A stretch of DNA of 64,000 bases from an uncultured Lachnospiraceae bacterium (GTDB lineage: Bacteria; Bacillota; Clostridia; Lachnospirales; Lachnospiraceae), in contig CANQPM010000010.1 in the NCBI GenBank assembly GCA_947625775.1, forward strand, positions 1-64,000, given 5' to 3'. Positions 1-64,000 of this stretch are shown here, in pieces; the first letter of the stretch is position 1; each line of letters begins with the position of its first letter. A program made the position numbers and the translations under genes. Under the pieces are notes generated by a model, which was not told the DNA's origin, made no database searches, and was given only the letters and a program-made list of their open reading frames with translations.

Positions 1-13
1 TTTAGCAGATGCG

Positions 14-46
14 CATTTCCGCTAAAATACAGCTTTTACGGAAATG
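14..46. repeat. Imperfect inverted repeat beside truncated reductase
   Basis: The arms ATTTCCG and CGGAAAT pair perfectly and extend inward through TAAAA/TTTTA around a short loop. The structure lies just past the stop of a truncated aldo/keto reductase (minus strand). It has no strong T-run, so it may be the end of whatever sequence replaced the rest of that gene rather than a terminator. Confidence 0.4.
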
Positions 47-53
47 TTTACAT

Positions 54-251
<198 letters not shown>

Positions 252-264
252 TTACATGGCTGCT

Positions 265-1104
265 TTACAGATCTGGCTGCAGCTCCATTGTGGCATAGGC
301 GGCGAGCATTTCAGGGGTTGACGTATAATACCGCCTGTTTTTATTTACCTTGGCAATCTGCGCCATATCTTCGTCAGAGAGAGCAAAGTCGAAAATATCG
401 AAGTTGTCGCGTATATGGTCGGGATTCTTAGAGCCGGGAATTACGACATTGCCGCTTTGGATATGCCAGCGCAGGATAATCTGTGCGTTGGTCTTACCGT
501 ACTTTTTAGCAAGCTCCGTAAATATCGGCTCATTTATCAGGCTCTTGTCTCCATGCCCCAGCGGATACCATGCCATAAGACCCATGCCTGTCTCGGCAAG
601 GATATTTTTCAATTCCGTCTGCGGATAATACGGGTGCGCTTCCACCTGAACCATCTGCGGTTTCAGCTCCATGGTATCAATGGCCTCTTTCAAAAGCTCA
701 TCGGGGAAATTGGAAAGACCGATGGCTTTCACCTTGCCTGCCTTGACCGCCTTTTCAATGTTCCGGTAGCCCTCGCGCCAGTTGTCTGTGGGCTGGTGCA
801 GAAACAGCAGATCGATATAGTCAGTGCCAAGCCTTTTCAGTGTTTCGTCTACCGCTGTCTCTTTTTCATAGACTGTCGGCCAGAGCTTCGTCACAAGAAA
901 GATTTCCTCTCTTGGCACGCCGCTCTTTTTGATGCCACGCCCTGTGCCGCTCTCGTTCATGTAACCGTTTGCCGTGTCGATCAGGCGCACGCCGCTTTTT
1001 AAAGCGCTTTCCACTGACGCTTCCGCCTCTGCAGGTGACATCATAAACACGCCGATCCCTGCCATAGGCATTTTAACTTTGTTATTCAATGTAATGTATT
1101 CCAT
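265..1104 (-). CDS. Aldo/keto reductase
   Basis: Cytosolic NAD(P)H-dependent oxidoreductase of the AKR (2,5-diketo-gluconate reductase-like) family, 279 residues, full length. The N-terminal beta-strand MEYITLNNKVKMPMAGIGV, the LIDTANGY segment with catalytic Asp and Tyr, VTKLWP with the catalytic Lys, LFLHQP with the active-site His, and the C-terminal IPGSKNPDHIRDN cofactor-binding loop are all visible. The start is supported by GGAGG nine bases upstream. A 43-bp motif shared with two other units of this cluster lies about 70 bp upstream, so it is probably co-regulated with them. The physiological substrate cannot be read from sequence. Confidence 0.93.
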   Translation of the reverse strand: MEYITLNNKVKMPMAGIGVFMMSPAEAEASVESALKSGVRLIDTANGYMNESGTGRGIKKSGVPREEIFLVTKLWPTVYEKETAVDETLKRLGTDYIDLLFLHQPTDNWREGYRNIEKAVKAGKVKAIGLSNFPDELLKEAIDTMELKPQMVQVEAHPYYPQTELKNILAETGMGLMAWYPLGHGDKSLINEPIFTELAKKYGKTNAQIILRWHIQSGNVVIPGSKNPDHIRDNFDIFDFALSDEDMAQIAKVNKNRRYYTSTPEMLAAYATMELQPDL

Positions 1105-1174
1105 GATAAATACCTCCTACTATTGTTTTATTATTTGCTTGTAATTCTATTTTAATCCTCCACGCCTGACAGTG

Positions 1175-1217
1175 GAAGTCTCGATTAGTTCAGCAGTTAT
1201 TACTACAGGTTAGAACT
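1175..1217 (-). promoter_or_regulatory. Shared 43-bp motif, copy 1 (candidate LysR operator)
   Basis: On the minus strand the motif runs from AGTTCTAAC to GAGACTTC and sits between the flavin reductase terminator and the aldo/keto reductase start. It aligns without gaps with 8451-8493 and 10502-10544. The consensus contains AGTTnnAAC, GGTnnnAACT and a downstream block AACGnATnGAnACTTC. Repeated AGTT/AACT half-sites suit a dimeric regulator; the LysR protein of this cluster is the obvious candidate, which is inference. Confidence 0.6.
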
Positions 1218-1236
1218 GTTTTTATTGCTATCGCGC

Positions 1237-1276
1237 CACAAAAAAGCCCGCCTGTAACACAGCTTTACAGGCGGGC
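1237..1276 (-). terminator. Intrinsic terminator of flavin reductase gene
   Basis: A perfect 12-bp GC-rich stem (GCCCGCCTGTAA and its complement, 1246-1257 with 1265-1276) is followed on the minus strand by a run of T, 19 bp after the flavin reductase stop. Confidence 0.9.
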
Positions 1277-1294
1277 AAAACATCCAGAATCTCG

Positions 1295-1846
1295 TTATTT
1301 TAATTTAGCGCCGTCCTTGAAAGCGTTCCCCACCTTTTCGCCCAAACGGATATAAGCTGCCGCGGCAGGGTCAAAGATGATGGCATCCAGCTTTTTGTAG
1401 TCCACATTACCGTCTGTCAGGATGCTTTCGTCAGCGCTGACGTTGACAATCTCACCTATCACATTGCCGTCCTCGTTGCATTTTAGGAATTTACATTCCA
1501 GCGTCAAGGGCAGTTCATTGATGATCGGCGCATTGACAAATTCACTTTTCGTCGTAGTAAATCCTGCTTTTTCCATTTTATTCGGCTCATTATTGGCGGA
1601 AACGATTCCCACATAATCGCAGGGTACGACGGTTGCTGCAGTGGCGAAGCTTACCGTAAATGCCCCTGTCGCTTTGATGTTGTCCGTGGTCTTGTGGGCG
1701 CTTAAGCACAGCTCAACGGTATTTACGCCGTACTGCCCTCCCCATGCCGCGTTCATCAGGTTCGGTTTTCCGTTTTCATCATATGTGCCGATCATCAGCA
1801 CAGGCTGTGGATATACCCACGGTTTTGATCCAAAATTTTTTCTCAT
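1295..1846 (-). CDS. Flavin reductase family protein
   Basis: FMN-binding split-barrel protein of 183 residues, the usual family length. The start MRKNFGSKPWVYPQPVLMIGTYD is the typical N-terminal strand, followed by the PNLMNAAWGGQ flavin-contact segment and a VSFATAATVVPCDYVGIVS region. Such proteins bind FMN and transfer electrons from NAD(P)H or act as small flavoprotein reductases in the cytosol. An AAGGAGG site lies eight bases upstream. It is the first gene on the far side of the decayed esterase/flavodoxin genes and fits the redox theme of the cluster. Confidence 0.92.
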   Translation of the reverse strand: MRKNFGSKPWVYPQPVLMIGTYDENGKPNLMNAAWGGQYGVNTVELCLSAHKTTDNIKATGAFTVSFATAATVVPCDYVGIVSANNEPNKMEKAGFTTTKSEFVNAPIINELPLTLECKFLKCNEDGNVIGEIVNVSADESILTDGNVDYKKLDAIIFDPAAAAYIRLGEKVGNAFKDGAKLK

Positions 1847-1880
1847 CGCTTTGTCCTCCTTTATTTTCCTTTATTTTCCT

Positions 1881-2562
1881 TTATTTTCCGAACAGCCAGC
1901 CCATGATATTTTCATCATAGGCGAACAGTCCTCCGCCTCCGTGCTGGTTATTCATTCCTCTCTCCCGAAAATAGCTGTCCCCTTTGATGTCCAGCACCAA
2001 AATTTCCTTGATTTCCGATTCGTTAAGTCCCTGCTGTTCATACAGATTGTATAAAGTATCATAAGCACGTTTTGTCGGTTCGGAGCCGTAATACTCGTCA
2101 CCCTCGCCTATGGCAAGATACACTGGTGTACGGCTCTCTGCCAGGACTTCCAAATCCCCGTCCCACTGAGAAGAACAGTGAAGATAAGCTGTAAAAAGCT
2201 CCGGGCGCTTGCCCATCACGAGGGACATTGTCTCTCCGCCGCCAGAATAGCCGTTGGCATAGACCTTTTCGCGGTCGATGTTATAGGCAGCAAGGAAATA
2301 TTCCAGCAGAGCTATCGTCTGATTGGCGGAGGTTTCGCCCCACTCCCTGAAAATACAGCCCCTCATATCCCGGAAGCGTAAAGAACAGCGCATAGGGGCG
2401 GCTGCCATCGTAACTGTCGGGAATATAGACATTATAATGAATATCACCGTCATTTTGTGAGTGATACACGTTGTCAATCACAAAGCCGCGGTAGGTTTCG
2501 GTTCCAGCATCTATGGAATATTCAATGCCGGAACCGATTATAGTTCCAAGCCCGCAACCCAC
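1881..2562 (-). pseudogene. Alpha/beta hydrolase (esterase) with frame-breaking internal deletion
   Basis: Two overlapping frames together make one hydrolase. The first (2281-2562) reads GFVIDNVYHSQNDGDIHYN, then YALFFTLPGYEGLYFQG. The second (from about 2370 to 1881) continues with WGETSANQTIALLEYFL, YANGYSGGGET (Ser nucleophile elbow GYSGG), GEGDEYYG and NQHGGGG near the end. Family members have roughly 30 residues between these segments (oxyanion region and following helix), which are missing here, and the frame changes at the junction near 2350-2370. No signal peptide or own ribosome binding site is seen; the coding sequence begins inside the flavodoxin 3' end, suggesting it was once fused or coupled to it. 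Confidence 0.8.
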
Positions 2563-2768
2563 TCTTTCACTTCTTCTTCAGAAACTCTTGACTGGAAACG
2601 CTGCCCCTCCAGCCAGTCTCCAGTCCCTGCCGCATCCCGAAGCAGCTCCCCGCTCTCGCCTAATCCGGAAGATGAGGATGTGCAGAATGGGATCACTGTC
2701 TTTCCTGTAAAATCGTTAGAAGAAATGAAAGTATCTACCGGCCATGCCGCAATACCCCACCATATGGG
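2538..2768 (-). pseudogene. Flavodoxin C-terminal half (separated by insertion)
   Basis: The frame reads YPIWWGIAAWPVDTFISS, then TVIPFCTSSSSGLGES and WLEGQRFQSRVSEEEVKEW, the C-terminal half of a flavodoxin. The missing N-terminal half lies 3.06 kb away at 5833-6309, ending in VFIGY exactly where this half resumes with YPIWW. The residues before YPIWW (KKKQKNKIFFSPYLTEE) come from the inserted DNA. The gene is therefore disrupted by the 2772-5832 insertion. Confidence 0.9.
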
Positions 2769-2974
2769 ATATTCTTCTGTCAAGTATGGACTAAAAAAAA
2801 TTTTATTTTTTTGCTTTTTCTTCACAATCCCACCAACAGAGGATTTATGCGGTTCTGCCACTGATCTCATTTTACCCTTGCAACTGTATATTGTCTAATA
2901 CTTATTTCATTTTGTTTTCCATGCCTTAGAAGAATAGTCTCACACATACTGCAATAGGACCGCTCCATAACTAC

Positions 2975-3370
2975 TCACATACTTACTGCCAGTTTCTTTG
3001 CGAAGTCACTGTATATTTCTTTGTCTGCCCATTTCACATAATCTGCAATGTCGATCAGTCCTCTCAGGTCATAGATTTTGGAGTGCATCGCAAGTTCTAC
3101 ATTCTCTGGGCTGTACTCTCCCAATTCCTTCAGTTTTGCAGTCATCTTTCGTCTGATTTCTTCCTGTAAGGACTGCGGCATTGCTGATATATAGTAAGGC
3201 GGCACATATGGCACATCCTTCTGCAATACTGCATCTTTATATTTGTAGCTTTTCTCAAAGTCAAGTATAAACTCCCGTATCAGGATTTTTGCTTCACTCT
3301 GCTTTTCTTCACTGATAAACCCTGTTAGTTCGTCGAAGAACTGAACCAGTTCCCTTTTTGTAAAGCCCAT
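2975..3370 (-). CDS. Hypothetical ~131-aa protein, paralogue A of element
   Basis: Function not recognised. It begins MGFTKRELVQFFDELTGFIS and is clearly paralogous to the 130-aa protein at 5131-5523: shared features are the N-terminus, YISAMPQSLQEEI, and SKIYDLRGLIDIADYV. It is predicted mostly helical, acidic/basic rich, with no signal peptide or membrane segment. AGGAG lies nine bases before the ATG. A 63-nt double-hairpin element lies immediately upstream of the Shine-Dalgarno, as for the paralogue. It is the last gene in the element before the flavodoxin junction. Confidence 0.75.
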   Translation of the reverse strand: MGFTKRELVQFFDELTGFISEEKQSEAKILIREFILDFEKSYKYKDAVLQKDVPYVPPYYISAMPQSLQEEIRRKMTAKLKELGEYSPENVELAMHSKIYDLRGLIDIADYVKWADKEIYSDFAKKLAVSM

Positions 3371-3398
3371 CTTTGCATACTCCTACTTAAATCAAAAA

Positions 3399-3461
3399 GA
3401 CAGAACCAAATTAGCGATGTTCAAACGGAACTTCCATTTACAAAGCCAACATAATTCTGCC
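3399..3461 (-). promoter_or_regulatory. Double-hairpin leader element, copy 2
   Basis: On the minus strand GGCAGAATTATGTTGGC pairs with GCTAATTTGGTTCTGTC, largely through G-T wobbles, enclosing an inner hairpin AAATGGA/TCCGTTT. A T-rich tract follows and then the ribosome binding site of the 131-aa gene. Layout and length match copy 1 (5551-5613), and many differences between them preserve pairing, which points to selection on structure. It could be a terminator/attenuator or a protein-binding hairpin. Confidence 0.6.
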
Positions 3462-3612
3462 TAATTTCAAATTATTTATATCACTAAAAGCCAAACCACT
3501 TTTAGATTTTTAATTCACTTCCGACAATACCATAAAATCAAAAACTAGACTTCGCAACTTGAAATCTAGCTCATAGCACTTCACAATAGAAAACAATCAT
3601 ACAAATTTTATT

Positions 3613-4053
3613 TTAGCATTTTGTGTAATCAGGAAATTTGAATATATAATATAAGAACATAACTTTTACAGCTAATTCATACTTTTTCTCTACTGAAACA
3701 CATTTACTATCTTGCATAAAATTTATTACTATTTCCTTTTCTATACCTATACAGTTAGCTAAAACCGCTTTATCCATTTCGTATATTTGCTCAAACACCT
3801 CTAAAATACTTTTTAATCGAGTATCTATATCAATATCTGAACCCAAAGATAGTATACTAATCAAATCATTTATATAATGTACTGTTTCTTCAGGCAAAGA
3901 ATCAACTTCTTTTCCATCAATAAAATCTGCAAACCATTGACTATTGACTTTAGTCAAATTACTGAGAACATCATAAGTCAATTTCTTATCTTTTATTAAA
4001 TCCGATAAGTCTTGCTGAATTATTTTATTTGGTATTTGATTTATTCTTTCCAT
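3613..4053 (-). CDS. Helix-turn-helix domain protein
   Basis: A 146-residue all-alpha protein starting MERINQIPNKIIQQDLSDLI, followed by a KLTYDVLSNLTKVNSQWFADF segment that fits an HTH fold, and a second helical half (EKKYELAVKVMFLYYIF). It resembles HTH proteins often found next to small peptide or bacteriocin-like genes in Firmicutes; that recollection is from family knowledge, not a search. GGAGG is eight bases upstream of the ATG, and an 11-bp perfect inverted repeat (4067-4110) overlaps the promoter/leader, suggesting autoregulation. Base composition is noticeably more AT-rich than the flanking genes. Confidence 0.65.
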   Translation of the reverse strand: MERINQIPNKIIQQDLSDLIKDKKLTYDVLSNLTKVNSQWFADFIDGKEVDSLPEETVHYINDLISILSLGSDIDIDTRLKSILEVFEQIYEMDKAVLANCIGIEKEIVINFMQDSKCVSVEKKYELAVKVMFLYYIFKFPDYTKC

Positions 4054-4066
4054 GAAGTTCCTCCCA

Positions 4067-4110
4067 AAATCAGGTCACTATATTTATGATAACATATAAT
4101 GACCTGATTT
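4067..4110 (-). promoter_or_regulatory. 11-bp inverted repeat upstream of HTH gene
   Basis: AAATCAGGTCA (4067-4077) and its exact complement (4100-4110) flank an AT-rich 22-bp centre. On the minus strand the second arm runs into TTTT directly before the GGGAGG ribosome binding site of the HTH gene. It may be the operator of the HTH protein, the terminator of the ParM operon, or both. Confidence 0.5.
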
Positions 4111-4129
4111 GCATGAAATAATTATAGAT

Positions 4130-4705
4130 TTACGGCGTCCATGTAATTCTATTGCTTATTGTTTCGGCAACAGCAGTTGTTCCATTATAAGCAATACCAC
4201 TAAGTGATGCTGAATACAAATGTCCACTAATACGAGCAGCATATATGCTTCCACTAAAGCTGTAGACATTCGTTGAACCTGCACTCATACCTGATGTTAC
4301 ATCCGATACACTAATAGTTGCCGTGTACTTCTCTTTCTCAAAGCGGAAAGCGACTTCTTTCTTCTTTGACAGATAATCAATGAAGTCCTGCTTCTCTGCA
4401 CCGAACCTTGTCAGGGGAAGTCCTACCGATAAAAGAACATCTGCATTTCTCATTCCCCGTCCGTTCAGTTCCTTTGCGATTGCCGCAAGGGTAAGCAGAT
4501 AGAAGTTGTCATTCTCAACTTTCGTGTCCCTGACCTCAAGACGTTTCCCGCCTACCTTGTAATACTTTCCGTCAATTTCCACCACATCATCATAAAATGC
4601 GGGTTCCGTTGTGATCTCCTTTACCCCTGTTGTAAAAATGTGCGAAGCTGTTTTCATATTCGACCAGCCGTGATCGATCCCGATTACTTGAATATTTTTT
4701 TCCAT
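4130..4705 (-). CDS. ParM/StbA-like actin-family protein with replaced C-terminus
   Basis: The first ~135 residues match the N-terminal subdomain of plasmid-segregation actins: IGIDHGWSNMK (phosphate-1 loop), DDVVEIDGKYYKVGGKR, and DVLLSVGLPLTRFG. Family members have about 300 or more residues. Here, after ISVSDV, the ATPase body is replaced by a 55-residue Ser/Gly/Ala/Tyr-rich tail ending SNRITWTP that does not look like an actin fold. An intact ATPase is therefore unlikely. The start is set at the ATG preceded by GGAGG with nine bases spacing; the upstream in-frame ATG overlaps the previous stop. It is the last gene of a tightly packed operon with 4729-5523. Plasmid or integrative-element origin is inferred. 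Confidence 0.7.
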   Translation of the reverse strand: MEKNIQVIGIDHGWSNMKTASHIFTTGVKEITTEPAFYDDVVEIDGKYYKVGGKRLEVRDTKVENDNFYLLTLAAIAKELNGRGMRNADVLLSVGLPLTRFGAEKQDFIDYLSKKKEVAFRFEKEKYTATISVSDVTSGMSAGSTNVYSFSGSIYAARISGHLYSASLSGIAYNGTTAVAETISNRITWTP

Positions 4706-4728
4706 TCCGTTTTTCCTCCATATCTTTT

Positions 4729-5016
4729 TCATGTCGTTTTATCTCTCCTTAAAATCTTTCTCATGCAGGGAAAACAATACTTTTCTGATTGTCTGTACGG
4801 ACATCCAAAACACATATCTTCCTTGTCCTGCTCCGTGATTTCAGGCTTGCTTTCTTCCTTGACACACTTCTTGGCGAGACACTGGCTGTTATTTCCGTAA
4901 AAGAACTGGCAGCACATACAGCTTCTCAGGTCTTTTTCCAGTTTTACTTGTGCTGCAATAATTCCGCTTTGTTTTGGAGCGTCCTGCACTCTTATGTTAA
5001 TTCCCATCCACGCCAC
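4729..5016 (-). CDS. Cysteine-rich small protein of mobile element
   Basis: A 95-residue protein with GTG start (an internal ATG three codons later is possible). It contains SCMCCQFF, QCLAKKC and a C-terminal CFGCPYRQSEKYCFPCM cluster, nine or more Cys in all, which suggests a zinc ribbon or treble-clef fold. Exact function is not known. The gene overlaps the 45-aa membrane protein upstream and its stop overlaps the region leading into the ParM-like gene, so the four genes form one operon. Similar Cys-rich proteins accompany ParM-like genes in conjugative elements of Clostridia (family knowledge). Confidence 0.65.
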   Translation of the reverse strand: MAWMGINIRVQDAPKQSGIIAAQVKLEKDLRSCMCCQFFYGNNSQCLAKKCVKEESKPEITEQDKEDMCFGCPYRQSEKYCFPCMRKILRRDKTT

Positions 5017-5134
5017 CCGCCTCTCTTGCGGCGGAAAGCATGTTTATCTCTTCCATCTTCCTGTCTGCCAACCCTGCTGATCTTGAAAGCGCAAGTACAA
5101 ACATAAATGCTACTATAAATCCTACCGCTATCAT
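4997..5134 (-). CDS. 45-aa single-pass membrane protein
   Basis: A small open frame starting MIAVGFIVAFMFVLALSRSA, giving one N-terminal hydrophobic helix followed by a charged tail (ADRKMEEINMLSAAREAGG). Its ATG overlaps the stop of the 130-aa gene (ATGA), and its 3' end overlaps the start of the Cys-rich gene, so translation is coupled. It occupies the gap that would otherwise separate two tightly linked genes. Function unknown. Confidence 0.6.
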   Translation of the reverse strand: MIAVGFIVAFMFVLALSRSAGLADRKMEEINMLSAAREAGGVDGN

Positions 5135-5523
5135 CTGCCGCCCCTCCTCTTCTGCTCCGCTTTCTTCTTCTGTTCCGCTTCCATTCGCTCGACATACTCA
5201 CGAATGTCAATCAAATCCTCTAAGTCATAGATTTTGGAACTCATGGCACGGTCAACATTTTCAGGAGTACATTCGCCGTGCTCCGTCAGTGCTGCTATTA
5301 CTTTCTGCTTGATTTCTTCCTGCACTGAATCCGGCATTGCTGCTATATAGTGTGGCGGCAGCTTTGAAACTTCTGTGATTACCTCCTTTTCGTATCCGTA
5401 AGTCTTTTCAAAGTCACTTAGGAACTTTTCTTTTGCCAATACTGCTCTTGCCTTGTTTTCCTCACTGGCTAACTCCACCAGTCCGTCTAAGAACTGAATC
5501 AGCTCCCTTTTTGTAAAGCCCAT
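5131..5523 (-). CDS. Hypothetical ~130-aa protein, paralogue B of element
   Basis: First gene of the element's operon and a paralogue of the protein at 2975-3370: MGFTKRELIQFLDGLVELAS, HYIAAMPDSVQEEI and SKIYDLEDLIDIREYV are shared. The C-terminus is a highly charged EAEQKKKAEQKRRGGR tail. No membrane segment or known domain is recognised. AAGGAGG is positioned seven to eight bases before the ATG, directly after double-hairpin copy 1. Its stop overlaps the next ATG. Confidence 0.78.
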   Translation of the reverse strand: MGFTKRELIQFLDGLVELASEENKARAVLAKEKFLSDFEKTYGYEKEVITEVSKLPPHYIAAMPDSVQEEIKQKVIAALTEHGECTPENVDRAMSSKIYDLEDLIDIREYVERMEAEQKKKAEQKRRGGR

Positions 5524-5550
5524 CTGTAAATCCTCCTTCTCAAAACAAAA

Positions 5551-5613
5551 GGTAGGACCAGATTAGCGTTGCACAAACGGAATATCCGTTTAGAGAGCTA
5601 ATTTAGTCCTACC
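5551..5613 (-). promoter_or_regulatory. Double-hairpin leader element, copy 1
   Basis: On the minus strand GGTAGGACTAAATTAGC pairs with GCTAATCTGGTCCTACC (17-bp outer stem, few mismatches), enclosing a perfect inner hairpin AAACGGA/TCCGTTT. It is followed by TTTTGTTTT and then AAGGAGG of the 130-aa gene. A stem plus T-tract between promoter and ribosome binding site is attenuator-like. The outer-stem motif GGACTAAA recurs at both ends of the inserted element. Confidence 0.65.
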
Positions 5614-5760
5614 TAAATCTTTGTTATTTTGTTTCACCTCGCATTTCCTTAAAGCCATAGAATGACCGTATCAGTAATCGACCATTATCTGACTTTCGTA
5701 ATGTAGGTTTTCGATTTTGATCAGCGCTGTCCTAATCTTGACCTAAAATGGGCTTAAAAT

Positions 5761-5821
5761 AATAGGACTAAATCAGTGCAAACCCTTGATTTTATTGGGT
5801 TTCTCTTAATTTAGTCCTATT
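5761..5821 (-). repeat. Double-hairpin element, copy 3, at element end
   Basis: The arms AATAGGACTAAAT and ATTTAGTCCTATT are exact complements and enclose an inner AAACCC/GGGTTT hairpin, followed by an AT-rich tract. Length (61 nt) and layout match the two leader copies, but here no gene follows; it ends 11 bp from the insertion junction. The ~140 bp between this copy and copy 1 contain no gene I can support. Confidence 0.65.
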
Positions 5822-5832
5822 ATACCACCAGC

Positions 5833-6309
5833 ATAACCTATAAATACCTTATTGTATTCACTCCAGTTGTCGGGGACTGCATTCTCCAGCTCTACAACAC
5901 GCAAAGCTTCATCGTCATGCTCGCGCGATACCCGGCTGTCCCGATTTGTCCAGTCCAGATCGTCGGAGGTATAAGGTTCTGTCGGCACCAGCTCAAACAA
6001 ATCCCCGCCTGTAGCGCCCGCTATATATTCGGCAACCGCCTCGGTATTGCCTGTGGCGGAAAAGTACACCACCAGCGTTTTGCCCCCGTCTGTTTCATCC
6101 GCTTCAACCGAACTTGCAGTTTCGGCGGCTGCTTCAGAAGAATCCATATCCGTTGATTCACCAGACGTCTCTTTCAGCTCGGAACTGCTTTCCGGCGTCG
6201 TACTTTCCCCAGCAGGGCTGCCTGAGCTGCTTTCCCTATTCTGACTAGAACATGCTGCAAGGGAAAACACCATCATCACACTTAACAAAACTGCAAAAAA
6301 TTTCTTCAT
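5833..6309 (-). pseudogene. Flavodoxin lipoprotein, N-terminal half (interrupted)
   Basis: The frame starts MKKFFAVLLSVMMVFSLAAC, a lipoprotein signal with lipobox SLAAC, then a Ser/Glu-rich linker and a flavodoxin fold: GKTLVVYFSATGNTEAVAEY (FMN phosphate loop), then LENAVPDNWSEYNKVFIGY. It breaks at the insertion and runs into element DNA (AGGIIGLN, stop). The missing half is at 2538-2768. The start is the ATG with GAAGGA nine bases upstream. Before disruption this would have been a membrane-anchored extracytoplasmic flavodoxin, next to the permease and DUF362 lipoprotein. Confidence 0.9.
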
Positions 6310-6332
6310 AAATTTCATTCCTTCTTTCTATC

Positions 6333-7247
6333 TTATAAAATTATATTGACAACCATTCCCGTAGCAAACGAGAACAGCATCACAAACGCGAGATACAGTA
6401 AAAACCGTTTCACGCCCAGCACGATTTTCAGCGCCCCCAGATTAGTGATTTTCGTTGACGGACCTGTGAGCATAAACGCCGCCGCGCTTCCCATGCTCAT
6501 TCCGGAATAAAGCCACTCCCGAATCAGGGGGATTGTCCCGCCGCCGCAGGCATAGAGCGGGACACCGATCGTGGCAGCCATCAGTACGCCGAAGCCTTCA
6601 TTCGCCTTTCCAAACAGAGCTGCAAACCTGTCTGCCGGAACATACCGCTGAAACAGCGCCGACAGCAGCACGCCCACAAGAAACAATGGCCCGGTAGCTT
6701 TAATGTTTCTGCCAATGTCCTTGACAAGCCGCATAAAGAGGTTCGGATCGGTATCATGATTATGGGGTTCGTCAAAGCCTGTAAAGTTGAAAAATGGCTT
6801 GTTCTTATAAAACACCCGAATGAAGATGCCTGCCATGCAGCCGCAAATAAAGCAGGAAACGATCCGCACCGTTAAGGCGACGCTTCCGAGCGCCGTACTG
6901 TAAATGATAAGCTGGGGATTTAGCAGAATCGAACTCATCATAAATGCCGCCAGCCAGTCATCCCGAATGCCGCTTTTGGAGAAAGACGCTGCAAGCGGGA
7001 TTGTCCCGTACATACAAAGCGGCGAAGCGATGCCGAGAATGCTTGCCGGAATGATGCCAAGAACGCCGATTTTCTTATCGCCCATGCTGCGGAAAAGTCC
7101 ATGAATTTTATCCTTGACAAACACGGAAATAACCGAGCCTAAGACAATGCCAAGTGCGTAATAGAGAGCAATCTGCCTAAGCTGCACGGTAAAGTAATAC
7201 CATACATAAACAAATTCACGCTGCAGCACTTCCCCTATCTGTCCCAA
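6333..7247 (-). CDS. ArsP/DUF318-like permease
   Basis: A 304-residue polytopic membrane protein with about eight hydrophobic segments. It has the two internal repeats typical of this permease family: GIASPLCMYGTIPLAASFSK in the first half and IGVPLYACGGGTIPLIREW in the second, each with a conserved Cys, plus FMLTGPSTKITNLG. Some family members export trivalent organoarsenicals; the substrate here is unknown. TTG at 7247 is the most plausible start, preceded by GGAAGGGG; a GTG nine codons in is possible. It lies between DUF362 and flavodoxin genes, all on the same strand with short gaps, so it is likely in one operon. Confidence 0.85.
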   Translation of the reverse strand: MGQIGEVLQREFVYVWYYFTVQLRQIALYYALGIVLGSVISVFVKDKIHGLFRSMGDKKIGVLGIIPASILGIASPLCMYGTIPLAASFSKSGIRDDWLAAFMMSSILLNPQLIIYSTALGSVALTVRIVSCFICGCMAGIFIRVFYKNKPFFNFTGFDEPHNHDTDPNLFMRLVKDIGRNIKATGPLFLVGVLLSALFQRYVPADRFAALFGKANEGFGVLMAATIGVPLYACGGGTIPLIREWLYSGMSMGSAAAFMLTGPSTKITNLGALKIVLGVKRFLLYLAFVMLFSFATGMVVNIIL

Positions 7248-7277
7248 AGCCGCTCACCCCTTCCGCTTGGTTATTTT

Positions 7278-8387
7278 TTATTCGTCTACGCTTTCCAGCC
7301 GGTATGTCCGGCTTCCAAGACCGATGGCTTCACCGGCTTCCAGAACGTGTTCCGCGTGCTGTCCTTCCATCTGGCGTATAAAACTCTCATTTCCTTCTGC
7401 CTGATATATCAAATCGACACAAGCCTGATCCAGCGCTACCGGATCGGCAGAGGCAAGAATACCAATGTCGTGGATATCCGGTTCGGACGGGTTGCCATCG
7501 CAGTCACAGTCAATGGAAAGACGGTTCATCACGTTGATAAACAGGATATTGCCGTCCAGCGCGTCTACTACCGATTTCCCTGCATCAGCCATGGATTCCA
7601 GAAAAGCATCCTGATCGCCGCCCCATGGACTGGTGTGACTGTTTCCAGCGGTATGAATCAGGCATTTTCCCTCCTGAGAGCCGATGCCAATAGAGATATT
7701 TTTGATCGCTCCGCCAAAGCCCGCCATGGCGTGGCCTTTGAAATGGGACAGCACCAAAAAACCGTCAAAATCGCCAAAGTGCGCGCCCACATAATTTTCG
7801 GAAAGCTGCTGTCCGCCCTCCACCGGGAGGATCATACTTTCGCCATCCTCATCCATAATGAGAAAGCCTTTTCCCAAATCGGTAAAACCGTGATCCTCCG
7901 CCACCTGATAATGCATAGCCGTCTCTGAACGGGAGCCGCCGTAGGCTGTGTTGCACTCTACGATGGTGCCGTCTACAAGCTCCACAAGCTCACGGATTAA
8001 GTCAGGATCTAGGTAATTGCTGGCGGGCGGCTCGCCGGTAGAGAGCTTTACCGCAATATTGTCACCGTCAAGCTCCACGCCCAGCGCCTCGTAGACTTTC
8101 ATCAGCCCCTTCGGAGAAATATCGGTTGTCATATAAACTGCCGATGCGTCGGCGTCGGCATCTGTGTCAGCATCTGTGCCGTCATCAGACGCTTGGGCAT
8201 CCACGCTTTCCGTACTGCTTTCTTCCCCGCTGGCTAAGCCCTGCACATCATCTGATGTCTGAGCCGCAGCATTGTGGCTCGTCCGATCCGTTTCAGAGCT
8301 TTCTGCCATACTGGAACTGCCGTTTCCACAGGCTTCGAGGGAAAGCAGCATAGTAATACTTAACAGCAACGCGATTATTTTCTTCAT
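7278..8387 (-). CDS. DUF362 domain lipoprotein
   Basis: The start MKKIIALLLSITMLLSLEAC is a lipoprotein signal with lipobox SLEAC, then a ~60-residue Ser/Asp/Thr-rich linker and a DUF362 domain (GDNIAVKLSTGEPPASNYL, VECNTAYGGSRSET, LSHFKGHAMAGFGGAIKNISIG, SADPVALDQACVD). DUF362 proteins are often associated with Fe-S clusters, but no CxxCxxC ferredoxin motif is present here. AGGAG eight bases before the second in-frame ATG sets the start. Copy 2 of the shared 43-bp motif lies 64 bp upstream. Exported and anchored to the outer face of the membrane. Confidence 0.88.
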   Translation of the reverse strand: MKKIIALLLSITMLLSLEACGNGSSSMAESSETDRTSHNAAAQTSDDVQGLASGEESSTESVDAQASDDGTDADTDADADASAVYMTTDISPKGLMKVYEALGVELDGDNIAVKLSTGEPPASNYLDPDLIRELVELVDGTIVECNTAYGGSRSETAMHYQVAEDHGFTDLGKGFLIMDEDGESMILPVEGGQQLSENYVGAHFGDFDGFLVLSHFKGHAMAGFGGAIKNISIGIGSQEGKCLIHTAGNSHTSPWGGDQDAFLESMADAGKSVVDALDGNILFINVMNRLSIDCDCDGNPSEPDIHDIGILASADPVALDQACVDLIYQAEGNESFIRQMEGQHAEHVLEAGEAIGLGSRTYRLESVDE

Positions 8388-8450
8388 GTCATATGCTCCT
8401 TTCAAACTGTTTCTTGTTATTTTTATTATAATGAAATAAAAAACGGTATG

Positions 8451-8493
8451 GAAGTTTCTATCCGTTCATTAGTTCATACCAAAAGTTATAACT
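8451..8493 (-). promoter_or_regulatory. Shared 43-bp motif, copy 2
   Basis: Gapless match to the motif at 1175-1217 and 10502-10544, here reading AGTTATAAC, GGTATGAACT and GATAGAAACTTC on the minus strand. It sits between the stop of the esterase lipoprotein gene (8497) and the DUF362 start, in the same orientation relative to the downstream gene as the other copies. Confidence 0.6.
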
Positions 8494-8496
8494 GCT

Positions 8497-10455
8497 TTAC
8501 ATCTGCTGTTCCCAAAACGCCACAGCGTCGTTTATCCAGCCCTCGGCTACAGTTCCCGTACCCAGCCCGAAGCCGTGGGAAAGTCCCTCATAGGCGTGAA
8601 ACTCTGTCGGTATGCCCGCATCGGACATCGCAGCAAGCCTCCTCTGCATCGTACGCCAGTTCGCAATACCGTCGCTCGTTCCGACGCAGACGTATGTGGG
8701 CGGATCGGTTTTCTGCCATTCGCTGTGACCTGTGTACTGCATAACGATGCAGCCGGCTTGCGGCAGGTCATCACCGCCGAAATAAGCCGTACCGTAAGAA
8801 CCCACATCGGCTGCCATCCGTGCGCCCGCCGAACCGCCCCACAGGGAATAACAGTCAGTGTCCACCTCCAGTTCATCCGCGTGTTCAAAAATAAAGCTGA
8901 CCGCCCGCGCCAAATCCTCCATTGCCGTATCCCAGCCGGGACGGTAAATCAGCGCAAAGGCATTGTAGCCCATTTTGGACAGCTCCAGCGCATGGGGAAA
9001 GCTGTCGTGCATCGCGCCCACATAGGCAAAACCGCCTCCTGCGTTACACACGGCAAACTTTGCGCCGGGATCTCCCTTGAAAAAGAACAGTCCCGTATCA
9101 TTTTTGTCAGGCTCTGCCGCTTTTTCCTCGTCCGTATAAATATCGTAAAATATCGTCTCACCCGCCTCCGCGTGGGATTTCATATAGTTTGCGATTTCCA
9201 CTGTTTTATTCGGATCAATATTCGAGTACCACGTCAAGCGAAGGTCTCCCAGCGTCTTTCCGCTAAAATATCCGGTATCCACAGGGAAGATAAGCCGTCC
9301 ATACTCTCCAAAAGCCGGATCATTTATAACATCTGAAATTGCTGTGTCGGTTGTATAGGACTGACTATTTACCAGCATATTTTCTGAAGTATCGTTTTTC
9401 TCCCTGAAAAACAGCGGGAGCGCATTGTAGAGATACTCCTGCACGGCATTAAAATCATGGTAGCCGCCGTCCTTTTGATAAAATACATAGTGATCCTGCG
9501 TAAAAATATCCCGTGACAGCATTTCCTCCGCCATATTGATCGGCTGGCTCTTTACCGCGTCCTCTGTGCCGACGGCGTGATAGATAAAGTACCCGCGCTC
9601 GTCAAGGTTTTCATCTTCAATCAATTGCTCGATAAAATCTACATTCTTTTCAAACTGGAAATCCCCGTAAGTCCCGTAATACCAGCAGGAACCGCTCATG
9701 GGGAGAAACCAGCGGATATAATCGTAGTCATAGCAGAACTGGAGCCATGTTGTGACCGATCCGAGAGAAAAACCGCCAAACGCCCGATGGTCGCGGGAGG
9801 CTTTCAGATCTTCCATTGAAACAGAATGCGCGTAAGTATGAAACCTTTCTTCCACCGCAGGCATCAGGTGTTCTTCAAAATCCTGATGAAACGCCCGAAA
9901 TTCCTCGATAGAACTGCCAAAATCCGTGCTGCTGTTTTCGTTATAGAAAGTCGCTGACACGATGATGAGCGGCGGGATGTCTCCGTCTGCAATCAGATTG
10001 TCAAACATATTCTTTGTTTCCGTAAATTCAAAATATTCTCCGGCGTGACCGCCCCAACCATGCATGAGATAGAGGATGTTGTACCTTGTCTCTGTGTCTT
10101 TCTCATCATAGCCATAAGGCGTATATACATAGGCTGTTTTTGTGATGGCGGAACCGTCTCGGACATAATCCTCAGATTCATAGTCAAGGCGGACGACACT
10201 GCCCTGTTCATCGGCGGCCTGTGTATATTCTGCCGGTACTACTTTTGTCCAGCCTGTCTGTGAAATCTCCATATCACTCACTCCTGATTTTTCGTTTGCG
10301 GTAGCTTCACTGCTGCTTTCCAGTTCGCCTGTGGCTGTTGGAGGAAGGGCAGAGCCCGCAGGCTGCTCCTGCACCACTGGTTTCTCCCTGCCACAGGAAC
10401 AAAATAAGAACATAAGGAACAAGGCAGCCAAACCTGCCTCAAAAAACCGTTTCAT
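8497..10455 (-). CDS. Two-domain esterase/hydrolase lipoprotein
   Basis: A 652-residue exported lipoprotein: signal MKRFFEAGLAALFLMFLFC with lipobox FLFC-SC. Domain 1 (about residues 80-350) is an esterase-D/feruloyl-esterase-like alpha/beta hydrolase with YLMHGWGGHAGEY and nucleophile elbow GGFSLGS. Domain 2 (about 400-650) is a second alpha/beta hydrolase with CNAGGGFAYVG (oxyanion motif), LWGGSAGARMA (nucleophile elbow) and a late GLSHGFG histidine. The fusion of two hydrolases suggests action on an esterified extracellular substrate. The start is the ATG eight bases after AGAGG. Motif copy 3 lies upstream. Confidence 0.88.
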   Translation of the reverse strand: MKRFFEAGLAALFLMFLFCSCGREKPVVQEQPAGSALPPTATGELESSSEATANEKSGVSDMEISQTGWTKVVPAEYTQAADEQGSVVRLDYESEDYVRDGSAITKTAYVYTPYGYDEKDTETRYNILYLMHGWGGHAGEYFEFTETKNMFDNLIADGDIPPLIIVSATFYNENSSTDFGSSIEEFRAFHQDFEEHLMPAVEERFHTYAHSVSMEDLKASRDHRAFGGFSLGSVTTWLQFCYDYDYIRWFLPMSGSCWYYGTYGDFQFEKNVDFIEQLIEDENLDERGYFIYHAVGTEDAVKSQPINMAEEMLSRDIFTQDHYVFYQKDGGYHDFNAVQEYLYNALPLFFREKNDTSENMLVNSQSYTTDTAISDVINDPAFGEYGRLIFPVDTGYFSGKTLGDLRLTWYSNIDPNKTVEIANYMKSHAEAGETIFYDIYTDEEKAAEPDKNDTGLFFFKGDPGAKFAVCNAGGGFAYVGAMHDSFPHALELSKMGYNAFALIYRPGWDTAMEDLARAVSFIFEHADELEVDTDCYSLWGGSAGARMAADVGSYGTAYFGGDDLPQAGCIVMQYTGHSEWQKTDPPTYVCVGTSDGIANWRTMQRRLAAMSDAGIPTEFHAYEGLSHGFGLGTGTVAEGWINDAVAFWEQQM

Positions 10456-10480
10456 TGACATCACCTCTGTATTTTATTAT

Positions 10481-10510
10481 AAAAAAACCGAGACTTCCAG
10501 AGAAGTCTCG
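10481..10510 (-). terminator. Terminator after LysR gene
   Basis: CGAGACTT/AAGTCTCG forms an 8-bp stem (10489-10496 with 10503-10510) followed on the minus strand by GGTTTTTTT. Its upstream arm overlaps motif copy 3, so the motif's GAGACTTC block is part of this hairpin. Confidence 0.75.
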
Positions 10511-10544
10511 ATTCGTTTATCAGTTATAACCAGAGGTTGCAACT
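10502..10544 (-). promoter_or_regulatory. Shared 43-bp motif, copy 3
   Basis: Reads AGTTGCAAC, GGTTATAACT and AATCGAGACTTC on the minus strand, between the LysR stop codon and the esterase lipoprotein start. It overlaps a terminator arm, which places it very close to the end of the LysR transcript. Confidence 0.6.
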
Positions 10545-11440
10545 CAGGCCAGCACCTTTTCCACTGCGGAAAGGAAACGGTCCACAACCTTCGTTGGCTG
10601 CGGAGAATACAGAATCCCCACAGGCATGACATGCTCCCACTCCACAGGTATCACCTTCATCAAAGGATGCACCATGCTCCAGCTTTTAATTACGACCAGA
10701 ATATCCTGATTTTGTTCACACTGATTGAAAACACCCACATCATACAAATCAAAATTTACCAGATTAATCTGTGGATGGTGTTCTGTCAGGTCGTCGCGCA
10801 GGTCATCCATGTGACGGCACCACCCTCGATGAATCATCATCAGATCCTGTCCGTATAGATCCTGCACTGAAAGTTTCTCCTTTACCGAAAGCGGATGGGA
10901 AATCGGCACTGCGCAGCAGATCGGTTCATTTTCAATCAGCAAACCATTACAATTTCTCTGCCCCATCAAAAGCTCGTCCACAAAACCAGTCACCACATCA
11001 ATATTCTGCCCCAGATTTTTCAGGATTTCCCTTGCATTGTCCGATGTATTTTCAAAAGGAACCAGCTTAAAGCTCACATCCGAACAGTGTTCATGAATTT
11101 TCGGCCACAAATCCATCAGCATCTGCGCCGGCATAATGGGAGACGTGCCAATACGGATCACCTGTTCCTGCGCCCGTTCTGCGCTTCTGGCACGGACAAC
11201 CGCTTCCTTGCAGTATTCCGTGATGTACTTCGCATCTTTATAAAGCGACTCGCCCGCCTTTGTCAGCTTAATCCCCCTATGAGTCCGATCAAAGAGCCGT
11301 ATTTCCAGATCGCTTTCCAGCAGGTTGATCTGCTTTATCAGCGCAGTGGATGTGATGTGCAAATCCTCTGCCGCCTTGTTGAAACTTCCAGCCTCCGCCA
11401 CACGGATAAAAGATGTGAAATTTATATTGTTAATATTCAT
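10544..11440 (-). CDS. LysR-family transcriptional regulator
   Basis: A 298-residue regulator. The N-terminal winged HTH reads FIRVAEAGSFNKAAEDLHIT, then ALIKQINLLESDLEIRLFDR and GIKLTKAGESLYKDA. The C-terminal substrate-binding-like domain begins RIGTSPIMPAQML. GGAGG six to seven bases upstream and alignment to the family place the start at MNINNINFTSF rather than the upstream in-frame start. It lies within the redox cluster between the decarboxylase and the esterase lipoprotein. It probably controls the units preceded by the 43-bp motif (inference); the ligand is unknown. Confidence 0.92.
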   Translation of the reverse strand: MNINNINFTSFIRVAEAGSFNKAAEDLHITSTALIKQINLLESDLEIRLFDRTHRGIKLTKAGESLYKDAKYITEYCKEAVVRARSAERAQEQVIRIGTSPIMPAQMLMDLWPKIHEHCSDVSFKLVPFENTSDNAREILKNLGQNIDVVTGFVDELLMGQRNCNGLLIENEPICCAVPISHPLSVKEKLSVQDLYGQDLMMIHRGWCRHMDDLRDDLTEHHPQINLVNFDLYDVGVFNQCEQNQDILVVIKSWSMVHPLMKVIPVEWEHVMPVGILYSPQPTKVVDRFLSAVEKVLA

Positions 11441-11580
11441 ATTCAGCCTCCAGCCTCTTTTATGTCCACTTTTAGCGCTTTTCTCATTACAGGACTTTTT
11501 GCATCTGTGGAATAACACGGAAATGTCCAAAACGTTTTATGTTCTAAATCCAATTTCACTTTGTCTCAGCAGAATTATAA

Positions 11581-11916
11581 TTATTCAGCATCCGCCTCAT
11601 TCCAGACATCCTTTGCCAGACGGAATACCGCCCATGCCTTGGGCCAGCCTACATAAAAGCCGACATGGGTTACAATGGCGGCAATTTCCGCACGGGTTAC
11701 GCCGTGAGCTTTGGCATTTTCCAAATGATAGATGAGAGACGAGTCCGTGATGCCAGAGCTCATCAGCGCCACCACGGTGATTATACACCGCGTCTTTAAA
11801 TCAATGTCCTGATTGTTCCAGTTCTCACCAAAGAGAATGTCGTCGTTGAAGTGGGCAAAATCCGGCGCAAAGCCGCCAAGCTGGTCTCTGCCCGCAGTCT
11901 GTGTGATTTTTTCCAT
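11581..11916 (-). CDS. Carboxymuconolactone decarboxylase family protein
   Basis: A 111-residue AhpD/CMD-like helical protein with NWNNQDIDLKTRCIITVVAL, the core helix region HLENAKAHGVTRAEIAAIV and THVGFYVGWPKAW. The CxxC of AhpD-type peroxidase partners is absent, so it is closer to the decarboxylase/quinone-associated branch. GGAGG lies before the ATG. Members often cluster with aldo/keto reductases and flavodoxins under LysR or TetR control, as here. Confidence 0.88.
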   Translation of the reverse strand: MEKITQTAGRDQLGGFAPDFAHFNDDILFGENWNNQDIDLKTRCIITVVALMSSGITDSSLIYHLENAKAHGVTRAEIAAIVTHVGFYVGWPKAWAVFRLAKDVWNEADAE

Positions 11917-12078
11917 TTTATTTTCCTCCTGTTTTTAAATATATTTTTGTTTGCTATACTTTCTGCCTTATGTCACGACAGTCTGCTCCTGCGTAATTTT
12001 ACAGCCCATGCAAATACGTGAAACTTTTAAATCTGATTTTCCCAAATTTGTATATTCCATGGAAAATCCCCATTCATG

Positions 12079-12702
12079 CTATTCTTTTAATAAGCCTCTC
12101 ACACAGTTATACGTTATCTCATAAATAGTCATAAACACATAATTCACGCCTGCCTGCTCCATGGCTGTCCGCTGTTTCTCATTAACTACCGTATATGGAT
12201 ATATTCCGAACATAAATGGGAAAAAGGTATAAATGAAACGCTGCTTATCGTCAATCGGCATCTTGGGAAAATACTGCTCCAGACAGCGCATGACCGTATG
12301 CAGGGAGCCCCCGTAAGCCGCCTTAAACTCCGTGAGCCGCTCAAGTCGGCTGCTGCTTTCCAGATCATAATGATTCATTGACATAATCTTGAGAAGCTGC
12401 TCCCGCTTCTCCAAAGAATGAGCCAGCTTATCGGCAAATTCATCCTTGGTAAGCGTTTCATTTTCCGCCATCATCTGATTCAAATCGGCAATCCATAGCT
12501 CATTTTCCCTCTGCAGTAATGCGAGGAATATTTCTTCCTTTGTCTGAAAATAGTTATAAATCGAAGTTCGGGTAAAGCTTGTTGCGTTCCCGATGTCTTT
12601 CAAGGTGATTTCCTTGAAGCTTTTGGTCTTATAAAGCTTTTCACAGGCGTTGATGATTTCTTCCTTTCTTGCATTTGTAAGTTCAGGCGATCCCTTTGGC
12701 AT
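12079..12702 (-). CDS. TetR-family transcriptional regulator
   Basis: A 207-residue protein with an N-terminal TetR HTH: ARKEEIINACEKLYKTKSFK, ITLKDIGNATSFTRTSIYNYF, QTKEEIFLALL. The C-terminal ligand-binding helices lack a recognisable specific motif. Two tandem TGAC-N5-GTCA palindromes lie about 135-190 bp upstream and are likely autoregulatory sites. Confidence 0.9.
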   Translation of the reverse strand: MPKGSPELTNARKEEIINACEKLYKTKSFKEITLKDIGNATSFTRTSIYNYFQTKEEIFLALLQRENELWIADLNQMMAENETLTKDEFADKLAHSLEKREQLLKIMSMNHYDLESSSRLERLTEFKAAYGGSLHTVMRCLEQYFPKMPIDDKQRFIYTFFPFMFGIYPYTVVNEKQRTAMEQAGVNYVFMTIYEITYNCVRGLLKE

Positions 12703-12836
12703 CCTGTTTTCCCCCTGTTTTTAATTACACGGCTATGTGATGATATCACAATGATTCTGGCTGCAAATGAAAACACCATGACAAACAGCAGATACCGCAA
12801 TTAATATTTTTTTCATAGCGTTGGTATCTTTGTTTT

Positions 12837-12892
12837 ATTATGACGTCGTGTCAATATAGAGTGTAACGCTATTATGACGCTGTGTCAATATA
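12837..12892 (-). promoter_or_regulatory. Tandem TetR-type operators
   Basis: Two near-identical 22-bp blocks, ATTATGACGTCGTGTCAATA and ATTATGACGCTGTGTCAATA with matching flanks, start 34 bp apart. Each contains the palindrome TGAC-N5-GTCA. On the minus strand each also supplies a TTGACA that could act as a -35 box, so a bound repressor would block transcription of the TetR gene. Confidence 0.65.
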
Positions 12893-12989
12893 TTTTTAAA
12901 AATTTTCCCTTTATTTTTATTATTCTGTTGCTTCTTCCCCATTCAGATTTAGCATACAACAACCGCGAAAGAAGTACACGCTCATGGAC

Positions 12990-13038
12990 AAAAAAACTGC
13001 CGCTTTGCAAAATTTTATTTGCTAAAGTGACAGTTTTG
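12990..13038. terminator. Imperfect hairpin between surface-protein operon and TetR gene
   Basis: AAAACTG and CAGTTTT with additional GCTTTGC/GCTAAAG pairing form a long, AT-rich imperfect stem. It lies downstream of the 410-aa gene on the minus strand and probably ends that operon. The 13039-13117 stretch between holds only a duplicated gene tail. Confidence 0.5.
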
Positions 13039-13041
13039 TGT

Positions 13042-13136
13042 CCTGTATGTTATTATATGGTAGCATCAAACTCACAAAACAGGGCGAAATATTCTACGGC
13101 TTATGCCCTGTACGTTATTATATAGCAGCATCAAAC
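13042..13136. repeat. 65-bp-spaced direct repeat containing a duplicated gene tail
   Basis: CCTGTAYGTTATTATAT and the following RGYAGCATCAAAC occur at 13042-13071 and 13107-13136. On the minus strand both encode a C-terminus of the type FDA-A/T-I followed by stop. The second is the real end of the 410-aa protein; the first (reading CEFDATI) is a remnant of an additional copy. Confidence 0.6.
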
Positions 13137-14341
13137 CTAAAGCCCTGCTGCGTATTGTATGTGCCGTTTGCCGTATAGCCGCTGGCGGCATTAGCCTGTG
13201 TCGTCATGTAGTAGTCAATCAACGACACATTTGTAGCAATCGAAGAACTATAGTCCTTAAAGAACCTCTCAATCGAAGACTGGGATTTCCGAAGGCGGTC
13301 TTCGTCCAGCGTCATGTTGCCGTTTTCGTCCAACGTAATCCCGAACTCCTTAAGCTTATCCTTGTTCTGTTCCGTCTTTTCCATAAGAGCCGCGAGGTTC
13401 GAGGTCACGCCAGAATTGGTGCTACTCTTGGCTGCGTCGATCGTGCTGTTGTAGTGTTCCACAAAGCTTTTTGTCGTGGCAAAAATACCTTCAATGTCAA
13501 TCCTTCTAAACGCCTTCCTCGCATACTTTTCGCTATAAGGTTCAAGAAATGCATCTTCGGCAGTGAACTTTTCGATGTCCTCCTTGAGGCTATTAGTGCC
13601 TGACACCGACAATTTTTTGTCATCTGTGTCCGTATCTGCTGCTGTGTCTTTGCTTGCGCCCGCGCTTTGTACCGTACCTGATGAAAGACTTGCAAAACTG
13701 AGACGTGACATTACTGTCGAGCCGTAGCTTATCTTATTATCCTTTGAAAAAAGCTCCTGCACTTTTGAAATATCCGCTGACTTTAATTTATCCTCGTTTA
13801 GCTGCAAAGTGCCGTCACGCTTTACCGTGATGCCGATTTCCGCAAGCTTATCAGCGTTTGCGCTCGAACTCTGCATCATGCCCGCTACGTGTGATGTTTT
13901 TCTTGTCAGCGTGGATTTCTTTGCCGCGCCTACCACGTCATTGTACATAGACACATAATCTTTTACCGCGGAAACTGTCTTGTCTGCAGCGCTCGTCGTG
14001 CTGCCTGACGTTGTTTTGTAAGTGTTTTCGTTCTGCAGCGCCGAAACTGAATTTTTCAGGCTTGAAATACCCGAAGTCAGCTTTGAATTTGCCTCCTGCG
14101 TCTTTTGGGAAACTGTCGGATATTTTTTCTCGTACAAAATCTTGTCAAGGACGTTGCTTGAACTTGACCTTCTGCGGGACGTTGTGGTGTTGGTATTTGA
14201 ACTGTTCCTGCTGCTATTGCTATTGTTGTAATAATCCTTTATAGCCCTGCGGTAGCCGCTGTTGTTATAATTCGACCAGTTCGAATACCACCTTGAATTT
14301 CTTGAAAATCCTGAGTAAAAATCCGAATAATTATAACTCAT
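13118..14341 (-). CDS. FliD-like repeat protein, no flagellar context
   Basis: A 407-residue protein with an Asn/Ser/Tyr/Arg-rich N-terminus (about 60 residues), then two repeats resembling the C-terminal region of flagellar cap protein FliD. The first is VKDYVSMYNDVVGAAKKS followed by ADKLAEIGITVKRDGTL; the second is SFVEHYNSTIDAAKSS followed by KDKLKEFGITLDENGNM. It ends in GFRFDAAI. No signal peptide is seen. No flagellar gene lies nearby, so it may be a secreted or surface protein derived from FliD, or a flagellum-associated protein encoded apart. It is the second gene of an operon with 14393-15580 (51-bp gap). Confidence 0.65.
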   Translation of the reverse strand: MSYNYSDFYSGFSRNSRWYSNWSNYNNSGYRRAIKDYYNNSNSSRNSSNTNTTTSRRRSSSSNVLDKILYEKKYPTVSQKTQEANSKLTSGISSLKNSVSALQNENTYKTTSGSTTSAADKTVSAVKDYVSMYNDVVGAAKKSTLTRKTSHVAGMMQSSSANADKLAEIGITVKRDGTLQLNEDKLKSADISKVQELFSKDNKISYGSTVMSRLSFASLSSGTVQSAGASKDTAADTDTDDKKLSVSGTNSLKEDIEKFTAEDAFLEPYSEKYARKAFRRIDIEGIFATTKSFVEHYNSTIDAAKSSTNSGVTSNLAALMEKTEQNKDKLKEFGITLDENGNMTLDEDRLRKSQSSIERFFKDYSSSIATNVSLIDYYMTTQANAASGYTANGTYNTQQGFRFDAAI

Positions 14342-14392
14342 AATCCTCATCGCCTTTCATTAAAATATAATTGCATCGGCTGTCAAAGTGTT

Positions 14393-15580
14393 TTAATAAA
14401 GCTCCGCGCCGTATTCAATATCAATACCCTTGTTTTTGTCCAAGACATAATCCCTGCCTCCCACAGTCACAGTCTGCCCCGCCTTGAACATCTCGCCTTT
14501 CTGCTCATCCTCGTCATACCGATCGAGCCCGAAAATCTGCCCGTTGGAAAGCCTATCATATCTGCTGTCATATTCTTCCTTTGTAAAAAGCGCTGCCGTA
14601 CCTTTATCCTCTGATAGATAATAAGTCTGCGAACTCTCACCGACGGTCACGGTAAAAAATCCGTTCTGTATGCCCGCACTCGCAAGCTTGCCGCGGATTT
14701 CGTCATTGGTATATTTTGAGTAAAGGCTGTGCTCCTTACCATTTGCCAAATCGCTCCAAAAGCCCGCGTATTCTGCCGCTTCTTTGTCGCGCCTATTATT
14801 AAAAGTGCCTATAATGTCTTCTGCCAAAACCTCACTGCGCGACATTATCGTATGCTCTTTTTTACCCTTGCCTGTGAACTTGTATATGGAATCTTTGTCA
14901 AAGCTCACTTCATTATCCTTTACGGACACATCTTTAGGATTGTCGTAGCCAAGCTTTTCCTGCAAGTCTTTAACGCTGCAGTATTTTTGCGCGCCCAGTT
15001 TCCCATCTTCATCCTGCTTCTGCACATAAAAGTTGTCGTCATCTATATTGTAAATGAAAGAGCCTTTGCTGATCTGCCCTGCCACTTCGTCTGCTGATGC
15101 CGCTTCTGGTTCATTCTGTTTCTGGCTTTTATCCTTATCTGTCTCGTTTTCCGTTGTTTTATTTTGAGCGGAAACAATCTTTGAAACCTCATCTTCTTTT
15201 GAAGCCTCGGGTTCGTTGTCCTTATTTGCGAAAAGCTGTGACAGAAGGCTCATTTTGTTATACTGAGCGGCGCTTTCCCAGTCCATATAGACTGTCCTGT
15301 TAAACTGTTCCAATGCACGTTGTACGGGTGTCTTTTCATTGGCGCGTTCCGACTCTCTCTTGGCTATCGCGCCCAAGTGCGTGCCCTTTGAAGTGTATAG
15401 TTTGAAAGCCGACCTTTTTCCGTTATTATATGTGTCGTTATTTAAAGCTTTAACAGCCGTGTTCTTGTCTGCACTGTTTTTAAACAGTCCTTGAACTTGA
15501 TTCTGCTGCTGCTTATCGACCACCGCGCTTTTGGGCGGGAAAAACGTGTTATTTATTGAATTCCATATGTTCAATGCCAT
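14393..15580 (-). CDS. Hypothetical 395-aa protein of phase-variable operon
   Basis: Not recognised. It starts MALNIWNSINNTFFPPKSAV after AGGAGG (seven-base spacing). It has a Gln/Asn-rich N-terminus, a Lys/Glu/Asp-rich linker around residues 120-165 and a C-terminal part with beta-rich segments (GFFTVTVGESSQTYYLSEDK, GQTVTVGGRDYVLDKNKG). No classical signal peptide or membrane helix. Together with the FliD-like gene it forms an operon whose promoter contains a G10 tract. Confidence 0.65.
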   Translation of the reverse strand: MALNIWNSINNTFFPPKSAVVDKQQQNQVQGLFKNSADKNTAVKALNNDTYNNGKRSAFKLYTSKGTHLGAIAKRESERANEKTPVQRALEQFNRTVYMDWESAAQYNKMSLLSQLFANKDNEPEASKEDEVSKIVSAQNKTTENETDKDKSQKQNEPEAASADEVAGQISKGSFIYNIDDDNFYVQKQDEDGKLGAQKYCSVKDLQEKLGYDNPKDVSVKDNEVSFDKDSIYKFTGKGKKEHTIMSRSEVLAEDIIGTFNNRRDKEAAEYAGFWSDLANGKEHSLYSKYTNDEIRGKLASAGIQNGFFTVTVGESSQTYYLSEDKGTAALFTKEEYDSRYDRLSNGQIFGLDRYDEDEQKGEMFKAGQTVTVGGRDYVLDKNKGIDIEYGAELY

Positions 15581-15816
15581 ACTGCCACCTCCTGACATGC
15601 CTCAGCCTCAAATGCAGAATTAACGCCTACTGCTGATTATTTTTCACGGATTTCAGATAATTGCTGTATTTGATGGAATGTAAGCTGTAAAATCCGATGT
15701 TTAGTATTCAAAACACATAGAAGTTATCGAAACGAACCTTCTATTGATTACATTATATCACTTGTCAGTATAAAGTTACAGAGTAAATTGGAATTTTTTG
15801 TATATTTTTTGTCTTA

Positions 15817-15847
15817 ATTATACCCCCCCCCCGTACATTTTTGTCAA
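15817..15847 (-). promoter_or_regulatory. Promoter with poly-G spacer (candidate phase-variable switch)
   Basis: On the minus strand TTGACA (15842-15847) and TATAAT (15817-15822) are perfect consensus boxes separated by 19 bp, of which ten are an uninterrupted G run abutting the -10 box. Loss of one or two G would give 18 or the optimal 17 bp. The expected transcript has a ~230-nt leader before the 395-aa gene, with a 7-bp hairpin ATAGAAG/CTTCTAT. The rest of the 15581-16052 gap shows no gene; a weaker TGATATAAT box occurs near 15750-15760. Confidence 0.75.
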
Positions 15848-16052
15848 GTAATCTTTATAAAATTTTTATAAACTTTGATAGATTGCTAGAAATCTTGCAA
15901 ACGACACAGCACAAAGGCTTGTTACTGCATTAATTGTGTAATAATATACCTTATCGTAAGAAGTCCTATGCTTCTATGTCTCCAATAAAAAGCGCGCCCT
16001 ATGCACCGCTAATCTAATTATAAAAAGCTGTTCTTCACTTCTTATAATATCG

Positions 16053-17210
16053 TCAATGAATAACATCCGCGCTACATTTTTCAAGTTTTACGGAAAAACG
16101 CGCGTATTCGCCCTTTACGCTTTCGACACCGATTTCACTGTCAAGGGCGTTTGCTGTCTTTGCCGCCATATAAAGCCCCATTCCCGTAGACTTGTACTTC
16201 GCGTTGCGGCGGTTTGCGCCCGTGTAGCCTTTTTCAAAAATATGGCGCATGTCGCTGTCTGATATGCCTTCGCCGTTGTCCTCTATATAAAGAGTAATCT
16301 CCCTGCTGTTAATATTGATTTTGCCTCTTTTGCTGCCTGTTACGCCGTTACTGCCTGTTTCACCGTCACTGTTTATCACGCTATTATTTCTTGTCATTCC
16401 GTTACTGCTTGTCACGTCATTACTGCTCATCACGCCGTTACTGTTTGTTTCGCCGCTACTGTTTTTATCCGCATTTTCTGTCCAGATTTTTATGTATGGC
16501 TCAGGCTTGTCGGAATATTTCACCGCGTTTGAAATAAACTGGTCTAAAATATACACAAGCCACCCTGCATCGGTATATACAAGTGTATCGTCATCAGATT
16601 TTACGCCTGCTCCTACATCTATTGTGAAATTTTTCTGAATGAGAAAAAACTGATTGTTTTTAATTGACGTCTTTATACATTCTGACAGTCGTGTCACTTT
16701 TATGTCAAGGTCTAATATCGGGCTTTGAAGGCGGCAGCCCTGCAAAAGCATATCCGTCTGGCGTTTCATGCGCTCAAGCTGTTCACGCATTGAAGCCCTA
16801 AGCTGTGTGTCCTTTTGCTTTTCGTTCATAATCAGACTTGCGGAAAGCGGCAGCTTTAACTCGTGGCACCATTTTGCGACATAGTCCTGCAATTCTAAGC
16901 TGTCGTCATATTGACACTGAAGCCTTCGCTGGAGGACAAAAACATCATGCTCAGTGATGTCCCCGTTTTCAAATTCTCCAAGCTCTGTGAAGATTATGTC
17001 ATCGGTTTGAAGAAGGGATTTTATTTCGGATTTTCTTTTTAAATATTTTAAGGCGTGATACGCTAAGTCCGCGGCGACGCAGAGCATTATCAGAAAGTCT
17101 ATGTATATCAGATATTTTAAATCTGCAGATTTTACAAGATATATAAAATACAGGCTGTAGGCGGCGCATATCAGGGTTGCAGCCACGGCTCTTGTTATGT
17201 GCTGTTTCAT
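16053..17210 (-). CDS. Sensor histidine kinase (BceS-like, intramembrane-sensing)
   Basis: A 385-residue membrane kinase. Two N-terminal helices (AVAATLICAAYSLYFIYLV and LIYIDFLIMLCVAADLAYHA) have almost no extracytoplasmic loop, as in BceS/GraS-type kinases. The H-box is YVAKWCHELKLPLSASL, the N-box DQFISNAVKYSDKP, and the ATP lid region IEDNGEGISD and GMGLYMAAKT. Between N-box and G1 box the ATPase domain carries a 6-residue repeat tract (see 16332-16463). The partner regulator is at 17946-18635, separated by a toxin-antitoxin pair. No BceAB transporter is adjacent. Confidence 0.9.
   Translation of the reverse strand: MKQHITRAVAATLICAAYSLYFIYLVKSADLKYLIYIDFLIMLCVAADLAYHALKYLKRKSEIKSLLQTDDIIFTELGEFENGDITEHDVFVLQRRLQCQYDDSLELQDYVAKWCHELKLPLSASLIMNEKQKDTQLRASMREQLERMKRQTDMLLQGCRLQSPILDLDIKVTRLSECIKTSIKNNQFFLIQKNFTIDVGAGVKSDDDTLVYTDAGWLVYILDQFISNAVKYSDKPEPYIKIWTENADKNSSGETNSNGVMSSNDVTSSNGMTRNNSVINSDGETGSNGVTGSKRGKININSREITLYIEDNGEGISDSDMRHIFEKGYTGANRRNAKYKSTGMGLYMAAKTANALDSEIGVESVKGEYARFSVKLEKCSADVIH
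16332..16463 (-). repeat. 18-bp in-frame minisatellite within kinase gene
   Basis: About seven degenerate 18-bp units encode six-residue repeats of the type SNGVTG (NSSGET, NSNGVM, SSNDVT, SSNGMT, RNNSVI, NSDGET, GSNGVT). The unit length keeps the frame, so copy-number change would lengthen or shorten a loop of the catalytic domain without truncating the kinase. Confidence 0.8.
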
Positions 17211-17247
17211 TGATAATAATATTTTTTGTTCCTTTCGCTTTTATGGT

Positions 17248-17595
17248 TTATTCATTCCAATAATCAATTGTCTCCTGCGATGTCGTCGAAATACCAAACA
17301 ATTTATACATGAAATCTTCTCTTTCATCAAACATTTCAACAATAATAATCCTATCGCCGTCAATTCTGTAAAAAAAATAATTATGCCCTATATAAAGATA
17401 TCTGTAATCACACTCTATATCATACATTGCCGATACCAAAACGCCTTTTTCAGCGAAAATTTTAAGTCCATTTACTGCATTTATAATTTTTTTCAAAGAT
17501 TTTTCTGATATTTCCGCTCCAAATTCATTTGTCAAACGAGCACGTAATGTTTTAAGTTTGCGTCTTACAATTTGTGAATATTCAATCCGCCTCAA
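17248..17595 (-). CDS. RelE/ParE-family toxin
   Basis: A 115-residue protein with the RelE/ParE fold signature: EYSQIVRRKLKTLRARLTNE N-terminal helices, RYLYIGHNYFFYRIDGDRI central strands, then IVEMFDEREDFMYKLFG near the end. It starts at TTG overlapping the antitoxin stop, with AGGGGTG five bases upstream. Family members are ribosome-dependent mRNA interferases or gyrase poisons; which applies is not clear. Encoded with the Phd/YefM-like antitoxin at 17592-17852. Confidence 0.85.
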   Translation of the reverse strand: MRRIEYSQIVRRKLKTLRARLTNEFGAEISEKSLKKIINAVNGLKIFAEKGVLVSAMYDIECDYRYLYIGHNYFFYRIDGDRIIIVEMFDEREDFMYKLFGISTTSQETIDYWNE

Positions 17596-17852
17596 TTTTT
17601 CACCCCTAATTCCACCTCTAATTCATCAGCAGATATTGTCCCCTCTTCACGTATTGAAATTTCAGCATCATTTAATTTGCTCATAAGCTGATATAGCGCC
17701 TTCTGCCTGTCAAGCTCATCCAGTTCTTTTATATCTATAATAGCGCACTGCCCATGCCCGTTGCGAGTCAAATATACTCGGTTGCCATATGTGACCTCGT
17801 TAATTACTTCTGTATAATTTCTTAAATCTGATATTGGTTTAATATTTGGCAT
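17592..17852 (-). CDS. Phd/YefM-family antitoxin
   Basis: An 86-residue protein. MPNIKPISDLRNYTEVINEV followed by VYLTRNGHGQCAIIDIKEL is the Phd/YefM DNA-binding N-terminus, and the acidic C-terminal tail (DAEISIREEGTISADELEVE) would wrap the toxin. The start is the second ATG, with GGAGG seven bases upstream. The pair separates the response regulator from its kinase. Confidence 0.88.
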   Translation of the reverse strand: MPNIKPISDLRNYTEVINEVTYGNRVYLTRNGHGQCAIIDIKELDELDRQKALYQLMSKLNDAEISIREEGTISADELEVELGVKN

Positions 17853-17945
17853 ATTCATTCCTCCGTTTTCAATATAAATTTATATTATTTTATACTTTTA
17901 TTATATAAATTTACTGCAAATTATTCAATATATTCGCTTGTAAAT

Positions 17946-18635
17946 TTACAGCATTTTTCTATCATCATCTCTCAAATAATACCCCAACCCCTTTTTCGTG
18001 CAAATAATTTCATCCCCGAACACGCTCTTAAGCTTACTTTTCAGGCGGCTGATAATTGTTGTGAGCGCGCCGTCGGAAATGTATTCGTCTGTGTTCCACA
18101 GACTCATCATAAGCTCGTCGCGCGTGACTGTGTCTGGCTTGTTTTCTACAAGGCTTTTCAGTATGCGACGCTCGGACTTTGTGAGGTCTATTTCCTTTCC
18201 GCCGCTGTACAGTGCTTGACTTGGCAGGTCAAAGCAGAGCGTATCCGTGATAAAGACGCGGTCGCGCACCTTATACTGGTAAGTACGTCGCAAGACTGCC
18301 TCGATTTTTGCCCTCAGTATATCAAGGCTGAATGGCTTTTCAATATAATCATCGCCGCCCTGTGCTATCGCCGTTATCTTGTCTTTGTCGTCGCTGCGGC
18401 TGCTTATGTATATAATCGGAACATCAGACAGGCGGCGGATTTGACTGCACCAGTAAAAGCCGTCATAATACGGAAGATTTATGTCCATAAGGATAAGCTG
18501 CGGAAGATTTTGCGTAAAATCCTGCGTTATGTTCTCAAAGTCCTGTACGGCAAAAGCCTCATATTTCCATTTTTTAAGAAAAGAGAGGATTTCCGAGGCA
18601 AGCGCTTCGTCATCTTCCGCTATCATTATTGTCAT
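17946..18635 (-). CDS. OmpR-family response regulator
   Basis: A 229-residue regulator: receiver domain MTIMIAEDDEALASEI with phospho-acceptor Asp in LILMDINLPYYDGF, YISSRSD and EKPFSLDILRAKIEA; C-terminal winged-helix DNA-binding domain with LTKSERRILKSLVENK and ISRLKSKLKSVFGDEII. Its ATG overlaps the stop of the ToxN-like gene (AAAATGA), so it is translationally coupled to that toxin. Presumed partner of the kinase at 16053-17210. Confidence 0.93.
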   Translation of the reverse strand: MTIMIAEDDEALASEILSFLKKWKYEAFAVQDFENITQDFTQNLPQLILMDINLPYYDGFYWCSQIRRLSDVPIIYISSRSDDKDKITAIAQGGDDYIEKPFSLDILRAKIEAVLRRTYQYKVRDRVFITDTLCFDLPSQALYSGGKEIDLTKSERRILKSLVENKPDTVTRDELMMSLWNTDEYISDGALTTIISRLKSKLKSVFGDEIICTKKGLGYYLRDDDRKML

Positions 18636-19126
18636 TTTGTGATGTGTCCTCCTTTTAATTCGTTTTCCAGCTTTTCCAGTATGTAATCAATATCTGTAAA
18701 AAACAAACTTATGCCACGATTGTGCATTGCCAAGACTTCACGCAGATTAATGCTCAAACTGTTTGCTAATTTATTGTGTATAACAACTGGCTTATTTTCA
18801 ATCGTGTGAATATGGTCAAAATATTTCTCTATAATCGGAAAAGCATTTTGTATCAAAAAAGCATTGTCTTTTCCTGCAAACCTTCCAATGATGATTGTAT
18901 TGCATTTTCCGTATTTCTTTATTTTATTTTCTATGATAGCTTTATATTTCTCAACCTGTGAACTAATCGGAATCATCCAATACAGCTCTGTATTCTTTCT
19001 ATCATGAACTGCTAAAAAATGCGGACGATAATTACCGTTCTCCTTGTTGCTCATTAAATGTTTATCCTGTATCATCTCAAAGAACTCGTCCTTAATATGA
19101 TATGAGTCCCCTGTTTTTATCTCCAT
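18632..19126 (-). CDS. Type III toxin-antitoxin toxin (ToxN/CptN-like endoribonuclease)
   Basis: A 164-residue protein with ToxN-superfamily features: RPHFLAVHDRKNTELYWMIP followed by ISSQVEKYKAI, then NTIIIGRFAGKDNAFLIQNA and FPIIEKYFDHIHTIENKPVV. ToxN/CptN toxins cut mRNA and process their own repeat RNA antitoxin, which holds them inactive. The upstream DNA has the matching architecture: promoter, ~48-nt repeats, then a terminator just before this gene. Its last codons overlap the start of the response regulator. Family assignment is from recalled sequence patterns. Confidence 0.8.
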   Translation of the reverse strand: MEIKTGDSYHIKDEFFEMIQDKHLMSNKENGNYRPHFLAVHDRKNTELYWMIPISSQVEKYKAIIENKIKKYGKCNTIIIGRFAGKDNAFLIQNAFPIIEKYFDHIHTIENKPVVIHNKLANSLSINLREVLAMHNRGISLFFTDIDYILEKLENELKGGHITK

Positions 19127-19140
19127 AATTTATTTCTCCG

Positions 19141-19174
19141 AAAAAAATCCCCATCAAAACTGACAGGGATTTTT
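19141..19174 (-). terminator. Attenuating terminator between antitoxin RNA and ToxN-like gene
   Basis: AAAAATCCC (19143-19151) pairs with GGGATTTTT (19166-19174); on the minus strand the hairpin ends in a T-run a few bases before the toxin start. In type III systems such a terminator keeps antitoxin RNA in excess over toxin mRNA. Confidence 0.85.
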
Positions 19175-19325
19175 ACAAACTATACCATTTTTATCCCACC
19201 TGTATAGCAAGCGGCAATCATTGACATACCGAATTACTTATATCCCACACCATCGGCAAGTGGCAAAAAATTTTATTATGCTTCTTATATCCCGTCGCAT
19301 AACAAACGGTAAACATTTGCTCTTG
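19175..19325 (-). ncRNA. Type III antitoxin repeat RNA
   Basis: Three imperfect direct repeats, recognisable by GGGATATAAG/GGGATAAAAA on the minus strand, have ATCCC (plus strand) at 19193, 19242 and 19289, giving periods of 49 and 47 bp. Each repeat begins near a CCGYTTGYTAT-like stretch. The array lies between a good promoter and the attenuating terminator, directly upstream of the ToxN-like gene. Repeat ends are not fixed precisely; the toxin's own cleavage would define them. Confidence 0.7.
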
Positions 19326-19330
19326 CCTAT

Positions 19331-19358
19331 AGTATAGCATGATTATTGAAAAAAGCAA
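19331..19358 (-). promoter_or_regulatory. Promoter of antitoxin RNA
   Basis: On the minus strand TTGCTT (19353-19358) and TATACT (19331-19336) are separated by 16 bp, placing the transcription start at about 19325, just ahead of the first repeat. Confidence 0.6.
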
Positions 19359-19419
19359 CGACTTTTTTGCAATATCTTTGCCATACTATGAATAATATTA
19401 TAACTTCAAATATAAAATT

Positions 19420-20205
19420 TTATTTTCTATTCAGATACCAATAATACCCTGCAAACACCAACTGCCTTTCAGCGCCGTCAAAGACTGGCTCCAAAGTCTT
19501 GTCAAACCATTCGCTTACTATCGTCTTATCCGCTCCTGCGCCTTCAATTTTGGCGTTTACGTTTGACTGCGTGAGCATAAATTTGACAAAGGCAATTTTA
19601 TCAAATTTGTATGTGAGTTCAAAGTCCTTTTGCGTTTCAATCCTAAATTCATACGGGGATATATCTTCATTTGTCCATACATCTTCATTCCTTGGCGGTT
19701 TCGGGTAATTTTTTAAATATTCATCATGCCACCAGTCTGTATATGCTTTACTATGTTTCACACCGTCAGACATTCTGTCTGTTATCCAAAAATCATAAAT
19801 GATTAGCGGCGCGCCATGGCTTAAAAGCTTTTCCGCATTTGATAAAAAGCGCTCCCTGTCCACCCATGGGATAACGCCCGCCGCTGTCGCTATATCATAA
19901 GGCATTGGAGGAACAGGAATTTCCTCCACCTTTGACTGAGAAAAGCAATATCCGTTTTCTCCTAAAAAGTCTTTTGCGGCAGCAACCATTTCCTCCGATA
20001 TGTCAACGCCTGTCACTTTTTCACATATGAGTTTCAGCGCCTTTGAGGAAAGTCCCGCGCCGCAGCCTATGTCTATTCCGTTTGTAAAGTTATCGGTTAT
20101 TTTTAAGTCTGATTTGATTATGTCAATCACCCTTGAATGAATAAATGGTCTGTCATTCGCGTAGCCTGCTGCTATTCTCTTTGAATTAAATGAATTGCTG
20201 TCCAT
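19420..20205 (-). CDS. Class I SAM-dependent methyltransferase
   Basis: A 261-residue cytosolic enzyme. SAM-binding motif I is NGIDIGCGAGLSSKALKLIC, motif II KVTGVDISEEMVAAA, and a post-I acidic/aromatic region follows (PPMPYDIATAAGVIPWVDRE). The C-terminal part is unusual and does not reveal the substrate. ATG is preceded by a weak GGGAG-type site. Standalone gene between the toxin-antitoxin locus and a small membrane protein. Confidence 0.85.
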   Translation of the reverse strand: MDSNSFNSKRIAAGYANDRPFIHSRVIDIIKSDLKITDNFTNGIDIGCGAGLSSKALKLICEKVTGVDISEEMVAAAKDFLGENGYCFSQSKVEEIPVPPMPYDIATAAGVIPWVDRERFLSNAEKLLSHGAPLIIYDFWITDRMSDGVKHSKAYTDWWHDEYLKNYPKPPRNEDVWTNEDISPYEFRIETQKDFELTYKFDKIAFVKFMLTQSNVNAKIEGAGADKTIVSEWFDKTLEPVFDGAERQLVFAGYYWYLNRK

Positions 20206-20237
20206 ATATTATACTCCCTTAAACCATTGACACGTTA

Positions 20238-20648
20238 TCATATCTTGCCCTTCTTAAATTTTTCTGCTTCCTTAATTTTTATAAACAATCCAGCACAATA
20301 ATACCATACTACTATTACTAAATATGTCTTTTCTTCTGAACAGCGCTCCACTACTCCTGTTTTAATAAAAACATACCAATCGTATATCAAAAAAATAATC
20401 TCAAGCATAAATATCGCGTAAGAAAAAACACCTAATAGACTCATTTCATTTCGTTTTTTTGCGCTTGTTGTTGTTCCCCAAGTAGTTTTTTCTGCAATTA
20501 GCATTGCAGCTAATTTTTTATTTTTAATGGTAATTTTTTTGCTAAATGTTTTAAATGTCATAGAATGTATTCTGCATGACACTATAAAGCATATTAATGT
20601 TATTACCGTCATATATATCATGGCTAAAAAATCGCACATAAATCGCAC
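20238..20648 (-). CDS. Hypothetical membrane protein
   Basis: A 136-residue protein with three or four hydrophobic segments: FLAMIYMTVITLICFIVSC, LGVFSYAIFMLEIIFLIYDW and YLVIVVWYYCAGLFI. Not recognised. GTG start with GAGG eight bases upstream is the best supported; an ATG three codons later is possible. Positively charged central loop (KKITIKNKKLAAM) is probably cytoplasmic. Confidence 0.6.
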   Translation of the reverse strand: MRFMCDFLAMIYMTVITLICFIVSCRIHSMTFKTFSKKITIKNKKLAAMLIAEKTTWGTTTSAKKRNEMSLLGVFSYAIFMLEIIFLIYDWYVFIKTGVVERCSEEKTYLVIVVWYYCAGLFIKIKEAEKFKKGKI

Positions 20649-20755
20649 ATTACATACCTCACGATTCCAATTAGTTCACTTCTTTACACATTCAATTGTC
20701 TTCAAAACATTATGCATAATCACTTTCCATAATTTCCAGTTATAATACGGCACTC

Positions 20756-22423
20756 TTAATGCTCCTTTGCCTGTGTGATACGCTGTCCAAGCTCAGAAGA
20801 TACAGCCACATGAAACATATCACATTCCTTATCCGTTTCCTCATCATAACAATAAAAAACATACTCCTCTGAAACAGTTTCCAGCTTGCCTGTTGCCTCA
20901 TTAAGTTCCATATTATGCTCATAGCACCAGTTTCCATCATAGTCTGCGGTTTCCTCATCCTCAGACGCGGCGGCGCAAAATTCTTTGACCTGTCCGTCAT
21001 CAAGCCAAATGCCTTCCTGCGTTGTGTACTCTATCATTACAGGTTCTCCGCCAATATACTGATATGTTGAAAAATAATGATTCGCCGCCCCGCTGCGCTC
21101 CATTCCGTAAATAAGCTTATTCTCTTGGTCGAAAACCGCAAGCGATATATCATTGAGGCGCGCATTATGCTCAAACATATGTTTCTCGGGATTCCATACA
21201 AGATAAATCCATTCCTGCCTGTAATTGCCATTCGGCGTATCAAACTGCCTGATGTCCAGATATCCGTCAAAATTGACGTCCTCCAGCTCAAAGCCAAGCG
21301 TATCTTTCATAGAATCGTAAATCCATGTCGCATCAAAGAGCGCAAGCTCAGGTATGGAAATCGTCTGCAGCGCCTTGTCACCGTCGCGCACCTCCACAGA
21401 CTGCAGCGCATAGCAGCCGCGCTCCATATCCCAATACGCCGTCAGCTCAAACGTAAACTCGGGCATATCCTCCCGAATCTTGCCCTTCTGCGTTACAGTA
21501 AAATATGCCTCGCTCCGTTTCTTTTCATAAAAATCCGCAAGCTCATCATCTGAAATCGGATTGTCGCGCAAATTAATTTCTGCCATTGCGTTTAAACCGT
21601 AAAGCGGCGTTATATCAGAAATCTGATTGTCGCTTAAATCAATATCCATCGCTGCGTCCAATCCCTCAAGCGGTGAAATGTCTGAGATATTGTTTGCGCC
21701 AAGTTCCAGATATGTGATTTTATCAAGCCCCGCAAGTGCGCTGATATCATCAATCTGGTTGCGACGCAGGTTGAGATGTTCCAGCTTTTTAAGGTTTTTT
21801 AACGCGGAAATATCATCAATCCCACACTCTGCCGCATATAGGTCGGTCAAACTGTTCAGATTGGAAATCGCTGTGATATCGGTGTGCGTACTTGCATTGT
21901 CACCAATATGCAAAACCTCCAATCTGTCCAAACCGCCAAGCGGCGAATAATTATTGATGGGATTGTACGCACAGTCAAATTCTTTCAGATTAGTCAGATT
22001 TTGTATGGGTTTAATATCTGAAATATCATTATTGCGCACAGAAAGATATTTTAAGTACGTAAGCTTTTCCACTCCATTCAAGGTTTGAACGCCGCACCCG
22101 CTCAGCTCGACGCGCTCCAAATTCTGAAACCACTGCAAGTCCTCAAACGGCGTGGCGCACTCATCTTCCATCTCAAAACTAGTAATGTAAAGCACATCGT
22201 TTTTCGTTATCGGATCATCAGTCGCTCCTAAAATTTCCCGCGTTTTCGCCTCAATCGCGGCAGACTTAAAAACAATTTCCTCGTCTGCCGCGCTTTCAAA
22301 ATCTGTACTTTCGCTCTCTGTGACTGACTGATTTTCGGAAGCGTCTTCCTTATATCCGCAGCCATAGCTCATCAAGCTTATCAATATTGCAATACCCGCC
22401 AAAATACTTATCTTTATTTTCAT
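20756..22423 (-). CDS. Leucine-rich-repeat lipoprotein (internalin-like)
   Basis: A 555-residue exported lipoprotein. The signal MKIKISILAGIAILISLMSY ends in lipobox SYGC. Residues about 85-290 form seven to eight LRRs of 21-22 residues of the internalin type (for example LEHLNLRRNQIDDISAL and YLELGANNISDISPLEGL). The C-terminal ~260 residues form an Asp/Trp-rich domain with an FG-GAP-like LEDVNFDGYLDIRQFDTPNG segment that could bind calcium. Likely a surface binding protein. A copy of the dispersed palindromic repeat sits immediately upstream. Confidence 0.85.
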   Translation of the reverse strand: MKIKISILAGIAILISLMSYGCGYKEDASENQSVTESESTDFESAADEEIVFKSAAIEAKTREILGATDDPITKNDVLYITSFEMEDECATPFEDLQWFQNLERVELSGCGVQTLNGVEKLTYLKYLSVRNNDISDIKPIQNLTNLKEFDCAYNPINNYSPLGGLDRLEVLHIGDNASTHTDITAISNLNSLTDLYAAECGIDDISALKNLKKLEHLNLRRNQIDDISALAGLDKITYLELGANNISDISPLEGLDAAMDIDLSDNQISDITPLYGLNAMAEINLRDNPISDDELADFYEKKRSEAYFTVTQKGKIREDMPEFTFELTAYWDMERGCYALQSVEVRDGDKALQTISIPELALFDATWIYDSMKDTLGFELEDVNFDGYLDIRQFDTPNGNYRQEWIYLVWNPEKHMFEHNARLNDISLAVFDQENKLIYGMERSGAANHYFSTYQYIGGEPVMIEYTTQEGIWLDDGQVKEFCAAASEDEETADYDGNWCYEHNMELNEATGKLETVSEEYVFYCYDEETDKECDMFHVAVSSELGQRITQAKEH

Positions 22424-22454
22424 ACTTACCTTAATCCTTTAAAACGCCTATAAA

Positions 22455-22503
22455 TATAGACGTTTGTGAAACTCTATTCAGTAATGTAGAGTTTAGGCAA
22501 AAT
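22455..22503. repeat. Dispersed palindromic repeat, half copy
   Basis: The stretch GACGTTTGTGAAACTCTATT continuing to GTAGAGTTTAGGCAAAAT matches the left half of the complete copy at 30062-30123 and those at 56334 and 56490. It lies between recQ and the LRR lipoprotein start. Confidence 0.6.
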
Positions 22504-22508
22504 CTGCA

Positions 22509-24755
22509 TTATTCTCTGACATATCCCGCCACTATCATACGCTGCGCCTTTTCATTATAAAAAATGTCCTCGTACTCTGTCCCCTTTTTGCTCACGCGCA
22601 TATCTATGAAAAGCCCTGCCTCTTTGCCCGCATCATAAACCATCTTCTGCCGCAAGCCGTCTATATACTTTTCATCTGCATACCCCTTGGACTGCATATT
22701 TCTGAAAATCTCCGCCCCAGAAATCTTTTTGACTGTTTCGGCATCTCTGAGATTATTCAATTTTTCCGCAATCTCCGTGACATAATACTTTTCAGCATAC
22801 GGGAAATTCTGCGCTTGCTCATTAGTAATGTAAAAGTCTTTCTTTTTGGCATTCGCCATAGACTGAACTGCCACCATGGCAGCTGCCTCGCCTGTTTCGC
22901 CAAAGTACATTTTCTCCCATACACCATTGGTAAAGCTTTTTATCTCATCAAGAAATTCCTCGCCGTAGCGCTCATATTTATTCTGCCCCACGCCGCTTAC
23001 ATTGAGCATCTGCGACATATTGAGCGGCAGCTTGACGCACATGTCCACAAGCGTCTTGTCCGAAAAAATCAAGTATGGCGGCAGCGCCTCTTTCCTTGCC
23101 AGCAGCGCCCGCAGCCTGCGCAGATTGTCAAAAAGCTCCAATCCTCTTGAATTTAGTATGTCCGACCTGCGCGCTGATGCCTTTGGCGGATTTCCTGCAG
23201 TAACAGAAGCGTTTTTAGGTTTTTTCATAATAACCGTCTGCTGTCCGCCTGACACGTCACGCGCCTTGCCTGTCAGACGCAAAAGCGCATACTTGTCCTT
23301 TGTGACATCGAGTATTCCTTCCACAAGCATATGGTTGATAAGCTGCTTGATTTCGACCTCATTCATATCGTTGAGACTCGCAAACGACTGGTATGATGAT
23401 ACCTTGTATTCCCTCAGCTTTGCGCGGTCATTGCCTGAGAGCGTTCCCGCAATCACATTTATTCCGTACCGCCCGCGTGTTTCCGATATGCAGAAAATAA
23501 CCCTTTTCGCCTGCTCCGTCATATCCACTGTGTCATAATCCTGTCCGCAGACAGAGCAGTTACCGCACGCGCCGCTGCCGTATTCGCCAAAGTAATTCAA
23601 AATATATTCGCGCAGACAGCCTGTAGTCAGACAGTAATAATTCATCGCCTGCAGACGCTGCTCGTCACGCTCACGAACCGCCTCATTCTGCTCTTGCGTC
23701 ATTTCTGGATTTGGCTCCTTGTTATCAAGCAGAAAACGGTTTATCATGACATCCTGCGCCGAATAAAGCAGAATACACTCTGACGGCTCACCGTCACGTC
23801 CCGCGCGCCCTGCCTCCTGATAGTAGTTTTCTATGCTTTGCGGCATATTGTAGTGGATAACATAGCGGACATTCGATTTGTCTATTCCCATTCCGAAAGC
23901 GTTAGTCGCTATCATTACAGGACATCTGTCGTAGATAAAATCCTCTTGATTAAGCTGACGTTCCTCATTTGTCAAGCCTGCGTGGTATTTTGTCACGGAT
24001 ATCTGGGAAAGCTTCAGCTTTTCATACAAAGCGTCAACGTTTTTTCGCGTGGCGCAGTATATTATTCCGCTTTCATCTACATGTGCGTTTATGTAATCGG
24101 TCACGTATGCGTCTTTTTTTGACGGAGTTTCCACGGCAAAATACAGGTTTTTCCTGTCAAAGCCTGTCACCAGAAGCTCAGGCTTTTGCAAGCCCAGTAC
24201 GCAGACTATATCCTCTTTTACATTTTCCGTTGCAGTCGCCGTGAATGCGCTTATAATAGGGCGTTTGCCAAGCGCGTTTATAAACTGCACTATTTTCAGA
24301 TAACTCGGTCTGAAATCCTGCCCCCATTGTGAAATGCAGTGCGCTTCATCTATTGTGAGCATGGAAATGTCCGCTCCGCGCGCAAATTCCAAAAAGCCGT
24401 ATGTTTCCAAGCGTTCGGGCGCGACGTATATTATCTTATACTGTCCTCTTGATGCCAACGCCAGAGCTTTTGATATTTGGTTTTCCGTAAGTGAGCTGTT
24501 TATGTATGCCGCGTGGATTCCTGCCTGATTTAAGGCTTGGACTTGATCTTTCATAAGTGAAATGAGCGGTGAAACGACTAGAGTTATTCCTTGCATTAAC
24601 AGTGCGGGTATTTGGTAGCATATCGACTTGCCCGCGCCAGTCGGCATTATGCCCAGCGCATCTCTGCCGTTTAAGATAGCGTCAATTAATGTTTCCTGTC
24701 CATCTCGGTACGTGTCGTAGCCGAAATATTTCTTGAGTGCCTCGTATTTGTCCAT
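22509..24755 (-). CDS. recQ: ATP-dependent DNA helicase RecQ
   Basis: A 748-residue SF2 helicase unwinding DNA 3'-5' in recombination and repair. Motif I is MPTGAGKSICYQIPAL, Ia VVSPLISLMKDQ, II TIDEAHCISQWG with the RecQ-specific DFRPSYLKI, III FTATAT, VI YQEAGRAGRDGE. The zinc-binding module (CLREYILNYFGEYGSGACGNC, then CSVC) and winged helix follow. An HRDC-like domain is visible around residues 550-630 (RRLRALLARKEALPPYLIF). A ~100-residue C-terminal extension is beyond the usual ~600-residue length. Start set at MDKYEALKK by AGGAG upstream; the earlier in-frame start lacks one. Confidence 0.95.
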   Translation of the reverse strand: MDKYEALKKYFGYDTYRDGQETLIDAILNGRDALGIMPTGAGKSICYQIPALLMQGITLVVSPLISLMKDQVQALNQAGIHAAYINSSLTENQISKALALASRGQYKIIYVAPERLETYGFLEFARGADISMLTIDEAHCISQWGQDFRPSYLKIVQFINALGKRPIISAFTATATENVKEDIVCVLGLQKPELLVTGFDRKNLYFAVETPSKKDAYVTDYINAHVDESGIIYCATRKNVDALYEKLKLSQISVTKYHAGLTNEERQLNQEDFIYDRCPVMIATNAFGMGIDKSNVRYVIHYNMPQSIENYYQEAGRAGRDGEPSECILLYSAQDVMINRFLLDNKEPNPEMTQEQNEAVRERDEQRLQAMNYYCLTTGCLREYILNYFGEYGSGACGNCSVCGQDYDTVDMTEQAKRVIFCISETRGRYGINVIAGTLSGNDRAKLREYKVSSYQSFASLNDMNEVEIKQLINHMLVEGILDVTKDKYALLRLTGKARDVSGGQQTVIMKKPKNASVTAGNPPKASARRSDILNSRGLELFDNLRRLRALLARKEALPPYLIFSDKTLVDMCVKLPLNMSQMLNVSGVGQNKYERYGEEFLDEIKSFTNGVWEKMYFGETGEAAAMVAVQSMANAKKKDFYITNEQAQNFPYAEKYYVTEIAEKLNNLRDAETVKKISGAEIFRNMQSKGYADEKYIDGLRQKMVYDAGKEAGLFIDMRVSKKGTEYEDIFYNEKAQRMIVAGYVRE

Positions 24756-24930
24756 TATACTCCTTTTTCGATATATAATATTAGCTTTGCAATATTTTAT
24801 CATATGCATAAGCCCTGTGAATATTTGTAAAAGTTACTGTATTAGTTTATAATATGCACGCTGATAAGTCAAGGATTAAATTTTTCATATTAAAACAAGT
24901 TAAAATTTGAAATGAAAAAAATCACAACGT

Positions 24931-24964
24931 AAAAAGATGTCCGCAAAATACGGATGTCTTTTTT
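24931..24964. terminator. Hairpin with T-run between recQ and GGGtGRT gene
   Basis: AAAAGATGTCCG and CGGATGTCTTTTTT pair with a small internal mismatch and T-runs on both strands. Lying downstream of 25089-26105 on the minus strand, it most likely ends that operon. Confidence 0.6.
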
Positions 24965-24975
24965 AACGGCATAAT

Positions 24976-25022
24976 TTGTGTGCTACCTCTTGTGTGCTAC
25001 TTGTGTGCTACCTGTGTGCTAC
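24976..25022. repeat. Short tandem TGTGTGCTAC repeat
   Basis: TGTGTGCTAC appears four times in 47 bp with spacers of 1-3 bases. It lies in the non-coding gap 24756-25088, in which no gene is seen. Confidence 0.7.
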
Positions 25023-25088
25023 GTGGCAAAATTTAAGGCTTCCGCTGACAATTTACATCAACGAAAGCCCTTGATTTTACTGTATTCT

Positions 25089-26105
25089 TTAGAATTTGCC
25101 AGCCTTAGCCGCTTCCTCCACCGAAACAGCCACAGCCACCGTAGCGCCAACCATCGGGTTGTTGCCCATGCCAATCAAGCCCATCATCTCAACATGCGCG
25201 GGAACTGATGAAGAACCTGCGAACTGAGCGTCTGAATGCATACGCCCCAAAGTATCTGTCATACCGTAAGAGGCGGGACCTGCAGCCATATTGTCGGGAT
25301 GGAGTGTACGACCTGTACCACCGCCTGAAGCAACTGAGAAATACTTCTTGCCTGCCTCAATTCTCTCCTTCTTGTATGTACCTGCAACAGGATGCTGAAA
25401 TCTTGTAGGATTGGTTGAGTTACCTGTGATAGATACGTCAACATTCTCCTTCCACATGATGGCAACGCCTTCGCATACATCATTTGCGCCATAGCAGTTT
25501 ACCTTGCCGCGAGGACCGTTAGGATCTGAGTATGACTTTCTGAATACTTCCTTTACAGTGTTTGTATAAGGATCATACTCTGTCTCAACAAATGTAAATC
25601 CATTGATACGCGCGATAATCTCCGCAGCGTCTTTTCCAAGACCGTTAAGAATAACCCTGAGCGGTTTCTGGCGAACCTTGTTTGCCTTCTCAGCGATACC
25701 GATAGCGCCCTCTGCCGCCGCAAATGACTCATGACCTGCAAGGAAGCAGAAGCACTCTGTCTCTTCTTCAAGAAGCATCTTGCCTAAATTACCATGTCCA
25801 AGACCAACCTTACGGTTGTCCGCAACTGAACCAGGTACACAGAAAGCCTGTAAGCCTTCTCCAATCGCAGCAGCCGCGTCAGCAGCCTTTCTGCAGCCTT
25901 TTTTGATCGCGATTGCAGCACCTACAGTGTATGCCCAGCAAGCATTCTCAAAGCAGATAGGCTGTATCTTCTTAACCTGATCGTATACGTCAAGACCTGC
26001 GTCCTTTGTGATTTTCTCCGCTTCTTCAAGTGAGGAAATACCGTAGCTATTTAAAACCTCGGTAATTTTATCTATTCTTCTTTCATAGGATTCGAATAAT
26101 GCCAT
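25089..26105 (-). CDS. GGGtGRT protein
   Basis: A 338-residue cytosolic protein of the family named after its Gly-rich signature, here SVASGGGTGRTLHPDNMAAG. It also has SGAHES-like VGLGHGNLGKMLLEEETECF, AGHESFAAAEGAIG and a C-terminal GLIGMGNNPMVGATVAVAVS. The biochemical role is not established; it is almost always encoded with an Fe-S scaffold-like protein, as here (3-bp gap), so a role in metal-cluster metabolism is inferred. No catalytic residues can be assigned with confidence. Confidence 0.93.
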   Translation of the reverse strand: MALFESYERRIDKITEVLNSYGISSLEEAEKITKDAGLDVYDQVKKIQPICFENACWAYTVGAAIAIKKGCRKAADAAAAIGEGLQAFCVPGSVADNRKVGLGHGNLGKMLLEEETECFCFLAGHESFAAAEGAIGIAEKANKVRQKPLRVILNGLGKDAAEIIARINGFTFVETEYDPYTNTVKEVFRKSYSDPNGPRGKVNCYGANDVCEGVAIMWKENVDVSITGNSTNPTRFQHPVAGTYKKERIEAGKKYFSVASGGGTGRTLHPDNMAAGPASYGMTDTLGRMHSDAQFAGSSSVPAHVEMMGLIGMGNNPMVGATVAVAVSVEEAAKAGKF

Positions 26106-26107
26106 AA

Positions 26108-26812
26108 TTATTTTACCTCCTTATCTGTTCTCGGGTCAATAATCTTAACGGCATCAGCAACGCGTCCGTACTGACCTGACGCCTTTTCCCAAGCTGTGTT
26201 TGGATCATCGCCCTTCTTGATGAAGTCCGTCATCTTGCCAAGGCTTACAAACTTGTAGCCGATAATCTTGTCGTCCGCGTCAAGAGCGATACCCGTAACA
26301 TAGCCCTCTGCCATCTCAAGATAACGAGGTCCCTTCTTTAATGTGCCGTACATAGTGCCGACCTGGCTTCTAAGACCCTTACCCAAGTCTTCAAGGCCAG
26401 CACCTACAGCAAGGCCTTCCTCAGAGAATGCCGACTGTGAACGTCCGTAAACAATCTGGAGGAACAGCTCCCTCATAGCCGTGTTGATAGCGTCACATAC
26501 AAGGTCTGTATTCAATGCTTCGAGAACAGTCCTGCCAGGAAGGATTTCAGCCGCCATCGCAGCCGAATGTGTCATGCCTGAGCAGCCAATCGTCTCAACT
26601 AATGCTTCCTGAATGATACCCTCTTTTACATTAAGCGAAAGCTTGCATGCACCCTGCTGAGGAGCGCACCAGCCAATGCCATGTGTAAAACCTGAAATAT
26701 CCTTCACATCTTTTGCTTTTACCCATTTTGCTTCTTCGGGAATAGGTGCACAGCCATGATTGCCGTCGCGGGCAACTGTACACATTTCTTCAACTTCTTT
26801 TGAATAAATCAT
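26108..26812 (-). CDS. NifU/IscU-like iron-sulfur cluster assembly scaffold protein
   Basis: A 234-residue protein starting MIYSKEVEEMCTVARDGNHG, with Cys-containing segments expected of IscU-like scaffolds: HGIGWCAPQQGACKLSLNV, ETIGCSGMTHSAAMAA and LVCDAINTAMRELFL. It is longer than classical IscU (~130-150) because of an added C-terminal region (about residues 130-234). The start is fixed by AGGAG upstream; the longer frame has no ribosome binding site. First gene of a two-gene operon with the GGGtGRT protein. Confidence 0.9.
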   Translation of the reverse strand: MIYSKEVEEMCTVARDGNHGCAPIPEEAKWVKAKDVKDISGFTHGIGWCAPQQGACKLSLNVKEGIIQEALVETIGCSGMTHSAAMAAEILPGRTVLEALNTDLVCDAINTAMRELFLQIVYGRSQSAFSEEGLAVGAGLEDLGKGLRSQVGTMYGTLKKGPRYLEMAEGYVTGIALDADDKIIGYKFVSLGKMTDFIKKGDDPNTAWEKASGQYGRVADAVKIIDPRTDKEVK

Positions 26813-26916
26813 GTGAAAACTCCTTTCGATTACAAAATTAATATTACACACACAAATATTGTCGCACAATTTCCTAAAAATAGCAATTAAAAAATAGTAT
26901 TTTCGTCAAATTTTTA

Positions 26917-27582
26917 TCAATTTTTATCTACGACTACCCCGTCTTTTTTGAAAATGCTGTCTGCCTTGATAAAACCGCGCACTGACGAAGTCGGGTACAC
27001 GTTTGTGCCGCGCCCGATTACCGTGCCAGGGTTCAAAACGCTGTTGCAGCCTATTTCCACGTTGTCGCCGAGCATTGCGCCCATTTTTTTCAAACCAGTT
27101 TCAATGCTGCCAAAGCTTGATTTTACTACGACAAGGCTTTTATCGCTCTTTACGTTTGAGGTTATCGATCCCGCGCCCATATGCGCCTTGAAACCGAGTA
27201 TGCTGTCGCCGACGTAATTGTAATGCGGCACTTGGACTTTGTTGAATAAAATCACGTTTTTAAGCTCTGTGGAATTGCCGACTACCGCGCCCTTTCCTAC
27301 TATCGCATTGCCGCGTATGAACGCGCAATGGCGTATTTCCGCGTCTTCGTCTATTATGCAGGGACCGTTTATGTATGCCGTCGGGGCTACCGTCGCGGAT
27401 TTTGCTATCCAAATATTTTCTCCGCGCTTTTCATACCTGTCTTGCGGCAGTGTATTGCCAAGCTCGACAATATATGCGCTGATTTTCGGCAACAGCTCCC
27501 ATGGATATGTTGCGCCATCAAAAAGCGGCGCGGCGATCGTTTCAGTTAAATCGTATAGGTTTTTTATCTGCATTTGTTCCAT
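26917..27582 (-). CDS. Left-handed beta-helix sugar-nucleotide pyrophosphorylase-like protein
   Basis: A 221-residue hexapeptide-repeat protein with a short helical N-terminus and a beta-helix (IWIAKSATVAPTAYINGPCI, IDEDAEIRHCAFIRGNAIVG, MGAMLGDNVEIGCNSVLNPG). It resembles the C-terminal half of GlmU/UDP-GlcNAc pyrophosphorylase-type proteins but has no nucleotidyltransferase domain (no LAAGxGTRM), so it is probably an acyltransferase or ligand-binding stand-alone helix. GGAGG lies 12 bases upstream of the first ATG; the second ATG is also possible. Confidence 0.8.
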   Translation of the reverse strand: MEQMQIKNLYDLTETIAAPLFDGATYPWELLPKISAYIVELGNTLPQDRYEKRGENIWIAKSATVAPTAYINGPCIIDEDAEIRHCAFIRGNAIVGKGAVVGNSTELKNVILFNKVQVPHYNYVGDSILGFKAHMGAGSITSNVKSDKSLVVVKSSFGSIETGLKKMGAMLGDNVEIGCNSVLNPGTVIGRGTNVYPTSSVRGFIKADSIFKKDGVVVDKN

Positions 27583-27667
27583 GATAATAATAATCCTCCA
27601 TTTTAGGCGTTTCCTTTATTATATATCAGATTAAGGCATAAGTACAGAAAATATTTTTACGGCTAAT

Positions 27668-27865
27668 CTTTTGCCAGTTACTGAATATACGCATATCGAT
27701 TTAATATCAAATTTAACAGCGCCCGCTTATTCTCGAAGCTCTATCATAGCGGGTTTCAAAGACAGATTCTCCTGCTTTCATATTCTTCGGGGACTTTATA
27801 TATATCGCCCCCTTGTGATTACAGGATATCCATTTCCCGCCGCTGTGCGAAATAATGACCACTGA
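27668..27865 (-). pseudogene. Decayed duplicate of the NUDIX domain at 30.4-30.6 kb
   Basis: The plus-strand text around 27671-27720 (ACTGAATATACGCATATCG, AAATTTAACAGCGCC) matches the NUDIX-coding strip at 30420-30470 almost base for base. Weaker matches continue through 27860 (TCTCCTGCTT, CCCATT-like). On the minus strand it corresponds to the region around and after the NUDIX box, with frameshifts. The rest of the 27583-28000 gap shows no gene. Confidence 0.75.
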
Positions 27866-28000
27866 CTATAGCAATACTAATAGCAAATACTAAAAATATC
27901 TCTGCATTATGTTGAAATAAATCAGCTTAAATGATAGTATAAAATTATCGGTTCGCTAATCAATTTTTTAAATTACAAATTTAAATGAAAGGAAGTACAT

Positions 28001-28741
28001 ATGGAACAGAAAATAAAGGGAAAATGTAAATACTGCGGTGCCGAATATACAATTGGTTATATGGGCAAGCATTTAAAGTCATGCCGTATGCGCCAGTCTA
28101 AGCTGTCAAGTGAAAAAGGTACTAAAAAGTGCGGATATTTTCTTTTAAAAATCTATGCAAAATACGATAGGGATTATTGGCTGTTTATTGAGATAAGCGA
28201 AAATGCTACCTTGATGAATTTGGATGATTTTCTGAGGGATATATGGCTGGAATGCTGCGGACATCTAAGTGCATTTGAAATAGACGGCATAAGTTATGAG
28301 GTTGCGCCTTATGACGATGGATTTGGCGAGCCTGCCGAGGACATGAATCACAAGCTCAAAACCGTCCTGCGCACAGGAATGACTTTTGATTATGAGTATG
28401 ATTTTGGCTCAACGACAGAGCTTAAAATATCAGTCGAGGATTACAGGATTGGAACCCAAAAGAAAGAAAAGCTGACAATTCTCTCAAGGAACAATCCGCC
28501 AGTTATCATGTGCAGCAATTGCGGCAAAAAGCCCGCTGCGGCTGTACATGCTGAATATATGTGGGACGGCGATGGATTTTTCTGCGAAGACTGCATTAAA
28601 ACATTGGACGATGATGAGCAGGAGTTCCTGTTAGATGTATGTAATTCACCGCGTATGGGAGTCTGTGCATATAATGGAAGCGATATTTATCCCGACCAAT
28701 TTGTGCCTGATGTTGAACCGCCTGCTTCAAAAAAATCATAA
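28001..28741 (+). CDS. IS1096-passenger TnpR-like / pRiA4b ORF-3-like protein
   Basis: A 246-residue protein. N-terminal zinc-finger-like motif (GKCKYCGAEYTIGYMGKHLK with C and H pairs), then the pRiA4b ORF-3 domain (FLLKIYAKYDRDYWLFIEI, LDDFLRDIWLECCGHLSAF, MTFDYEYDFGSTTELKISV), and a C-terminal Cys-rich zinc ribbon (MCSNCGKKPAA, FCEDCIK). These proteins are widespread and not proven recombinases despite the name. GAAAGGAAG lies upstream of the ATG. One of few plus-strand genes here. Confidence 0.85.
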   Translation: MEQKIKGKCKYCGAEYTIGYMGKHLKSCRMRQSKLSSEKGTKKCGYFLLKIYAKYDRDYWLFIEISENATLMNLDDFLRDIWLECCGHLSAFEIDGISYEVAPYDDGFGEPAEDMNHKLKTVLRTGMTFDYEYDFGSTTELKISVEDYRIGTQKKEKLTILSRNNPPVIMCSNCGKKPAAAVHAEYMWDGDGFFCEDCIKTLDDDEQEFLLDVCNSPRMGVCAYNGSDIYPDQFVPDVEPPASKKS

Positions 28742-28780
28742 AAATAATTTCCACTTACTGATATCTTTTTGATAATTCAG

Positions 28781-28832
28781 AAGCTGCCACACTAAGTAAA
28801 ATCTATACAAATTAATGTGGCAGCTTTTTTTA
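28781..28832 (+). terminator. Terminator after TnpR-like gene
   Basis: AAGCTGCCACA pairs perfectly with TGTGGCAGCTT, followed by a T7 run, 40 bp after the stop. It lies between convergent genes and may serve both. Confidence 0.9.
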
Positions 28833-28841
28833 CAGCCTTCC

Positions 28842-29423
28842 TCAATCTGTCACTATACGCAAATCACAGCGCTCTTCTATCCGATATGCCGAAAAATACT
28901 GCTCCTCCAGCGGAATCCAACGCTCGCGGAAAACTGCCGCCTGTGATTCGCCGTTACGTTGCAAAATCCTCTCCATCTGCTCATGCTCGGAAATACTCAA
29001 AAAAATACGTAAATCATACGCCGCCCACAATGCTGGATGGCAGCTATACGAGCCTTCCACAATATTTACCGCACAGGCGCGCGCCTTAACAGGCGGTTTT
29101 AACGACTGTGTACTACAGTCATACGGCTGATATGTGACATATTCCGCTCCGTTTCTCAGCGGCAGCAGGATTTCCGAATAAAATCGCTCATAGTCAACAT
29201 TACCGCCAGCCTCACTAATCCTCTCTGCCGTGCGCTGTTCGGGGCGCAGAAAATAATCGTCCATATGAAAAACCGCGCAATCCATCTGTTTTTGCAGGCA
29301 CGCCGCAAGAGTTGTCTTTCCTGCGGCGCATCTGCCGTCAATTGCAATGATTAGTGGCTGCCTGTCTGACGAAAGTGCCGAAACAGCTTTTATGATTTTG
29401 TCCGTCGCACCCTGCATTTGCAT
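28842..29423 (-). CDS. Uridine-kinase-like P-loop kinase
   Basis: A 193-residue P-loop NTPase: Walker A AIDGRCAAGKTTLA, then FHMDDYFL (substrate-side Asp pair), LKPPVKARACAVNIVEGSYS and the lid region ERILQRNGESQAAVFRERWI. The fold matches uridine/phosphoribulokinase-like kinases, but the substrate may be a vitamin precursor or nucleoside. It follows the ECF S component by one base (TGATATG), so the pair is probably a salvage operon in which the kinase traps the imported compound. Confidence 0.8.
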   Translation of the reverse strand: MQMQGATDKIIKAVSALSSDRQPLIIAIDGRCAAGKTTLAACLQKQMDCAVFHMDDYFLRPEQRTAERISEAGGNVDYERFYSEILLPLRNGAEYVTYQPYDCSTQSLKPPVKARACAVNIVEGSYSCHPALWAAYDLRIFLSISEHEQMERILQRNGESQAAVFRERWIPLEEQYFSAYRIEERCDLRIVTD

Positions 29424-29424
29424 A

Positions 29425-29997
29425 TCAGTTTGCCTCTAATTCGGGTTGTTTCTTTTTAGCGCGCCGAAACGGCACAAGCTTTGTGCGATCAAGCGCTACC
29501 ATAATCATAGGAATCAGCACAAGCTGCAAAATAATTCCTGGGATTGCGTTAAGCAGCGCGCCGCCGATAAACATCTGGAAAGTAAACGCATTGCCGCCAA
29601 GCCCGAGCAGCACAGCCTGCACCACGCCCCAGACAATGCGCCCTGCAACCATTGCCATCAGCATACAGCGGTACAGCGCCTTTGTGCATTGCCAGCGTGA
29701 TTTTTCATATAAAAAACCCGCGACAAAAGCGTATGTGGCAAGCTCAAATGCCATGCTCACAGCCGTGGGATATAAAGGCGGCATTCCAAAAAGAAACGAG
29801 CGGAAAACAGGAAGGATAAATGCCATAGGAAGACCATATTTCCAGCCGCATACCAGCGCGCAGAGAAATACAGGTATGTGCATTGGCAGGAGCATATTTC
29901 CGATTTGCTGTATCTGCCCCGTAAAGAAAGGCAGCACAAGTCCTATCGCAAGAAACATTGCCGTAAGCGTAAGATTTTTAATAGTTTTGTTTTTCAT
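29425..29997 (-). CDS. ECF transporter S component
   Basis: A 190-residue membrane protein with six hydrophobic segments. Its N-terminus (LTLTAMFLAIGLVLPFFTGQ) and QIGNMLLPMHIPVFLCALVC are characteristic of energy-coupling-factor substrate-binding (S) subunits. The AxxxA-like ALx pattern for EcfT contact lies in the first helix. Shared EcfA/EcfT must be encoded elsewhere. Start set at MKNKTIK by AGGAG with eight-base spacing. Ligand unknown; see the kinase partner. A compact leader hairpin precedes it. Confidence 0.85.
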   Translation of the reverse strand: MKNKTIKNLTLTAMFLAIGLVLPFFTGQIQQIGNMLLPMHIPVFLCALVCGWKYGLPMAFILPVFRSFLFGMPPLYPTAVSMAFELATYAFVAGFLYEKSRWQCTKALYRCMLMAMVAGRIVWGVVQAVLLGLGGNAFTFQMFIGGALLNAIPGIILQLVLIPMIMVALDRTKLVPFRRAKKKQPELEAN

Positions 29998-30025
29998 GTC
30001 TAACACTCCTTTTCTGGCTTATTTA

Positions 30026-30056
30026 TTGATAAGAAATCCTTTCGGATTCACATCAA
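30026..30056 (-). promoter_or_regulatory. Leader hairpin upstream of ECF S component
   Basis: On the minus strand TTGAT pairs with ATCAA around GAATCC-GAAA-GGATTT, a stem capped by a GNRA tetraloop, 28 bp before the start. It does not match a riboswitch class that I can name. Confidence 0.35.
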
Positions 30057-30061
30057 TTAAT

Positions 30062-30123
30062 ATAGGTATTTGCGAAACTCTGTTCAACAACATAGAATTT
30101 AGAACACATTCGCAATTACCTAT
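30062..30123. repeat. Dispersed palindromic repeat, complete copy
   Basis: ATAGGTATTTGCGAA and TTCGCAATTACCTAT are terminal inverted repeats (14 of 15 match) bounding a 62-bp element with the core CTCTGTTCAACAACATAGAA. The same core recurs at 22455, 56334 and 56490. It is short and carries no gene, so it is MITE- or REP-like. Confidence 0.7.
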
Positions 30124-30224
30124 TACATTAATAATTTTGCCTTTGTCATTTTTAATAAATTTTTTCTGTCAAATTCATTATACCGCTAAGACACCGACGT
30201 TGTAAAGGTTGATTTTTGGCGACT

Positions 30225-31460
30225 CTACGACTCTGTCTGCAGGTATTTTTCAATCAGTTTTGGCTGTATCAACGGGTATGTCCAGTTTTCGGGCAGCTTG
30301 TCCATAAGCGCAACTTTCTCTATTTCATGCTCCAAAATACCCGAAAATTCCATTATTTCCGCAAAGAATAGCAAGCCAAACGATTCTTCTCCTGTTTCAT
30401 TTGCAATGGTTTTACCTGTCACTGAATATACGCATATCGGTTTGATGTCAAATTTAACAGCGCCTGTTTCCTCACGAAGCTCTCTCTCAGCAGTTTCCAT
30501 GATTGTCTCTCCTGCTTCCCGATGACCTCCAGGAACTTCGTATGTATCACGTTCCTTGTGTTTGCAGAATACCCATCTGCCGTCGCTTTTTGAGATAATA
30601 ACTGCGAATTTCAGCAGCTCGTCATCAACCGTATCATAAAATTTTACTTTCGGCATATCGCTCTCCTTATTAACAACAGTACACAGCTTTCCCTTGAGGA
30701 CATACCCTATCTTTTCATAGCAGGCATTTGACGCAGTATAATCCGCGTCTGTATAAAGCATTGGCACACAGCCTGCGTCTTTTGCACGTTTTGTCACCTG
30801 ATAAACCAGATTTTCGGCATAATGCCTCCTGCGGAACTCAGGGCGGGTAAACACAAGATTAACCGATGCCATACTGCCCTGCACCGCATACTTGCAGCTT
30901 GCCACATTATTTCCATTTTCATCTTTCCAGAAAAACATATTTCCTGTGTTTATAAATTTTTCCGCGTCAAGGCGGTAAGCATCGCGGCTCTTTTTGTCGA
31001 TGCCTATTTCCCTGTGGAATAAATCCATAAAATCAACCAATTCATTAATGTCCTTCTCACGGCACTGGTATATAGAGCCGTCAGCTGCATTGAGTGGCTT
31101 TATGGGATTAGGACAGTCATATGCAAACATATTCGTGGAAATCGAAAGCGCCTTGCCATCCATAGCTGCCCTTTTAATAAAAAACTCTGCCAAATCATAT
31201 TTGAGGTTAAAATGGTATTTGCCATTTAATAAGGAATATTCTGACGCTGTCTGGTACGCCTTCTCCATTTCAGCGGCTGTCGCATCATCAGGAGTCCATA
31301 TCCATACAGGATACGGCTCGCGCGTAAAACAGATAATCAGCCTTTCATGGTCGGTCAAAAGCAGCCCGCACTTTCCGCTAATGATACGGCGCAGCACAAA
31401 AAATGTATATTTGTCATTCTCCAGTATTCTAAAATCTCTTTCATCTGCAAAATTGTCCAT
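30225..31460 (-). CDS. GNAT acetyltransferase-NUDIX hydrolase fusion
   Basis: A 411-residue two-domain protein. The N-terminal two thirds hold a GNAT fold, with the acetyl-CoA pyrophosphate loop in NLVFTRPEFRRRHYAENLVY and CYEKIGYVLKGKL. The C-terminal third is NUDIX, with box GGHREAGETIMETAERELREETGA split over its usual 23 residues (GG-HREAGETIMETAE, then RELREETGA). NUDIX part resembles 8-oxo-dGTP diphosphatases. Start MDNFADERDF is fixed by GGAGG. A broken copy of the NUDIX region lies at 27.7 kb. Confidence 0.88.
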   Translation of the reverse strand: MDNFADERDFRILENDKYTFFVLRRIISGKCGLLLTDHERLIICFTREPYPVWIWTPDDATAAEMEKAYQTASEYSLLNGKYHFNLKYDLAEFFIKRAAMDGKALSISTNMFAYDCPNPIKPLNAADGSIYQCREKDINELVDFMDLFHREIGIDKKSRDAYRLDAEKFINTGNMFFWKDENGNNVASCKYAVQGSMASVNLVFTRPEFRRRHYAENLVYQVTKRAKDAGCVPMLYTDADYTASNACYEKIGYVLKGKLCTVVNKESDMPKVKFYDTVDDELLKFAVIISKSDGRWVFCKHKERDTYEVPGGHREAGETIMETAERELREETGAVKFDIKPICVYSVTGKTIANETGEESFGLLFFAEIMEFSGILEHEIEKVALMDKLPENWTYPLIQPKLIEKYLQTES

Positions 31461-31640
31461 ATCACACCTCCGATTTAGCTGTTCCGTAAATACTAACACA
31501 TATCGGCATAAAAGTCCAGTTTTCAAATTTTATAAGCTTTAAATTTTTTCAAAATATACCGCACAAATCTCTCCGCTAAACCCATGCCGTTCCTGTTATG
31601 TACATTGTGCTTGGCATATGCTTCGCGCTTATCGGAGGGG

Positions 31641-32585
31641 TTATTTACAAGCATCAGGAAATAAAGGGAAGGTAGTGTCAAATTCCCGCAGAAACAGCAG
31701 GTTATCTATTGTGATTATTGATTTACACCAGTTTTCGGCGACATACCATTCCTTGTAGTCGTTGTACCACGTCCATGGGACATTAAATGAACCGTCAGGA
31801 AGCTGAGTGTTTTTGATATATTCGCACTCAGCACGGCGGAGTTCTTCTAAGTCTTTGCTGTAAAATCTGCTTTGGCGTGATGGCATAAACTCCGACGGTC
31901 TTGGAATGTATTCGCCCCAGCGCGAAGTATCGCGGCAGATGGATTTATCTACGATTTCATCAAGCTTTGCAAGAAACGATTTACCGTCAAACGGCATACA
32001 GCCTGCTTCTTTGCAGTAATCATAAAGCGAGATAAAACAGCCTGCGATATGCCGCTCAATCGGCGCGCTATTTATAAACCACTCTGCCGCTTCTTTTGCG
32101 ATTTTGATGCCTTTTTCGCGCAAAGCGCTCCCACTGTCGGCGTATTTGATGATAAAACCTGCAAGCGCCGCAGATGGATTATACTCAAACAGGCTGCCCT
32201 GTTCAGGATATTTCCACCATACTGCGCAAGGACAGTCGTTGTTTGACGGAACTGTATTCATCCATTGGTGGTTATGCGCAGAGTCAAAATCTGAGCCGCT
32301 TTCAAGATAGTTTAAGATGCCTTTGACAATCGGATGCGTGCGCTCTGTCCCGCCGATTTTACTAATATATACAGTTGCTTTCCACACACCCATCGGCGTG
32401 GAGGCAGGATTAAAATTATCCGCCTCTATTCCCCAGCCAAAACCGCCGTCGTGGTTTTGATAAGCTGACAGGGCGGATATCACGTCTTCGGCAGAACCTT
32501 TTTCAAAGTGATGCCTGAAAATTGCCAAGTCTATCGGACGGGCGTTTCTCAAAATAAATGCGCGTGCTTTTTCGTAGGTGTTCAT
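31641..32585 (-). CDS. Alpha-toroid (prenyltransferase/cyclase-like) hypothetical protein
   Basis: A 314-residue soluble protein. ISALSAYQNHDGGFGWGIEA and TQLPDGSFNVPWTWYND resemble the QW-type repeats of squalene cyclases and prenyltransferase beta subunits, implying an alpha/alpha toroid. The catalytic DxDD motif of cyclases is not seen, so the catalytic function is unknown. GGAG upstream supports MNTYEKARAF as the start. Followed on the same strand by unrelated genes. Confidence 0.7.
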   Translation of the reverse strand: MNTYEKARAFILRNARPIDLAIFRHHFEKGSAEDVISALSAYQNHDGGFGWGIEADNFNPASTPMGVWKATVYISKIGGTERTHPIVKGILNYLESGSDFDSAHNHQWMNTVPSNNDCPCAVWWKYPEQGSLFEYNPSAALAGFIIKYADSGSALREKGIKIAKEAAEWFINSAPIERHIAGCFISLYDYCKEAGCMPFDGKSFLAKLDEIVDKSICRDTSRWGEYIPRPSEFMPSRQSRFYSKDLEELRRAECEYIKNTQLPDGSFNVPWTWYNDYKEWYVAENWCKSIITIDNLLFLREFDTTFPLFPDACK

Positions 32586-32632
32586 TGTAAATTCTCCTTT
32601 CAATCGGGTTTTAAGCTTGTTACTCTTTAATT

Positions 32633-33502
32633 TTACAGAACACTCTGCGGATTGTCTTGTAAAAATCCGACATGTGCGATTTTAAGCGCATGTGTCGGCG
32701 TCATGCCATGACGAGAACGAAAGTCATTCAAAAGATGCGGCTGGTCTGTGTAGCCGTATTTTTCTACCATATTCAAAATATCCGCACCGCCGCGGGCAAG
32801 CTCCTGCCATACAAGCTGATAGCGTATCAGATTTGAGAGAGTTTTTGGACTGATGCCGACGCTGTCTGCGAAAATGCGCTCCATTTTCCGCTCCGACATA
32901 GCATTGATGCGTGCAATTTCGGATATTTTTCTGTGTCCGTGGTACTTTATCATATCGTTTACCGCGTTCATAAAATCATAGTTAAGGCGGTCTGAATTAA
33001 GCCTGCGAAGAAAAACCTCCTCCGCTGCGCGCGCTCTTTCGGTCAGTGTGTTGAAGCGTAAAGCAATCTCTGTCAGCTCGGCTGTGATGCCTTGAAAAAA
33101 TTCGTCCGGATGATATGCTTGGTTTTTCGTATGCCGAAAGCTTTCAGGGCTGAACAGCATCGCTGTCCAAAAAAAGAAGCGAATGCCAAAGATTGATGAT
33201 GAGACGGCTGCGTCTGTCGCCTCGCAGGATTGGTATGTATGCTCGTCCATTGCGCAAAAGCTGGCATCAATTGTGTGATTGGAATGATTGACTTTGATGA
33301 TTATGTCCATGCAAGTGTCGGGAATTACAAGGCGTCCCGATGTCTTTGGCTGTATCTGCGGATGTTCATTTCCCCAAAAACAGCGGACATACGGCTTTAG
33401 AGCATCGCTTGGCGGCAGCTCGCAATAGTCGTTGTTTTTCAAAAACGGCGTAGATGTCAAGGGATGATATGAAAGAGACAGGGTGCTTAATTTCTGGTTC
33501 AT
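32633..33502 (-). CDS. AraC-family transcriptional regulator
   Basis: A 289-residue regulator. The N-terminal sensing domain (KPYVRCFWGNEHPQ, GRLVIPDTCMDIIIKVN) resembles the DUF6597-type domain of AraC regulators. The C-terminal AraC HTH pair reads ISEIARINAMSERKMERIFA and NMVEKYGYTDQPHLLNDFRS, then HGMTPTHAL. GGAG seven bases upstream supports MNQKLSTLSL as start. Encoded 19 bp after the ASCH gene and may be co-transcribed with it. Confidence 0.9.
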   Translation of the reverse strand: MNQKLSTLSLSYHPLTSTPFLKNNDYCELPPSDALKPYVRCFWGNEHPQIQPKTSGRLVIPDTCMDIIIKVNHSNHTIDASFCAMDEHTYQSCEATDAAVSSSIFGIRFFFWTAMLFSPESFRHTKNQAYHPDEFFQGITAELTEIALRFNTLTERARAAEEVFLRRLNSDRLNYDFMNAVNDMIKYHGHRKISEIARINAMSERKMERIFADSVGISPKTLSNLIRYQLVWQELARGGADILNMVEKYGYTDQPHLLNDFRSRHGMTPTHALKIAHVGFLQDNPQSVL

Positions 33503-33521
33503 TTCACTACTCCTAACCAAA

Positions 33522-33944
33522 CTAAGGAAAAACCTTTTCAAATTCTTCGCAGACCACTTTCATTTTCTCATCAAACTTCTTGCCGATAGCGTTCATCTCC
33601 TTTATAAAAAACGCCCGATGAACTGCTTTCCAGTATTCAAGGGACAGATCTCCTTCACCCTCACGATATGCGTGATCCGGTGACACTTCGTCAAACGGAA
33701 TCACATAGACTTTCGTTGTTTTGACAATACATACCGCATTATCATGGGAGTCTAATACGATACTGTATTCTCCGATCTTTGGGAGCGGTTCATTTTCGGC
33801 ATCGTAAACAGGATACGCTGACGAAGTAGCCGTCTTTCTTTCGGCTAATACAAGTTCTGCCAGTCTGTCGGCATCTGTCCCAAAGCTCCATGTTTCATAT
33901 TCTCCATCAACACCAAATTGTTTCCACATTCTCTCCGCATCCAT
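33522..33944 (-). CDS. ASCH domain protein
   Basis: A 140-residue protein with the ASCH beta-barrel: WSFGTDADRLAELVLAERKT, then ATSSAYPVYDAENEPLPKIG, YSIVLDSHDNAVCIVKTTKV and FIKEMNAIGKKFDEKMKVVC. ASCH proteins bind nucleic acids or modified nucleosides; some hydrolyse N4-acetylcytidine, but the substrate here is unknown. GGAGG lies ten bases before the ATG. Confidence 0.88.
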   Translation of the reverse strand: MDAERMWKQFGVDGEYETWSFGTDADRLAELVLAERKTATSSAYPVYDAENEPLPKIGEYSIVLDSHDNAVCIVKTTKVYVIPFDEVSPDHAYREGEGDLSLEYWKAVHRAFFIKEMNAIGKKFDEKMKVVCEEFEKVFP

Positions 33945-34089
33945 CTGGCACGCGCCTCCTCAAATCTCGGTTTTGCTCATTAACATAGTAACATGAAGAT
34001 GCGGTTTTGTCTATGCTGTGATAGTCCTGTGCTATGATTGTGCACACTTTAAAAGATTGATTGTTTCTATCAATAACTAAGATTCGACT

Positions 34090-34869
34090 TTAAATATGGA
34101 TTTGAAAATCTCCAAAATCAAAAATACCACTCCCCTGTCTCAACTGCTTGCTATCCTCTAAGCTGTCAAACGCTGTTGCAATTCGATTGACTATATCAAT
34201 CGGAATGGTTAATTGATGATGTGCGGGCAGAATACGGTTTATGTCTAATTGCTGCACTTTTTTTACCGACTGTCTAAAAAGCTTTGGATCTGTTGTCGGA
34301 TAAAAGGCATCAAGACAACCGCGATATATTAAATCACCCGAATATAAATATTTTCTTTCTTGCTCATAGAAACAACAATGTCCAGGTGAATGCCCAGGAG
34401 TATGGATAACCGTTAATAGTCTATTCCCCAAGTCTAAACAGTCACCATCACGAAATATTCTTTGTGGGACACCTTGATATATTCGGTATTCATCAGGGTT
34501 AAAATCTGTCGGGAAAATACAGGGTTTACAAGTAAGATTGTTTTTTACAACCTGTAAAGATATAGGGAATTGGGTAGACAACCATTCTTTTTCCGCTTCA
34601 TGAACTGCAATATTATCAAAATGCTTATGACCGCCAATGTGATCCCAATGTACATGTGTAGTTATAACCATTACGGGAAGTGCCGTTAAACTGTCTATAA
34701 CCTTTTTAATATTTGCAACACCCAATCCAGTATCGATAAGAATGGCGTTATTTGTCCCACATAACAAGTAACTATGAGTTTCCTCCCAATGTTTATACTC
34801 ACTGATTGCGTAAGTATCAGTATCTATTTTTTCTACTTCAAACCAATTGTCCACTTTTTTACCGCTCAC
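34090..34869 (-). CDS. MBL-fold metallohydrolase
   Basis: A 259-residue metallo-beta-lactamase-fold enzyme. Metal ligands are visible: THVHWDHIGGH (HxHxDH), HTPGHSPGHC, YSGDLIYRG and LPAHHQL. The active site would bind two Zn or Fe ions in the cytosol. It most resembles hydroxyacylglutathione-hydrolase-like thiolesterases, but the substrate is unassigned. No linked gene indicates a pathway. Confidence 0.88.
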   Translation of the reverse strand: MSGKKVDNWFEVEKIDTDTYAISEYKHWEETHSYLLCGTNNAILIDTGLGVANIKKVIDSLTALPVMVITTHVHWDHIGGHKHFDNIAVHEAEKEWLSTQFPISLQVVKNNLTCKPCIFPTDFNPDEYRIYQGVPQRIFRDGDCLDLGNRLLTVIHTPGHSPGHCCFYEQERKYLYSGDLIYRGCLDAFYPTTDPKLFRQSVKKVQQLDINRILPAHHQLTIPIDIVNRIATAFDSLEDSKQLRQGSGIFDFGDFQIHI

Positions 34870-34911
34870 TCATATTTTGATTTTTCTTTGAGTATATCAA
34901 AAACACAATTT

Positions 34912-35184
34912 TTACTTCCTGTTCCTCTTCCTCACGCTCTTAATAATATCATTCACATCACTTTCTTCATATCCGACTGATGCCGCCCATTTTTGCGCTT
35001 CATCCAATGATTTCTCCAACTCCTGTACCGTAGGCATCTTCAATGTCTTTAGCATAATGGCATCACCAGACGCATACGCTACCAGCTTATCCCCTGTATT
35101 AATAGAAAGCATTTTCCTTATGCTGATCGGAAGTGATATCTGCCCTTTTGAAGAAACAGTCAAAACCTGCATATCCATAAACAT
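34912..35184 (-). CDS. AbrB/MazE-like SpoVT domain protein
   Basis: A 90-residue protein with the swapped-hairpin AbrB domain: MQVLTVSSKGQISLPISIRK, MLSINTGDKLVAYASGDAIM. The C-terminal helix (EKSLDEAQKWAASVGYEESD) resembles antitoxin tails, but no toxin gene is adjacent, so it may be an orphan antitoxin or a regulator. Any of three nearby ATGs could be the start; the longest is given. A palindrome at 35204-35220 is a likely operator. Confidence 0.82.
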   Translation of the reverse strand: MFMDMQVLTVSSKGQISLPISIRKMLSINTGDKLVAYASGDAIMLKTLKMPTVQELEKSLDEAQKWAASVGYEESDVNDIIKSVRKRNRK

Positions 35185-35203
35185 ACCTCTTTCATAAATA
35201 AAT

Positions 35204-35220
35204 TGTAAGAATTTCTTACA
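35204..35220 (-). promoter_or_regulatory. Palindromic operator upstream of AbrB-like gene
   Basis: TGTAAGAATTTCTTACA is a perfect 17-bp palindrome just downstream of an apparent -35/-10 pair (TTGAAT and a TACTAT-like box on the minus strand), a good position for autorepression by the AbrB-like protein. Confidence 0.6.
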
Positions 35221-35389
35221 TATAGTATGCCATAAAAGTATTTTTTATTCAAGCCTTTTATGTACAATCCTCGGCAATACCAAGTATCCCAATCATTCAA
35301 TAGATAACCACGCCCATCAGCTTTGCTTTTCTCCACCATACATCACAACCATTACTTTACATAGTGATTTTTTAAACCTTTTTGAATAC

Positions 35390-35418
35390 TGGACAGTATA
35401 ACCTGTCTATGATATACT
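35390..35418 (+). promoter_or_regulatory. Promoter with inverted repeat, plus strand
   Basis: TGGACA (35390-35395) and TATACT (35413-35418) are 17 bp apart. Within the spacer GACAG-TATAAC-CTGTC forms an inverted repeat, a possible operator. It faces the fragment at 35494 and the alkD-like gene. Confidence 0.6.
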
Positions 35419-35493
35419 CTCTGCATAGTATTACGGGGAGATAAAATATCCCAAGGGGGGTATTCAGCCTTTGCTGGAATCTGATAAGAGATG

Positions 35494-35626
35494 AAAAATT
35501 AAACATCAAACGCCTTATGATGTGGTTTATACAAATTTTGTGGGAAGCATCGTTTATAAAGATGACTGGCAGATTGCTGTTCAGGTTGAGAATGGAAAAA
35601 TGGTATATGACAGGAGCATGAAATGA
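35494..35626 (+). pseudogene. Orphan C-terminal gene fragment, copy 1
   Basis: A stop-bounded frame without a start codon reads HQTPYDVVYTNFVGSIVYKD and then DWQIAVQVENGKMVYDRSMK before its stop, which overlaps the alkD-like start. It looks like the tail of a lost protein. The segment SIVY(K/E)DD to VENGKM recurs at 37222-37290. The 35221-35389 stretch holds nothing recognisable. Confidence 0.55.
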
Positions 35627-36297
35627 ATAAAGTTGTCGGTGAAGCAATTAAAGAAGTTAAAGAACTGGAACAAAACACTCCCTCTGGAAAACATATTATT
35701 ACAGGAGATGTTCGAAAATTATCATCTAAATTATTCAGGCAAATTGATGACAAAAGCATTGAAAATGTTTTCATCATATGCGAAGAATTATTGAATGAGC
35801 GCTCATGGGCACTGGGAGTAATTGCATTTGACTTTGCATATCGAATGAAAAATTATTATAATGGATCAACATATGATATTTTCTATCACTGGCTGAAAGA
35901 TTATGTAAGGGGCTGGGGAGATTGTGACGATTTTTGTACACATGCCTTTGGAGAACTGCTAAGGCAGCAAAAATCATTATTTGTGAAAATAATCACGTGG
36001 ACAGATGATAATGATTTTTGGGTAAGACGGGCTTCTGCGGTTATTCTGATCCCTGCCATATTGAAAAATGATTATGAAGGAATAGAACCATTTACGATAT
36101 CAGACCGTTTAATGTCTGATCCGCATGATTTAGTTTTAAAGGGATATGGCTGGATGTTGAAATCCTTATCTCAGGTAAATCCCGATTGCGTGAAAGAATA
36201 TCTGATAAAAAACTGTAGAAAAATGCCGCGTGTTGCATATCGTTATGCGCTTGAAAAATTCGACAAAGGCACAAGAACCAAATTAATGCAAATGTAA
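35623..36297 (+). CDS. DNA alkylation repair enzyme (AlkD-like)
   Basis: A 224-residue all-helical HEAT-like repeat protein: WALGVIAFDFAYRMKNYYNG, WLKDYVRGWGDCDDFCTHAF, FWVRRASAVILIPAILKNDY. These match AlkD-type alkylbase DNA glycosylases, which remove bulky N3/N7-alkyl purines; the Trp and Asp residues that line the DNA-facing groove appear present (WGDCDDF). The start overlaps the stop of an orphan gene fragment. Plus-strand, with its own promoter upstream. Confidence 0.88.
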   Translation: MNKVVGEAIKEVKELEQNTPSGKHIITGDVRKLSSKLFRQIDDKSIENVFIICEELLNERSWALGVIAFDFAYRMKNYYNGSTYDIFYHWLKDYVRGWGDCDDFCTHAFGELLRQQKSLFVKIITWTDDNDFWVRRASAVILIPAILKNDYEGIEPFTISDRLMSDPHDLVLKGYGWMLKSLSQVNPDCVKEYLIKNCRKMPRVAYRYALEKFDKGTRTKLMQM

Positions 36298-36366
36298 GTG
36301 AGGCAGTTGCGTTTTCTGTTACATTTTCTACTGCTTCACTCATTTACAAATCCTCCATTTTTTGCA

Positions 36367-36402
36367 AAATAAAAAGCGTATGAAACTTTATATCTCATAC
36401 GC
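36367..36402 (-). terminator. Terminator after RelE-like gene
   Basis: GCGTATGA and TCATACGC form an 8-bp perfect stem; on the minus strand it is followed by TTTTTATTTT, 28 bp after the toxin stop. Confidence 0.85.
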
Positions 36403-36429
36403 CTTTACGCTGTTACTTATATTATGTTA

Positions 36430-36762
36430 CTACATTTTTGTGTGGCTCATAAGCTGATTATCAACATCCCTGCCATCGTACATTACTCGGATAACCGTTA
36501 CTATTTCTGTTTCATTATCAGATATATAAAACACCAGATAATTGTCAACAGGCATTACACGAAGTCCTCTGCTCTTCCAAGGTTCTTTTTCATAGGCTCT
36601 GTACTTCTCTGGAAATGTTTCAAGTCCTAAGATATGCTCCTCTAACCTGTCAAGCTGTCCCTCTGCATTCTCTGGCGAAAGCAGTTCAAATGCAATATAT
36701 TCATAAATACCTCTTAAATCAGACTCAGCCTGTTCGGTTGTTGTTACTTCATAAGTCATCAT
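36430..36762 (-). CDS. RelE/ParE-family toxin
   Basis: A 110-residue toxin: VTTTEQAESDLRGIYEYIAF, then SPENAEGQLDRLEEHILGLE, RGLRVMPVDNYLVFYISDNE and VTVIRVMYDGRDVDNQL. The IRVMYDGRD segment near the C-terminus carries the family's basic/catalytic residues. ATG overlaps the antitoxin stop (TTATGATGA). The pair sits between the alkD-like gene and a sigma/anti-sigma operon. Confidence 0.88.
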   Translation of the reverse strand: MMTYEVTTTEQAESDLRGIYEYIAFELLSPENAEGQLDRLEEHILGLETFPEKYRAYEKEPWKSRGLRVMPVDNYLVFYISDNETEIVTVIRVMYDGRDVDNQLMSHTKM

Positions 36763-37067
36763 AAACCGTAGTCTTGGCGAATACTGGCAAATGCCTGTCT
36801 TGCAGGCTTAGTTTTTCCTGCAGCCATATCCGCATATCCTTTCTCAAGTTCAACATTTAATTCAGCTTCGGTAAGCTCTGCCACATCTACAGGTCTTGCT
36901 GTCGGTATCTTCACATCAAATGGAAGTCCCCGGTTTAATATAATCTGTTTATAAAACATATTGATTGCATTTGAAGCCGTAATACCAAGTGTTGACAAAA
37001 TGCTCTCTGCCTGTTCTTTCACATCAGGCTCTATTCTTGCGTACAAATTAGCTGTTTTAGCTGCCAT
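36759..37067 (-). CDS. RelB/DinJ-family antitoxin
   Basis: A 102-residue antitoxin with N-terminal ribbon-helix-helix: TANLYARIEPDVKEQAESIL, STLGITASNAINMFYKQIIL, followed by NRGLPFDVKIP typical of DinJ. The C-terminal tail (ELNVELEKGYADMAAGKTK) contacts the toxin. AAGGAG lies upstream, and a clear promoter is at 37115-37143. Confidence 0.9.
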   Translation of the reverse strand: MAAKTANLYARIEPDVKEQAESILSTLGITASNAINMFYKQIILNRGLPFDVKIPTARPVDVAELTEAELNVELEKGYADMAAGKTKPARQAFASIRQDYGL

Positions 37068-37114
37068 AGCATAACACTCCTTCCAAAATCGTAGTATTTC
37101 CTATTATTAGTTAC

Positions 37115-37143
37115 ATTATAGCAATTTGTACACACAAAAGCAA
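37115..37143 (-). promoter_or_regulatory. Promoter of RelB-RelE-like operon
   Basis: On the minus strand TTGCTT and TATAAT are separated by exactly 17 bp; the spacer contains TGTGTACA, a possible half-palindromic operator for the RHH antitoxin. Confidence 0.7.
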
Positions 37144-37221
37144 TACAATTTAAACCTTTCACAGGGATTTTCTTACCCTCAAAAAGATTTTTAAGCTGTG
37201 AGTCCGTAAGCGTCATTTAAA

Positions 37222-37290
37222 AGCCAAGCATCGTTTATGAAGATGACTAACAAATTGCTGTTCAGGTTGAGAATGGAAAAATGATTATGA
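37222..37290 (+). pseudogene. Orphan C-terminal gene fragment, copy 2
   Basis: A 60-bp near-identical copy of part of 35494-35626 (GCATCGTTTATGAAGATGAC, then TTGCTGTTCAGGTTGAGAAT). Its frame SIVYEDD is broken by TAA before QIAVQVENGKM. The two copies flank the alkD-like and RelBE-like genes in direct orientation. Confidence 0.6.
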
Positions 37291-37322
37291 GGGAATATCA
37301 GCTTATTTTTTTATACTATATG

Positions 37323-38129
37323 CTATCTCATTGTATTGACAATATTCTTTAGGGTATCTATGGGAACCCTTCCTTTTAAGGAATAACGAACACCATCCAC
37401 TACAAAAACTGCCACTTTTTCCGAAACATAATCTTCTACATCTTCCTCATCAACTGTATCTTGTATAATATTCACCCTATAACCCTGAGCTGATTTATAA
37501 CTTTCTACAAATTCGTATAATCCAAGATAATCCGTATCCCAGCCATTACTCATTTGGTCTTCACTCAGGATTAAATCAACAGTTAGTGAAATCGGTGAAA
37601 AAAACTCTGTTCCATGACTATACGAATATCGATTTTCTGCTTCAATGAATTGGTAATTGCCTGTATCACCCAGAATAAAATTGTTCACAGTAATAACTGC
37701 AAAATCTTTTATGTCTGTCATAACCCGACACAGCATATAGGGGTTATCAAGGGATAGATTGGTATCTAACAGCTTTACTCCTAAATCATCTTTTACTGCG
37801 TTATAATCGCTGTAATCCTTATAAACAATTCCATATTCATTAGGTATAGCATCTAATTCATTCATCTGTACAATCTGCATGGAATCCAGTTCAGCCAATG
37901 TTTCCTCATTTACATGAACTTTGTTCAGCATGTAGTATCCGGCATAGACAGTGGCACCTCCTAAAACAACAATTACCATAGAAGCTGCAAGACTTCTCCA
38001 AAGATTTCTACACGCTCGGTTTGATTTGTGATAAACAGCTTTGCTTTTGATATTGTTTTTAATTTCATCTGTCAGTTCTATCTGTCTAAGTTCCGAATCA
38101 ATAATGCTTTTTATTTTATTTTGTGTCAT
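37323..38129 (-). CDS. Putative anti-sigma / sigma-linked membrane protein
   Basis: A 268-residue protein with a cytosolic N-terminus (about 45 residues, helical), one membrane segment (SLAASMVIVVLGGATVYAGY) and a ~200-residue extracytoplasmic domain. No zinc-finger anti-sigma motif is present. It overlaps the ECF sigma gene upstream by 14 bp, so it is translationally coupled and most likely controls that sigma factor. It resembles membrane proteins encoded with SigV-like sigma factors in Clostridia. Confidence 0.7.
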   Translation of the reverse strand: MTQNKIKSIIDSELRQIELTDEIKNNIKSKAVYHKSNRACRNLWRSLAASMVIVVLGGATVYAGYYMLNKVHVNEETLAELDSMQIVQMNELDAIPNEYGIVYKDYSDYNAVKDDLGVKLLDTNLSLDNPYMLCRVMTDIKDFAVITVNNFILGDTGNYQFIEAENRYSYSHGTEFFSPISLTVDLILSEDQMSNGWDTDYLGLYEFVESYKSAQGYRVNIIQDTVDEEDVEDYVSEKVAVFVVDGVRYSLKGRVPIDTLKNIVNTMR

Positions 38130-38619
38130 AGCCTGCCTCCGTTAAAATTTTTTTCATTTTACCTCTTGCCCTGTTTAAGCGCTGCATAGTAGTATTTTCT
38201 GATTTTCCGATGATTATGGCAATTTCCTTAACAGACAGTTCTTGATAATAGTACAGTACAATAATCTGCCTGTCATCTGCATTCAAAGCCATGATAGCCG
38301 ATGACACACTATCTTTCTCTAAAAAATCATTTATTGGATCATCATTAATTCCATTCATGTGATTTTCCGGATTATTTTGGCGCGTGCGGAACCACTTAGT
38401 TCTCATTACATTTTTACAGCAATTGATAGCAATGCGCATTAACCATGTCTTTTCACTTGATTTGTGCTCAAATGACTCATAGGATTTCATTGCTTTTATA
38501 AAAGTTTCCTGAACAGCATCCTCCGCAAGCTGATAGTCTTTCAAGTACAAATAGCAAGTGCGCAGAAGTCCATCGCCATACTCATGCATTAGCCTTTCTA
38601 AAAATTGTTCTTCTGACAT
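38116..38619 (-). CDS. ECF-type RNA polymerase sigma factor
   Basis: A 167-residue sigma-70 family protein: region 2 YGDGLLRTCYLYLKDYQLAE, then DAVQETFIKAMKSYESFE and EKTWLMRIAINCCKN; region 4 ALNADDRQIIVLYYYQELSV, KEIAIIIGKSENTTMQRLNR. It belongs to the SigV/SigM-like group. GGAGGG lies upstream. Presumably responds to cell-envelope stress through the coupled membrane protein. Confidence 0.92.
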   Translation of the reverse strand: MSEEQFLERLMHEYGDGLLRTCYLYLKDYQLAEDAVQETFIKAMKSYESFEHKSSEKTWLMRIAINCCKNVMRTKWFRTRQNNPENHMNGINDDPINDFLEKDSVSSAIMALNADDRQIIVLYYYQELSVKEIAIIIGKSENTTMQRLNRARGKMKKILTEAGYDTK

Positions 38620-38797
38620 TTTTGTTTTGCTTCCCTCCTTTCATTTATTAGACACATTAAGGGGAGAAAATATTACATTGAAATAAAAATTAGATATTTA
38701 TTTTCATTTGTAATCATTCTATAAGTTATGGTTTTTCAAAAATTTAATTTTATATAATTATGGGAATTTTCATCTTAAGATAATAAAATACAGTAAT

Positions 38798-38845
38798 AAA
38801 TCCTGCCTATATCAGTGATTGATTACGCTAATACAGACAGGATTT
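38798..38845. terminator. Hairpin downstream of phosphotransferase gene
   Basis: AAATCCTG and CAGGATTT form an 8-bp stem extended by partial TAT/ATA pairing, with an A/T-rich tail. It lies in the 38620-38919 gap, which is otherwise AT-rich and without a gene. Confidence 0.5.
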
Positions 38846-38919
38846 CTTGTTTCTGTAATCCTTTTTGATATAATTTGATATAAAGTCGTTTGACTTCACC
38901 GATTCCTTCGGCTGAATAT

Positions 38920-39852
38920 TTATGAAATACGCATCTGCCATTTTTGATATCTATCTGCATACCACTTTGGTATATATGTTTGAAAATTATCATAGTCATC
39001 AAATGCCTGCCAGCATCTTGCCGTCATTGCGTCAACATCATTCTGCCCGAATTTCTCCGCCCACTTAATAGAATACAGCGAGGCGTGCGCCACATAAACA
39101 GCAAGCGCTTTCCAAAATTCATCTGGAATAATGTCATTGAAGTATGCGTCAATCTGTCCGATACAGTATGGAATACTATGTTCAATCCCAAAACTTTCAA
39201 GCTTGTAAAATTCCTCGTAAGGATCGCCTGCCTCCCAACGGTTAAAATCGATCACGCCAATCGCACCGTCTTTCATATAAATAAGATTGCCTGGATGAAA
39301 GTCGCCATGCATATATACTGGCTTTTGCCGCCATATCAGGTCAATGTTTTTCTTTACATAATTAATCGCTGTTTCGTCACCCGTGACGCGTACCTGTGAT
39401 TCCTCATAGCGGGACAGCTGCATTAATTTCTTTGCTTTCTTCGTTTCCGTTGGAATATCTTTTTCATCAAACCTTATGGAATGTATCTTCTTTAAAATTT
39501 CGCCCGCTTCTCTGCCAAGCCTATATTGCTCACGCTCCGGCAGATTGGACAATATTTCCTCCAAATCGCTGCCTTCCACCCAAGTCAGCATCATATATGT
39601 GTTCTGCCCGCTATTGCAAATGCCGAAATCAACAGGCAGCGACATATGAAAACCAAGCTTTGCGTATTTCTGTATGATTTCGTATTCCTTCTTCTTTGCG
39701 TCATACTGTTTAATGTCAGAAATTCTAAGCAGCAGGCGGTCGTTATTTTTTGTATGTATTAGATATTTACTGTCGCTTGACCAGCCCTTTGAAATCTTTT
39801 CAACCGTTTTCCAGTCACCAATGTCTTTTATGCCTTCAAATAATTTTTCCAT
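38920..39852 (-). CDS. Aminoglycoside/choline-type phosphotransferase family protein
   Basis: A 310-residue kinase of the APH fold. The ATP lobe has GWSSDSKYLIHTKNNDRLLL, the catalytic loop YMHGDFHPGNLIYMKDGAIG with HGDFHPGN, and the metal-binding VIDFNRWEAGDPYEEF (DFG-like). Family members phosphorylate antibiotics, choline, homoserine or other small molecules, so resistance cannot be assumed. Six bases separate it from the GNAT gene, forming an operon. Confidence 0.85.
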   Translation of the reverse strand: MEKLFEGIKDIGDWKTVEKISKGWSSDSKYLIHTKNNDRLLLRISDIKQYDAKKKEYEIIQKYAKLGFHMSLPVDFGICNSGQNTYMMLTWVEGSDLEEILSNLPEREQYRLGREAGEILKKIHSIRFDEKDIPTETKKAKKLMQLSRYEESQVRVTGDETAINYVKKNIDLIWRQKPVYMHGDFHPGNLIYMKDGAIGVIDFNRWEAGDPYEEFYKLESFGIEHSIPYCIGQIDAYFNDIIPDEFWKALAVYVAHASLYSIKWAEKFGQNDVDAMTARCWQAFDDYDNFQTYIPKWYADRYQKWQMRIS

Positions 39853-39858
39853 ATAATG

Positions 39859-40341
39859 TTATAATGTTATCTCCATAAAAATATCATCATCAGTGCGGTT
39901 AAATTCGCGAAATCCGCATTTTTTATAAACATAAATCGCTCTGTCATTGTCAGGATATACCTTGAGAAAAATTCTTTTCAATCTCAAATAATCTGTGGCA
40001 TATTTTATAATTGCAAGAACCGCTTCCGTTCCATACCCCATGTTTTGTTTTCCAGCAGTTATGGTAATGCCAAGTTCTCCGATGTTATCGTTAATATTCA
40101 TTAGCTCAATATTTCCAATAAATTCGCCGCTTGACTTTTCTATCATCGAAAAGATAACGGCATTTTCCTCCAGCTTCCTGCATACCCAATCGACTTCCGT
40201 TTCTTCGGACATCGGCTTTATTCTTTTGCTGATAAACCTTGCAACATGTTCAATATCGTTTATCATCGTAAGATAATCCCTTACTAGCGACTCGCTAACT
40301 TTTACAAATTGTATATTATCCGATTCAAAGACCTGCTCCAT
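39859..40341 (-). CDS. GNAT-family N-acetyltransferase
   Basis: A 160-residue acetyltransferase with the RimJ/RimL-like fold: GELGITITAGKQNMGYGTEA (acetyl-CoA loop) and KRIFLKVYPDNDRAIYVYKK, CGFREFNR. GGAG nine bases upstream of the second ATG sets the start at MEQVFESDN. Co-transcribed with the APH-fold kinase. Confidence 0.88.
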   Translation of the reverse strand: MEQVFESDNIQFVKVSESLVRDYLTMINDIEHVARFISKRIKPMSEETEVDWVCRKLEENAVIFSMIEKSSGEFIGNIELMNINDNIGELGITITAGKQNMGYGTEAVLAIIKYATDYLRLKRIFLKVYPDNDRAIYVYKKCGFREFNRTDDDIFMEITL

Positions 40342-40454
40342 GTTTTTATTCTCCATAAAATACTTGATTTATTTGCTTTTATAGTATTGTACTTAATTTA
40401 CACTTATTTTTCAACCAAAAACGGTGAAAAGCATATAAACACATTCAACACACA

Positions 40455-40880
40455 TCAATCAATAGAAATGGTAAAATTTCCTTCCTTTTCTGAGTAAGCC
40501 TGCAATGTATATGTACCGCTGAACGCAGGTATGTTGTCCATCGTAACACTTTTGCCTGCTTCAACTTCTTTTTCTTTTCCAACCACTTCACCGACTTCAT
40601 TAACAATCCGCAATTTGATGTAACAAGGATTAGACGCATCATTCGTTATTTTTGGTTTATAAGGGAAAACATTGTTTGACGAAGTAACATTGCACCATTG
40701 ATTTGCTGCCAAATATACCGTTCCTGACCCGTTTACATGTGGTTGAATCTGCCCCTGAACAACAGAATCTGCGGCAATAATTTCCGACTTGCTTTTGCCC
40801 GCAAGCGCTGCTATGAGGCTGACTGCAAGTAAAGCGCATACTCCTGTTACAATTAATAGCTTTCCTGATTTTCTTTTCAT
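40455..40880 (-). CDS. Secreted protein resembling the anti-sigma extracellular domain
   Basis: A 141-residue exported protein: Lys/Arg start, hydrophobic signal KLLIVTGVCALLAVSLIAAL and AGK cleavage region. The mature part is beta-rich: NASNPCYIKLRIVNEVGEV-type segment, then VEAGKSVTMDNIPAFSGTYT and LQAYSEKEGN. These line up with TDSIKMRILDEKGNIV, DAGTTVNLKELKSNKYYTV and ADKGW of the anti-sigma protein just upstream, so both probably share a fold. Third gene of the sigma/anti-sigma operon. Function unknown; a sensor ligand, decoy or cargo is inference. Confidence 0.7.
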   Translation of the reverse strand: MKRKSGKLLIVTGVCALLAVSLIAALAGKSKSEIIAADSVVQGQIQPHVNGSGTVYLAANQWCNVTSSNNVFPYKPKITNDASNPCYIKLRIVNEVGEVVGKEKEVEAGKSVTMDNIPAFSGTYTLQAYSEKEGNFTISID

Positions 40881-40933
40881 TATTTTCTCCTTTCACAAAT
40901 GATATTTTTTTAATACATAACACTATTACTGCT

Positions 40934-41554
40934 TTACCCGAAGTAAAGCATATACCATCCTTTATCCGCCCATATTTCTACTGTATAATATTTATTACTT
41001 TTTAGCTCCTTTAAATTAACAGTAGTTCCGGCATCAATTATTAAGTCATTTAATACAATGTTCCCTTTTTCGTCTAATATCCTCATTTTTATGCTATCCG
41101 TACTGTTCGCATTATTAGTAACTGTTTTCTTATAAAATATTGAATCGTAAATTAAATACTGATTGCCTTCAAACGATATTGCCTTCCATTCTCCAAAACC
41201 GTCATCCTCATTAATGACAGATATCTGATGCGGAAACAAAAAATTATTTATAGCACCAACATTCATTGTGACCATCATACCTATAATTGTCATTATCATT
41301 ACAGCCATAGCGACTATAATAATTCTAATCCGATGCATTTTATTTATTTTTTTAAATGGCTTTTTTGCCTTCAATTTGTCTTTTTCTGCACTTAACTCAA
41401 CAGCTTGAATAGGCTTTTGCATAGACTCCAAGAACTCTTTACATTGTTTGCAGCTTTGTATATGCTCATAAATTAAATTTTTAGAATCTTCACTGCAAAT
41501 TTCATCTACAAATGATGGCATCAAATCTTTAATAATATTACATGTCACTTTCAT
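40934..41554 (-). CDS. Zinc-finger anti-sigma factor with extracellular domain
   Basis: A 206-residue membrane protein. The N-terminal cytosolic zinc-binding anti-sigma domain has MKVTCNIIKDLMPSFVDEIC, then HIQSCKQCKEFLESM with the HxxxCxxC pattern. One membrane helix follows (IRIIIVAMAVMIMTIIGMMV), then a ~110-residue extracellular beta domain. Start MKVTC lies inside the 3' end of the sigma gene (17-bp overlap), giving coupled synthesis. It should sequester the sigma factor at the membrane. Confidence 0.85.
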   Translation of the reverse strand: MKVTCNIIKDLMPSFVDEICSEDSKNLIYEHIQSCKQCKEFLESMQKPIQAVELSAEKDKLKAKKPFKKINKMHRIRIIIVAMAVMIMTIIGMMVTMNVGAINNFLFPHQISVINEDDGFGEWKAISFEGNQYLIYDSIFYKKTVTNNANSTDSIKMRILDEKGNIVLNDLIIDAGTTVNLKELKSNKYYTVEIWADKGWYMLYFG

Positions 41555-42050
41555 TATGCTTAACCCTTTCATTTAACATTTCTTTTGCACGATAATAGGT
41601 AACGCGCGCCCAGTTATCACTTTTTTTAAATATATATCCGATTTCCTTAAAACTCATTTCACCCAATGTCCTTAATAAAAAAATTTTACTATAAGGTTCT
41701 TTCATATTCAAAGCGGCATGTATTATGTCCTCTGCCTGTTCCTTAATTACAAAGTAATCTTCTAATGAAATTTCCTGTTGATTTTCTTCTGCGATGAAAT
41801 CAAAGTTTTCATCAATGCTAACTTGACTGTAATGTTTTTGCTTTTTTAAATAATCATAAAATACATGTTTCGCTATTTGACATAGCCAAACAGACATTTT
41901 ACAAGTGCCATCATATCTTTCTATAGATTTACAGGCTTGATAAAATGTTTCCTGAGTCAGTTCTTCAGACAAATCATAATTATGTGTCAGACAAAATAAA
42001 AATCTCTTGATATCATTTGCATAATTTACATATACTTCCTGTAAATCCAT
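41538..42050 (-). CDS. ECF-type RNA polymerase sigma factor
   Basis: A 170-residue sigma factor: region 2 VNYANDIKRFLFCLTHNYDL, SEELTQETFYQACKSIERYD, CKMSVWLCQIAKHVFYDYLK; region 4 EPYSKIFLLRTLGEMSFKEI, GYIFKKSDNWARVTYYRAKE. Resembles SigW/SigY-like proteins. AGGGGTG-type ribosome binding site upstream. Heads an operon with the anti-sigma gene and a secreted protein. Confidence 0.9.
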   Translation of the reverse strand: MDLQEVYVNYANDIKRFLFCLTHNYDLSEELTQETFYQACKSIERYDGTCKMSVWLCQIAKHVFYDYLKKQKHYSQVSIDENFDFIAEENQQEISLEDYFVIKEQAEDIIHAALNMKEPYSKIFLLRTLGEMSFKEIGYIFKKSDNWARVTYYRAKEMLNERVKHNESDM

Positions 42051-42237
42051 TTATAGCTATCACCCCTTTCCTTCTAAATATAAATAGAAATTTATGTTAA
42101 AACGTTACAGAAAAATCAAAAAAACATCACTACACTCAATGATAAGTTTTCATATACTTACTTCAAAATATAAAAATACAAAAGCATTTAAAAGATTTTG
42201 TGGGAATAATATTGATTTTTTTAATGAAATCGCATAC

Positions 42238-42374
42238 TGTAAATATACAGATAGAAATATCTGCAGAGCGGTTAGATTGTCCAGTCAAAACAATCGTTTA
42301 AAAGCGGTTAGACCGTCCAATTAAAATGGTCGTTTAAAAGTGGTTAGATTGTCCAACAAAAACAATCAAACAGC
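42238..42374 (+). ncRNA. Candidate structured RNA with 36-nt tandem hairpin repeats
   Basis: Three units begin at 42275, 42311 and 42347 (exact 36-bp period). Each has a 6-bp stem: GATTGT/ACAATC, GACCGT/ATGGTC, GATTGT/ACAATC; the middle unit swaps bases on both arms so pairing is retained. A hairpin CAGATA-GAAA-TATCTG precedes them and a strong plus-strand terminator follows. No protein-coding frame is convincing in 42051-42421. Function unknown; a small repeat RNA is the simplest reading. Confidence 0.5.
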
Positions 42375-42379
42375 ATTTC

Positions 42380-42409
42380 AGTGGGTGGTTATCCACCCAC
42401 TATTTTTTT
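42380..42409 (+). terminator. Strong plus-strand terminator
   Basis: AGTGGGTGG/CCACCCACT, a perfect 9-bp GC-rich stem with a TTAT loop, followed by ATTTTTTT on the plus strand. It can only end a plus-strand transcript crossing the 36-nt repeats, and it is only 13 bp from the end of the opposing helicase gene. Confidence 0.8.
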
Positions 42410-42421
42410 GTTAAGGAGATT

Positions 42422-45385
42422 TTATGGATTGGTACGTACATTTCCAAACGTCATTTCTAGCAGTTCATTTGCAATCTTCGTATCATCAACGCGCATCAGG
42501 TTGTCCTCCGCATCTTCTTTTCCAAGGAAATTCAAGCTTCCGTACCAGACTATCTCGCGGTCTATAATGCAATAATGTTCGCAATAATCCTCAACAAGAT
42601 TCATTTCAAATCCTGCCTGCCGCATCTGCTCATGCAGCTCATGCCAATATGCACTGTTTCCATATCCATAGCGGTCCGGTTTCCATGTGATAATAACTGT
42701 TTTTACGCCGTTTTCCTGTTTTTCTCTAAGCATGGCAATCATATCATATACTTTTTTACCGCTTATGGCAGGACTGGAAATTATGATTTCTTTATTAGCG
42801 GCAAGCAAATCACTATGATAGACATCTGCATAATTATCTATGTCAAAAATTGCATTCGCCATTTGTTTTTGCGTATCTGTCCCTGAAAAAATATTATATC
42901 CAATCTGCTTGTACGCCTTGAGCCTTTTATAATACATTCTGTCAAACATTGATATGTGAATGTCAACATAATCGTATATAATCACACTTTTCTTTCCATC
43001 ATAATCCCTGTTTAAGCGCCCCGCATATTGCTCTACCACGCCTTTCCACGCAACTGGTGTTGCCATGATAAGCGTATCAAGCCTTGGGTAATCAAATCCC
43101 TCGCCTATCAGTTTGCCTGTCGCTACAAGAATCATGCTCTCCGACGAAGTCACTTGATTCATCTGCCTTAAAATTTCTTTATGCTCTTTTTGCGAATTAC
43201 TCCCAGACAGCAGAAAGACCTTGTCCGCGCAATTTTTTAAGCGTTGGTACAGACGCTGCGAATGTTCTACGTATTTTGACAGGACAACTGGTGTTCTGCC
43301 GTCAGACACGCATTGTTTTACATCACTTATGATTAGCTCATCTCTGCTTTCATTGTTGCGGATTATCTCATACGCCTCATTCGGATGCATTTTGTCCTGT
43401 GAAAATCTTGGTGCAACAGCCCTTGTAAAGCGCGGATAGACAAGATGCTCTATTCCCTGCTCCTTTGCCCTGTCCTTTGAAGTGTACTGATAACGGATAG
43501 GTCCAAGAAGCATATAGTTTATTTTTTCAAGCCCGTCACCCCTGAGCGGAGTGGCTGTGACTCCATACACATATTTTGCATTTGCCTCCTGTAAAATATC
43601 CACTATCGTGTCCGACGCGGCATGATGGCATTCATCCACCAAAATAAGACCATATTCTTTCAGGCGTTTGTGGTATTCATTATTTTTGCAGATTGAGCCA
43701 ACCATTGCAATATCAATGATTCCTGTCGTGGAATCATGTGCGCCCCGCAATTTTCCGATTATGCTTTTCCGTTTTTTCCTGCGCCCCGTAGGCGTTTCAT
43801 ATTCAGGAAGTTCCTCATCAATATACAGAAATTTTTCAAGCGCGCCCTGCCATTGTTCGAGCAATGCTGATGATTGAAGAAGAATAAGCGTGCTGACCTG
43901 CTTTTGCGCTATAATGTTGCAGCACACTACTGTCTTTCCAAACGCAGTAGCCGCGTTGAGAATCCCGCAGTCGTGTGAAAGAAGCTTTTCCGCCGCTGAT
44001 ATTTGAGTCTCCCTCAGCTCACCAATAAATTTAACATTTATTGTCCGCCCTTCACCGCGTTTATCCTCTATTTTATATTCAATGCCCGCCATTTCACATT
44101 CCTGAATGATATTCTCCCAAATGCCTCTTGGAAGTTTGATAAATCCATTTTCATCGTTTCCAAGATAAATATATCTGCAATTTTCAAAATTAGATAATCC
44201 CATAGCCTGATTTTTGTAAAAAACAGGATTGCTAAACGCTGCCATTCGCCTGAGTTGATTTTGTATTCGCGGCTGTAGGTTTACTGTGTTTACATATATG
44301 CCGTTTGAAAGCGTTATGTATAATTTTCCATTTACATCTTCTTTTTGGAAATGTCTTGTCTTTTCCCAAGGCTTTTCGCCGTCTTCCTTAAAAATATCTT
44401 TGCCGTCCGCAGTGATGCCAGACATTTCTACAGTCCACTCTTTTATTTTGTCTTCAATAAACTCCTGGGAAAGCTTTTTCGTGTTTAAAAGCTCCGCCCA
44501 CTGGTCGGGATATGCATTCCAGTATTCATCTACAAATGCGCTGTTTCCCTCTTTTAAAGCCTGTCCCTGCAGCGGCAGCGCAATCAGATTGCCTGTCCCT
44601 CCTGCGGGAAGATGATCCTGCATTGGCAGCATACGGTCATAAAAGCGGAAAGACCTTAAATTTACGGCTTCCGCGCCTTTATTTAACAGTGCGTTTCCAA
44701 ATCTTCTCGCAAGGCTTGCTTCTATCGGCTTTTGAAAAAATATCCAAATATGCGCGCCCCTTCCCGAACGCGAACGCTCTACAAGCGCGTCAATTCCATT
44801 AATTTCACATATTTTTCTCAAGCTGTCCGCCTCGTCTTTCCAAGCATTATCGGCATTGGCAAAATCGCTTTTTTCCGCATTTTTTTCATGATTATCAAAA
44901 TCGAAAACAATAAACCTGCAGGTATCATCAGGGAAAAGCGGAAAAACGCCTATTACATCCGTAGCGTCCGCCGCATTTCCTCTTAAATGCTCAATTATCT
45001 GCTCCTTTTTCAATTCCTTATAAGACTGTCTGGGGCAATCTTGGCATTTTATCTTGCTTTGAGTAATTCTTGGACAGCCGTTTTTCCAAAAATTACTGCA
45101 TTGTGTATAATAATTTACCTCGCCTGTGGATTTTTTAATGGTACGCTTGCTATATACGTCTGTACGCGCCCAAAACATACTAAAAAACAGTTTTGCATCT
45201 GTATCAGTGATGTTTCTCGGTATAATTCTTGCGCCTTGGTTTTGGTCGTATTTACTGCCTCTGTCTGTTTCCGTATCTATATCCTTATCAGAATAGGAAA
45301 TTCCTGCGCCTGCAAGCAGAATCTTTAAATACTGATTTTCTCTCTCAAGGTATTTTATTCTTTTTTCCAGTTCTGATATATTCAT
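42422..45385 (-). CDS. TOTE-type conflict protein: AEP primase - SF2 helicase - PLD nuclease
   Basis: A 987-residue multidomain protein. Coiled-coil start (MNISELEKRIKYLERENQYL). An archaeo-eukaryotic-primase-like domain at about 60-330 has NFWKNGCPRITQSKIKCQDC, CRFIVFDFDNH (metal-binding DxD) and ERSRSGRGAHIWIFF. An SF2 helicase at about 450-800 has AATAFGKTVVCCNI (Walker A variant) and LILVDECHHAA (DECH). A C-terminal phospholipase-D-like domain holds a single HxI-type segment, EHYCIIDREIVWYGSLNFLG. This order matches TOTE conflict systems, thought to act against invading or replicating selfish DNA. GAGGGG eight bases upstream supports the second ATG. A remnant copy lies at 46278. Confidence 0.85.
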   Translation of the reverse strand: MNISELEKRIKYLERENQYLKILLAGAGISYSDKDIDTETDRGSKYDQNQGARIIPRNITDTDAKLFFSMFWARTDVYSKRTIKKSTGEVNYYTQCSNFWKNGCPRITQSKIKCQDCPRQSYKELKKEQIIEHLRGNAADATDVIGVFPLFPDDTCRFIVFDFDNHEKNAEKSDFANADNAWKDEADSLRKICEINGIDALVERSRSGRGAHIWIFFQKPIEASLARRFGNALLNKGAEAVNLRSFRFYDRMLPMQDHLPAGGTGNLIALPLQGQALKEGNSAFVDEYWNAYPDQWAELLNTKKLSQEFIEDKIKEWTVEMSGITADGKDIFKEDGEKPWEKTRHFQKEDVNGKLYITLSNGIYVNTVNLQPRIQNQLRRMAAFSNPVFYKNQAMGLSNFENCRYIYLGNDENGFIKLPRGIWENIIQECEMAGIEYKIEDKRGEGRTINVKFIGELRETQISAAEKLLSHDCGILNAATAFGKTVVCCNIIAQKQVSTLILLQSSALLEQWQGALEKFLYIDEELPEYETPTGRRKKRKSIIGKLRGAHDSTTGIIDIAMVGSICKNNEYHKRLKEYGLILVDECHHAASDTIVDILQEANAKYVYGVTATPLRGDGLEKINYMLLGPIRYQYTSKDRAKEQGIEHLVYPRFTRAVAPRFSQDKMHPNEAYEIIRNNESRDELIISDVKQCVSDGRTPVVLSKYVEHSQRLYQRLKNCADKVFLLSGSNSQKEHKEILRQMNQVTSSESMILVATGKLIGEGFDYPRLDTLIMATPVAWKGVVEQYAGRLNRDYDGKKSVIIYDYVDIHISMFDRMYYKRLKAYKQIGYNIFSGTDTQKQMANAIFDIDNYADVYHSDLLAANKEIIISSPAISGKKVYDMIAMLREKQENGVKTVIITWKPDRYGYGNSAYWHELHEQMRQAGFEMNLVEDYCEHYCIIDREIVWYGSLNFLGKEDAEDNLMRVDDTKIANELLEMTFGNVRTNP

Positions 45386-45486
45386 CTGCATTTCCCCTCA
45401 TAAAAATCTCACAAGCCTTTATAATATCCTGTTTCCGCAAACCTCTTATCACGTCAACAAAAAACGTAAGGTATTTTTCTTGAGAT

Positions 45487-46245
45487 TTACCCTTTCTTCA
45501 CCGCCACAGCAGTAAATTCACCAGGCAGTTTTTCATTTTCCCACGCGGGATGCTCGTCAAACTGCTTTAGTTCAAAGCCGTTTTGAAGTATCGAATTGAT
45601 TATTTCGCTTATCGTGTATTTCCTGTACATGCACTTAGGCATCTGCCTGCGAACATCTTCATCGTAAAATCTGGCGTGAGCCATTTCACCCTCAAATATC
45701 TCCGTTGAAAAATAACTCATTACAGGCTGCTCCAATTTCAGGCTGTCCATTATTTTTGTAAACGGGTGGAAATCGCTGCATATCATTTTTCCGCCTGATT
45801 TCAGCAGCAAATTCATTATTTTCATAAACTCGTTAATATCGTGGAAATAATGCAGCACTCCGCCCTCCATAAAAACCACGTCAAAATAGCCGCCGTATTT
45901 TGATATATCTATTTTCAAAATATCACAGACCACAAAATTTATATTGACGCCTGCCGCCTCTGCCGTCTCGCAGGCGTATCTTCTATTATCCTCGGATATG
46001 TCAAACACAGTGACTTCCGCTCCAAGCAGGGCAAGCGGAACAGCCTTCTTGCCGCAGGAGCCGCAGATATTTGCTATGCGTACTCCTTTATATTTGTCAA
46101 AGTAACCCGCATAGCGTTTAAGCATTTTTACGGGATTTTCTATGTCTTCGCGCGCCCTTTCTGACGGCGTGCCGACAGTTCTGATCCAAAAACCGTATGC
46201 GTCATATTCCCATGCTTTTTTGTGCTGTCCGCTGTAATCTTTCAT
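45487..46245 (-). CDS. Class I SAM-dependent methyltransferase
   Basis: A 252-residue methyltransferase: GVRIANICGSCGKKAVPLAL in place of the usual GxGxG (motif I has CGSCGKK), EVTVFDISEDNRRYACETAE, and DVVFMEGGVLHYFHDINEFM. The altered motif I and Cys pair are typical of a distinct branch, and substrate is unknown. It lies between the TOTE gene and a TOTE remnant, so a link to that locus is possible but may be positional only. Confidence 0.85.
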   Translation of the reverse strand: MKDYSGQHKKAWEYDAYGFWIRTVGTPSERAREDIENPVKMLKRYAGYFDKYKGVRIANICGSCGKKAVPLALLGAEVTVFDISEDNRRYACETAEAAGVNINFVVCDILKIDISKYGGYFDVVFMEGGVLHYFHDINEFMKIMNLLLKSGGKMICSDFHPFTKIMDSLKLEQPVMSYFSTEIFEGEMAHARFYDEDVRRQMPKCMYRKYTISEIINSILQNGFELKQFDEHPAWENEKLPGEFTAVAVKKG

Positions 46246-46277
46246 TGTATTTTTATCTCCATTTTTTTAATCTGCTA

Positions 46278-46472
46278 TCATAGATTGTTAAATGCTGTCA
46301 TTCTCCTGAGCTGATTTTGTATTCTCGGCTGTATATTTACCATGTCTACATATATGCCGTTTGAAAGCGTTATGTATAATTTCCACTTTACATTTTCCTT
46401 TTCCTTATAAGACTGTCTGGAATAGTCTTGGCATTTTATCTTGCTTTCAGTAACTTTTGGACAGCCAAGCAA
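46278..46472 (-). pseudogene. Remnant of a second TOTE primase-helicase gene
   Basis: The 64-residue frame joins two distant parts of the 42422-45385 protein: LGCPKVTESKIKCQDYSRQSYKE matches its primase Cys region, and KLYITLSNGIYVDMVNIQP with QIQNQLRRM-like residues matches ~200 residues further on. An internal deletion has fused them and everything else is gone. It shows that the locus once had, or acquired part of, a second copy. Confidence 0.8.
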
Positions 46473-46480
46473 ACAGGGAA

Positions 46481-47005
46481 TTATTCTAATTCCATTTTAT
46501 AAAATTTTGCCTTAAAGGTCTGGCTGCCATCAAGCTTTGTGTATTCTCCGTAATGGTCGAACTTTAGACCGCATTTTTCCATAACCCTGCCTGAACGCGG
46601 ATTATCCATCGCATGGTCTGAACAAATCTTTTTTACGCCAAGCTCTTTATGCGCAAAATCAATAATGGCTTTCATGGCTTCCGTGCAATATCCCTTGTGC
46701 CAATAATCATAATGAAGATTATACCCGATAACCCAATGGTCTTTTATTTGGGGATTTTGCAATATACTTCCTGTTCCAATTACTTTATTTTCTTCTTTCA
46801 GGACAAATGCCCAAGTCCACTCGGATTCGTTAGCAAATGTTGACTTTATCCAATCAACAGTCTGGCTAATATCGGTATAGGTAGAATAGGACATATACTT
46901 CGTAACTCTCTCATCACTGTTCCAGCTGTAACAATCTTCTGCATCATCAAGCGTAAGGGAGCGTAAAATTAGTCTGTCTGTTTCGATTATAGGCTCTTTA
47001 TTCAT
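46481..47005 (-). CDS. GNAT-family N-acetyltransferase (RimJ/RimL-like)
   Basis: A 174-residue acetyltransferase: MNKEPIIETDRLILRSLTLD, then YSTYTDISQTVDWIKSTFAN, WVIGYNLHYDYWHKGYCTEA (acetyl-CoA loop region) and SDHAMDNPRSGRVMEKCGLK. Upstream extension of the frame reaches into the 23-bp minisatellite and is not likely translated; the start given has only a weak ribosome binding site. Confidence 0.85.
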   Translation of the reverse strand: MNKEPIIETDRLILRSLTLDDAEDCYSWNSDERVTKYMSYSTYTDISQTVDWIKSTFANESEWTWAFVLKEENKVIGTGSILQNPQIKDHWVIGYNLHYDYWHKGYCTEAMKAIIDFAHKELGVKKICSDHAMDNPRSGRVMEKCGLKFDHYGEYTKLDGSQTFKAKFYKMELE

Positions 47006-47074
47006 ATCATAAATCACGCTTTCTTTATTTATGTTGTGTATTTGTGCGCCATAATTATAAATCTTACAACACTT

Positions 47075-47233
47075 TTCCGACGATTGGCAGAATATTTTTC
47101 CGATAGTTGGCGGCAAATTTTTCCGACGATTGGCGTATTTTTATTCCGACAGTTGGCGGCAAATTTTTCCGACGATTGGCGCATTTTTATTCCGATGGTT
47201 GGCGGAATATTTTTCCGATGATTGGCGGCAGCT
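47075..47233. repeat. 23-bp minisatellite, seven copies
   Basis: TTCCGAYRRTTGGCG heads seven units whose CCGA starts are at 47077, 47100, 47123, 47146, 47169, 47192 and 47215, a constant 23-bp period with no insertions. Alternate units are more alike than neighbours, suggesting growth by 46-bp doubles. The array abuts the stop of topB and occupies the space before the acetyltransferase gene. Confidence 0.9.
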
Positions 47234-50049
47234 TACATTTTAATATTTTTCGCCTGCTCCAGCAGATACCGCTCATATTCCTCATCTTCAAGGCTGCTCT
47301 GCTGAGTTGTCTGCGAAACGCTTTCTTGACCGTTAAAGTCAAATTTTATTGTTTCATTCTCATACCGAAGAAAAGCATCAAATGTCTTTCCCACCTTTGA
47401 TTTAAAGCCCGTAATCTTTTGGCTTATGCGCCCCATGGCGAAAAGCTCACGCATAAGCTCCTCGGAAATATTCACCTGAGCGACGGTATGTCCTATTCTA
47501 AAGCCGCATCCGCACTCATAGTACCACTGGCTTTTCTTTAGCTTTTGAGCTTTGCAGCGCGGACATTCAAGCGCCGTTTCAGACGGCTGCGGTCTTTCGG
47601 GAAAGTCAAATACAACCTGTCCGTTGTCAAGCTTCAGAGCCGCGTCGAACTTCTTTCCAGTCTTTGACTTAAAGCCCTTTAAGACTGCTGTTCTGCCTTT
47701 ATTCAAAAGCTCCTTTGCCTGACGCTCCGAAATATCCTTGCCAGCGATTTTTCCGATTGCAAAGCGGCAGCTGTTTTCTTTTGTTTTGTCGTATGATGCG
47801 CATCCGTAGCCAAACGGAGTTACTACTATATCGTTTCCGCACAATGGGCATTTTGCGCCTATGCGCGTGCGTGTATCGTTATAGGAGGCTGTAATATTTG
47901 CTGGCGCGGCATTTGACTGTGAACCATTTACGCTTGCGGCAGGGCTTGATGCCTGTGCTTTGTCTGATGCGTTTTTGTCTGCATTATCTGCATTTTGTTG
48001 ACTATTTAGGTCATTTGGTGTGTCAACACTCCCGCTTTGTGCGGATTTAGGCACGTTTTTATTGATTTGCGCAGTAAGCTCGGCTGTCAAATCCTTGTCG
48101 CGTATCTGACAGGTTTCTCTGCGGATAAAGTCCTCAAGCTTTGTGCGGTACTCCTTTACGTCAACCGTGCCGTTTGTGATGCCGTCAAGCCCCTTTTCCC
48201 AAGACGCTGTCATTTTGGGATTTAAAAGCGCAGGAACAGTCATCGCCACGACCTCGTACACCATTTCGCCAAAGCTTTGAGGTGTGATTACCTGCGTTTT
48301 TTTGTTGAGGTCAAGATAGCCTATGCGTATCAGCTTTTTGATGATTTCCGCTCGCGTCGCGCTTGTTCCTATGCCAGAACCTTTTATCTGCGCACGAAGC
48401 TCCTCGTCTTCAATCAGCTGTCCCGCGTTTTCCATGGCAAGTATCATTGAGCCCGACGTATAACGCTTTGGGGGCATGGTTTTGCTTTCTTTTATGTCAA
48501 GCCCTTTTACTTCTATGCTGTCGCCTTTTTTTAACGCGGACATTGCGGCTAACAGCTTTTTTGCGTCCTTTTTGCCATCTGATTTGCTGTCTGCACTGTC
48601 TTTATTTGCCGTGTCCTCCCCGTCACTGTCCTCTGTGGCGTCATCAAGCGTTTTTCCCATTACTTCAAGATATCCCAAGCTTTTTAAAAGCTTTGCGGAT
48701 GTGAAAAAACTCTCATTTTCTATTCCTACGGCAAGCTTTATCGTCTGATACTCGGCAGGCGGATAAAAAATGCTTAAAAATCTTCTGACTATCAAATCAA
48801 AAACCTTCGACTGCAGGGGCGTGAGCGATGAAAGCTCCGTGAGCTGCCCCGTCGGGATTATCGCATAGTGGTCTGTAACCTTGCTGTCGTCCGTGTACTG
48901 AGTCTTGGCAATGGACATATGAGAATTTTTTTGTAAAATATTTGCTGTAAATTTCTGTGTCGGCTGATAGTTTTTCAGTCCGTTCAGATTTTTGCCGATT
49001 TCCTTTGCAACTGCTGTCGTAAGCACTCTTGCGTCTGTCCTAGGGTATGTAGTCAGCTTCTTTTCGTATAAATCCTGCGCGACCTGTAAAGCCTCATCGG
49101 GGCTTATTTTAAAGCGTTTTGAACATTCCGCCTGCAGCTCGGCAAGATTGAAAAGCAATGGCGGTTTCTTTTTGCTTATGCCTTTTTCAAGCGATTTTAC
49201 CGTGGCGGGCTTGCCGTTAAGTTTGTCTATAAGCGCCTGCGCGTCTGCTTTTTCCTTAAAACCGTTTTCCTTGTAAAGCTTTGGCGTGCCAAAGTATTCA
49301 GAGCCTTCGACTGCCTTCCACTCAGCCTCAATTGAAGCGTCTGTAAAGCTGCCGACTACGCGGTAATATGGCGTTTCTTTAAAATTGCGGATTTCACGCT
49401 CTCGGTTTACCACCATGCCAAGCACGCATGTCATCACGCGTCCTACTGCTATAGCCGTATAGCTTTTGGTTGCGGCGGCATTATTTAAAAGTCTGCCGTA
49501 TTTTACTGACATAACGCGGGAAAAATTTATTCCCATTGCGTAATCCTCGATTGAACGCATAATGCCTGATGCCCCAAGACGCGCGTAGTTTGACATTGGT
49601 TTTGCCTGCTGCACTCCGCGGCGGATTTCCTCCTCGGTCTGTGAGTCTATCCACACCCTAAGCTCTGTCATGCCCTTGCGGACTCCGCCGAAGTTCCTGA
49701 TGTTTTCCTCGATTGTCTGACCTTCTTTTCCTGAGTCGCCCGCCCAGTAAACCGTGTCAATGTCTTTCCTGTGCAGCAGCGCGTGTACTGTGTCGTACTG
49801 CTGTTTTACGTTTTTGATAATGCCGTATTTGTATGTCTCGGGCAGGAACGGCAGGTCGGCAAGCGCCCATTTTTTGTACTTTATATCGTACTCCTCGGGG
49901 TAGACCATCTCCACCAAATGTCCTACGCACCACGTAATCACGTAGTCCTTGTTTTCTATATATCCGTTGTTTCTGCCTGATACATTAAATACCCTCGCGT
50001 AGTCCTGCGCTACGGAGGGTTTCTCGGTTATAATTAATTTTTTTCCCAT
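47233..50049 (-). CDS. topB: DNA topoisomerase III (type IA)
   Basis: A 938-residue type IA topoisomerase that relaxes and decatenates DNA through a 5'-phosphotyrosine. Toprim domain: KKLIITEKPSVAQDYARVFN (catalytic Glu) and YWAGDSGKEGQTIEE (DxD-like region). The active-site Tyr is in KKLTTYPRTDARVLTT. Long Ser/Ala/Asn/Asp-rich linkers (about 470-500 and 680-730) precede two C-terminal zinc-ribbon domains (CPLCGNDIVVTPFGYGC and CPRCKAQKLKKSQWYYEC). It begins five bases after the Rpn nuclease stop. As a TopB-like enzyme with Toprim-C it often occurs on integrative elements as well as chromosomes. Confidence 0.93.
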   Translation of the reverse strand: MGKKLIITEKPSVAQDYARVFNVSGRNNGYIENKDYVITWCVGHLVEMVYPEEYDIKYKKWALADLPFLPETYKYGIIKNVKQQYDTVHALLHRKDIDTVYWAGDSGKEGQTIEENIRNFGGVRKGMTELRVWIDSQTEEEIRRGVQQAKPMSNYARLGASGIMRSIEDYAMGINFSRVMSVKYGRLLNNAAATKSYTAIAVGRVMTCVLGMVVNREREIRNFKETPYYRVVGSFTDASIEAEWKAVEGSEYFGTPKLYKENGFKEKADAQALIDKLNGKPATVKSLEKGISKKKPPLLFNLAELQAECSKRFKISPDEALQVAQDLYEKKLTTYPRTDARVLTTAVAKEIGKNLNGLKNYQPTQKFTANILQKNSHMSIAKTQYTDDSKVTDHYAIIPTGQLTELSSLTPLQSKVFDLIVRRFLSIFYPPAEYQTIKLAVGIENESFFTSAKLLKSLGYLEVMGKTLDDATEDSDGEDTANKDSADSKSDGKKDAKKLLAAMSALKKGDSIEVKGLDIKESKTMPPKRYTSGSMILAMENAGQLIEDEELRAQIKGSGIGTSATRAEIIKKLIRIGYLDLNKKTQVITPQSFGEMVYEVVAMTVPALLNPKMTASWEKGLDGITNGTVDVKEYRTKLEDFIRRETCQIRDKDLTAELTAQINKNVPKSAQSGSVDTPNDLNSQQNADNADKNASDKAQASSPAASVNGSQSNAAPANITASYNDTRTRIGAKCPLCGNDIVVTPFGYGCASYDKTKENSCRFAIGKIAGKDISERQAKELLNKGRTAVLKGFKSKTGKKFDAALKLDNGQVVFDFPERPQPSETALECPRCKAQKLKKSQWYYECGCGFRIGHTVAQVNISEELMRELFAMGRISQKITGFKSKVGKTFDAFLRYENETIKFDFNGQESVSQTTQQSSLEDEEYERYLLEQAKNIKM

Positions 50050-50054
50050 TGTTT

Positions 50055-50981
50055 TTACTTGGAAGGATTGTCAAAATCCCTAAGATACTCCTGTGCTTTT
50101 TCTATTGAAGTATTCAGCTTTTTTTGCAGCTTGTCTATTATCTCGCTGTCCGTAAGCTTCATATCGCGTCCCATTTCAATAATTCCCGCTGCCTTGCCAG
50201 ACTGTATGCCTAATTGTACAAACGCTTCCGCTATCTCACACACTTCCGATTCCTCCTTGCTGTTTTTGCTTATCTGCAGATATTTATCATCTTTTGTAAT
50301 TGCCGCTAAAGCATATAAAATATCCTTTGTATGTATCAATACCTGCCTGTCATTTTGCAGCAGCTCTATCTGTTCCTTTTTATTATATGATTTTGAAAGG
50401 AATTTTGCAATACAGGCAAAGTCCGATTTGAATTTTTCCGCCTGTTCTTTGGTGATGCTCCTAAGCTTTACCATATTTAAGCTATAGTTTTGAATGTATT
50501 CCCTGACATCGGCGTCCTCAGGCATGTCTATCATATCGCAAATGCTGCGCGGTATATCATCTGCGCCATAATAAAGCACTATAGTTATGACTGGTTTCAG
50601 CTTTTGGTTTGGCAGCAGGGTATTTACATATGCGTTATCACCTGCGCTTTTATTCTGTGTCACGTACTCCTCTATCTGCCTGTCATACGCCGAATAGTCA
50701 TACCCCATTACCTTAAACGGGACAGTATAGTCCAAAACATACTGGTTTTCTATTCCCCATATGATATACCGAATGCCATTTCGCGTGTCCTCCATGCATA
50801 CATCTCGGTATAATCCCCTAAGCTTACCCGTCGCTTTTGCCGCACTGTTGTTGGTGTAATATGGCTTTAGATTATTTTTGCCAATTACCTGTTTGCCCTT
50901 ATATACGGTTGCATTAATTATATCCGCAAATACATCGGGATATGATATTAAACTGTTAGATGATAAATCAGGCTGTCCCAT
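50055..50981 (-). CDS. Rpn-family recombination-promoting nuclease (PD-(D/E)XK), copy 1
   Basis: A 308-residue protein of the Rpn/PDDEXK_2 transposase-like family: YPDVFADIINATVYKGKQVI, then YIIWGIENQYVLDYTVPFKV (the E of the nuclease core), LLPNQKLKPVITIVLYYG. C-terminal QSGKAAGIIEMGRDMKLTDS with two-helix region is typical. Family members promote RecA-independent recombination in Escherichia coli; the role here is unknown. GGAGG upstream. Paralogue at 59710-60717. Confidence 0.82.
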   Translation of the reverse strand: MGQPDLSSNSLISYPDVFADIINATVYKGKQVIGKNNLKPYYTNNSAAKATGKLRGLYRDVCMEDTRNGIRYIIWGIENQYVLDYTVPFKVMGYDYSAYDRQIEEYVTQNKSAGDNAYVNTLLPNQKLKPVITIVLYYGADDIPRSICDMIDMPEDADVREYIQNYSLNMVKLRSITKEQAEKFKSDFACIAKFLSKSYNKKEQIELLQNDRQVLIHTKDILYALAAITKDDKYLQISKNSKEESEVCEIAEAFVQLGIQSGKAAGIIEMGRDMKLTDSEIIDKLQKKLNTSIEKAQEYLRDFDNPSK

Positions 50982-51181
50982 TATACTCCTCCGTTCCCTA
51001 TAGGCAGTCAGCCTCTCCCCATTGACTGACTGTCCAAAATTATTGTGACCTGATTATTGTATCATACTATTTTCCAAAATGCAAACGTATATTCTAAACA
51101 TTTGTTCTTTTTTTCTGCCGCCTATACGTAAAATTTTGTGGAACTACAATCATATCTCATTTTCACTATTGTATTGATTTT

Positions 51182-52066
51182 TCACAATTCCACCCATATC
51201 TCCAGCCGTCCATTCCTATACTCCGCGCCAATCTTCCCATTCATCTGTTCCGTCAAAGCCTTAGCTATGGAAAGCCCAATCCCCGAAGACTTAGCCGCGT
51301 TATTCACAGTAAAAAAGCGGTCAAACAGCCGCCCTGTCTGCGTCTCGTCAAACGCGGACGCATAGTTTGAAAACGTCATTTTCCCATTCTCAAAAAGCCG
51401 TATCTCCAAGTCACCGTCGCTGTACTTAATCGCATTGCCGATTATATTTCCCAAAATTCTTGAAAGAGCCTTTTTATTAAGACGGCGGTATATCATAGCA
51501 TCAGGCATAACGATATTCGGCGTTATTCCAACACCGTTGAGCGCCGCGTAATATGCCGCGACGCTCTCCTCCAGCACCCCGTTTAAACATACCCTCTCCG
51601 AAGTCTCATTGTCCTCAGCTGTGGTAAATACCGAATACTTAAACAGCTCCTCCGTAAGTTCCTTCAACGCCTCTGTCCGCTCCCTTATAATGCCAAAATA
51701 ACGCGCCTCATCGCTCCCGCTTTCAAGCCTTTTCCCTAACAGGTCAAGATACCCGCATATCGCCGTCAGCGGCGTGCGCAAATCGTGTGAAACATTTACC
51801 ACAGCCTGTTTCAGTTCAAAATCGCCCTGCTCATAACGATGGCGTTTTTCGCGCAGCAGCTTTAGCTGACCGTTGATGTTGTCCGCGAGCGCACGCATAT
51901 CCTTATCGCGTGACGATATCGACACAAGCGTATTTGTATCTTCCGACAGCCTGCGCGAAAATTCAAGGCGTATCTCACGCGCTGATTTTTTCAACATAAA
52001 AATCTTTATGCCAAGCGCCGCGACAACCGCCAAAAACGCCACGACCGCAAACACACAGTAAACCAC
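51182..52066 (-). CDS. Sensor histidine kinase
   Basis: A 294-residue kinase with one N-terminal membrane helix (VVYCVFAVVAFLAVVAALGI), H-box NVSHDLRTPLTAICGYL, N-box GNIIGNAIKYSDGD and SSGIGLSIAKALTEQMNGK. GTG at 52066 with GAGGAGG five bases upstream is the best start; the longer frame lacks a ribosome binding site. Downstream of an ABC transporter operon and matched with the regulator at 54092-54769, as in lantibiotic-resistance modules. Confidence 0.9.
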   Translation of the reverse strand: MVYCVFAVVAFLAVVAALGIKIFMLKKSAREIRLEFSRRLSEDTNTLVSISSRDKDMRALADNINGQLKLLREKRHRYEQGDFELKQAVVNVSHDLRTPLTAICGYLDLLGKRLESGSDEARYFGIIRERTEALKELTEELFKYSVFTTAEDNETSERVCLNGVLEESVAAYYAALNGVGITPNIVMPDAMIYRRLNKKALSRILGNIIGNAIKYSDGDLEIRLFENGKMTFSNYASAFDETQTGRLFDRFFTVNNAAKSSGIGLSIAKALTEQMNGKIGAEYRNGRLEIWVEL

Positions 52067-52223
52067 TCCAACCTCCTCGCCCTGCATAACCATATAAACG
52101 GCACAATCACAATGAAAAACACCGCTTTGAAAAGCTTCAAATCATTTTAAAAATTTCCAGCATTGACATTTTTCTATACATAAATGAAATTTAAATGCTA
52201 TAGTATTTTGACAGCAGTTTATT

Positions 52224-53066
52224 TTACAGCAAATCCTTCCTGCCAAAACATACGATACCTCCCAAAGTCACAGCCACAGTTATCACAAGAGAACTGAATA
52301 TCATAAATGACACATCTGTCACTTCATTTTGCATAAGAAAAAGCGCCTGCCCCGTCGGCATAAATTCAAGAATCCTCGTATATACCTCCCGCTGTGTCCC
52401 ACGCACATACGTCGGATTTTCAATATACGACGCGTCAGTTATTTTTTCCACTCCGTCTTTAGTCACCATTGTGTATATAGGCTCCACCTCAGGCTCTCTA
52501 AGCCGTGAATAAATATACGCCCCGCACTGCAGCCAAAACAAAAACACAAGAAACGATACGATAACCGCAACCGACCTGTTTGAAAGCAGCATGCCAAATG
52601 CCGTAAAAACTGCGGCAAATGCCACTATCATAAAAAACGACACGGCTAAATACACAAGCGCCTGCACAGCATCAAATCCATTCCAGCCGCATACGGGCAC
52701 ACCTACCGCAAGCATCGCCAAAATCCATGCCGCTGTCATAACCACGCCCGCTGCCACGCTTATGATAAAATTTGACATATAAATGCTTTTTCTCGAATGT
52801 CCTATGATTATCTTATTCCTTATCGTGCCGTCGCTGTAATCTGTTCCGAAAAACAGGCTTGCAAAAATCGAAACCGCGCCGCCGATAATCACCCCATAGC
52901 CGAAAAAGAAGTTTGTCAGAGTATCATCTGCTTCCCCTTTAGCTATACACTCCGTATGATTTCCATATACCATAAACAGCGACCACAAAAACATTCCCGC
53001 TACAAGCGTCCAAAATACCCTGCTTTTCCAAAGTCTCATAAATCCCGCTGACAAAAGCCTGCTCAT
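52224..53066 (-). CDS. ABC transporter permease (lantibiotic/ABC-2 type)
   Basis: A 280-residue membrane protein with six helices (VFWTLVAGMFLWSLFMVYG, FFFGYGVIIGGAVSIFASLF, ...FMIFSSLVITVAVTLGGIVC), an ABC-2-type topology. Overlaps the ATPase gene upstream by four bases (ATGA). With the ATPase it likely exports or expels a peptide or antimicrobial; the substrate cannot be read. Confidence 0.88.
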   Translation of the reverse strand: MSRLLSAGFMRLWKSRVFWTLVAGMFLWSLFMVYGNHTECIAKGEADDTLTNFFFGYGVIIGGAVSIFASLFFGTDYSDGTIRNKIIIGHSRKSIYMSNFIISVAAGVVMTAAWILAMLAVGVPVCGWNGFDAVQALVYLAVSFFMIVAFAAVFTAFGMLLSNRSVAVIVSFLVFLFWLQCGAYIYSRLREPEVEPIYTMVTKDGVEKITDASYIENPTYVRGTQREVYTRILEFMPTGQALFLMQNEVTDVSFMIFSSLVITVAVTLGGIVCFGRKDLL

Positions 53067-53983
53067 ACTTTCACCTCCCCGCGCTTTCCAAGAAGATTGA
53101 TATAGTAGCTTTCAAGGCTTTCATCGCGTCCGTCCATCGAAAACACCTCGCATTTATTCCGTGACAATGCCTCCACAAGCGCGCTTATGCTGAAAGCTCC
53201 GTATATATCCGCCGTGTCCTCAGATACAGCCGCATACTCAAGCCCCATATCGTCAAGCGCAAGGCAGAGCGACTTTATATCGCTCACCTTGACGCGCGTG
53301 CACTTACGGCACAGGCTTTCAAGCTCCGACGCGCTTATCTCCTTTATGAGCCTGCCGCCGTCAATAAATCCGTAATGCGTGGCAAGCTTGGAAAGCTCGT
53401 CCAGTATATGGCTCGAAATAAGCACGGTAATCTGCTTTTCCTTGTTGAGCTTTAATATAAGCTCCCTTATCTCAACAATTCCCTCAGGATCAAGCCCGTT
53501 TGCAGGCTCGTCAAGTATGATAAAATCGGGGCCTCCTGCAAGCGCGGCAGCTATTCCAAGCCGCTGGCGCATTCCAAGTGAAAAATGCTTTGCTTTCTTT
53601 CCGCCCGTACCTTCAAGCCCCACAAGCCTTAATAAATCGTCTATACCATCGTATGACGGCATGCCAAGCACCCTGTACTGCTCCCGAATATTGTCGCGCG
53701 CGCTCATATCCAGATAAACTGACGGCGTTTCCACGATTGCGCCCATTCTTCGGCGCGCCTTTGCAATCTCCCCGCTTTTGCTTTCGCACCCGTACAGCGT
53801 ATATCCGCCGCTGTCAGGCATCTGCAGACCGCATATCAGGCGTATCAGCGTCGTCTTGCCTGCTCCGTTTTTGCCGACAATGCCGTAAATCGCCCCTTTC
53901 GGTATGTGCATTGAAAAATTGTCAAGCGCCTTATGCTTTTTGTATGATTTGCACAAGGCATCTGTAGTCAAAACATACTCCAT
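53063..53983 (-). CDS. ABC transporter ATP-binding protein
   Basis: A 306-residue ATPase: Walker A IVGKNGAGKTTLIRLICGLQ, signature KHFSLGMRQRLGIAAALAGG, Walker B FIILDEPANGLDP, and H-loop ISSHIL. The C-terminal ~80 residues follow the BcrA/NatA-like pattern. GGAGG before the ATG. Pairs with the permease at 52224-53066. Confidence 0.93.
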   Translation of the reverse strand: MEYVLTTDALCKSYKKHKALDNFSMHIPKGAIYGIVGKNGAGKTTLIRLICGLQMPDSGGYTLYGCESKSGEIAKARRRMGAIVETPSVYLDMSARDNIREQYRVLGMPSYDGIDDLLRLVGLEGTGGKKAKHFSLGMRQRLGIAAALAGGPDFIILDEPANGLDPEGIVEIRELILKLNKEKQITVLISSHILDELSKLATHYGFIDGGRLIKEISASELESLCRKCTRVKVSDIKSLCLALDDMGLEYAAVSEDTADIYGAFSISALVEALSRNKCEVFSMDGRDESLESYYINLLGKRGEVKV

Positions 53984-54091
53984 AGGTAATCCTCCTTATA
54001 AATAATAACACAATTTAATAAATCATCGCTTTAATATTTTTATAATAAGGAGTATAAACCTGCATAGTTAAGAAACATATACAGAAAACAG

Positions 54092-54769
54092 TTAAGAAAC
54101 AGTAAAGCTTTTCAGCTTGAACCCAATGCCCCACACCGCCTCTATATAATCCTTGCCGCTTACCTCTTTTAATTTTCTGCGCAGATTGCATATATGTACT
54201 TTCAGGGAACTTTCCACGCAGTCCGGCGTGTCATCGCTTATGCGTTCAAGTATAGAAGTCCGCGTTATTACCTGCGCAGGATTCAGCATAAGCAGCTTCA
54301 ATATGGCATATTCTGTCTTTGTAAGCCTGACACGTGTGTCACAAACGCTTACCTGCCGCACCGCCGTATCAAGCGTAATATCGTCATAGACAACCTTTGA
54401 ACTGTCCGCGCCATATGGCTTTTTCCTTAGCTGCACGGCTATCCGCGCCAAAAGCTCCTTTATCTCAAACGGCTTTGTAAGGTAATCCGCCGCGCCGCCC
54501 ATGAGAAGCCCTACTTTGTCGTCAACCGCCGCTTTTGCGCTCACGACTATTACAGGCGTGCCCGAAAGCTGCGGAAGTATCTCCTCGCCGTTCAGCCCTG
54601 GCAACATTAAATCAAGCAGAATAAGGTCTGGTTTCTCGTTCTGCCTTAAATACAGCACAGCCTCCGTGCCCGAATACGCGCGTGAAATGCCGTAACCTTC
54701 ATCTTCAAGCGCCTCCTGTATCAGATTGCCGATATTGATGTCATCATCTATCACCATAATATTTTTCAT
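54092..54769 (-). CDS. OmpR-family response regulator
   Basis: A 225-residue regulator: MKNIMVIDDDINIGNLIQEA, phospho-acceptor in LILLDLMLPGLNGEEIL, VSAKAAVDDKVGLLMGGAAD, TKPFEIKELLARIAV, and DNA-binding CDTRVRLTKTEYAILKLLML. It likely works with the kinase at 51182-52066 to control the ABC genes between them. The 54770-55009 gap contains only AT-rich DNA with two GTTGCAA half-sites. Confidence 0.92.
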   Translation of the reverse strand: MKNIMVIDDDINIGNLIQEALEDEGYGISRAYSGTEAVLYLRQNEKPDLILLDLMLPGLNGEEILPQLSGTPVIVVSAKAAVDDKVGLLMGGAADYLTKPFEIKELLARIAVQLRKKPYGADSSKVVYDDITLDTAVRQVSVCDTRVRLTKTEYAILKLLMLNPAQVITRTSILERISDDTPDCVESSLKVHICNLRRKLKEVSGKDYIEAVWGIGFKLKSFTVS

Positions 54770-55009
54770 AATGTACCATCTCCGTTAATTTCTGAATTTT
54801 TCATCTGTTTTTTAACAGTTTTTTGTCTTTAAATAAAACATTCTATTCTGTTTCTACAGGTACATTATACCGCATATTTGTATCATAGTTGCAACATAAT
54901 TGCATCAAAGTTGCAAAATTTGAAAAATTTTATATAAAATTGGCATAATAAAAGGCGCAAGAATTTAATATCAATAAACCCCTGCACCCCTTATCTGCTT
55001 TATATGCCG

Positions 55010-55192
55010 TTATTGTTTTATGCGGTCGATATCTGTAAGATTTATACCTGAACTTGTTAGTATCGCTTTTAAATCAAGATATCGTACCAGCATTAATTTA
55101 TAAACTGCTGAGTCTTTTTCGCAGGCAAGCATATAATCCTGCAATCTCGAAAATTCTTCAATACTTATTTTTAACATTTCTTTTTCAGTCAT
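55010..55192 (-). CDS. Small hypothetical protein
   Basis: A 60-residue helical protein, MTEKEMLKISIEEFSRLQDY, AVYKLMLVRYLDLKAILTSS, GINLTDIDRIKQ. Not recognised. GGAAGGTG upstream supports this ATG; the longer frame starts within the ribosome binding site. Encoded 28 bp after asd on the same strand, perhaps co-transcribed. Confidence 0.6.
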   Translation of the reverse strand: MTEKEMLKISIEEFSRLQDYMLACEKDSAVYKLMLVRYLDLKAILTSSGINLTDIDRIKQ

Positions 55193-55220
55193 AATATCAC
55201 CTTCCTTTATAAACAATCAA

Positions 55221-56306
55221 TCATTTTTTAGTAATATACCCCTGCGCCTTCAAAAGCTCCGCGCAAAGCACTGCGCCGCCTGCCGCGCCTCTTACCGTGT
55301 TGTGGGAAAGTCCGACAAACTTCCAATCATATACATGGTCTTCCCTGATACGGCCTACAGATATGCCCATGCCGTTTTCATAATCAACATCAAGCGAAAC
55401 CTGCGGCCTGTTGTCCTCCTCCATATATCTAATAAACTGCTTAGGCGCGCTGGGAAGTCCGAGCTCCTGCGGAACGCCCTTGTAGCTCGTAAGCTTTTCG
55501 ATAAGCTGCTCCTTTGTCGGCTTCTTTCTGAACTTGACAAACACTGCCGCCGTATGTCCGTTCAATACAGGCACGCGTATGCACTGGCATGTAATTACAG
55601 GCTCGCTTGCGGGCACGATAACGCCGTCTTTAATCTCGCCCCATATCCTGAGCGGCTCTTTCTCGCTCTTTTCCTCCTCGCCGCCGATATACGGGATAAT
55701 GTTGCCCTCCATCTCAGGCCAGTCCTTAAATGTCTTGCCCGCGCCCGAAATTGCCTGATATGTCGTAGCCACTACCTCATACGGCTCAAACTCCTTCCAA
55801 GCCGTAAGCACAGGCGCATAGCTTTGGATTGAACAGTTTGGCTTGACAGCCACAAAGCCTCTTGTCGTGCCAAGGCGTTTCCTCTGAAAATCAATAACCT
55901 TCATATGCTCGGGGTTGATTTCAGGCACTACCATAGGCACGTCTGGCGTCCATCTGTGCGCTGAGTTGTTGCTAACTACAGGCGTTTCTGTCTTGGCGTA
56001 TTCCTCCTCGATTTTCTTTATTTCTTCCTTAGTCATATCTACGGCAGAAAATACAAAGTCAACCTCAGACGCTACCTTTTCCACCTCGTTTACGTTCATA
56101 ACCACGATTTTCTTTACCGCTTCGGGCATTGGCGTAGTCATTTTCCATCTGTCGCCGATTGCGTCCTCATATGTCTTTCCTGCGGAACGCGGGCTTGCCG
56201 CGATTGTCGTTACCTCAAACCAAGGGTGGTTTTCCAAAAGAGAAATAAATCTCTGTCCTACCATTCCCGTACCGCCAAGTATGCCTACCTTTAATTTTTC
56301 GCTCAT
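55221..56306 (-). CDS. asd: Aspartate-semialdehyde dehydrogenase
   Basis: NADPH-dependent enzyme reducing aspartyl phosphate to aspartate semialdehyde, for lysine/diaminopimelate, threonine and methionine synthesis. 361 residues: Rossmann start KLKVGILGGTGMVGQRFISL, catalytic Cys in VKPNCSIQSYAPVLTAWK, and conserved EDNRPQVSLDVDYENGMGIS, with GGAVLCAELL at the C-terminus. It belongs to the archaeal/fungal-like Asd type. AGAGGAG upstream sets the start at MSEKLKV. Palindromic repeats lie upstream; no lysine riboswitch is seen. Confidence 0.94.
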   Translation of the reverse strand: MSEKLKVGILGGTGMVGQRFISLLENHPWFEVTTIAASPRSAGKTYEDAIGDRWKMTTPMPEAVKKIVVMNVNEVEKVASEVDFVFSAVDMTKEEIKKIEEEYAKTETPVVSNNSAHRWTPDVPMVVPEINPEHMKVIDFQRKRLGTTRGFVAVKPNCSIQSYAPVLTAWKEFEPYEVVATTYQAISGAGKTFKDWPEMEGNIIPYIGGEEEKSEKEPLRIWGEIKDGVIVPASEPVITCQCIRVPVLNGHTAAVFVKFRKKPTKEQLIEKLTSYKGVPQELGLPSAPKQFIRYMEEDNRPQVSLDVDYENGMGISVGRIREDHVYDWKFVGLSHNTVRGAAGGAVLCAELLKAQGYITKK

Positions 56307-56333
56307 ATTTTTTCTCCTCTTTCTTTTATAATA

Positions 56334-56479
56334 CATAAGCGTTTGCGAAACTTTATTCAACAACGTAGAATTTTAGGCAAAATATACAAAATAAGCGGCG
56401 CCTTGCGAAGCACCTAGCCGCGTTTTTATATATTTTGATTAAATTCGGCCGACTTAGAACACATTTCGCAATTACCTAT
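56334..56479. repeat. Dispersed palindromic repeat interrupted by a hairpin insert
   Basis: The left half (GCGTTTGCGAAACTTTATTC to GTAGAATTTT, to about 56374) and right half (TTAGAACACATTTCGCAATT, ACCTAT, 56453-56479) match the two halves of 30062-30123, but about 75 bp separates them. The insert contains GCGGC/GCCGC with an inner TGC-GAA-GCA hairpin and a T-run, terminator-like. Confidence 0.65.
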
Positions 56480-56489
56480 ATTATACATT

Positions 56490-56536
56490 TAAGCGTTTGC
56501 AAAATTCTGTCCGATAACATAGAATTTATGCAAAAT
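56490..56536. repeat. Dispersed palindromic repeat, second half copy
   Basis: TAAGCGTTTGCAAAATTCTG and GATAACATAGAATTTATGCA resemble the left-half core of the repeat; no right half follows. It lies just beyond the 3' end of argH, next to the interrupted copy. Confidence 0.6.
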
Positions 56537-56586
56537 ATTAAAATTTCATTTAATACGTCTAATCCAGCCCCAAACACTATCGCTTC

Positions 56587-57966
56587 TTAATTATTTTGCA
56601 GATACTCCCTATTAATCTTTATAATCTCACGCATAGCATCAGGGCTGGGCGCTCCTACAGTCGTGCGCTTATTTACGCATGTTTCAAGGCTTATCGCCTC
56701 GTATATGTCCTCCTCAAAGACAGGGCATATCGTTTTCAGCTCGTCAAGCGAAAGCTCGTCTATCGCCTTGTCCTTGTCAATGCAGTACAGCACAAGACGC
56801 CCTATGATTCCATGAGCGTCTCTAAACGCCACGCCTTTGTTTACAAGATAATCCGCCGCGTCAGTCGCGTTTGTAAAGCCCTTCATAGCGCTTGTCCGCA
56901 TTATATCCTTGTTAAATCTGATAGTCTTTAGCATACCTGTGAAAAGCGCGATACAGCCCTTCACCGTATCTATCGCGTCAAATGTAAGCTCCTTGTCCTC
57001 CTGCATATCCTTATTGTACGCAAGCGGTATGCCCTTCATAGTCGTGAGCAGTGATACAAGCGCACCGTAGACGCGCCCCGTCTTTCCGCGGATAAGCTCC
57101 GCAATATCAGGATTTTTTTTCTGCGGCATAATGCTGCTGCCAGTCGAATACGCGTCGTCTATTTCCACAAAACGGTACTCGTTTGAATTCCATATGATTA
57201 TTTCCTCGCAGAAACGGCTAAGATGCATCATTATCGTAGACATAGCCGCCAAAAGCTCTATGAGGTAATCTCTGTCTGCCACGGAATCCATGCTGTTCAG
57301 CGTCGCGCTCTCAAATGAAAGAAGCTGCGCCGTATATTCCCTGTCAAGCGGATATGTAGTGCCCGCAAGAGCGCCTGAACCAAGCGGACAGTAATTCATG
57401 CGCCTGTATATATCATCAAGCCTCTGTCTGTCGCGCTTAAACATCTCAAAATAAGCTCCCATATGATGCGCCAGGGTAATCGGCTGCGCTTTCTGCAGAT
57501 GCGTAAACCCAGGCATATATGTGTCAAGATTTTCCTCCATAAGCTTTATAAGCGTTTCCAAAAGCTCCTTTAAAAGCCCGTTGATCTCGCATATTTCGTC
57601 ACGCGTGTAAAGCTTCATATCAAGCGCGACCTGATCATTCCTGCTCCTGCCTGTGTGGAGCTTTTTGCCCGCCTCGCCTATGCGCTCAATCAGGTTAGCC
57701 TCCACAAAGCTGTGAATATCCTCATATTCATCAGTAATTTCAAGCTTGCCGCTTAAAACATCGTCATAAATGCCATCAAGCCCCGACAAAATCTGATTTT
57801 TTTCATCATCTGTCAAAATTCCCTGTTTTGCGAGCATTTTCACATGCGCCCTGCTTCCCTCAACATCCTGCTTAAACATTTTTTTGTCGAAGGAAATTGA
57901 TGCATTGAAATTATATACAAGCTTATCGGTTTCCTTGGTGAACCGACCGCCCCAAAGCTGAGCCAT
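56587..57966 (-). CDS. argH: Argininosuccinate lyase
   Basis: Final step of arginine biosynthesis: splits argininosuccinate into arginine and fumarate. 459 residues: [60 protein letters not shown], and the fumarase-superfamily signature [20 protein letters not shown] with catalytic Ser. Start fixed by GGAGG ten bases upstream. Divergent from the ABC operon at 58089, sharing a ~120-bp control region. Confidence 0.96.
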
Positions 57967-58088
57967 ATTTAGCCTCCTCCCATATAAACAATTAATAATA
58001 ATGTAGCACAACTTGCCGATTGTTTCAAGAACCAATCTTAAATGCAATGTATATAATATTTTATAAAGTCAGAAAGGCGGCGGTTGTC

Positions 58089-58868
58089 ATGAAATCAGAC
58101 AAACCCTTTGTCCATCTGGATCACGTAAAATTTTCATATTACAGCAGCCAGGGTGAGGTTGAGGCTCTAAGGGATATAGACTTTTCAGTCGAAAAAGGAA
58201 GCTTTACCGCGATTGTCGGTCCGAGCGGATGTGGCAAATCTACCATTCTCTCGCTTATTTCAGGGCTGCTAAAACCGACAGGCGGCTATATAACCTTTTA
58301 CTCCGAGGAATTTGCGCCGCCAAAAATAGGCTATATGCTGCAGCATGACCACCTGCTCGAATGGCGCGACGTCTACAAAAATATACTGCTCGGGCTCGAG
58401 ATAAAAAAGCAGAAAACCCCGCAGAATCTCGAACTGATAGACAGCCTCCTTGAAAAATATAACCTTTCCGATGTAAAGCACCAGAAGCCTTCTCAGCTCT
58501 CAGGCGGCATGCGGCAGAGAATAGCGCTTATCCGCACTCTCGCGCTGCGCCCTGATTTACTTCTGCTCGATGAGCCGTTCAGCGCGCTTGATTACCAGAC
58601 AAGGCTCAGCGTGTCAAAAGACGTATATGACATAATAAAGTCGGAGGAAAAAACAGCTATCCTTGTCACGCACGATATTTCAGAAGCTGCGGCTATGGCA
58701 GATACCGTAGTTCTACTCACAAAACCGCCCTGCCGTGTAAAGGACATCATTCCAATAGAATTTGAAAAGCATGGAATAAGCCGTGATGAAGTTAGAAATT
58801 CAAAGCTGTTTCAGCAGTATTTTGATAAAATATGGAAGGAGCTGCAAAATGAAAACACAAATCAATAG
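58089..58868 (+). CDS. ABC transporter ATP-binding protein (TauB/SsuB/ThiZ type)
   Basis: A 259-residue ATPase: FTAIVGPSGCGKSTILSLIS (Walker A), QLSGGMRQRIALIRTLALRP (signature), LLLDEPFSALDYQTRLSVSK (Walker B), VTHDISEAAAMAD (H-loop). Close to nitrate/sulfonate/taurine/thiamine-precursor importers. The start is uncertain; ATG at 58089 has a weak AAAGG-type site. Permease follows with 20-bp overlap. Confidence 0.88.
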   Translation: MKSDKPFVHLDHVKFSYYSSQGEVEALRDIDFSVEKGSFTAIVGPSGCGKSTILSLISGLLKPTGGYITFYSEEFAPPKIGYMLQHDHLLEWRDVYKNILLGLEIKKQKTPQNLELIDSLLEKYNLSDVKHQKPSQLSGGMRQRIALIRTLALRPDLLLLDEPFSALDYQTRLSVSKDVYDIIKSEEKTAILVTHDISEAAAMADTVVLLTKPPCRVKDIIPIEFEKHGISRDEVRNSKLFQQYFDKIWKELQNENTNQ

Positions 58869-59658
58869 TTCCGAAGGACAGAAAAACTATATGCGCAAAG
58901 CAAGGCTGCACAGGCTCTTTATATTCTGGAGCAGGATTTTGGTATTTGCAGGATTTCTGGCTCTATGGCAAACCGCGTCAAGCCTAAAATGGATAGACAG
59001 CTTTTATTTCAGCTCTCCTCTTGCAATTGCCAAGCTGTTTGTGCATGATATACGTGATATGTCGCTTTTGAACCATATCGGAGTCACGCTGTGGGAATCA
59101 GGGCTTAGTTTCCTGCTTATCATTGTTTTTTCAGTGGCAGCGGCTACCTTTTTCTGGTTTTACCCGTCGATTGGGAAAATGTTCGAGCCGTTTCTTATAG
59201 TGCTGAACAGCCTGCCAAAATCAGCGCTTGCGCCGCTCATTATCGTGTGGCTTGGCACGGGACCGCGCACTGTAATTTTATGCGGTATGTCCGTGGGAAT
59301 TTTCGGCTGTATTTTAAATCTCTATCAGGCTTTTGAGCAGACTGACGCTGAACGTCTGAAGCTTATTGAAACACTCGGCGGAAATAAGCTGCAAAAATTT
59401 ACAAAGATAGTCTTTCCGCAAAATATACCGACATTTATATCGCTCGCAAAGGTAAATATCGGGCTTGCGCTTGTCGGAGTGATAATTGGAGAATTTCTCG
59501 CAGGACGCCAGGGACTTGGATATCTGATTATCTATGGAAGCCAAGTATTCAAGCTGGATATGGTGATACTAAGCATTGTGATACTGTGTGTCATCGCTAT
59601 GCTGCTCTATGGAATACTCAATTTATTAAATAGAAAAGTTATCGCACGATGGCAGTAA
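58849..59658 (+). CDS. ABC transporter permease (NitT/TauT family)
   Basis: A 269-residue permease with six helices (LFIFWSRILVFAGFLALWQT, FLLIIVFSVAAATFFWFYPS, ...) and EAA-loop region ETLGGNKLQKFTKIVFPQNI. AGGAG lies eight bases before MKTQINSS, inside the end of the ATPase gene. No substrate-binding protein is encoded on either side, which is unusual for this family. Confidence 0.88.
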   Translation: MKTQINSSEGQKNYMRKARLHRLFIFWSRILVFAGFLALWQTASSLKWIDSFYFSSPLAIAKLFVHDIRDMSLLNHIGVTLWESGLSFLLIIVFSVAAATFFWFYPSIGKMFEPFLIVLNSLPKSALAPLIIVWLGTGPRTVILCGMSVGIFGCILNLYQAFEQTDAERLKLIETLGGNKLQKFTKIVFPQNIPTFISLAKVNIGLALVGVIIGEFLAGRQGLGYLIIYGSQVFKLDMVILSIVILCVIAMLLYGILNLLNRKVIARWQ

Positions 59659-59666
59659 ATCCCTGT

Positions 59667-59703
59667 AAAATCCCCGCAAGTGCAGCAGGCTTGCGGGGAT
59701 TTT
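59667..59703. terminator. Bidirectional terminator between convergent genes
   Basis: AAAATCCCCGCAAG pairs perfectly with CTTGCGGGGATTTT (14 bp, nine-base loop), with T-rich tails on both strands. It serves the ABC operon and the Rpn gene. Confidence 0.93.
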
Positions 59704-59709
59704 GCCTTG

Positions 59710-60717
59710 CTATATATTTTTACTGTAGGCATTATAATAACCCTGCGCCTTATCACGGGAAATTTTCAGCTTACTGATAATACGTTCTACTATATCGTTT
59801 TCTGCGAGCCCAAATTCTATTCCCATTTCTGTTATTTCTGCGGCTCTGCCTTCCTCTCTGCCTTCCTCTTTTCCTTCCTCTTTTCCAAGCTGTTTATTTT
59901 CCTGAGCTATTTCATCAAAAACACTGCACATATCTCCATCTCCCTGCGCTATTTTATCAAGCGATACCCTACTGTTTGCCGCTGATGCCACAGCCAACGC
60001 TACAGATGTGCTTACCTTGTGTTCATCATTGTATTCAAGCACTTTTTGACGTCTTTCTTTTTTGGTCATTGCAGCGTCATACAGCAGCCGAAGCAGATTA
60101 AATAAATCTCTATTATCTGCATTATTCAGTACTAAATTATTATCCCTCAATTCAATTAAATTCATTTTATAATCATTAACAAAATTTTGCAAGCCTTCTG
60201 GTATGTCAAGAAGTTCCTTTATGGATTTTGCGCCATCCCATTTTTTCTCCCCATAGTAAAGGACTATTGTAATTACTGGATACAGCCTGTCATCCTTTTT
60301 CATTCCTGAAAGAAATTCTTCACCTTTTAGCTCTTTAGTGCTTTCATAATGTTTTTTTAATGCATTATACTGATTATAATATGTACTTGAATCATAGTGC
60401 ATTACCCTGACAGGCATTGCATAATGGATATCCGTTTGATTTTCTGTGCCGTAAATTACAAATTTCACTTTTAACTTATCACAGAATTTTGCAATCTTGA
60501 GATTATCCCGTTCAAGCTTTTTTGTATTTACTCTTTTCTTACCTTCTATAACTAATGATACATCGCTGTCAAATGAGCTCAAATCATATGGCTTTACCAG
60601 TGGCTTACCATTGAAAAATACAGCATTTACTAAATCTGCAAATTTATCATTATCTTTCCAGTAATCATTTAATACTATATCTGGCTTTAGTTTATTTCCG
60701 ACTGATTTTTTTGTCAT
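59710..60717 (-). CDS. Rpn-family recombination-promoting nuclease, copy 2
   Basis: A 335-residue relative of 50055-50981: YWKDNDKFADLVNAVFFNGK, LVIEGKKRVNTKKLERDNLK, KFVIYGTENQTDIHYAMPVR, and YPVITIVLYYGEKKWDG. The C-terminus has a short charged repeat (GKEEGKEEGREEGRAAE) from a 12-bp DNA repeat. GAAAGG ten bases upstream supports the ATG given; two earlier ATGs lack a site. Confidence 0.82.
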   Translation of the reverse strand: MTKKSVGNKLKPDIVLNDYWKDNDKFADLVNAVFFNGKPLVKPYDLSSFDSDVSLVIEGKKRVNTKKLERDNLKIAKFCDKLKVKFVIYGTENQTDIHYAMPVRVMHYDSSTYYNQYNALKKHYESTKELKGEEFLSGMKKDDRLYPVITIVLYYGEKKWDGAKSIKELLDIPEGLQNFVNDYKMNLIELRDNNLVLNNADNRDLFNLLRLLYDAAMTKKERRQKVLEYNDEHKVSTSVALAVASAANSRVSLDKIAQGDGDMCSVFDEIAQENKQLGKEEGKEEGREEGRAAEITEMGIEFGLAENDIVERIISKLKISRDKAQGYYNAYSKNI

Positions 60718-60840
60718 TATGCGTATGCCTTTCATCATGTATTTAAACTTATGTTCTTGTATATAAGCCTATCATATGAACATATGTTTGTCAATACATA
60801 TCTGGAAAAATCCAAAAAAATCCAAAATACAAATCCAAAA

Positions 60841-61953
60841 TCACGCCGTATCATACGCAGAAACCACCCTGTTTTTCCCGTTCTGCTTGCCATAGTACAG
60901 CCTTTCGTCAGCGTGCTTTATCGTTTCCTCAACCTTACTGTTCTCCATATGCGTCGCAATACCGAGCGTCAGTGTGCAGTGGATTGTCAGCTCGCGGTTG
61001 CTGAATGAATGTTTTTCGACATTTCGGCGGATATTTTCCGCAATCGGCAGTGACTTGTCAAGCCTGCCGTTGCACAAAATCAGTATTTCCTCGCCGCCCC
61101 AGCGGCATACATGCCCGAAATCCTTTACTTCCTGGGTAATAATCTGCGCAATATCCTTTATGACAATATCCCCAAAATCATGCCCATATGTATCGTTTAC
61201 TCTTTTAAAATTGTCAATATCGCACATAATCAAACAAAACGGCTCGCCCGACGCGACGGCATGCTCCAAAAACGCCTGCATGCTGCGGCGGTTATAAAGT
61301 CCCGTCATAGGATCCGTGCTTGCCATATTGTCGAGAATAATATTCTGGTTGTGCAGCTTCTTTTCAGTGATCTGTATGTCAATCACGAAAATAAGCGTAA
61401 ACATAAACAGCAGGAAAAAATTGCAGATAGAATTAAATATATAAATAAGCACCTCCACTGCGGGAGAAACGCTTACCTGGTAAAAAGAACCGACAAATGC
61501 TGAAAGTATGCGGCAGCCGATAAACGAAACAGACGCACCAAAGCCAAGCATTGTGGCAATAAGATACTTCTTGTCGTTGTTTATCATGGTAACGCACATA
61601 TAATAACCAAAGGGAATCAACCCGATTATATACTGTGCAAATCCAAAATGCCACCCAACGAACAGCGTAGCCGCAAATGAATGCATGATAATCTCAAGAT
61701 ATGTAAGATAAAAGGTCTTAATCAATTCCTCATCATAACCGTATTTAATCACCCTGATACAGTACAAATACATGGCAACACTGCCAACATTGAGGATAAC
61801 CATAGGATACACGCGAAATAAGGCAAATAGAAAGATAAGGAATACATGCACGCCGCCAATAGCATAAATTGTCAGCGCATATTTGAATTTAAAGGTTTCT
61901 GATATAATATAACGGTCAACGAGCCGCCTTACTTTTGCAATGATGGATTTCAT
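60841..61953 (-). CDS. Membrane diguanylate cyclase (GGDEF)
   Basis: A 370-residue protein: six predicted helices (FKYALTIYAIGGVHVFLIFL to ICNFFLLFMFTLIFVIDIQI) form an unassigned integral sensor; then a GGDEF domain DPMTGLYNRRSMQAFLEHAV, FCLIMCDIDNFKRVNDTYGH, HVCRWGGEEILILCNGRLDK. The active-site motif is GGEE, which is compatible with cyclic-di-GMP synthesis. No EAL domain. Confidence 0.92.
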   Translation of the reverse strand: MKSIIAKVRRLVDRYIISETFKFKYALTIYAIGGVHVFLIFLFALFRVYPMVILNVGSVAMYLYCIRVIKYGYDEELIKTFYLTYLEIIMHSFAATLFVGWHFGFAQYIIGLIPFGYYMCVTMINNDKKYLIATMLGFGASVSFIGCRILSAFVGSFYQVSVSPAVEVLIYIFNSICNFFLLFMFTLIFVIDIQITEKKLHNQNIILDNMASTDPMTGLYNRRSMQAFLEHAVASGEPFCLIMCDIDNFKRVNDTYGHDFGDIVIKDIAQIITQEVKDFGHVCRWGGEEILILCNGRLDKSLPIAENIRRNVEKHSFSNRELTIHCTLTLGIATHMENSKVEETIKHADERLYYGKQNGKNRVVSAYDTA

Positions 61954-62111
61954 ATGCTTCTGTCCTCTATTCTATACGGTGTTTCATTGAAGTTATGAAA
62001 ATAAATTTCAATAAAATTATAAAGCATACTGAAATGAATGTAAATATAAATATCTTAAAGTCTGTTTTTAAAAGTCTATTTTAAATATATTTCTTTTAGG
62101 CAAAACAAAAA

Positions 62112-62184
62112 AGCTTTCGAAGGGACTCGAACCCTCGACCTACTGATTACGAATCAGTTGCGCTACCAACTGCGCTACGAAAGC
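62112..62184 (-). tRNA. tRNA-Thr (anticodon CGT)
   Basis: The minus strand folds into a cloverleaf: acceptor GCTTTCG/CGAAAGC (perfect 7 bp), D-arm GCGC/GCGC with AGTTGGTA, anticodon stem ACTGA/TCAGT with loop TTCGTAA, and T-arm GGTTCGAGTCC. Anticodon CGT reads ACG. CCA is not encoded; a T-run follows the acceptor stem. Confidence 0.95.
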
Positions 62185-62300
62185 TTAACGATGATATTAT
62201 ACTATTTGTGTGCCGATTTGTCAATTGTTAATTTTCAATTTCTCTTAAGCAATTTTTCTTAAGCTAATTTTTCTTAAGTTTTTCCCAAATCATTTTTCAT

Positions 62301-62390
62301 AAACTAATTTTTTCTAAACTAATTTTTTCTAAACTAATTTTTTCTAAACTAATTTTTTCTAAACTAATTTTTTCTAAACTAATTTTTCTT
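62301..62390. repeat. 15-bp AT-rich tandem repeat
   Basis: AAACTAATTTTTTCT is repeated six times head to tail from 62301 at exact 15-bp spacing; looser variants (CTTAAGCTAATTTTT) precede it from about 62240. It lies between mscS and tRNA-Thr; no gene is in 62185-62419. Confidence 0.9.
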
Positions 62391-62419
62391 AAGCCATAGA
62401 AAAAATACTAAATACTAAT

Positions 62420-63280
62420 TTAATCCTGCCCCGCACTATGCACAGTAACCTGCGGATAAGGTATCTCGATGCCTGCGTTGTCAAGCGCTGTCTTTACGTT
62501 TTCAAGCACGCGCCAACGCACGTCCCAATATTTGGCGTTTTCACAGTAAAAGCGTATTCCAATATTCACGCTACTGTCGCCGAGCGAATCAACAAAAACG
62601 CTTACAGGCTCTCCCTGCAGGGCATCTGCATCCTCGGCGATAACCTCTCGTATCGCGTTTTTAGCCGTTTCGATGTCGTTGTTGTATGAAATGCCCACCA
62701 TTAAGTCAACACGGCGCGTTTTTGACTCGGAGGCGTTTATTATTGAGGCATTCGCAAGCCCGCCGTTTGGCAGGACTACCACTTTATTGTCGCCAGTCAT
62801 AAGCTTAGTGTAAAATATGCCTATTTCCTTGACAAAGCCCTCATTGCCGTGCCCTGACTCTATTATATAATCGCCTACCCTGAAAGGTTTTAACAGCAGT
62901 ATAAGCACCCCGCCCGCAAGATTACTCAGGCTCCCCTGCAGCGCAAGACCAATAGTCACGCCCGCCGAGCCAAGCAGCGCCACTATGCTCGCCGCGTCAA
63001 AGCCGAAATTGCCCGCTATCATAATGATAAGAACTATGTAAAGCAGTATTTTAATCAGCGCGTCGAGAAACTGGACTACTCCAACCTCCACATTTGCCCT
63101 TTCGAGCGATTTCTTGGTAATTTTCCTTATAAATTTGATTACCTTAACGCCTATAAAAAACAGTACCGCCGCGATAAGCACCCTGACGCCCAGGTTAAGC
63201 GCCTTTTCAGGCAGCGTGGACAAAAATTTTTCAAGCGCGTTTAAATTTTTGCTCAGTTCCTCCATTTCAGTTAATAACAT
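62420..63280 (-). CDS. Mechanosensitive ion channel (MscS)
   Basis: A 286-residue MscS-like channel relieving hypo-osmotic stress: TM1 LGVRVLIAAVLFFIGVKVIK, TM2 ALIKILLYIVLIIMIAGNFG, pore helix SIVALLGSAGVTIGLALQGS and LSNLAGGVLILLLKPFRVGD, then beta and C-terminal vestibule domains (YNNDIETAKNAIREVIAED). Length matches E. coli MscS (286). Confidence 0.94.
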   Translation of the reverse strand: MLLTEMEELSKNLNALEKFLSTLPEKALNLGVRVLIAAVLFFIGVKVIKFIRKITKKSLERANVEVGVVQFLDALIKILLYIVLIIMIAGNFGFDAASIVALLGSAGVTIGLALQGSLSNLAGGVLILLLKPFRVGDYIIESGHGNEGFVKEIGIFYTKLMTGDNKVVVLPNGGLANASIINASESKTRRVDLMVGISYNNDIETAKNAIREVIAEDADALQGEPVSVFVDSLGDSSVNIGIRFYCENAKYWDVRWRVLENVKTALDNAGIEIPYPQVTVHSAGQD

Positions 63281-63517
63281 CGTACCTTACCCCGTTTGTA
63301 AATTATATTTTTTGTTTAATATAGATATTCTCAGGCATTACAGCAACAAAATTCAAGCCTCGTCAAAAATGCTTTGCAGGCAATTTAATTAACCACTTTA
63401 AAATAAGCCGTCAAATCATTGGCGAAACTGTGAAAAAAGTACTTATATTCAGCATCATACATATTTTAAAACAAACTGCCAAAGCATTAACCGTAACAGT
63501 CACAGTCAGTCTCACAT

Positions 63518-64000
63518 TTATTTTATGGAATGTATAAACAGCCCGCTCCTAAGCTTTGGCTCAAACCACGTTGACTTAGGCGGCATAAGCATACCCGCGT
63601 CCGCCACGGCAAAAAGCTCCGATATCGAAGTCGGATACATGGCAAATGCCACTTTGCTGTCAGTATTTACGCGCCTTTCAAGCTCCTCAATGCCCCGTAT
63701 GCCGCCGACAAAATCAATGCGCTTGTCAGTCTTGGAATCTGTTATGCCAAGCAGCGGCGAAAGTATATTGTTTTGAAGTATCGCCACATCAAGCCCATCG
63801 ACGGGATTGCCGCTCTTATATTCATCTTTTACCGCAAGCAGATACCATTCGCCGCCAAGCAGCATTGCAACCTCGCCCTTTTTTGACGGTCTTTGGCAGA
63901 CGCCGCCCTTTTGCAGCACGTCAAATACCTTTTCAACGCCTTTTAAAAACTCCGCCTCTGATAAACCGTTTAAGTCCTTGACTACCCTGTTGTAATCCAT
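63518..64000 (-). CDS. DUF1015 domain protein, C-terminal part (runs off window)
   Basis: A 160-residue open fragment of a longer protein: GGEWYLLAVKDEYKSGNPVD, GLDVAILQNNILSPLLGITD, DFVGGIRGIEELERRVNTDS, then FAMYPTSISELFAVADAGML, MPPKSTWFEPKLRSGLFIHS. These match the C-terminal domain of DUF1015 proteins. The 5' end is beyond position 64000. Function unknown. Confidence 0.85.
   Translation of the reverse strand: MDYNRVVKDLNGLSEAEFLKGVEKVFDVLQKGGVCQRPSKKGEVAMLLGGEWYLLAVKDEYKSGNPVDGLDVAILQNNILSPLLGITDSKTDKRIDFVGGIRGIEELERRVNTDSKVAFAMYPTSISELFAVADAGMLMPPKSTWFEPKLRSGLFIHSIK

Follow-up and report, generated by a model that had tools for sequence, protein, structure and literature searches.

A conserved poly-G promoter spacer in a gut Lachnospiraceae genome as a candidate slipped-strand dial on gene activity

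Does a run of ten Gs between the two boxes of a consensus promoter act as a slipped-strand switch, or is it a fixed part of the promoter that carries it? The question is raised by a promoter, here termed P1, on the minus strand of a 64-kb stretch of DNA (64,000 nucleotides, referred to as the window) from an uncultured Lachnospiraceae bacterium. Read directly, P1 is ACTTGACAAAAATGTAC-GGGGGGGGGG-TATAATTAAGACA, with a −35 box TTGACA at 15842..15847, a −10 box TATAAT at 15817..15822 and a 19-bp spacer made up of a non-G part, AAAATGTAC (15833..15841), and the G10 tract (15823..15832), which ends the spacer, abuts the −10 box and is the proposed site of slippage. A sequence-only reading had described perfect hexamers 19 bp apart with G10 against the −10 box, and the direct read agrees with it exactly. 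A second promoter-like box on the same strand, P2, lies 65 bp downstream of P1 and closer to the gene; it consists of an extended −10, TGATATAAT (15752..15760), with a poor −35-like element, TGTAAC at 15775-15780, across a 17-bp spacer.

Further downstream, also on the minus strand, a Shine-Dalgarno sequence AGGAGG (15588..15593), conserved in the alignment described below, supports the start of the first gene (14393..15580, ATG at 15580), which encodes a protein of 395 residues beginning MALNIW that matches nothing in Pfam or NCBIfam and, judged by a hydrophobicity rule, lacks a signal peptide. The second gene (13118..14350, minus strand, 410 residues) is weakly FliD-like, with NCBIfam E-values of 7e-5 and 3e-4 and bit scores far under the cut-offs; of the operon of FliD-like and unknown proteins that had been proposed, the FliD-like part is kept as a weak likeness. 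A 348-residue paralogue of the first protein is found elsewhere in the window's own genome (G000, C24:16417-19963, L198), amid DUF6033 and FlxA-like genes. The window also holds, at 16333-16461, a degenerate 18-bp tandem repeat of 7.2 copies. It encodes an Asn/Ser/Gly-rich stretch that precedes the ATPase end of the histidine kinase at 16053-17210, and in relative L033 it looks much shorter by eye. Between a histidine kinase and its response regulator sit a ParE-like toxin (just above the Pfam cut-off) and a Phd/YefM-like antitoxin (under the cut-off) at 17248-17858, and a RecQ-type helicase with RQC and HRDC domains is encoded at 22512-24809.

A contig scan with a 396-residue query found three relatives, all Lachnospiraceae MAGs (Lapin-028, -023 and -024), and a plasmid search with a 396-residue query gave no match. 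Within the genus, some match to the first protein is present in 9 of 38 genomes, the window's own included, with close orthologues in G428, G429 and G430 that are 94–96% identical. In the alignment of the window's genome with the three related Lachnospiraceae, every column of the −35 box (6/6), the G tract (10/10) and the −10 box (6/6) is invariant across the four genomes, as are 5 of the 9 columns in the non-G part of the spacer; in the leader (15600-15749) 26 of 150 columns are invariant and 113 of 150 are gapped in some genome. The P1 spacers measure 19, 19, 19 and 20 bp, and the sole difference, in G430, is one extra base ahead of the Gs and outside the run, which is G10 in all four. The P2 box is likewise invariant in all four genomes, and is conserved equally with P1. 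The invariance of the −35 box, G10 and the −10 box while the leader diverges shows that P1 is under constraint as a promoter, and the conservation bears out the earlier placing of a promoter here.

The G10 run is the sole G or C run of at least 7 in the window, and by itself it is mildly unusual in a shuffle test: dinucleotide shuffling of the window gave a mean of 0.69 overlapping 8-mer matches against 3 seen, and 8 of 100 shuffles reached 3. The whole genome (3.75 Mb) contains 35 G runs of at least 8, 29 of at least 9 and 16 of at least 10, set against about 2, 0.3 and 0.04 expected when the fall-off of run lengths seen in the window is extrapolated to 3.75 Mb. Scaled genome-wide, the shuffle null, which is inflated by the G10 run itself, gives about 40 8-mer matches against 94 seen; poly-G tracts are well over chance by extrapolation, and the excess is less extreme by the shuffle null. 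A chance run was ruled out by this genome-wide excess together with the column conservation and the recurrence of such tracts in promoters with perfect hexamers.

Exact homopolymer lengths in assemblies are unreliable. Poly-G is error-prone, as is also stated for G-tract sequencing in a Bifidobacterium breve paper (PMC9187656), and the exact lengths given here may be off by one. That the G10 run is itself a sequencing or assembly artefact is nevertheless extremely improbable, given its identical position and flanks in four separate assemblies and the strand bias of such tracts: of the 69 that can be classified, 66 have G on the coding strand (the three that do not are promoter tracts overlying antisense open frames, and 46 of 115 are unclear). 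An assembly artefact is therefore rejected for the existence of the tract, on which the four assemblies agree, and not for its exact length; that the tract exists is nearly beyond doubt.

The design of P1 recurs. The pattern TTGACA-N0-14-G7-N0-10-TATAAT has six sites in the window's own genome, and its reversal none, and 7 of the 61 perfect TTGACA-N14-23-TATAAT sites have G-tract spacers, two of them interrupted. The seven are the promoters on C2, C11, C36 and, in the window, C10 (each G10 and 19 bp), the promoter on C7 (G12, 21 bp) and two on C4 (C4:101211, G7AG3, and C4:109886, G6TG4, both 20 bp). TAC precedes the tract in all seven, and their spacers are of 19–21 bp, none being of 16–18, whereas the remaining perfect-hexamer sites peak at 17 bp (22 of 54), with 14 of 54 at 19 bp or more (p = 2.7e-4). 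An imperfect site on C5 of the same genome, TTGACA-ATA-G13-TAGTAT, has a 16-bp spacer. Among 397 genomes of the family, 20 have matches to the G-tract promoter pattern, 29 in total (control 0), with the Gs abutting TATAAT in 20 of the 29 by hand count; the 23 matches in other family genomes have spacers of 13–20 bp with a mode of 18. Perfect hexamers stand 16 bp apart on C7 of G429, and the spacer in G400 is 18 bp. The window's poly-G promoter site is genuine and conserved, and it belongs to a set.

Five of the seven own-genome promoters precede paralogous LysM-protein genes with signal-peptide-like N-termini (Pfam LysM match to the C7 protein, E 3e-8), and one LysM copy, C4:110016, is broken by an in-frame TAG at codon 63. 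One precedes a 373-residue protein with a signal-peptide-like start, the later part of which is 37% identical to the C-terminal part of the C7 protein, and one is P1 itself. A LysM N-terminal query, run on 19 genomes, of which 18 come from the 37 other members of the genus, gave 35 rows, and 25 loci, a set that leaves out the weak own-genome match C1:20566, were checked for promoters: a G tract is present at 8/8 of the closest loci (61–100% identity, in G000, G428 and G430) and at 2 of the 17 more distant ones, the others comprising one with a poly-C spacer and 14 with neither. At C43 of G427 (L267), a LysM-protein gene has a poly-C8 promoter spacer, TTGACATACCCCCCCCGATGTATATAAT, of opposite strand polarity.

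By our own hydrophobicity rule rather than SignalP, under which some positives in both groups look false, reading frames look exported in 22 of 28 cases after G-tract promoters and in 6 of 28 after TTGACA-N17-TATAAT controls (p = 4e-5), in sets that include paralogues, with one G locus and three control promoters lacking a reading frame and the controls being 30 loci out of several hundred matches. With duplicates removed by hand, one removed case being negative, the counts are 18 of 23 and 6 of 28. The first gene of the window operon is among the six that follow G-tract promoters and do not look exported.

Poly-G tracts also lie within genes. In the window's own genome, 17 of the 29 tracts of at least 9 Gs are within long reading frames, where 9 keep the frame and 8 break it, and the three relatives G428, G429 and G430 carry many tracts as well. 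Across the four genomes, 66 of the 115 tracts of at least 9 have long open stretches on both sides, 41 of them in frame and 25 out of frame. This count drops shorter tracts and the 49 of 115 elsewhere, and the 41 include one promoter tract or more (L176) wrongly scored as coding. Pfam searches of a subset of 19 tract-bearing proteins or pieces matched 14 at E 0.001 or better, among them radical SAM/SPASM, epimerase, methyltransferases, formyltransferase, an MBOAT acyltransferase, a hexapeptide-repeat protein, a sulfatase-like protein, an AMP-binding enzyme and DUF6020/DUF6056 proteins. Such gene content suits surface-modification contingency loci, and surface or glycan genes with tracts in mixed frames, as looked for in a phasome, are present in this subset. 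One 26.5-kb block of G000 (C6:107779-134322, L035 and L036), with radical SAM, epimerase, formyltransferase, methyltransferase and DUF6020/DUF6056 genes, holds twelve poly-G tracts of at least 8, all on one strand and in mixed frames. MutS, with its MutS_I domain, was found in G000, G428, G429 and G430, so loss of the mutS gene does not explain slippage, and loss of mismatch repair was rejected as its cause as far as MutS is concerned.

Promoter and coding tracts share a signature at the level of DNA, often TAC-Gn-TAT, with TA after the tract in any frame and G on the coding strand. TA follows 21 of the 29 own-genome tracts by hand count, against 22 of 179 control runs of 5–6 Gs drawn from loci of all four genomes (p = 5e-11), and it follows 16 of 24 when the five perfect promoters are set aside; the statistic is limited to own-genome tracts because those of the relatives were gathered by requiring TA within 3 bases. 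Within genes, the TA after a tract falls in different frames (giving Gly-Tyr or Gly-Val), and is thus not simply a protein motif. Of 200 family genomes, 38 contain G10TA, with 113 matches in total where the reversed pattern has 17; in the window's own genome the counts are 13 and 0. Two other Lachnospiraceae genomes, G196 and G060, have 7 and 14 matches (control 0); poly-G systems may extend more widely within the family.

At the window tract the four genome assemblies gave a single length, G10, and it is at related loci that lengths differ. The LysM copy C4:110016 is a duplicate of the C7 copy (97% over 117 residues), the homology beginning just upstream of the −35 box; after the −10 box 14 of 398 DNA positions differ, and the tract is G6TG4 (20 bp) against G12 (21 bp), a change that may be decay of a dead copy, because C4:110016 is apparently broken. 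Two LysM-protein promoters of G400 and G424, apparently orthologous by sequence (82% over 1.3 kb by blastn, with an identical spacer start), have G9 with 18 bp and G10 with 19 bp respectively, and in G078 the spacers of two paralogues (92% identity across 1.6 kb) measure 20 and 16. One coding tract reads G9 in G428, where it is in frame, and G10 in G430, where it is out of frame. Its 400-bp flanks are 98.75% and 99.5% identical between the two, in genomes otherwise 94–96% alike at the window protein, a closeness that could also reflect transfer or sample carry-over. Lengths are unchanged between C36 of G000 and C64 of G428 (G10, 19 bp), in the total of 21 between C7 of G000 and C27 of G428, and at L053, where two coding tracts are G9 in both genomes. 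Differences in tract length of the kind that had been proposed are thus seen between related promoters and between coding tracts, and not at the window tract among these four genomes.

Phase variation is the best explanation of these observations, with length change seen only at related loci, by comparison of assemblies, and P1 is likely to be a slipped-strand promoter dial of the porA type within a poly-G contingency system. Since some related copies of such runs, in sister promoters and in genes, differ in length, G10 probably acts as a dial on gene activity that is prone to slippage. P1 would then be a vegetative (σA-type) promoter, one of a family in this group of Lachnospiraceae, in which the distance between −35 and −10 is set by the tract; replication slippage would add or remove Gs, shift the spacer in 1-bp steps and so change promoter strength. 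We infer that the tract switches in the population and that its length sets expression. At the sampled setting of G10 and 19 bp, P1 should be weak without being silent, P2 might serve as a basal promoter, and the tract would form part of a wider contingency system together with tracts inside genes, several of which are of glycan or surface-modification type. Counting against this reading are the constancy of G10 in the four genomes, the want of a signal peptide on the first protein and the presence of the conserved P2 closer to the gene.

The main puzzle is the 19- to 21-bp spacers, none of which matches the 17 bp that G8 would give as the candidate ON state: either the sampled cells are mostly at weak settings, or the working length is longer for G-tract DNA, whose tendency is towards an A-like form of shorter rise. 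The interrupted 20-bp tracts and the constant G10 of the window lean towards a longer working length, and the differing related promoters and the 16- to 18-bp sites of G429, G400 and other family genomes lean towards true variability. On the former side stands a fixed long-spacer promoter, in which the tract is kept at about ten Gs by its DNA shape or by a regulator that works through the spacer, some 19–21 bp is the working length and slippage is incidental and mostly purged. We regard this as unlikely: it accords with G10 in four of four genomes, with the displacement of all seven own-genome spacers from the 17-bp peak and with interrupted tracts that still measure 20 bp, but the relatives vary (16 bp on C7 of G429, 18 in G400), the imperfect C5 site of the own genome is at 16 bp and the matches in other family genomes spread around 18. 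MerR-type activators act on spacers of 19–20 bp, yet all that is visible by eye as an operator is a 4-bp ATAC/GTAT dyad common to many coding tracts, and no MerR regulator is among the 14 window proteins scanned with Pfam. A dedicated Lachnospiraceae class of poly-G spacer promoters, in which DNA shape lengthens the working spacer beyond 17 bp and the shared tract signature stems from a common process that generates or preserves the tracts, is likewise a doubtful reading.

That P1 is inactive or redundant, with P2 driving the operon and G10 neutral or unrelated, we consider improbable. A 19-bp promoter spacing is usually weak, and the P2 box is both invariant in the four genomes and the closer to the gene; such a view leaves unaccounted the invariance of the −35 box, G10 and the −10 box of P1 where most leader columns vary, and the recurrence of the P1 design six more times in the genome. 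If the slipped-strand dial is the true reading, some gut Lachnospiraceae would run a slippage-based contingency system like those of mucosal pathogens, one that takes in LysM proteins, a flagellar-cap-like operon and genes of the surface-modification type. P1-type promoters would also form a natural G-tract series that bears on spacer length, DNA shape and promoter strength. Among the papers listed in literature searches confined to open access, none presents a poly-G system in Lachnospiraceae in its title or the start of its abstract, an absence of weak weight.

Campylobacter and Helicobacter carry many in-gene poly-G and poly-C contingency tracts in mixed frames, a feature shared with the genomes described here. 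Campylobacter is not known to have MutS-type repair, unlike these Lachnospiraceae, which have MutS_I; unlike both Campylobacter and Helicobacter, there is here a promoter class besides the genes, and TA follows most own-genome tracts (21/29). Such contingency genes are described for Helicobacter canadensis. The closest likeness in design is to Neisseria meningitidis, and the earlier suggestion that spacer tracts are a known device for varying expression is documented in PMC2791445, where spacer homopolymers vary the expression of porA, fetA and opc. The optimum spacing of porA is 17 according to PMC7864442, and opc is treated differently in two papers. P1 shares with porA and fetA, as these papers present them, a homopolymer between −35 and −10, a change in the length of which alters spacing and transcription in porA. 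Unlike porA, P1 has perfect consensus hexamers, a tract that abuts the −10 box and own-genome spacers of 19–21 bp, its design is found in seven promoters of one genome of Gram-positive lineage, and the first protein of its operon is not exported-looking. In Bifidobacterium breve, a gut commensal, poly-G slippage controls surface structures by switching pili, and its authors also note further G tracts in promoter spacers (PMC9187656); unlike P1, that switch is a coding frameshift in another phylum, and the length variation there was demonstrated by deep sequencing. The tprL gene of Treponema pallidum has, according to PMC7864442, a promoter poly-G whose length affects transcription without setting the −35/−10 spacing; P1 shares with it a poly-G tract at the promoter and differs in that the tract sets this spacing.
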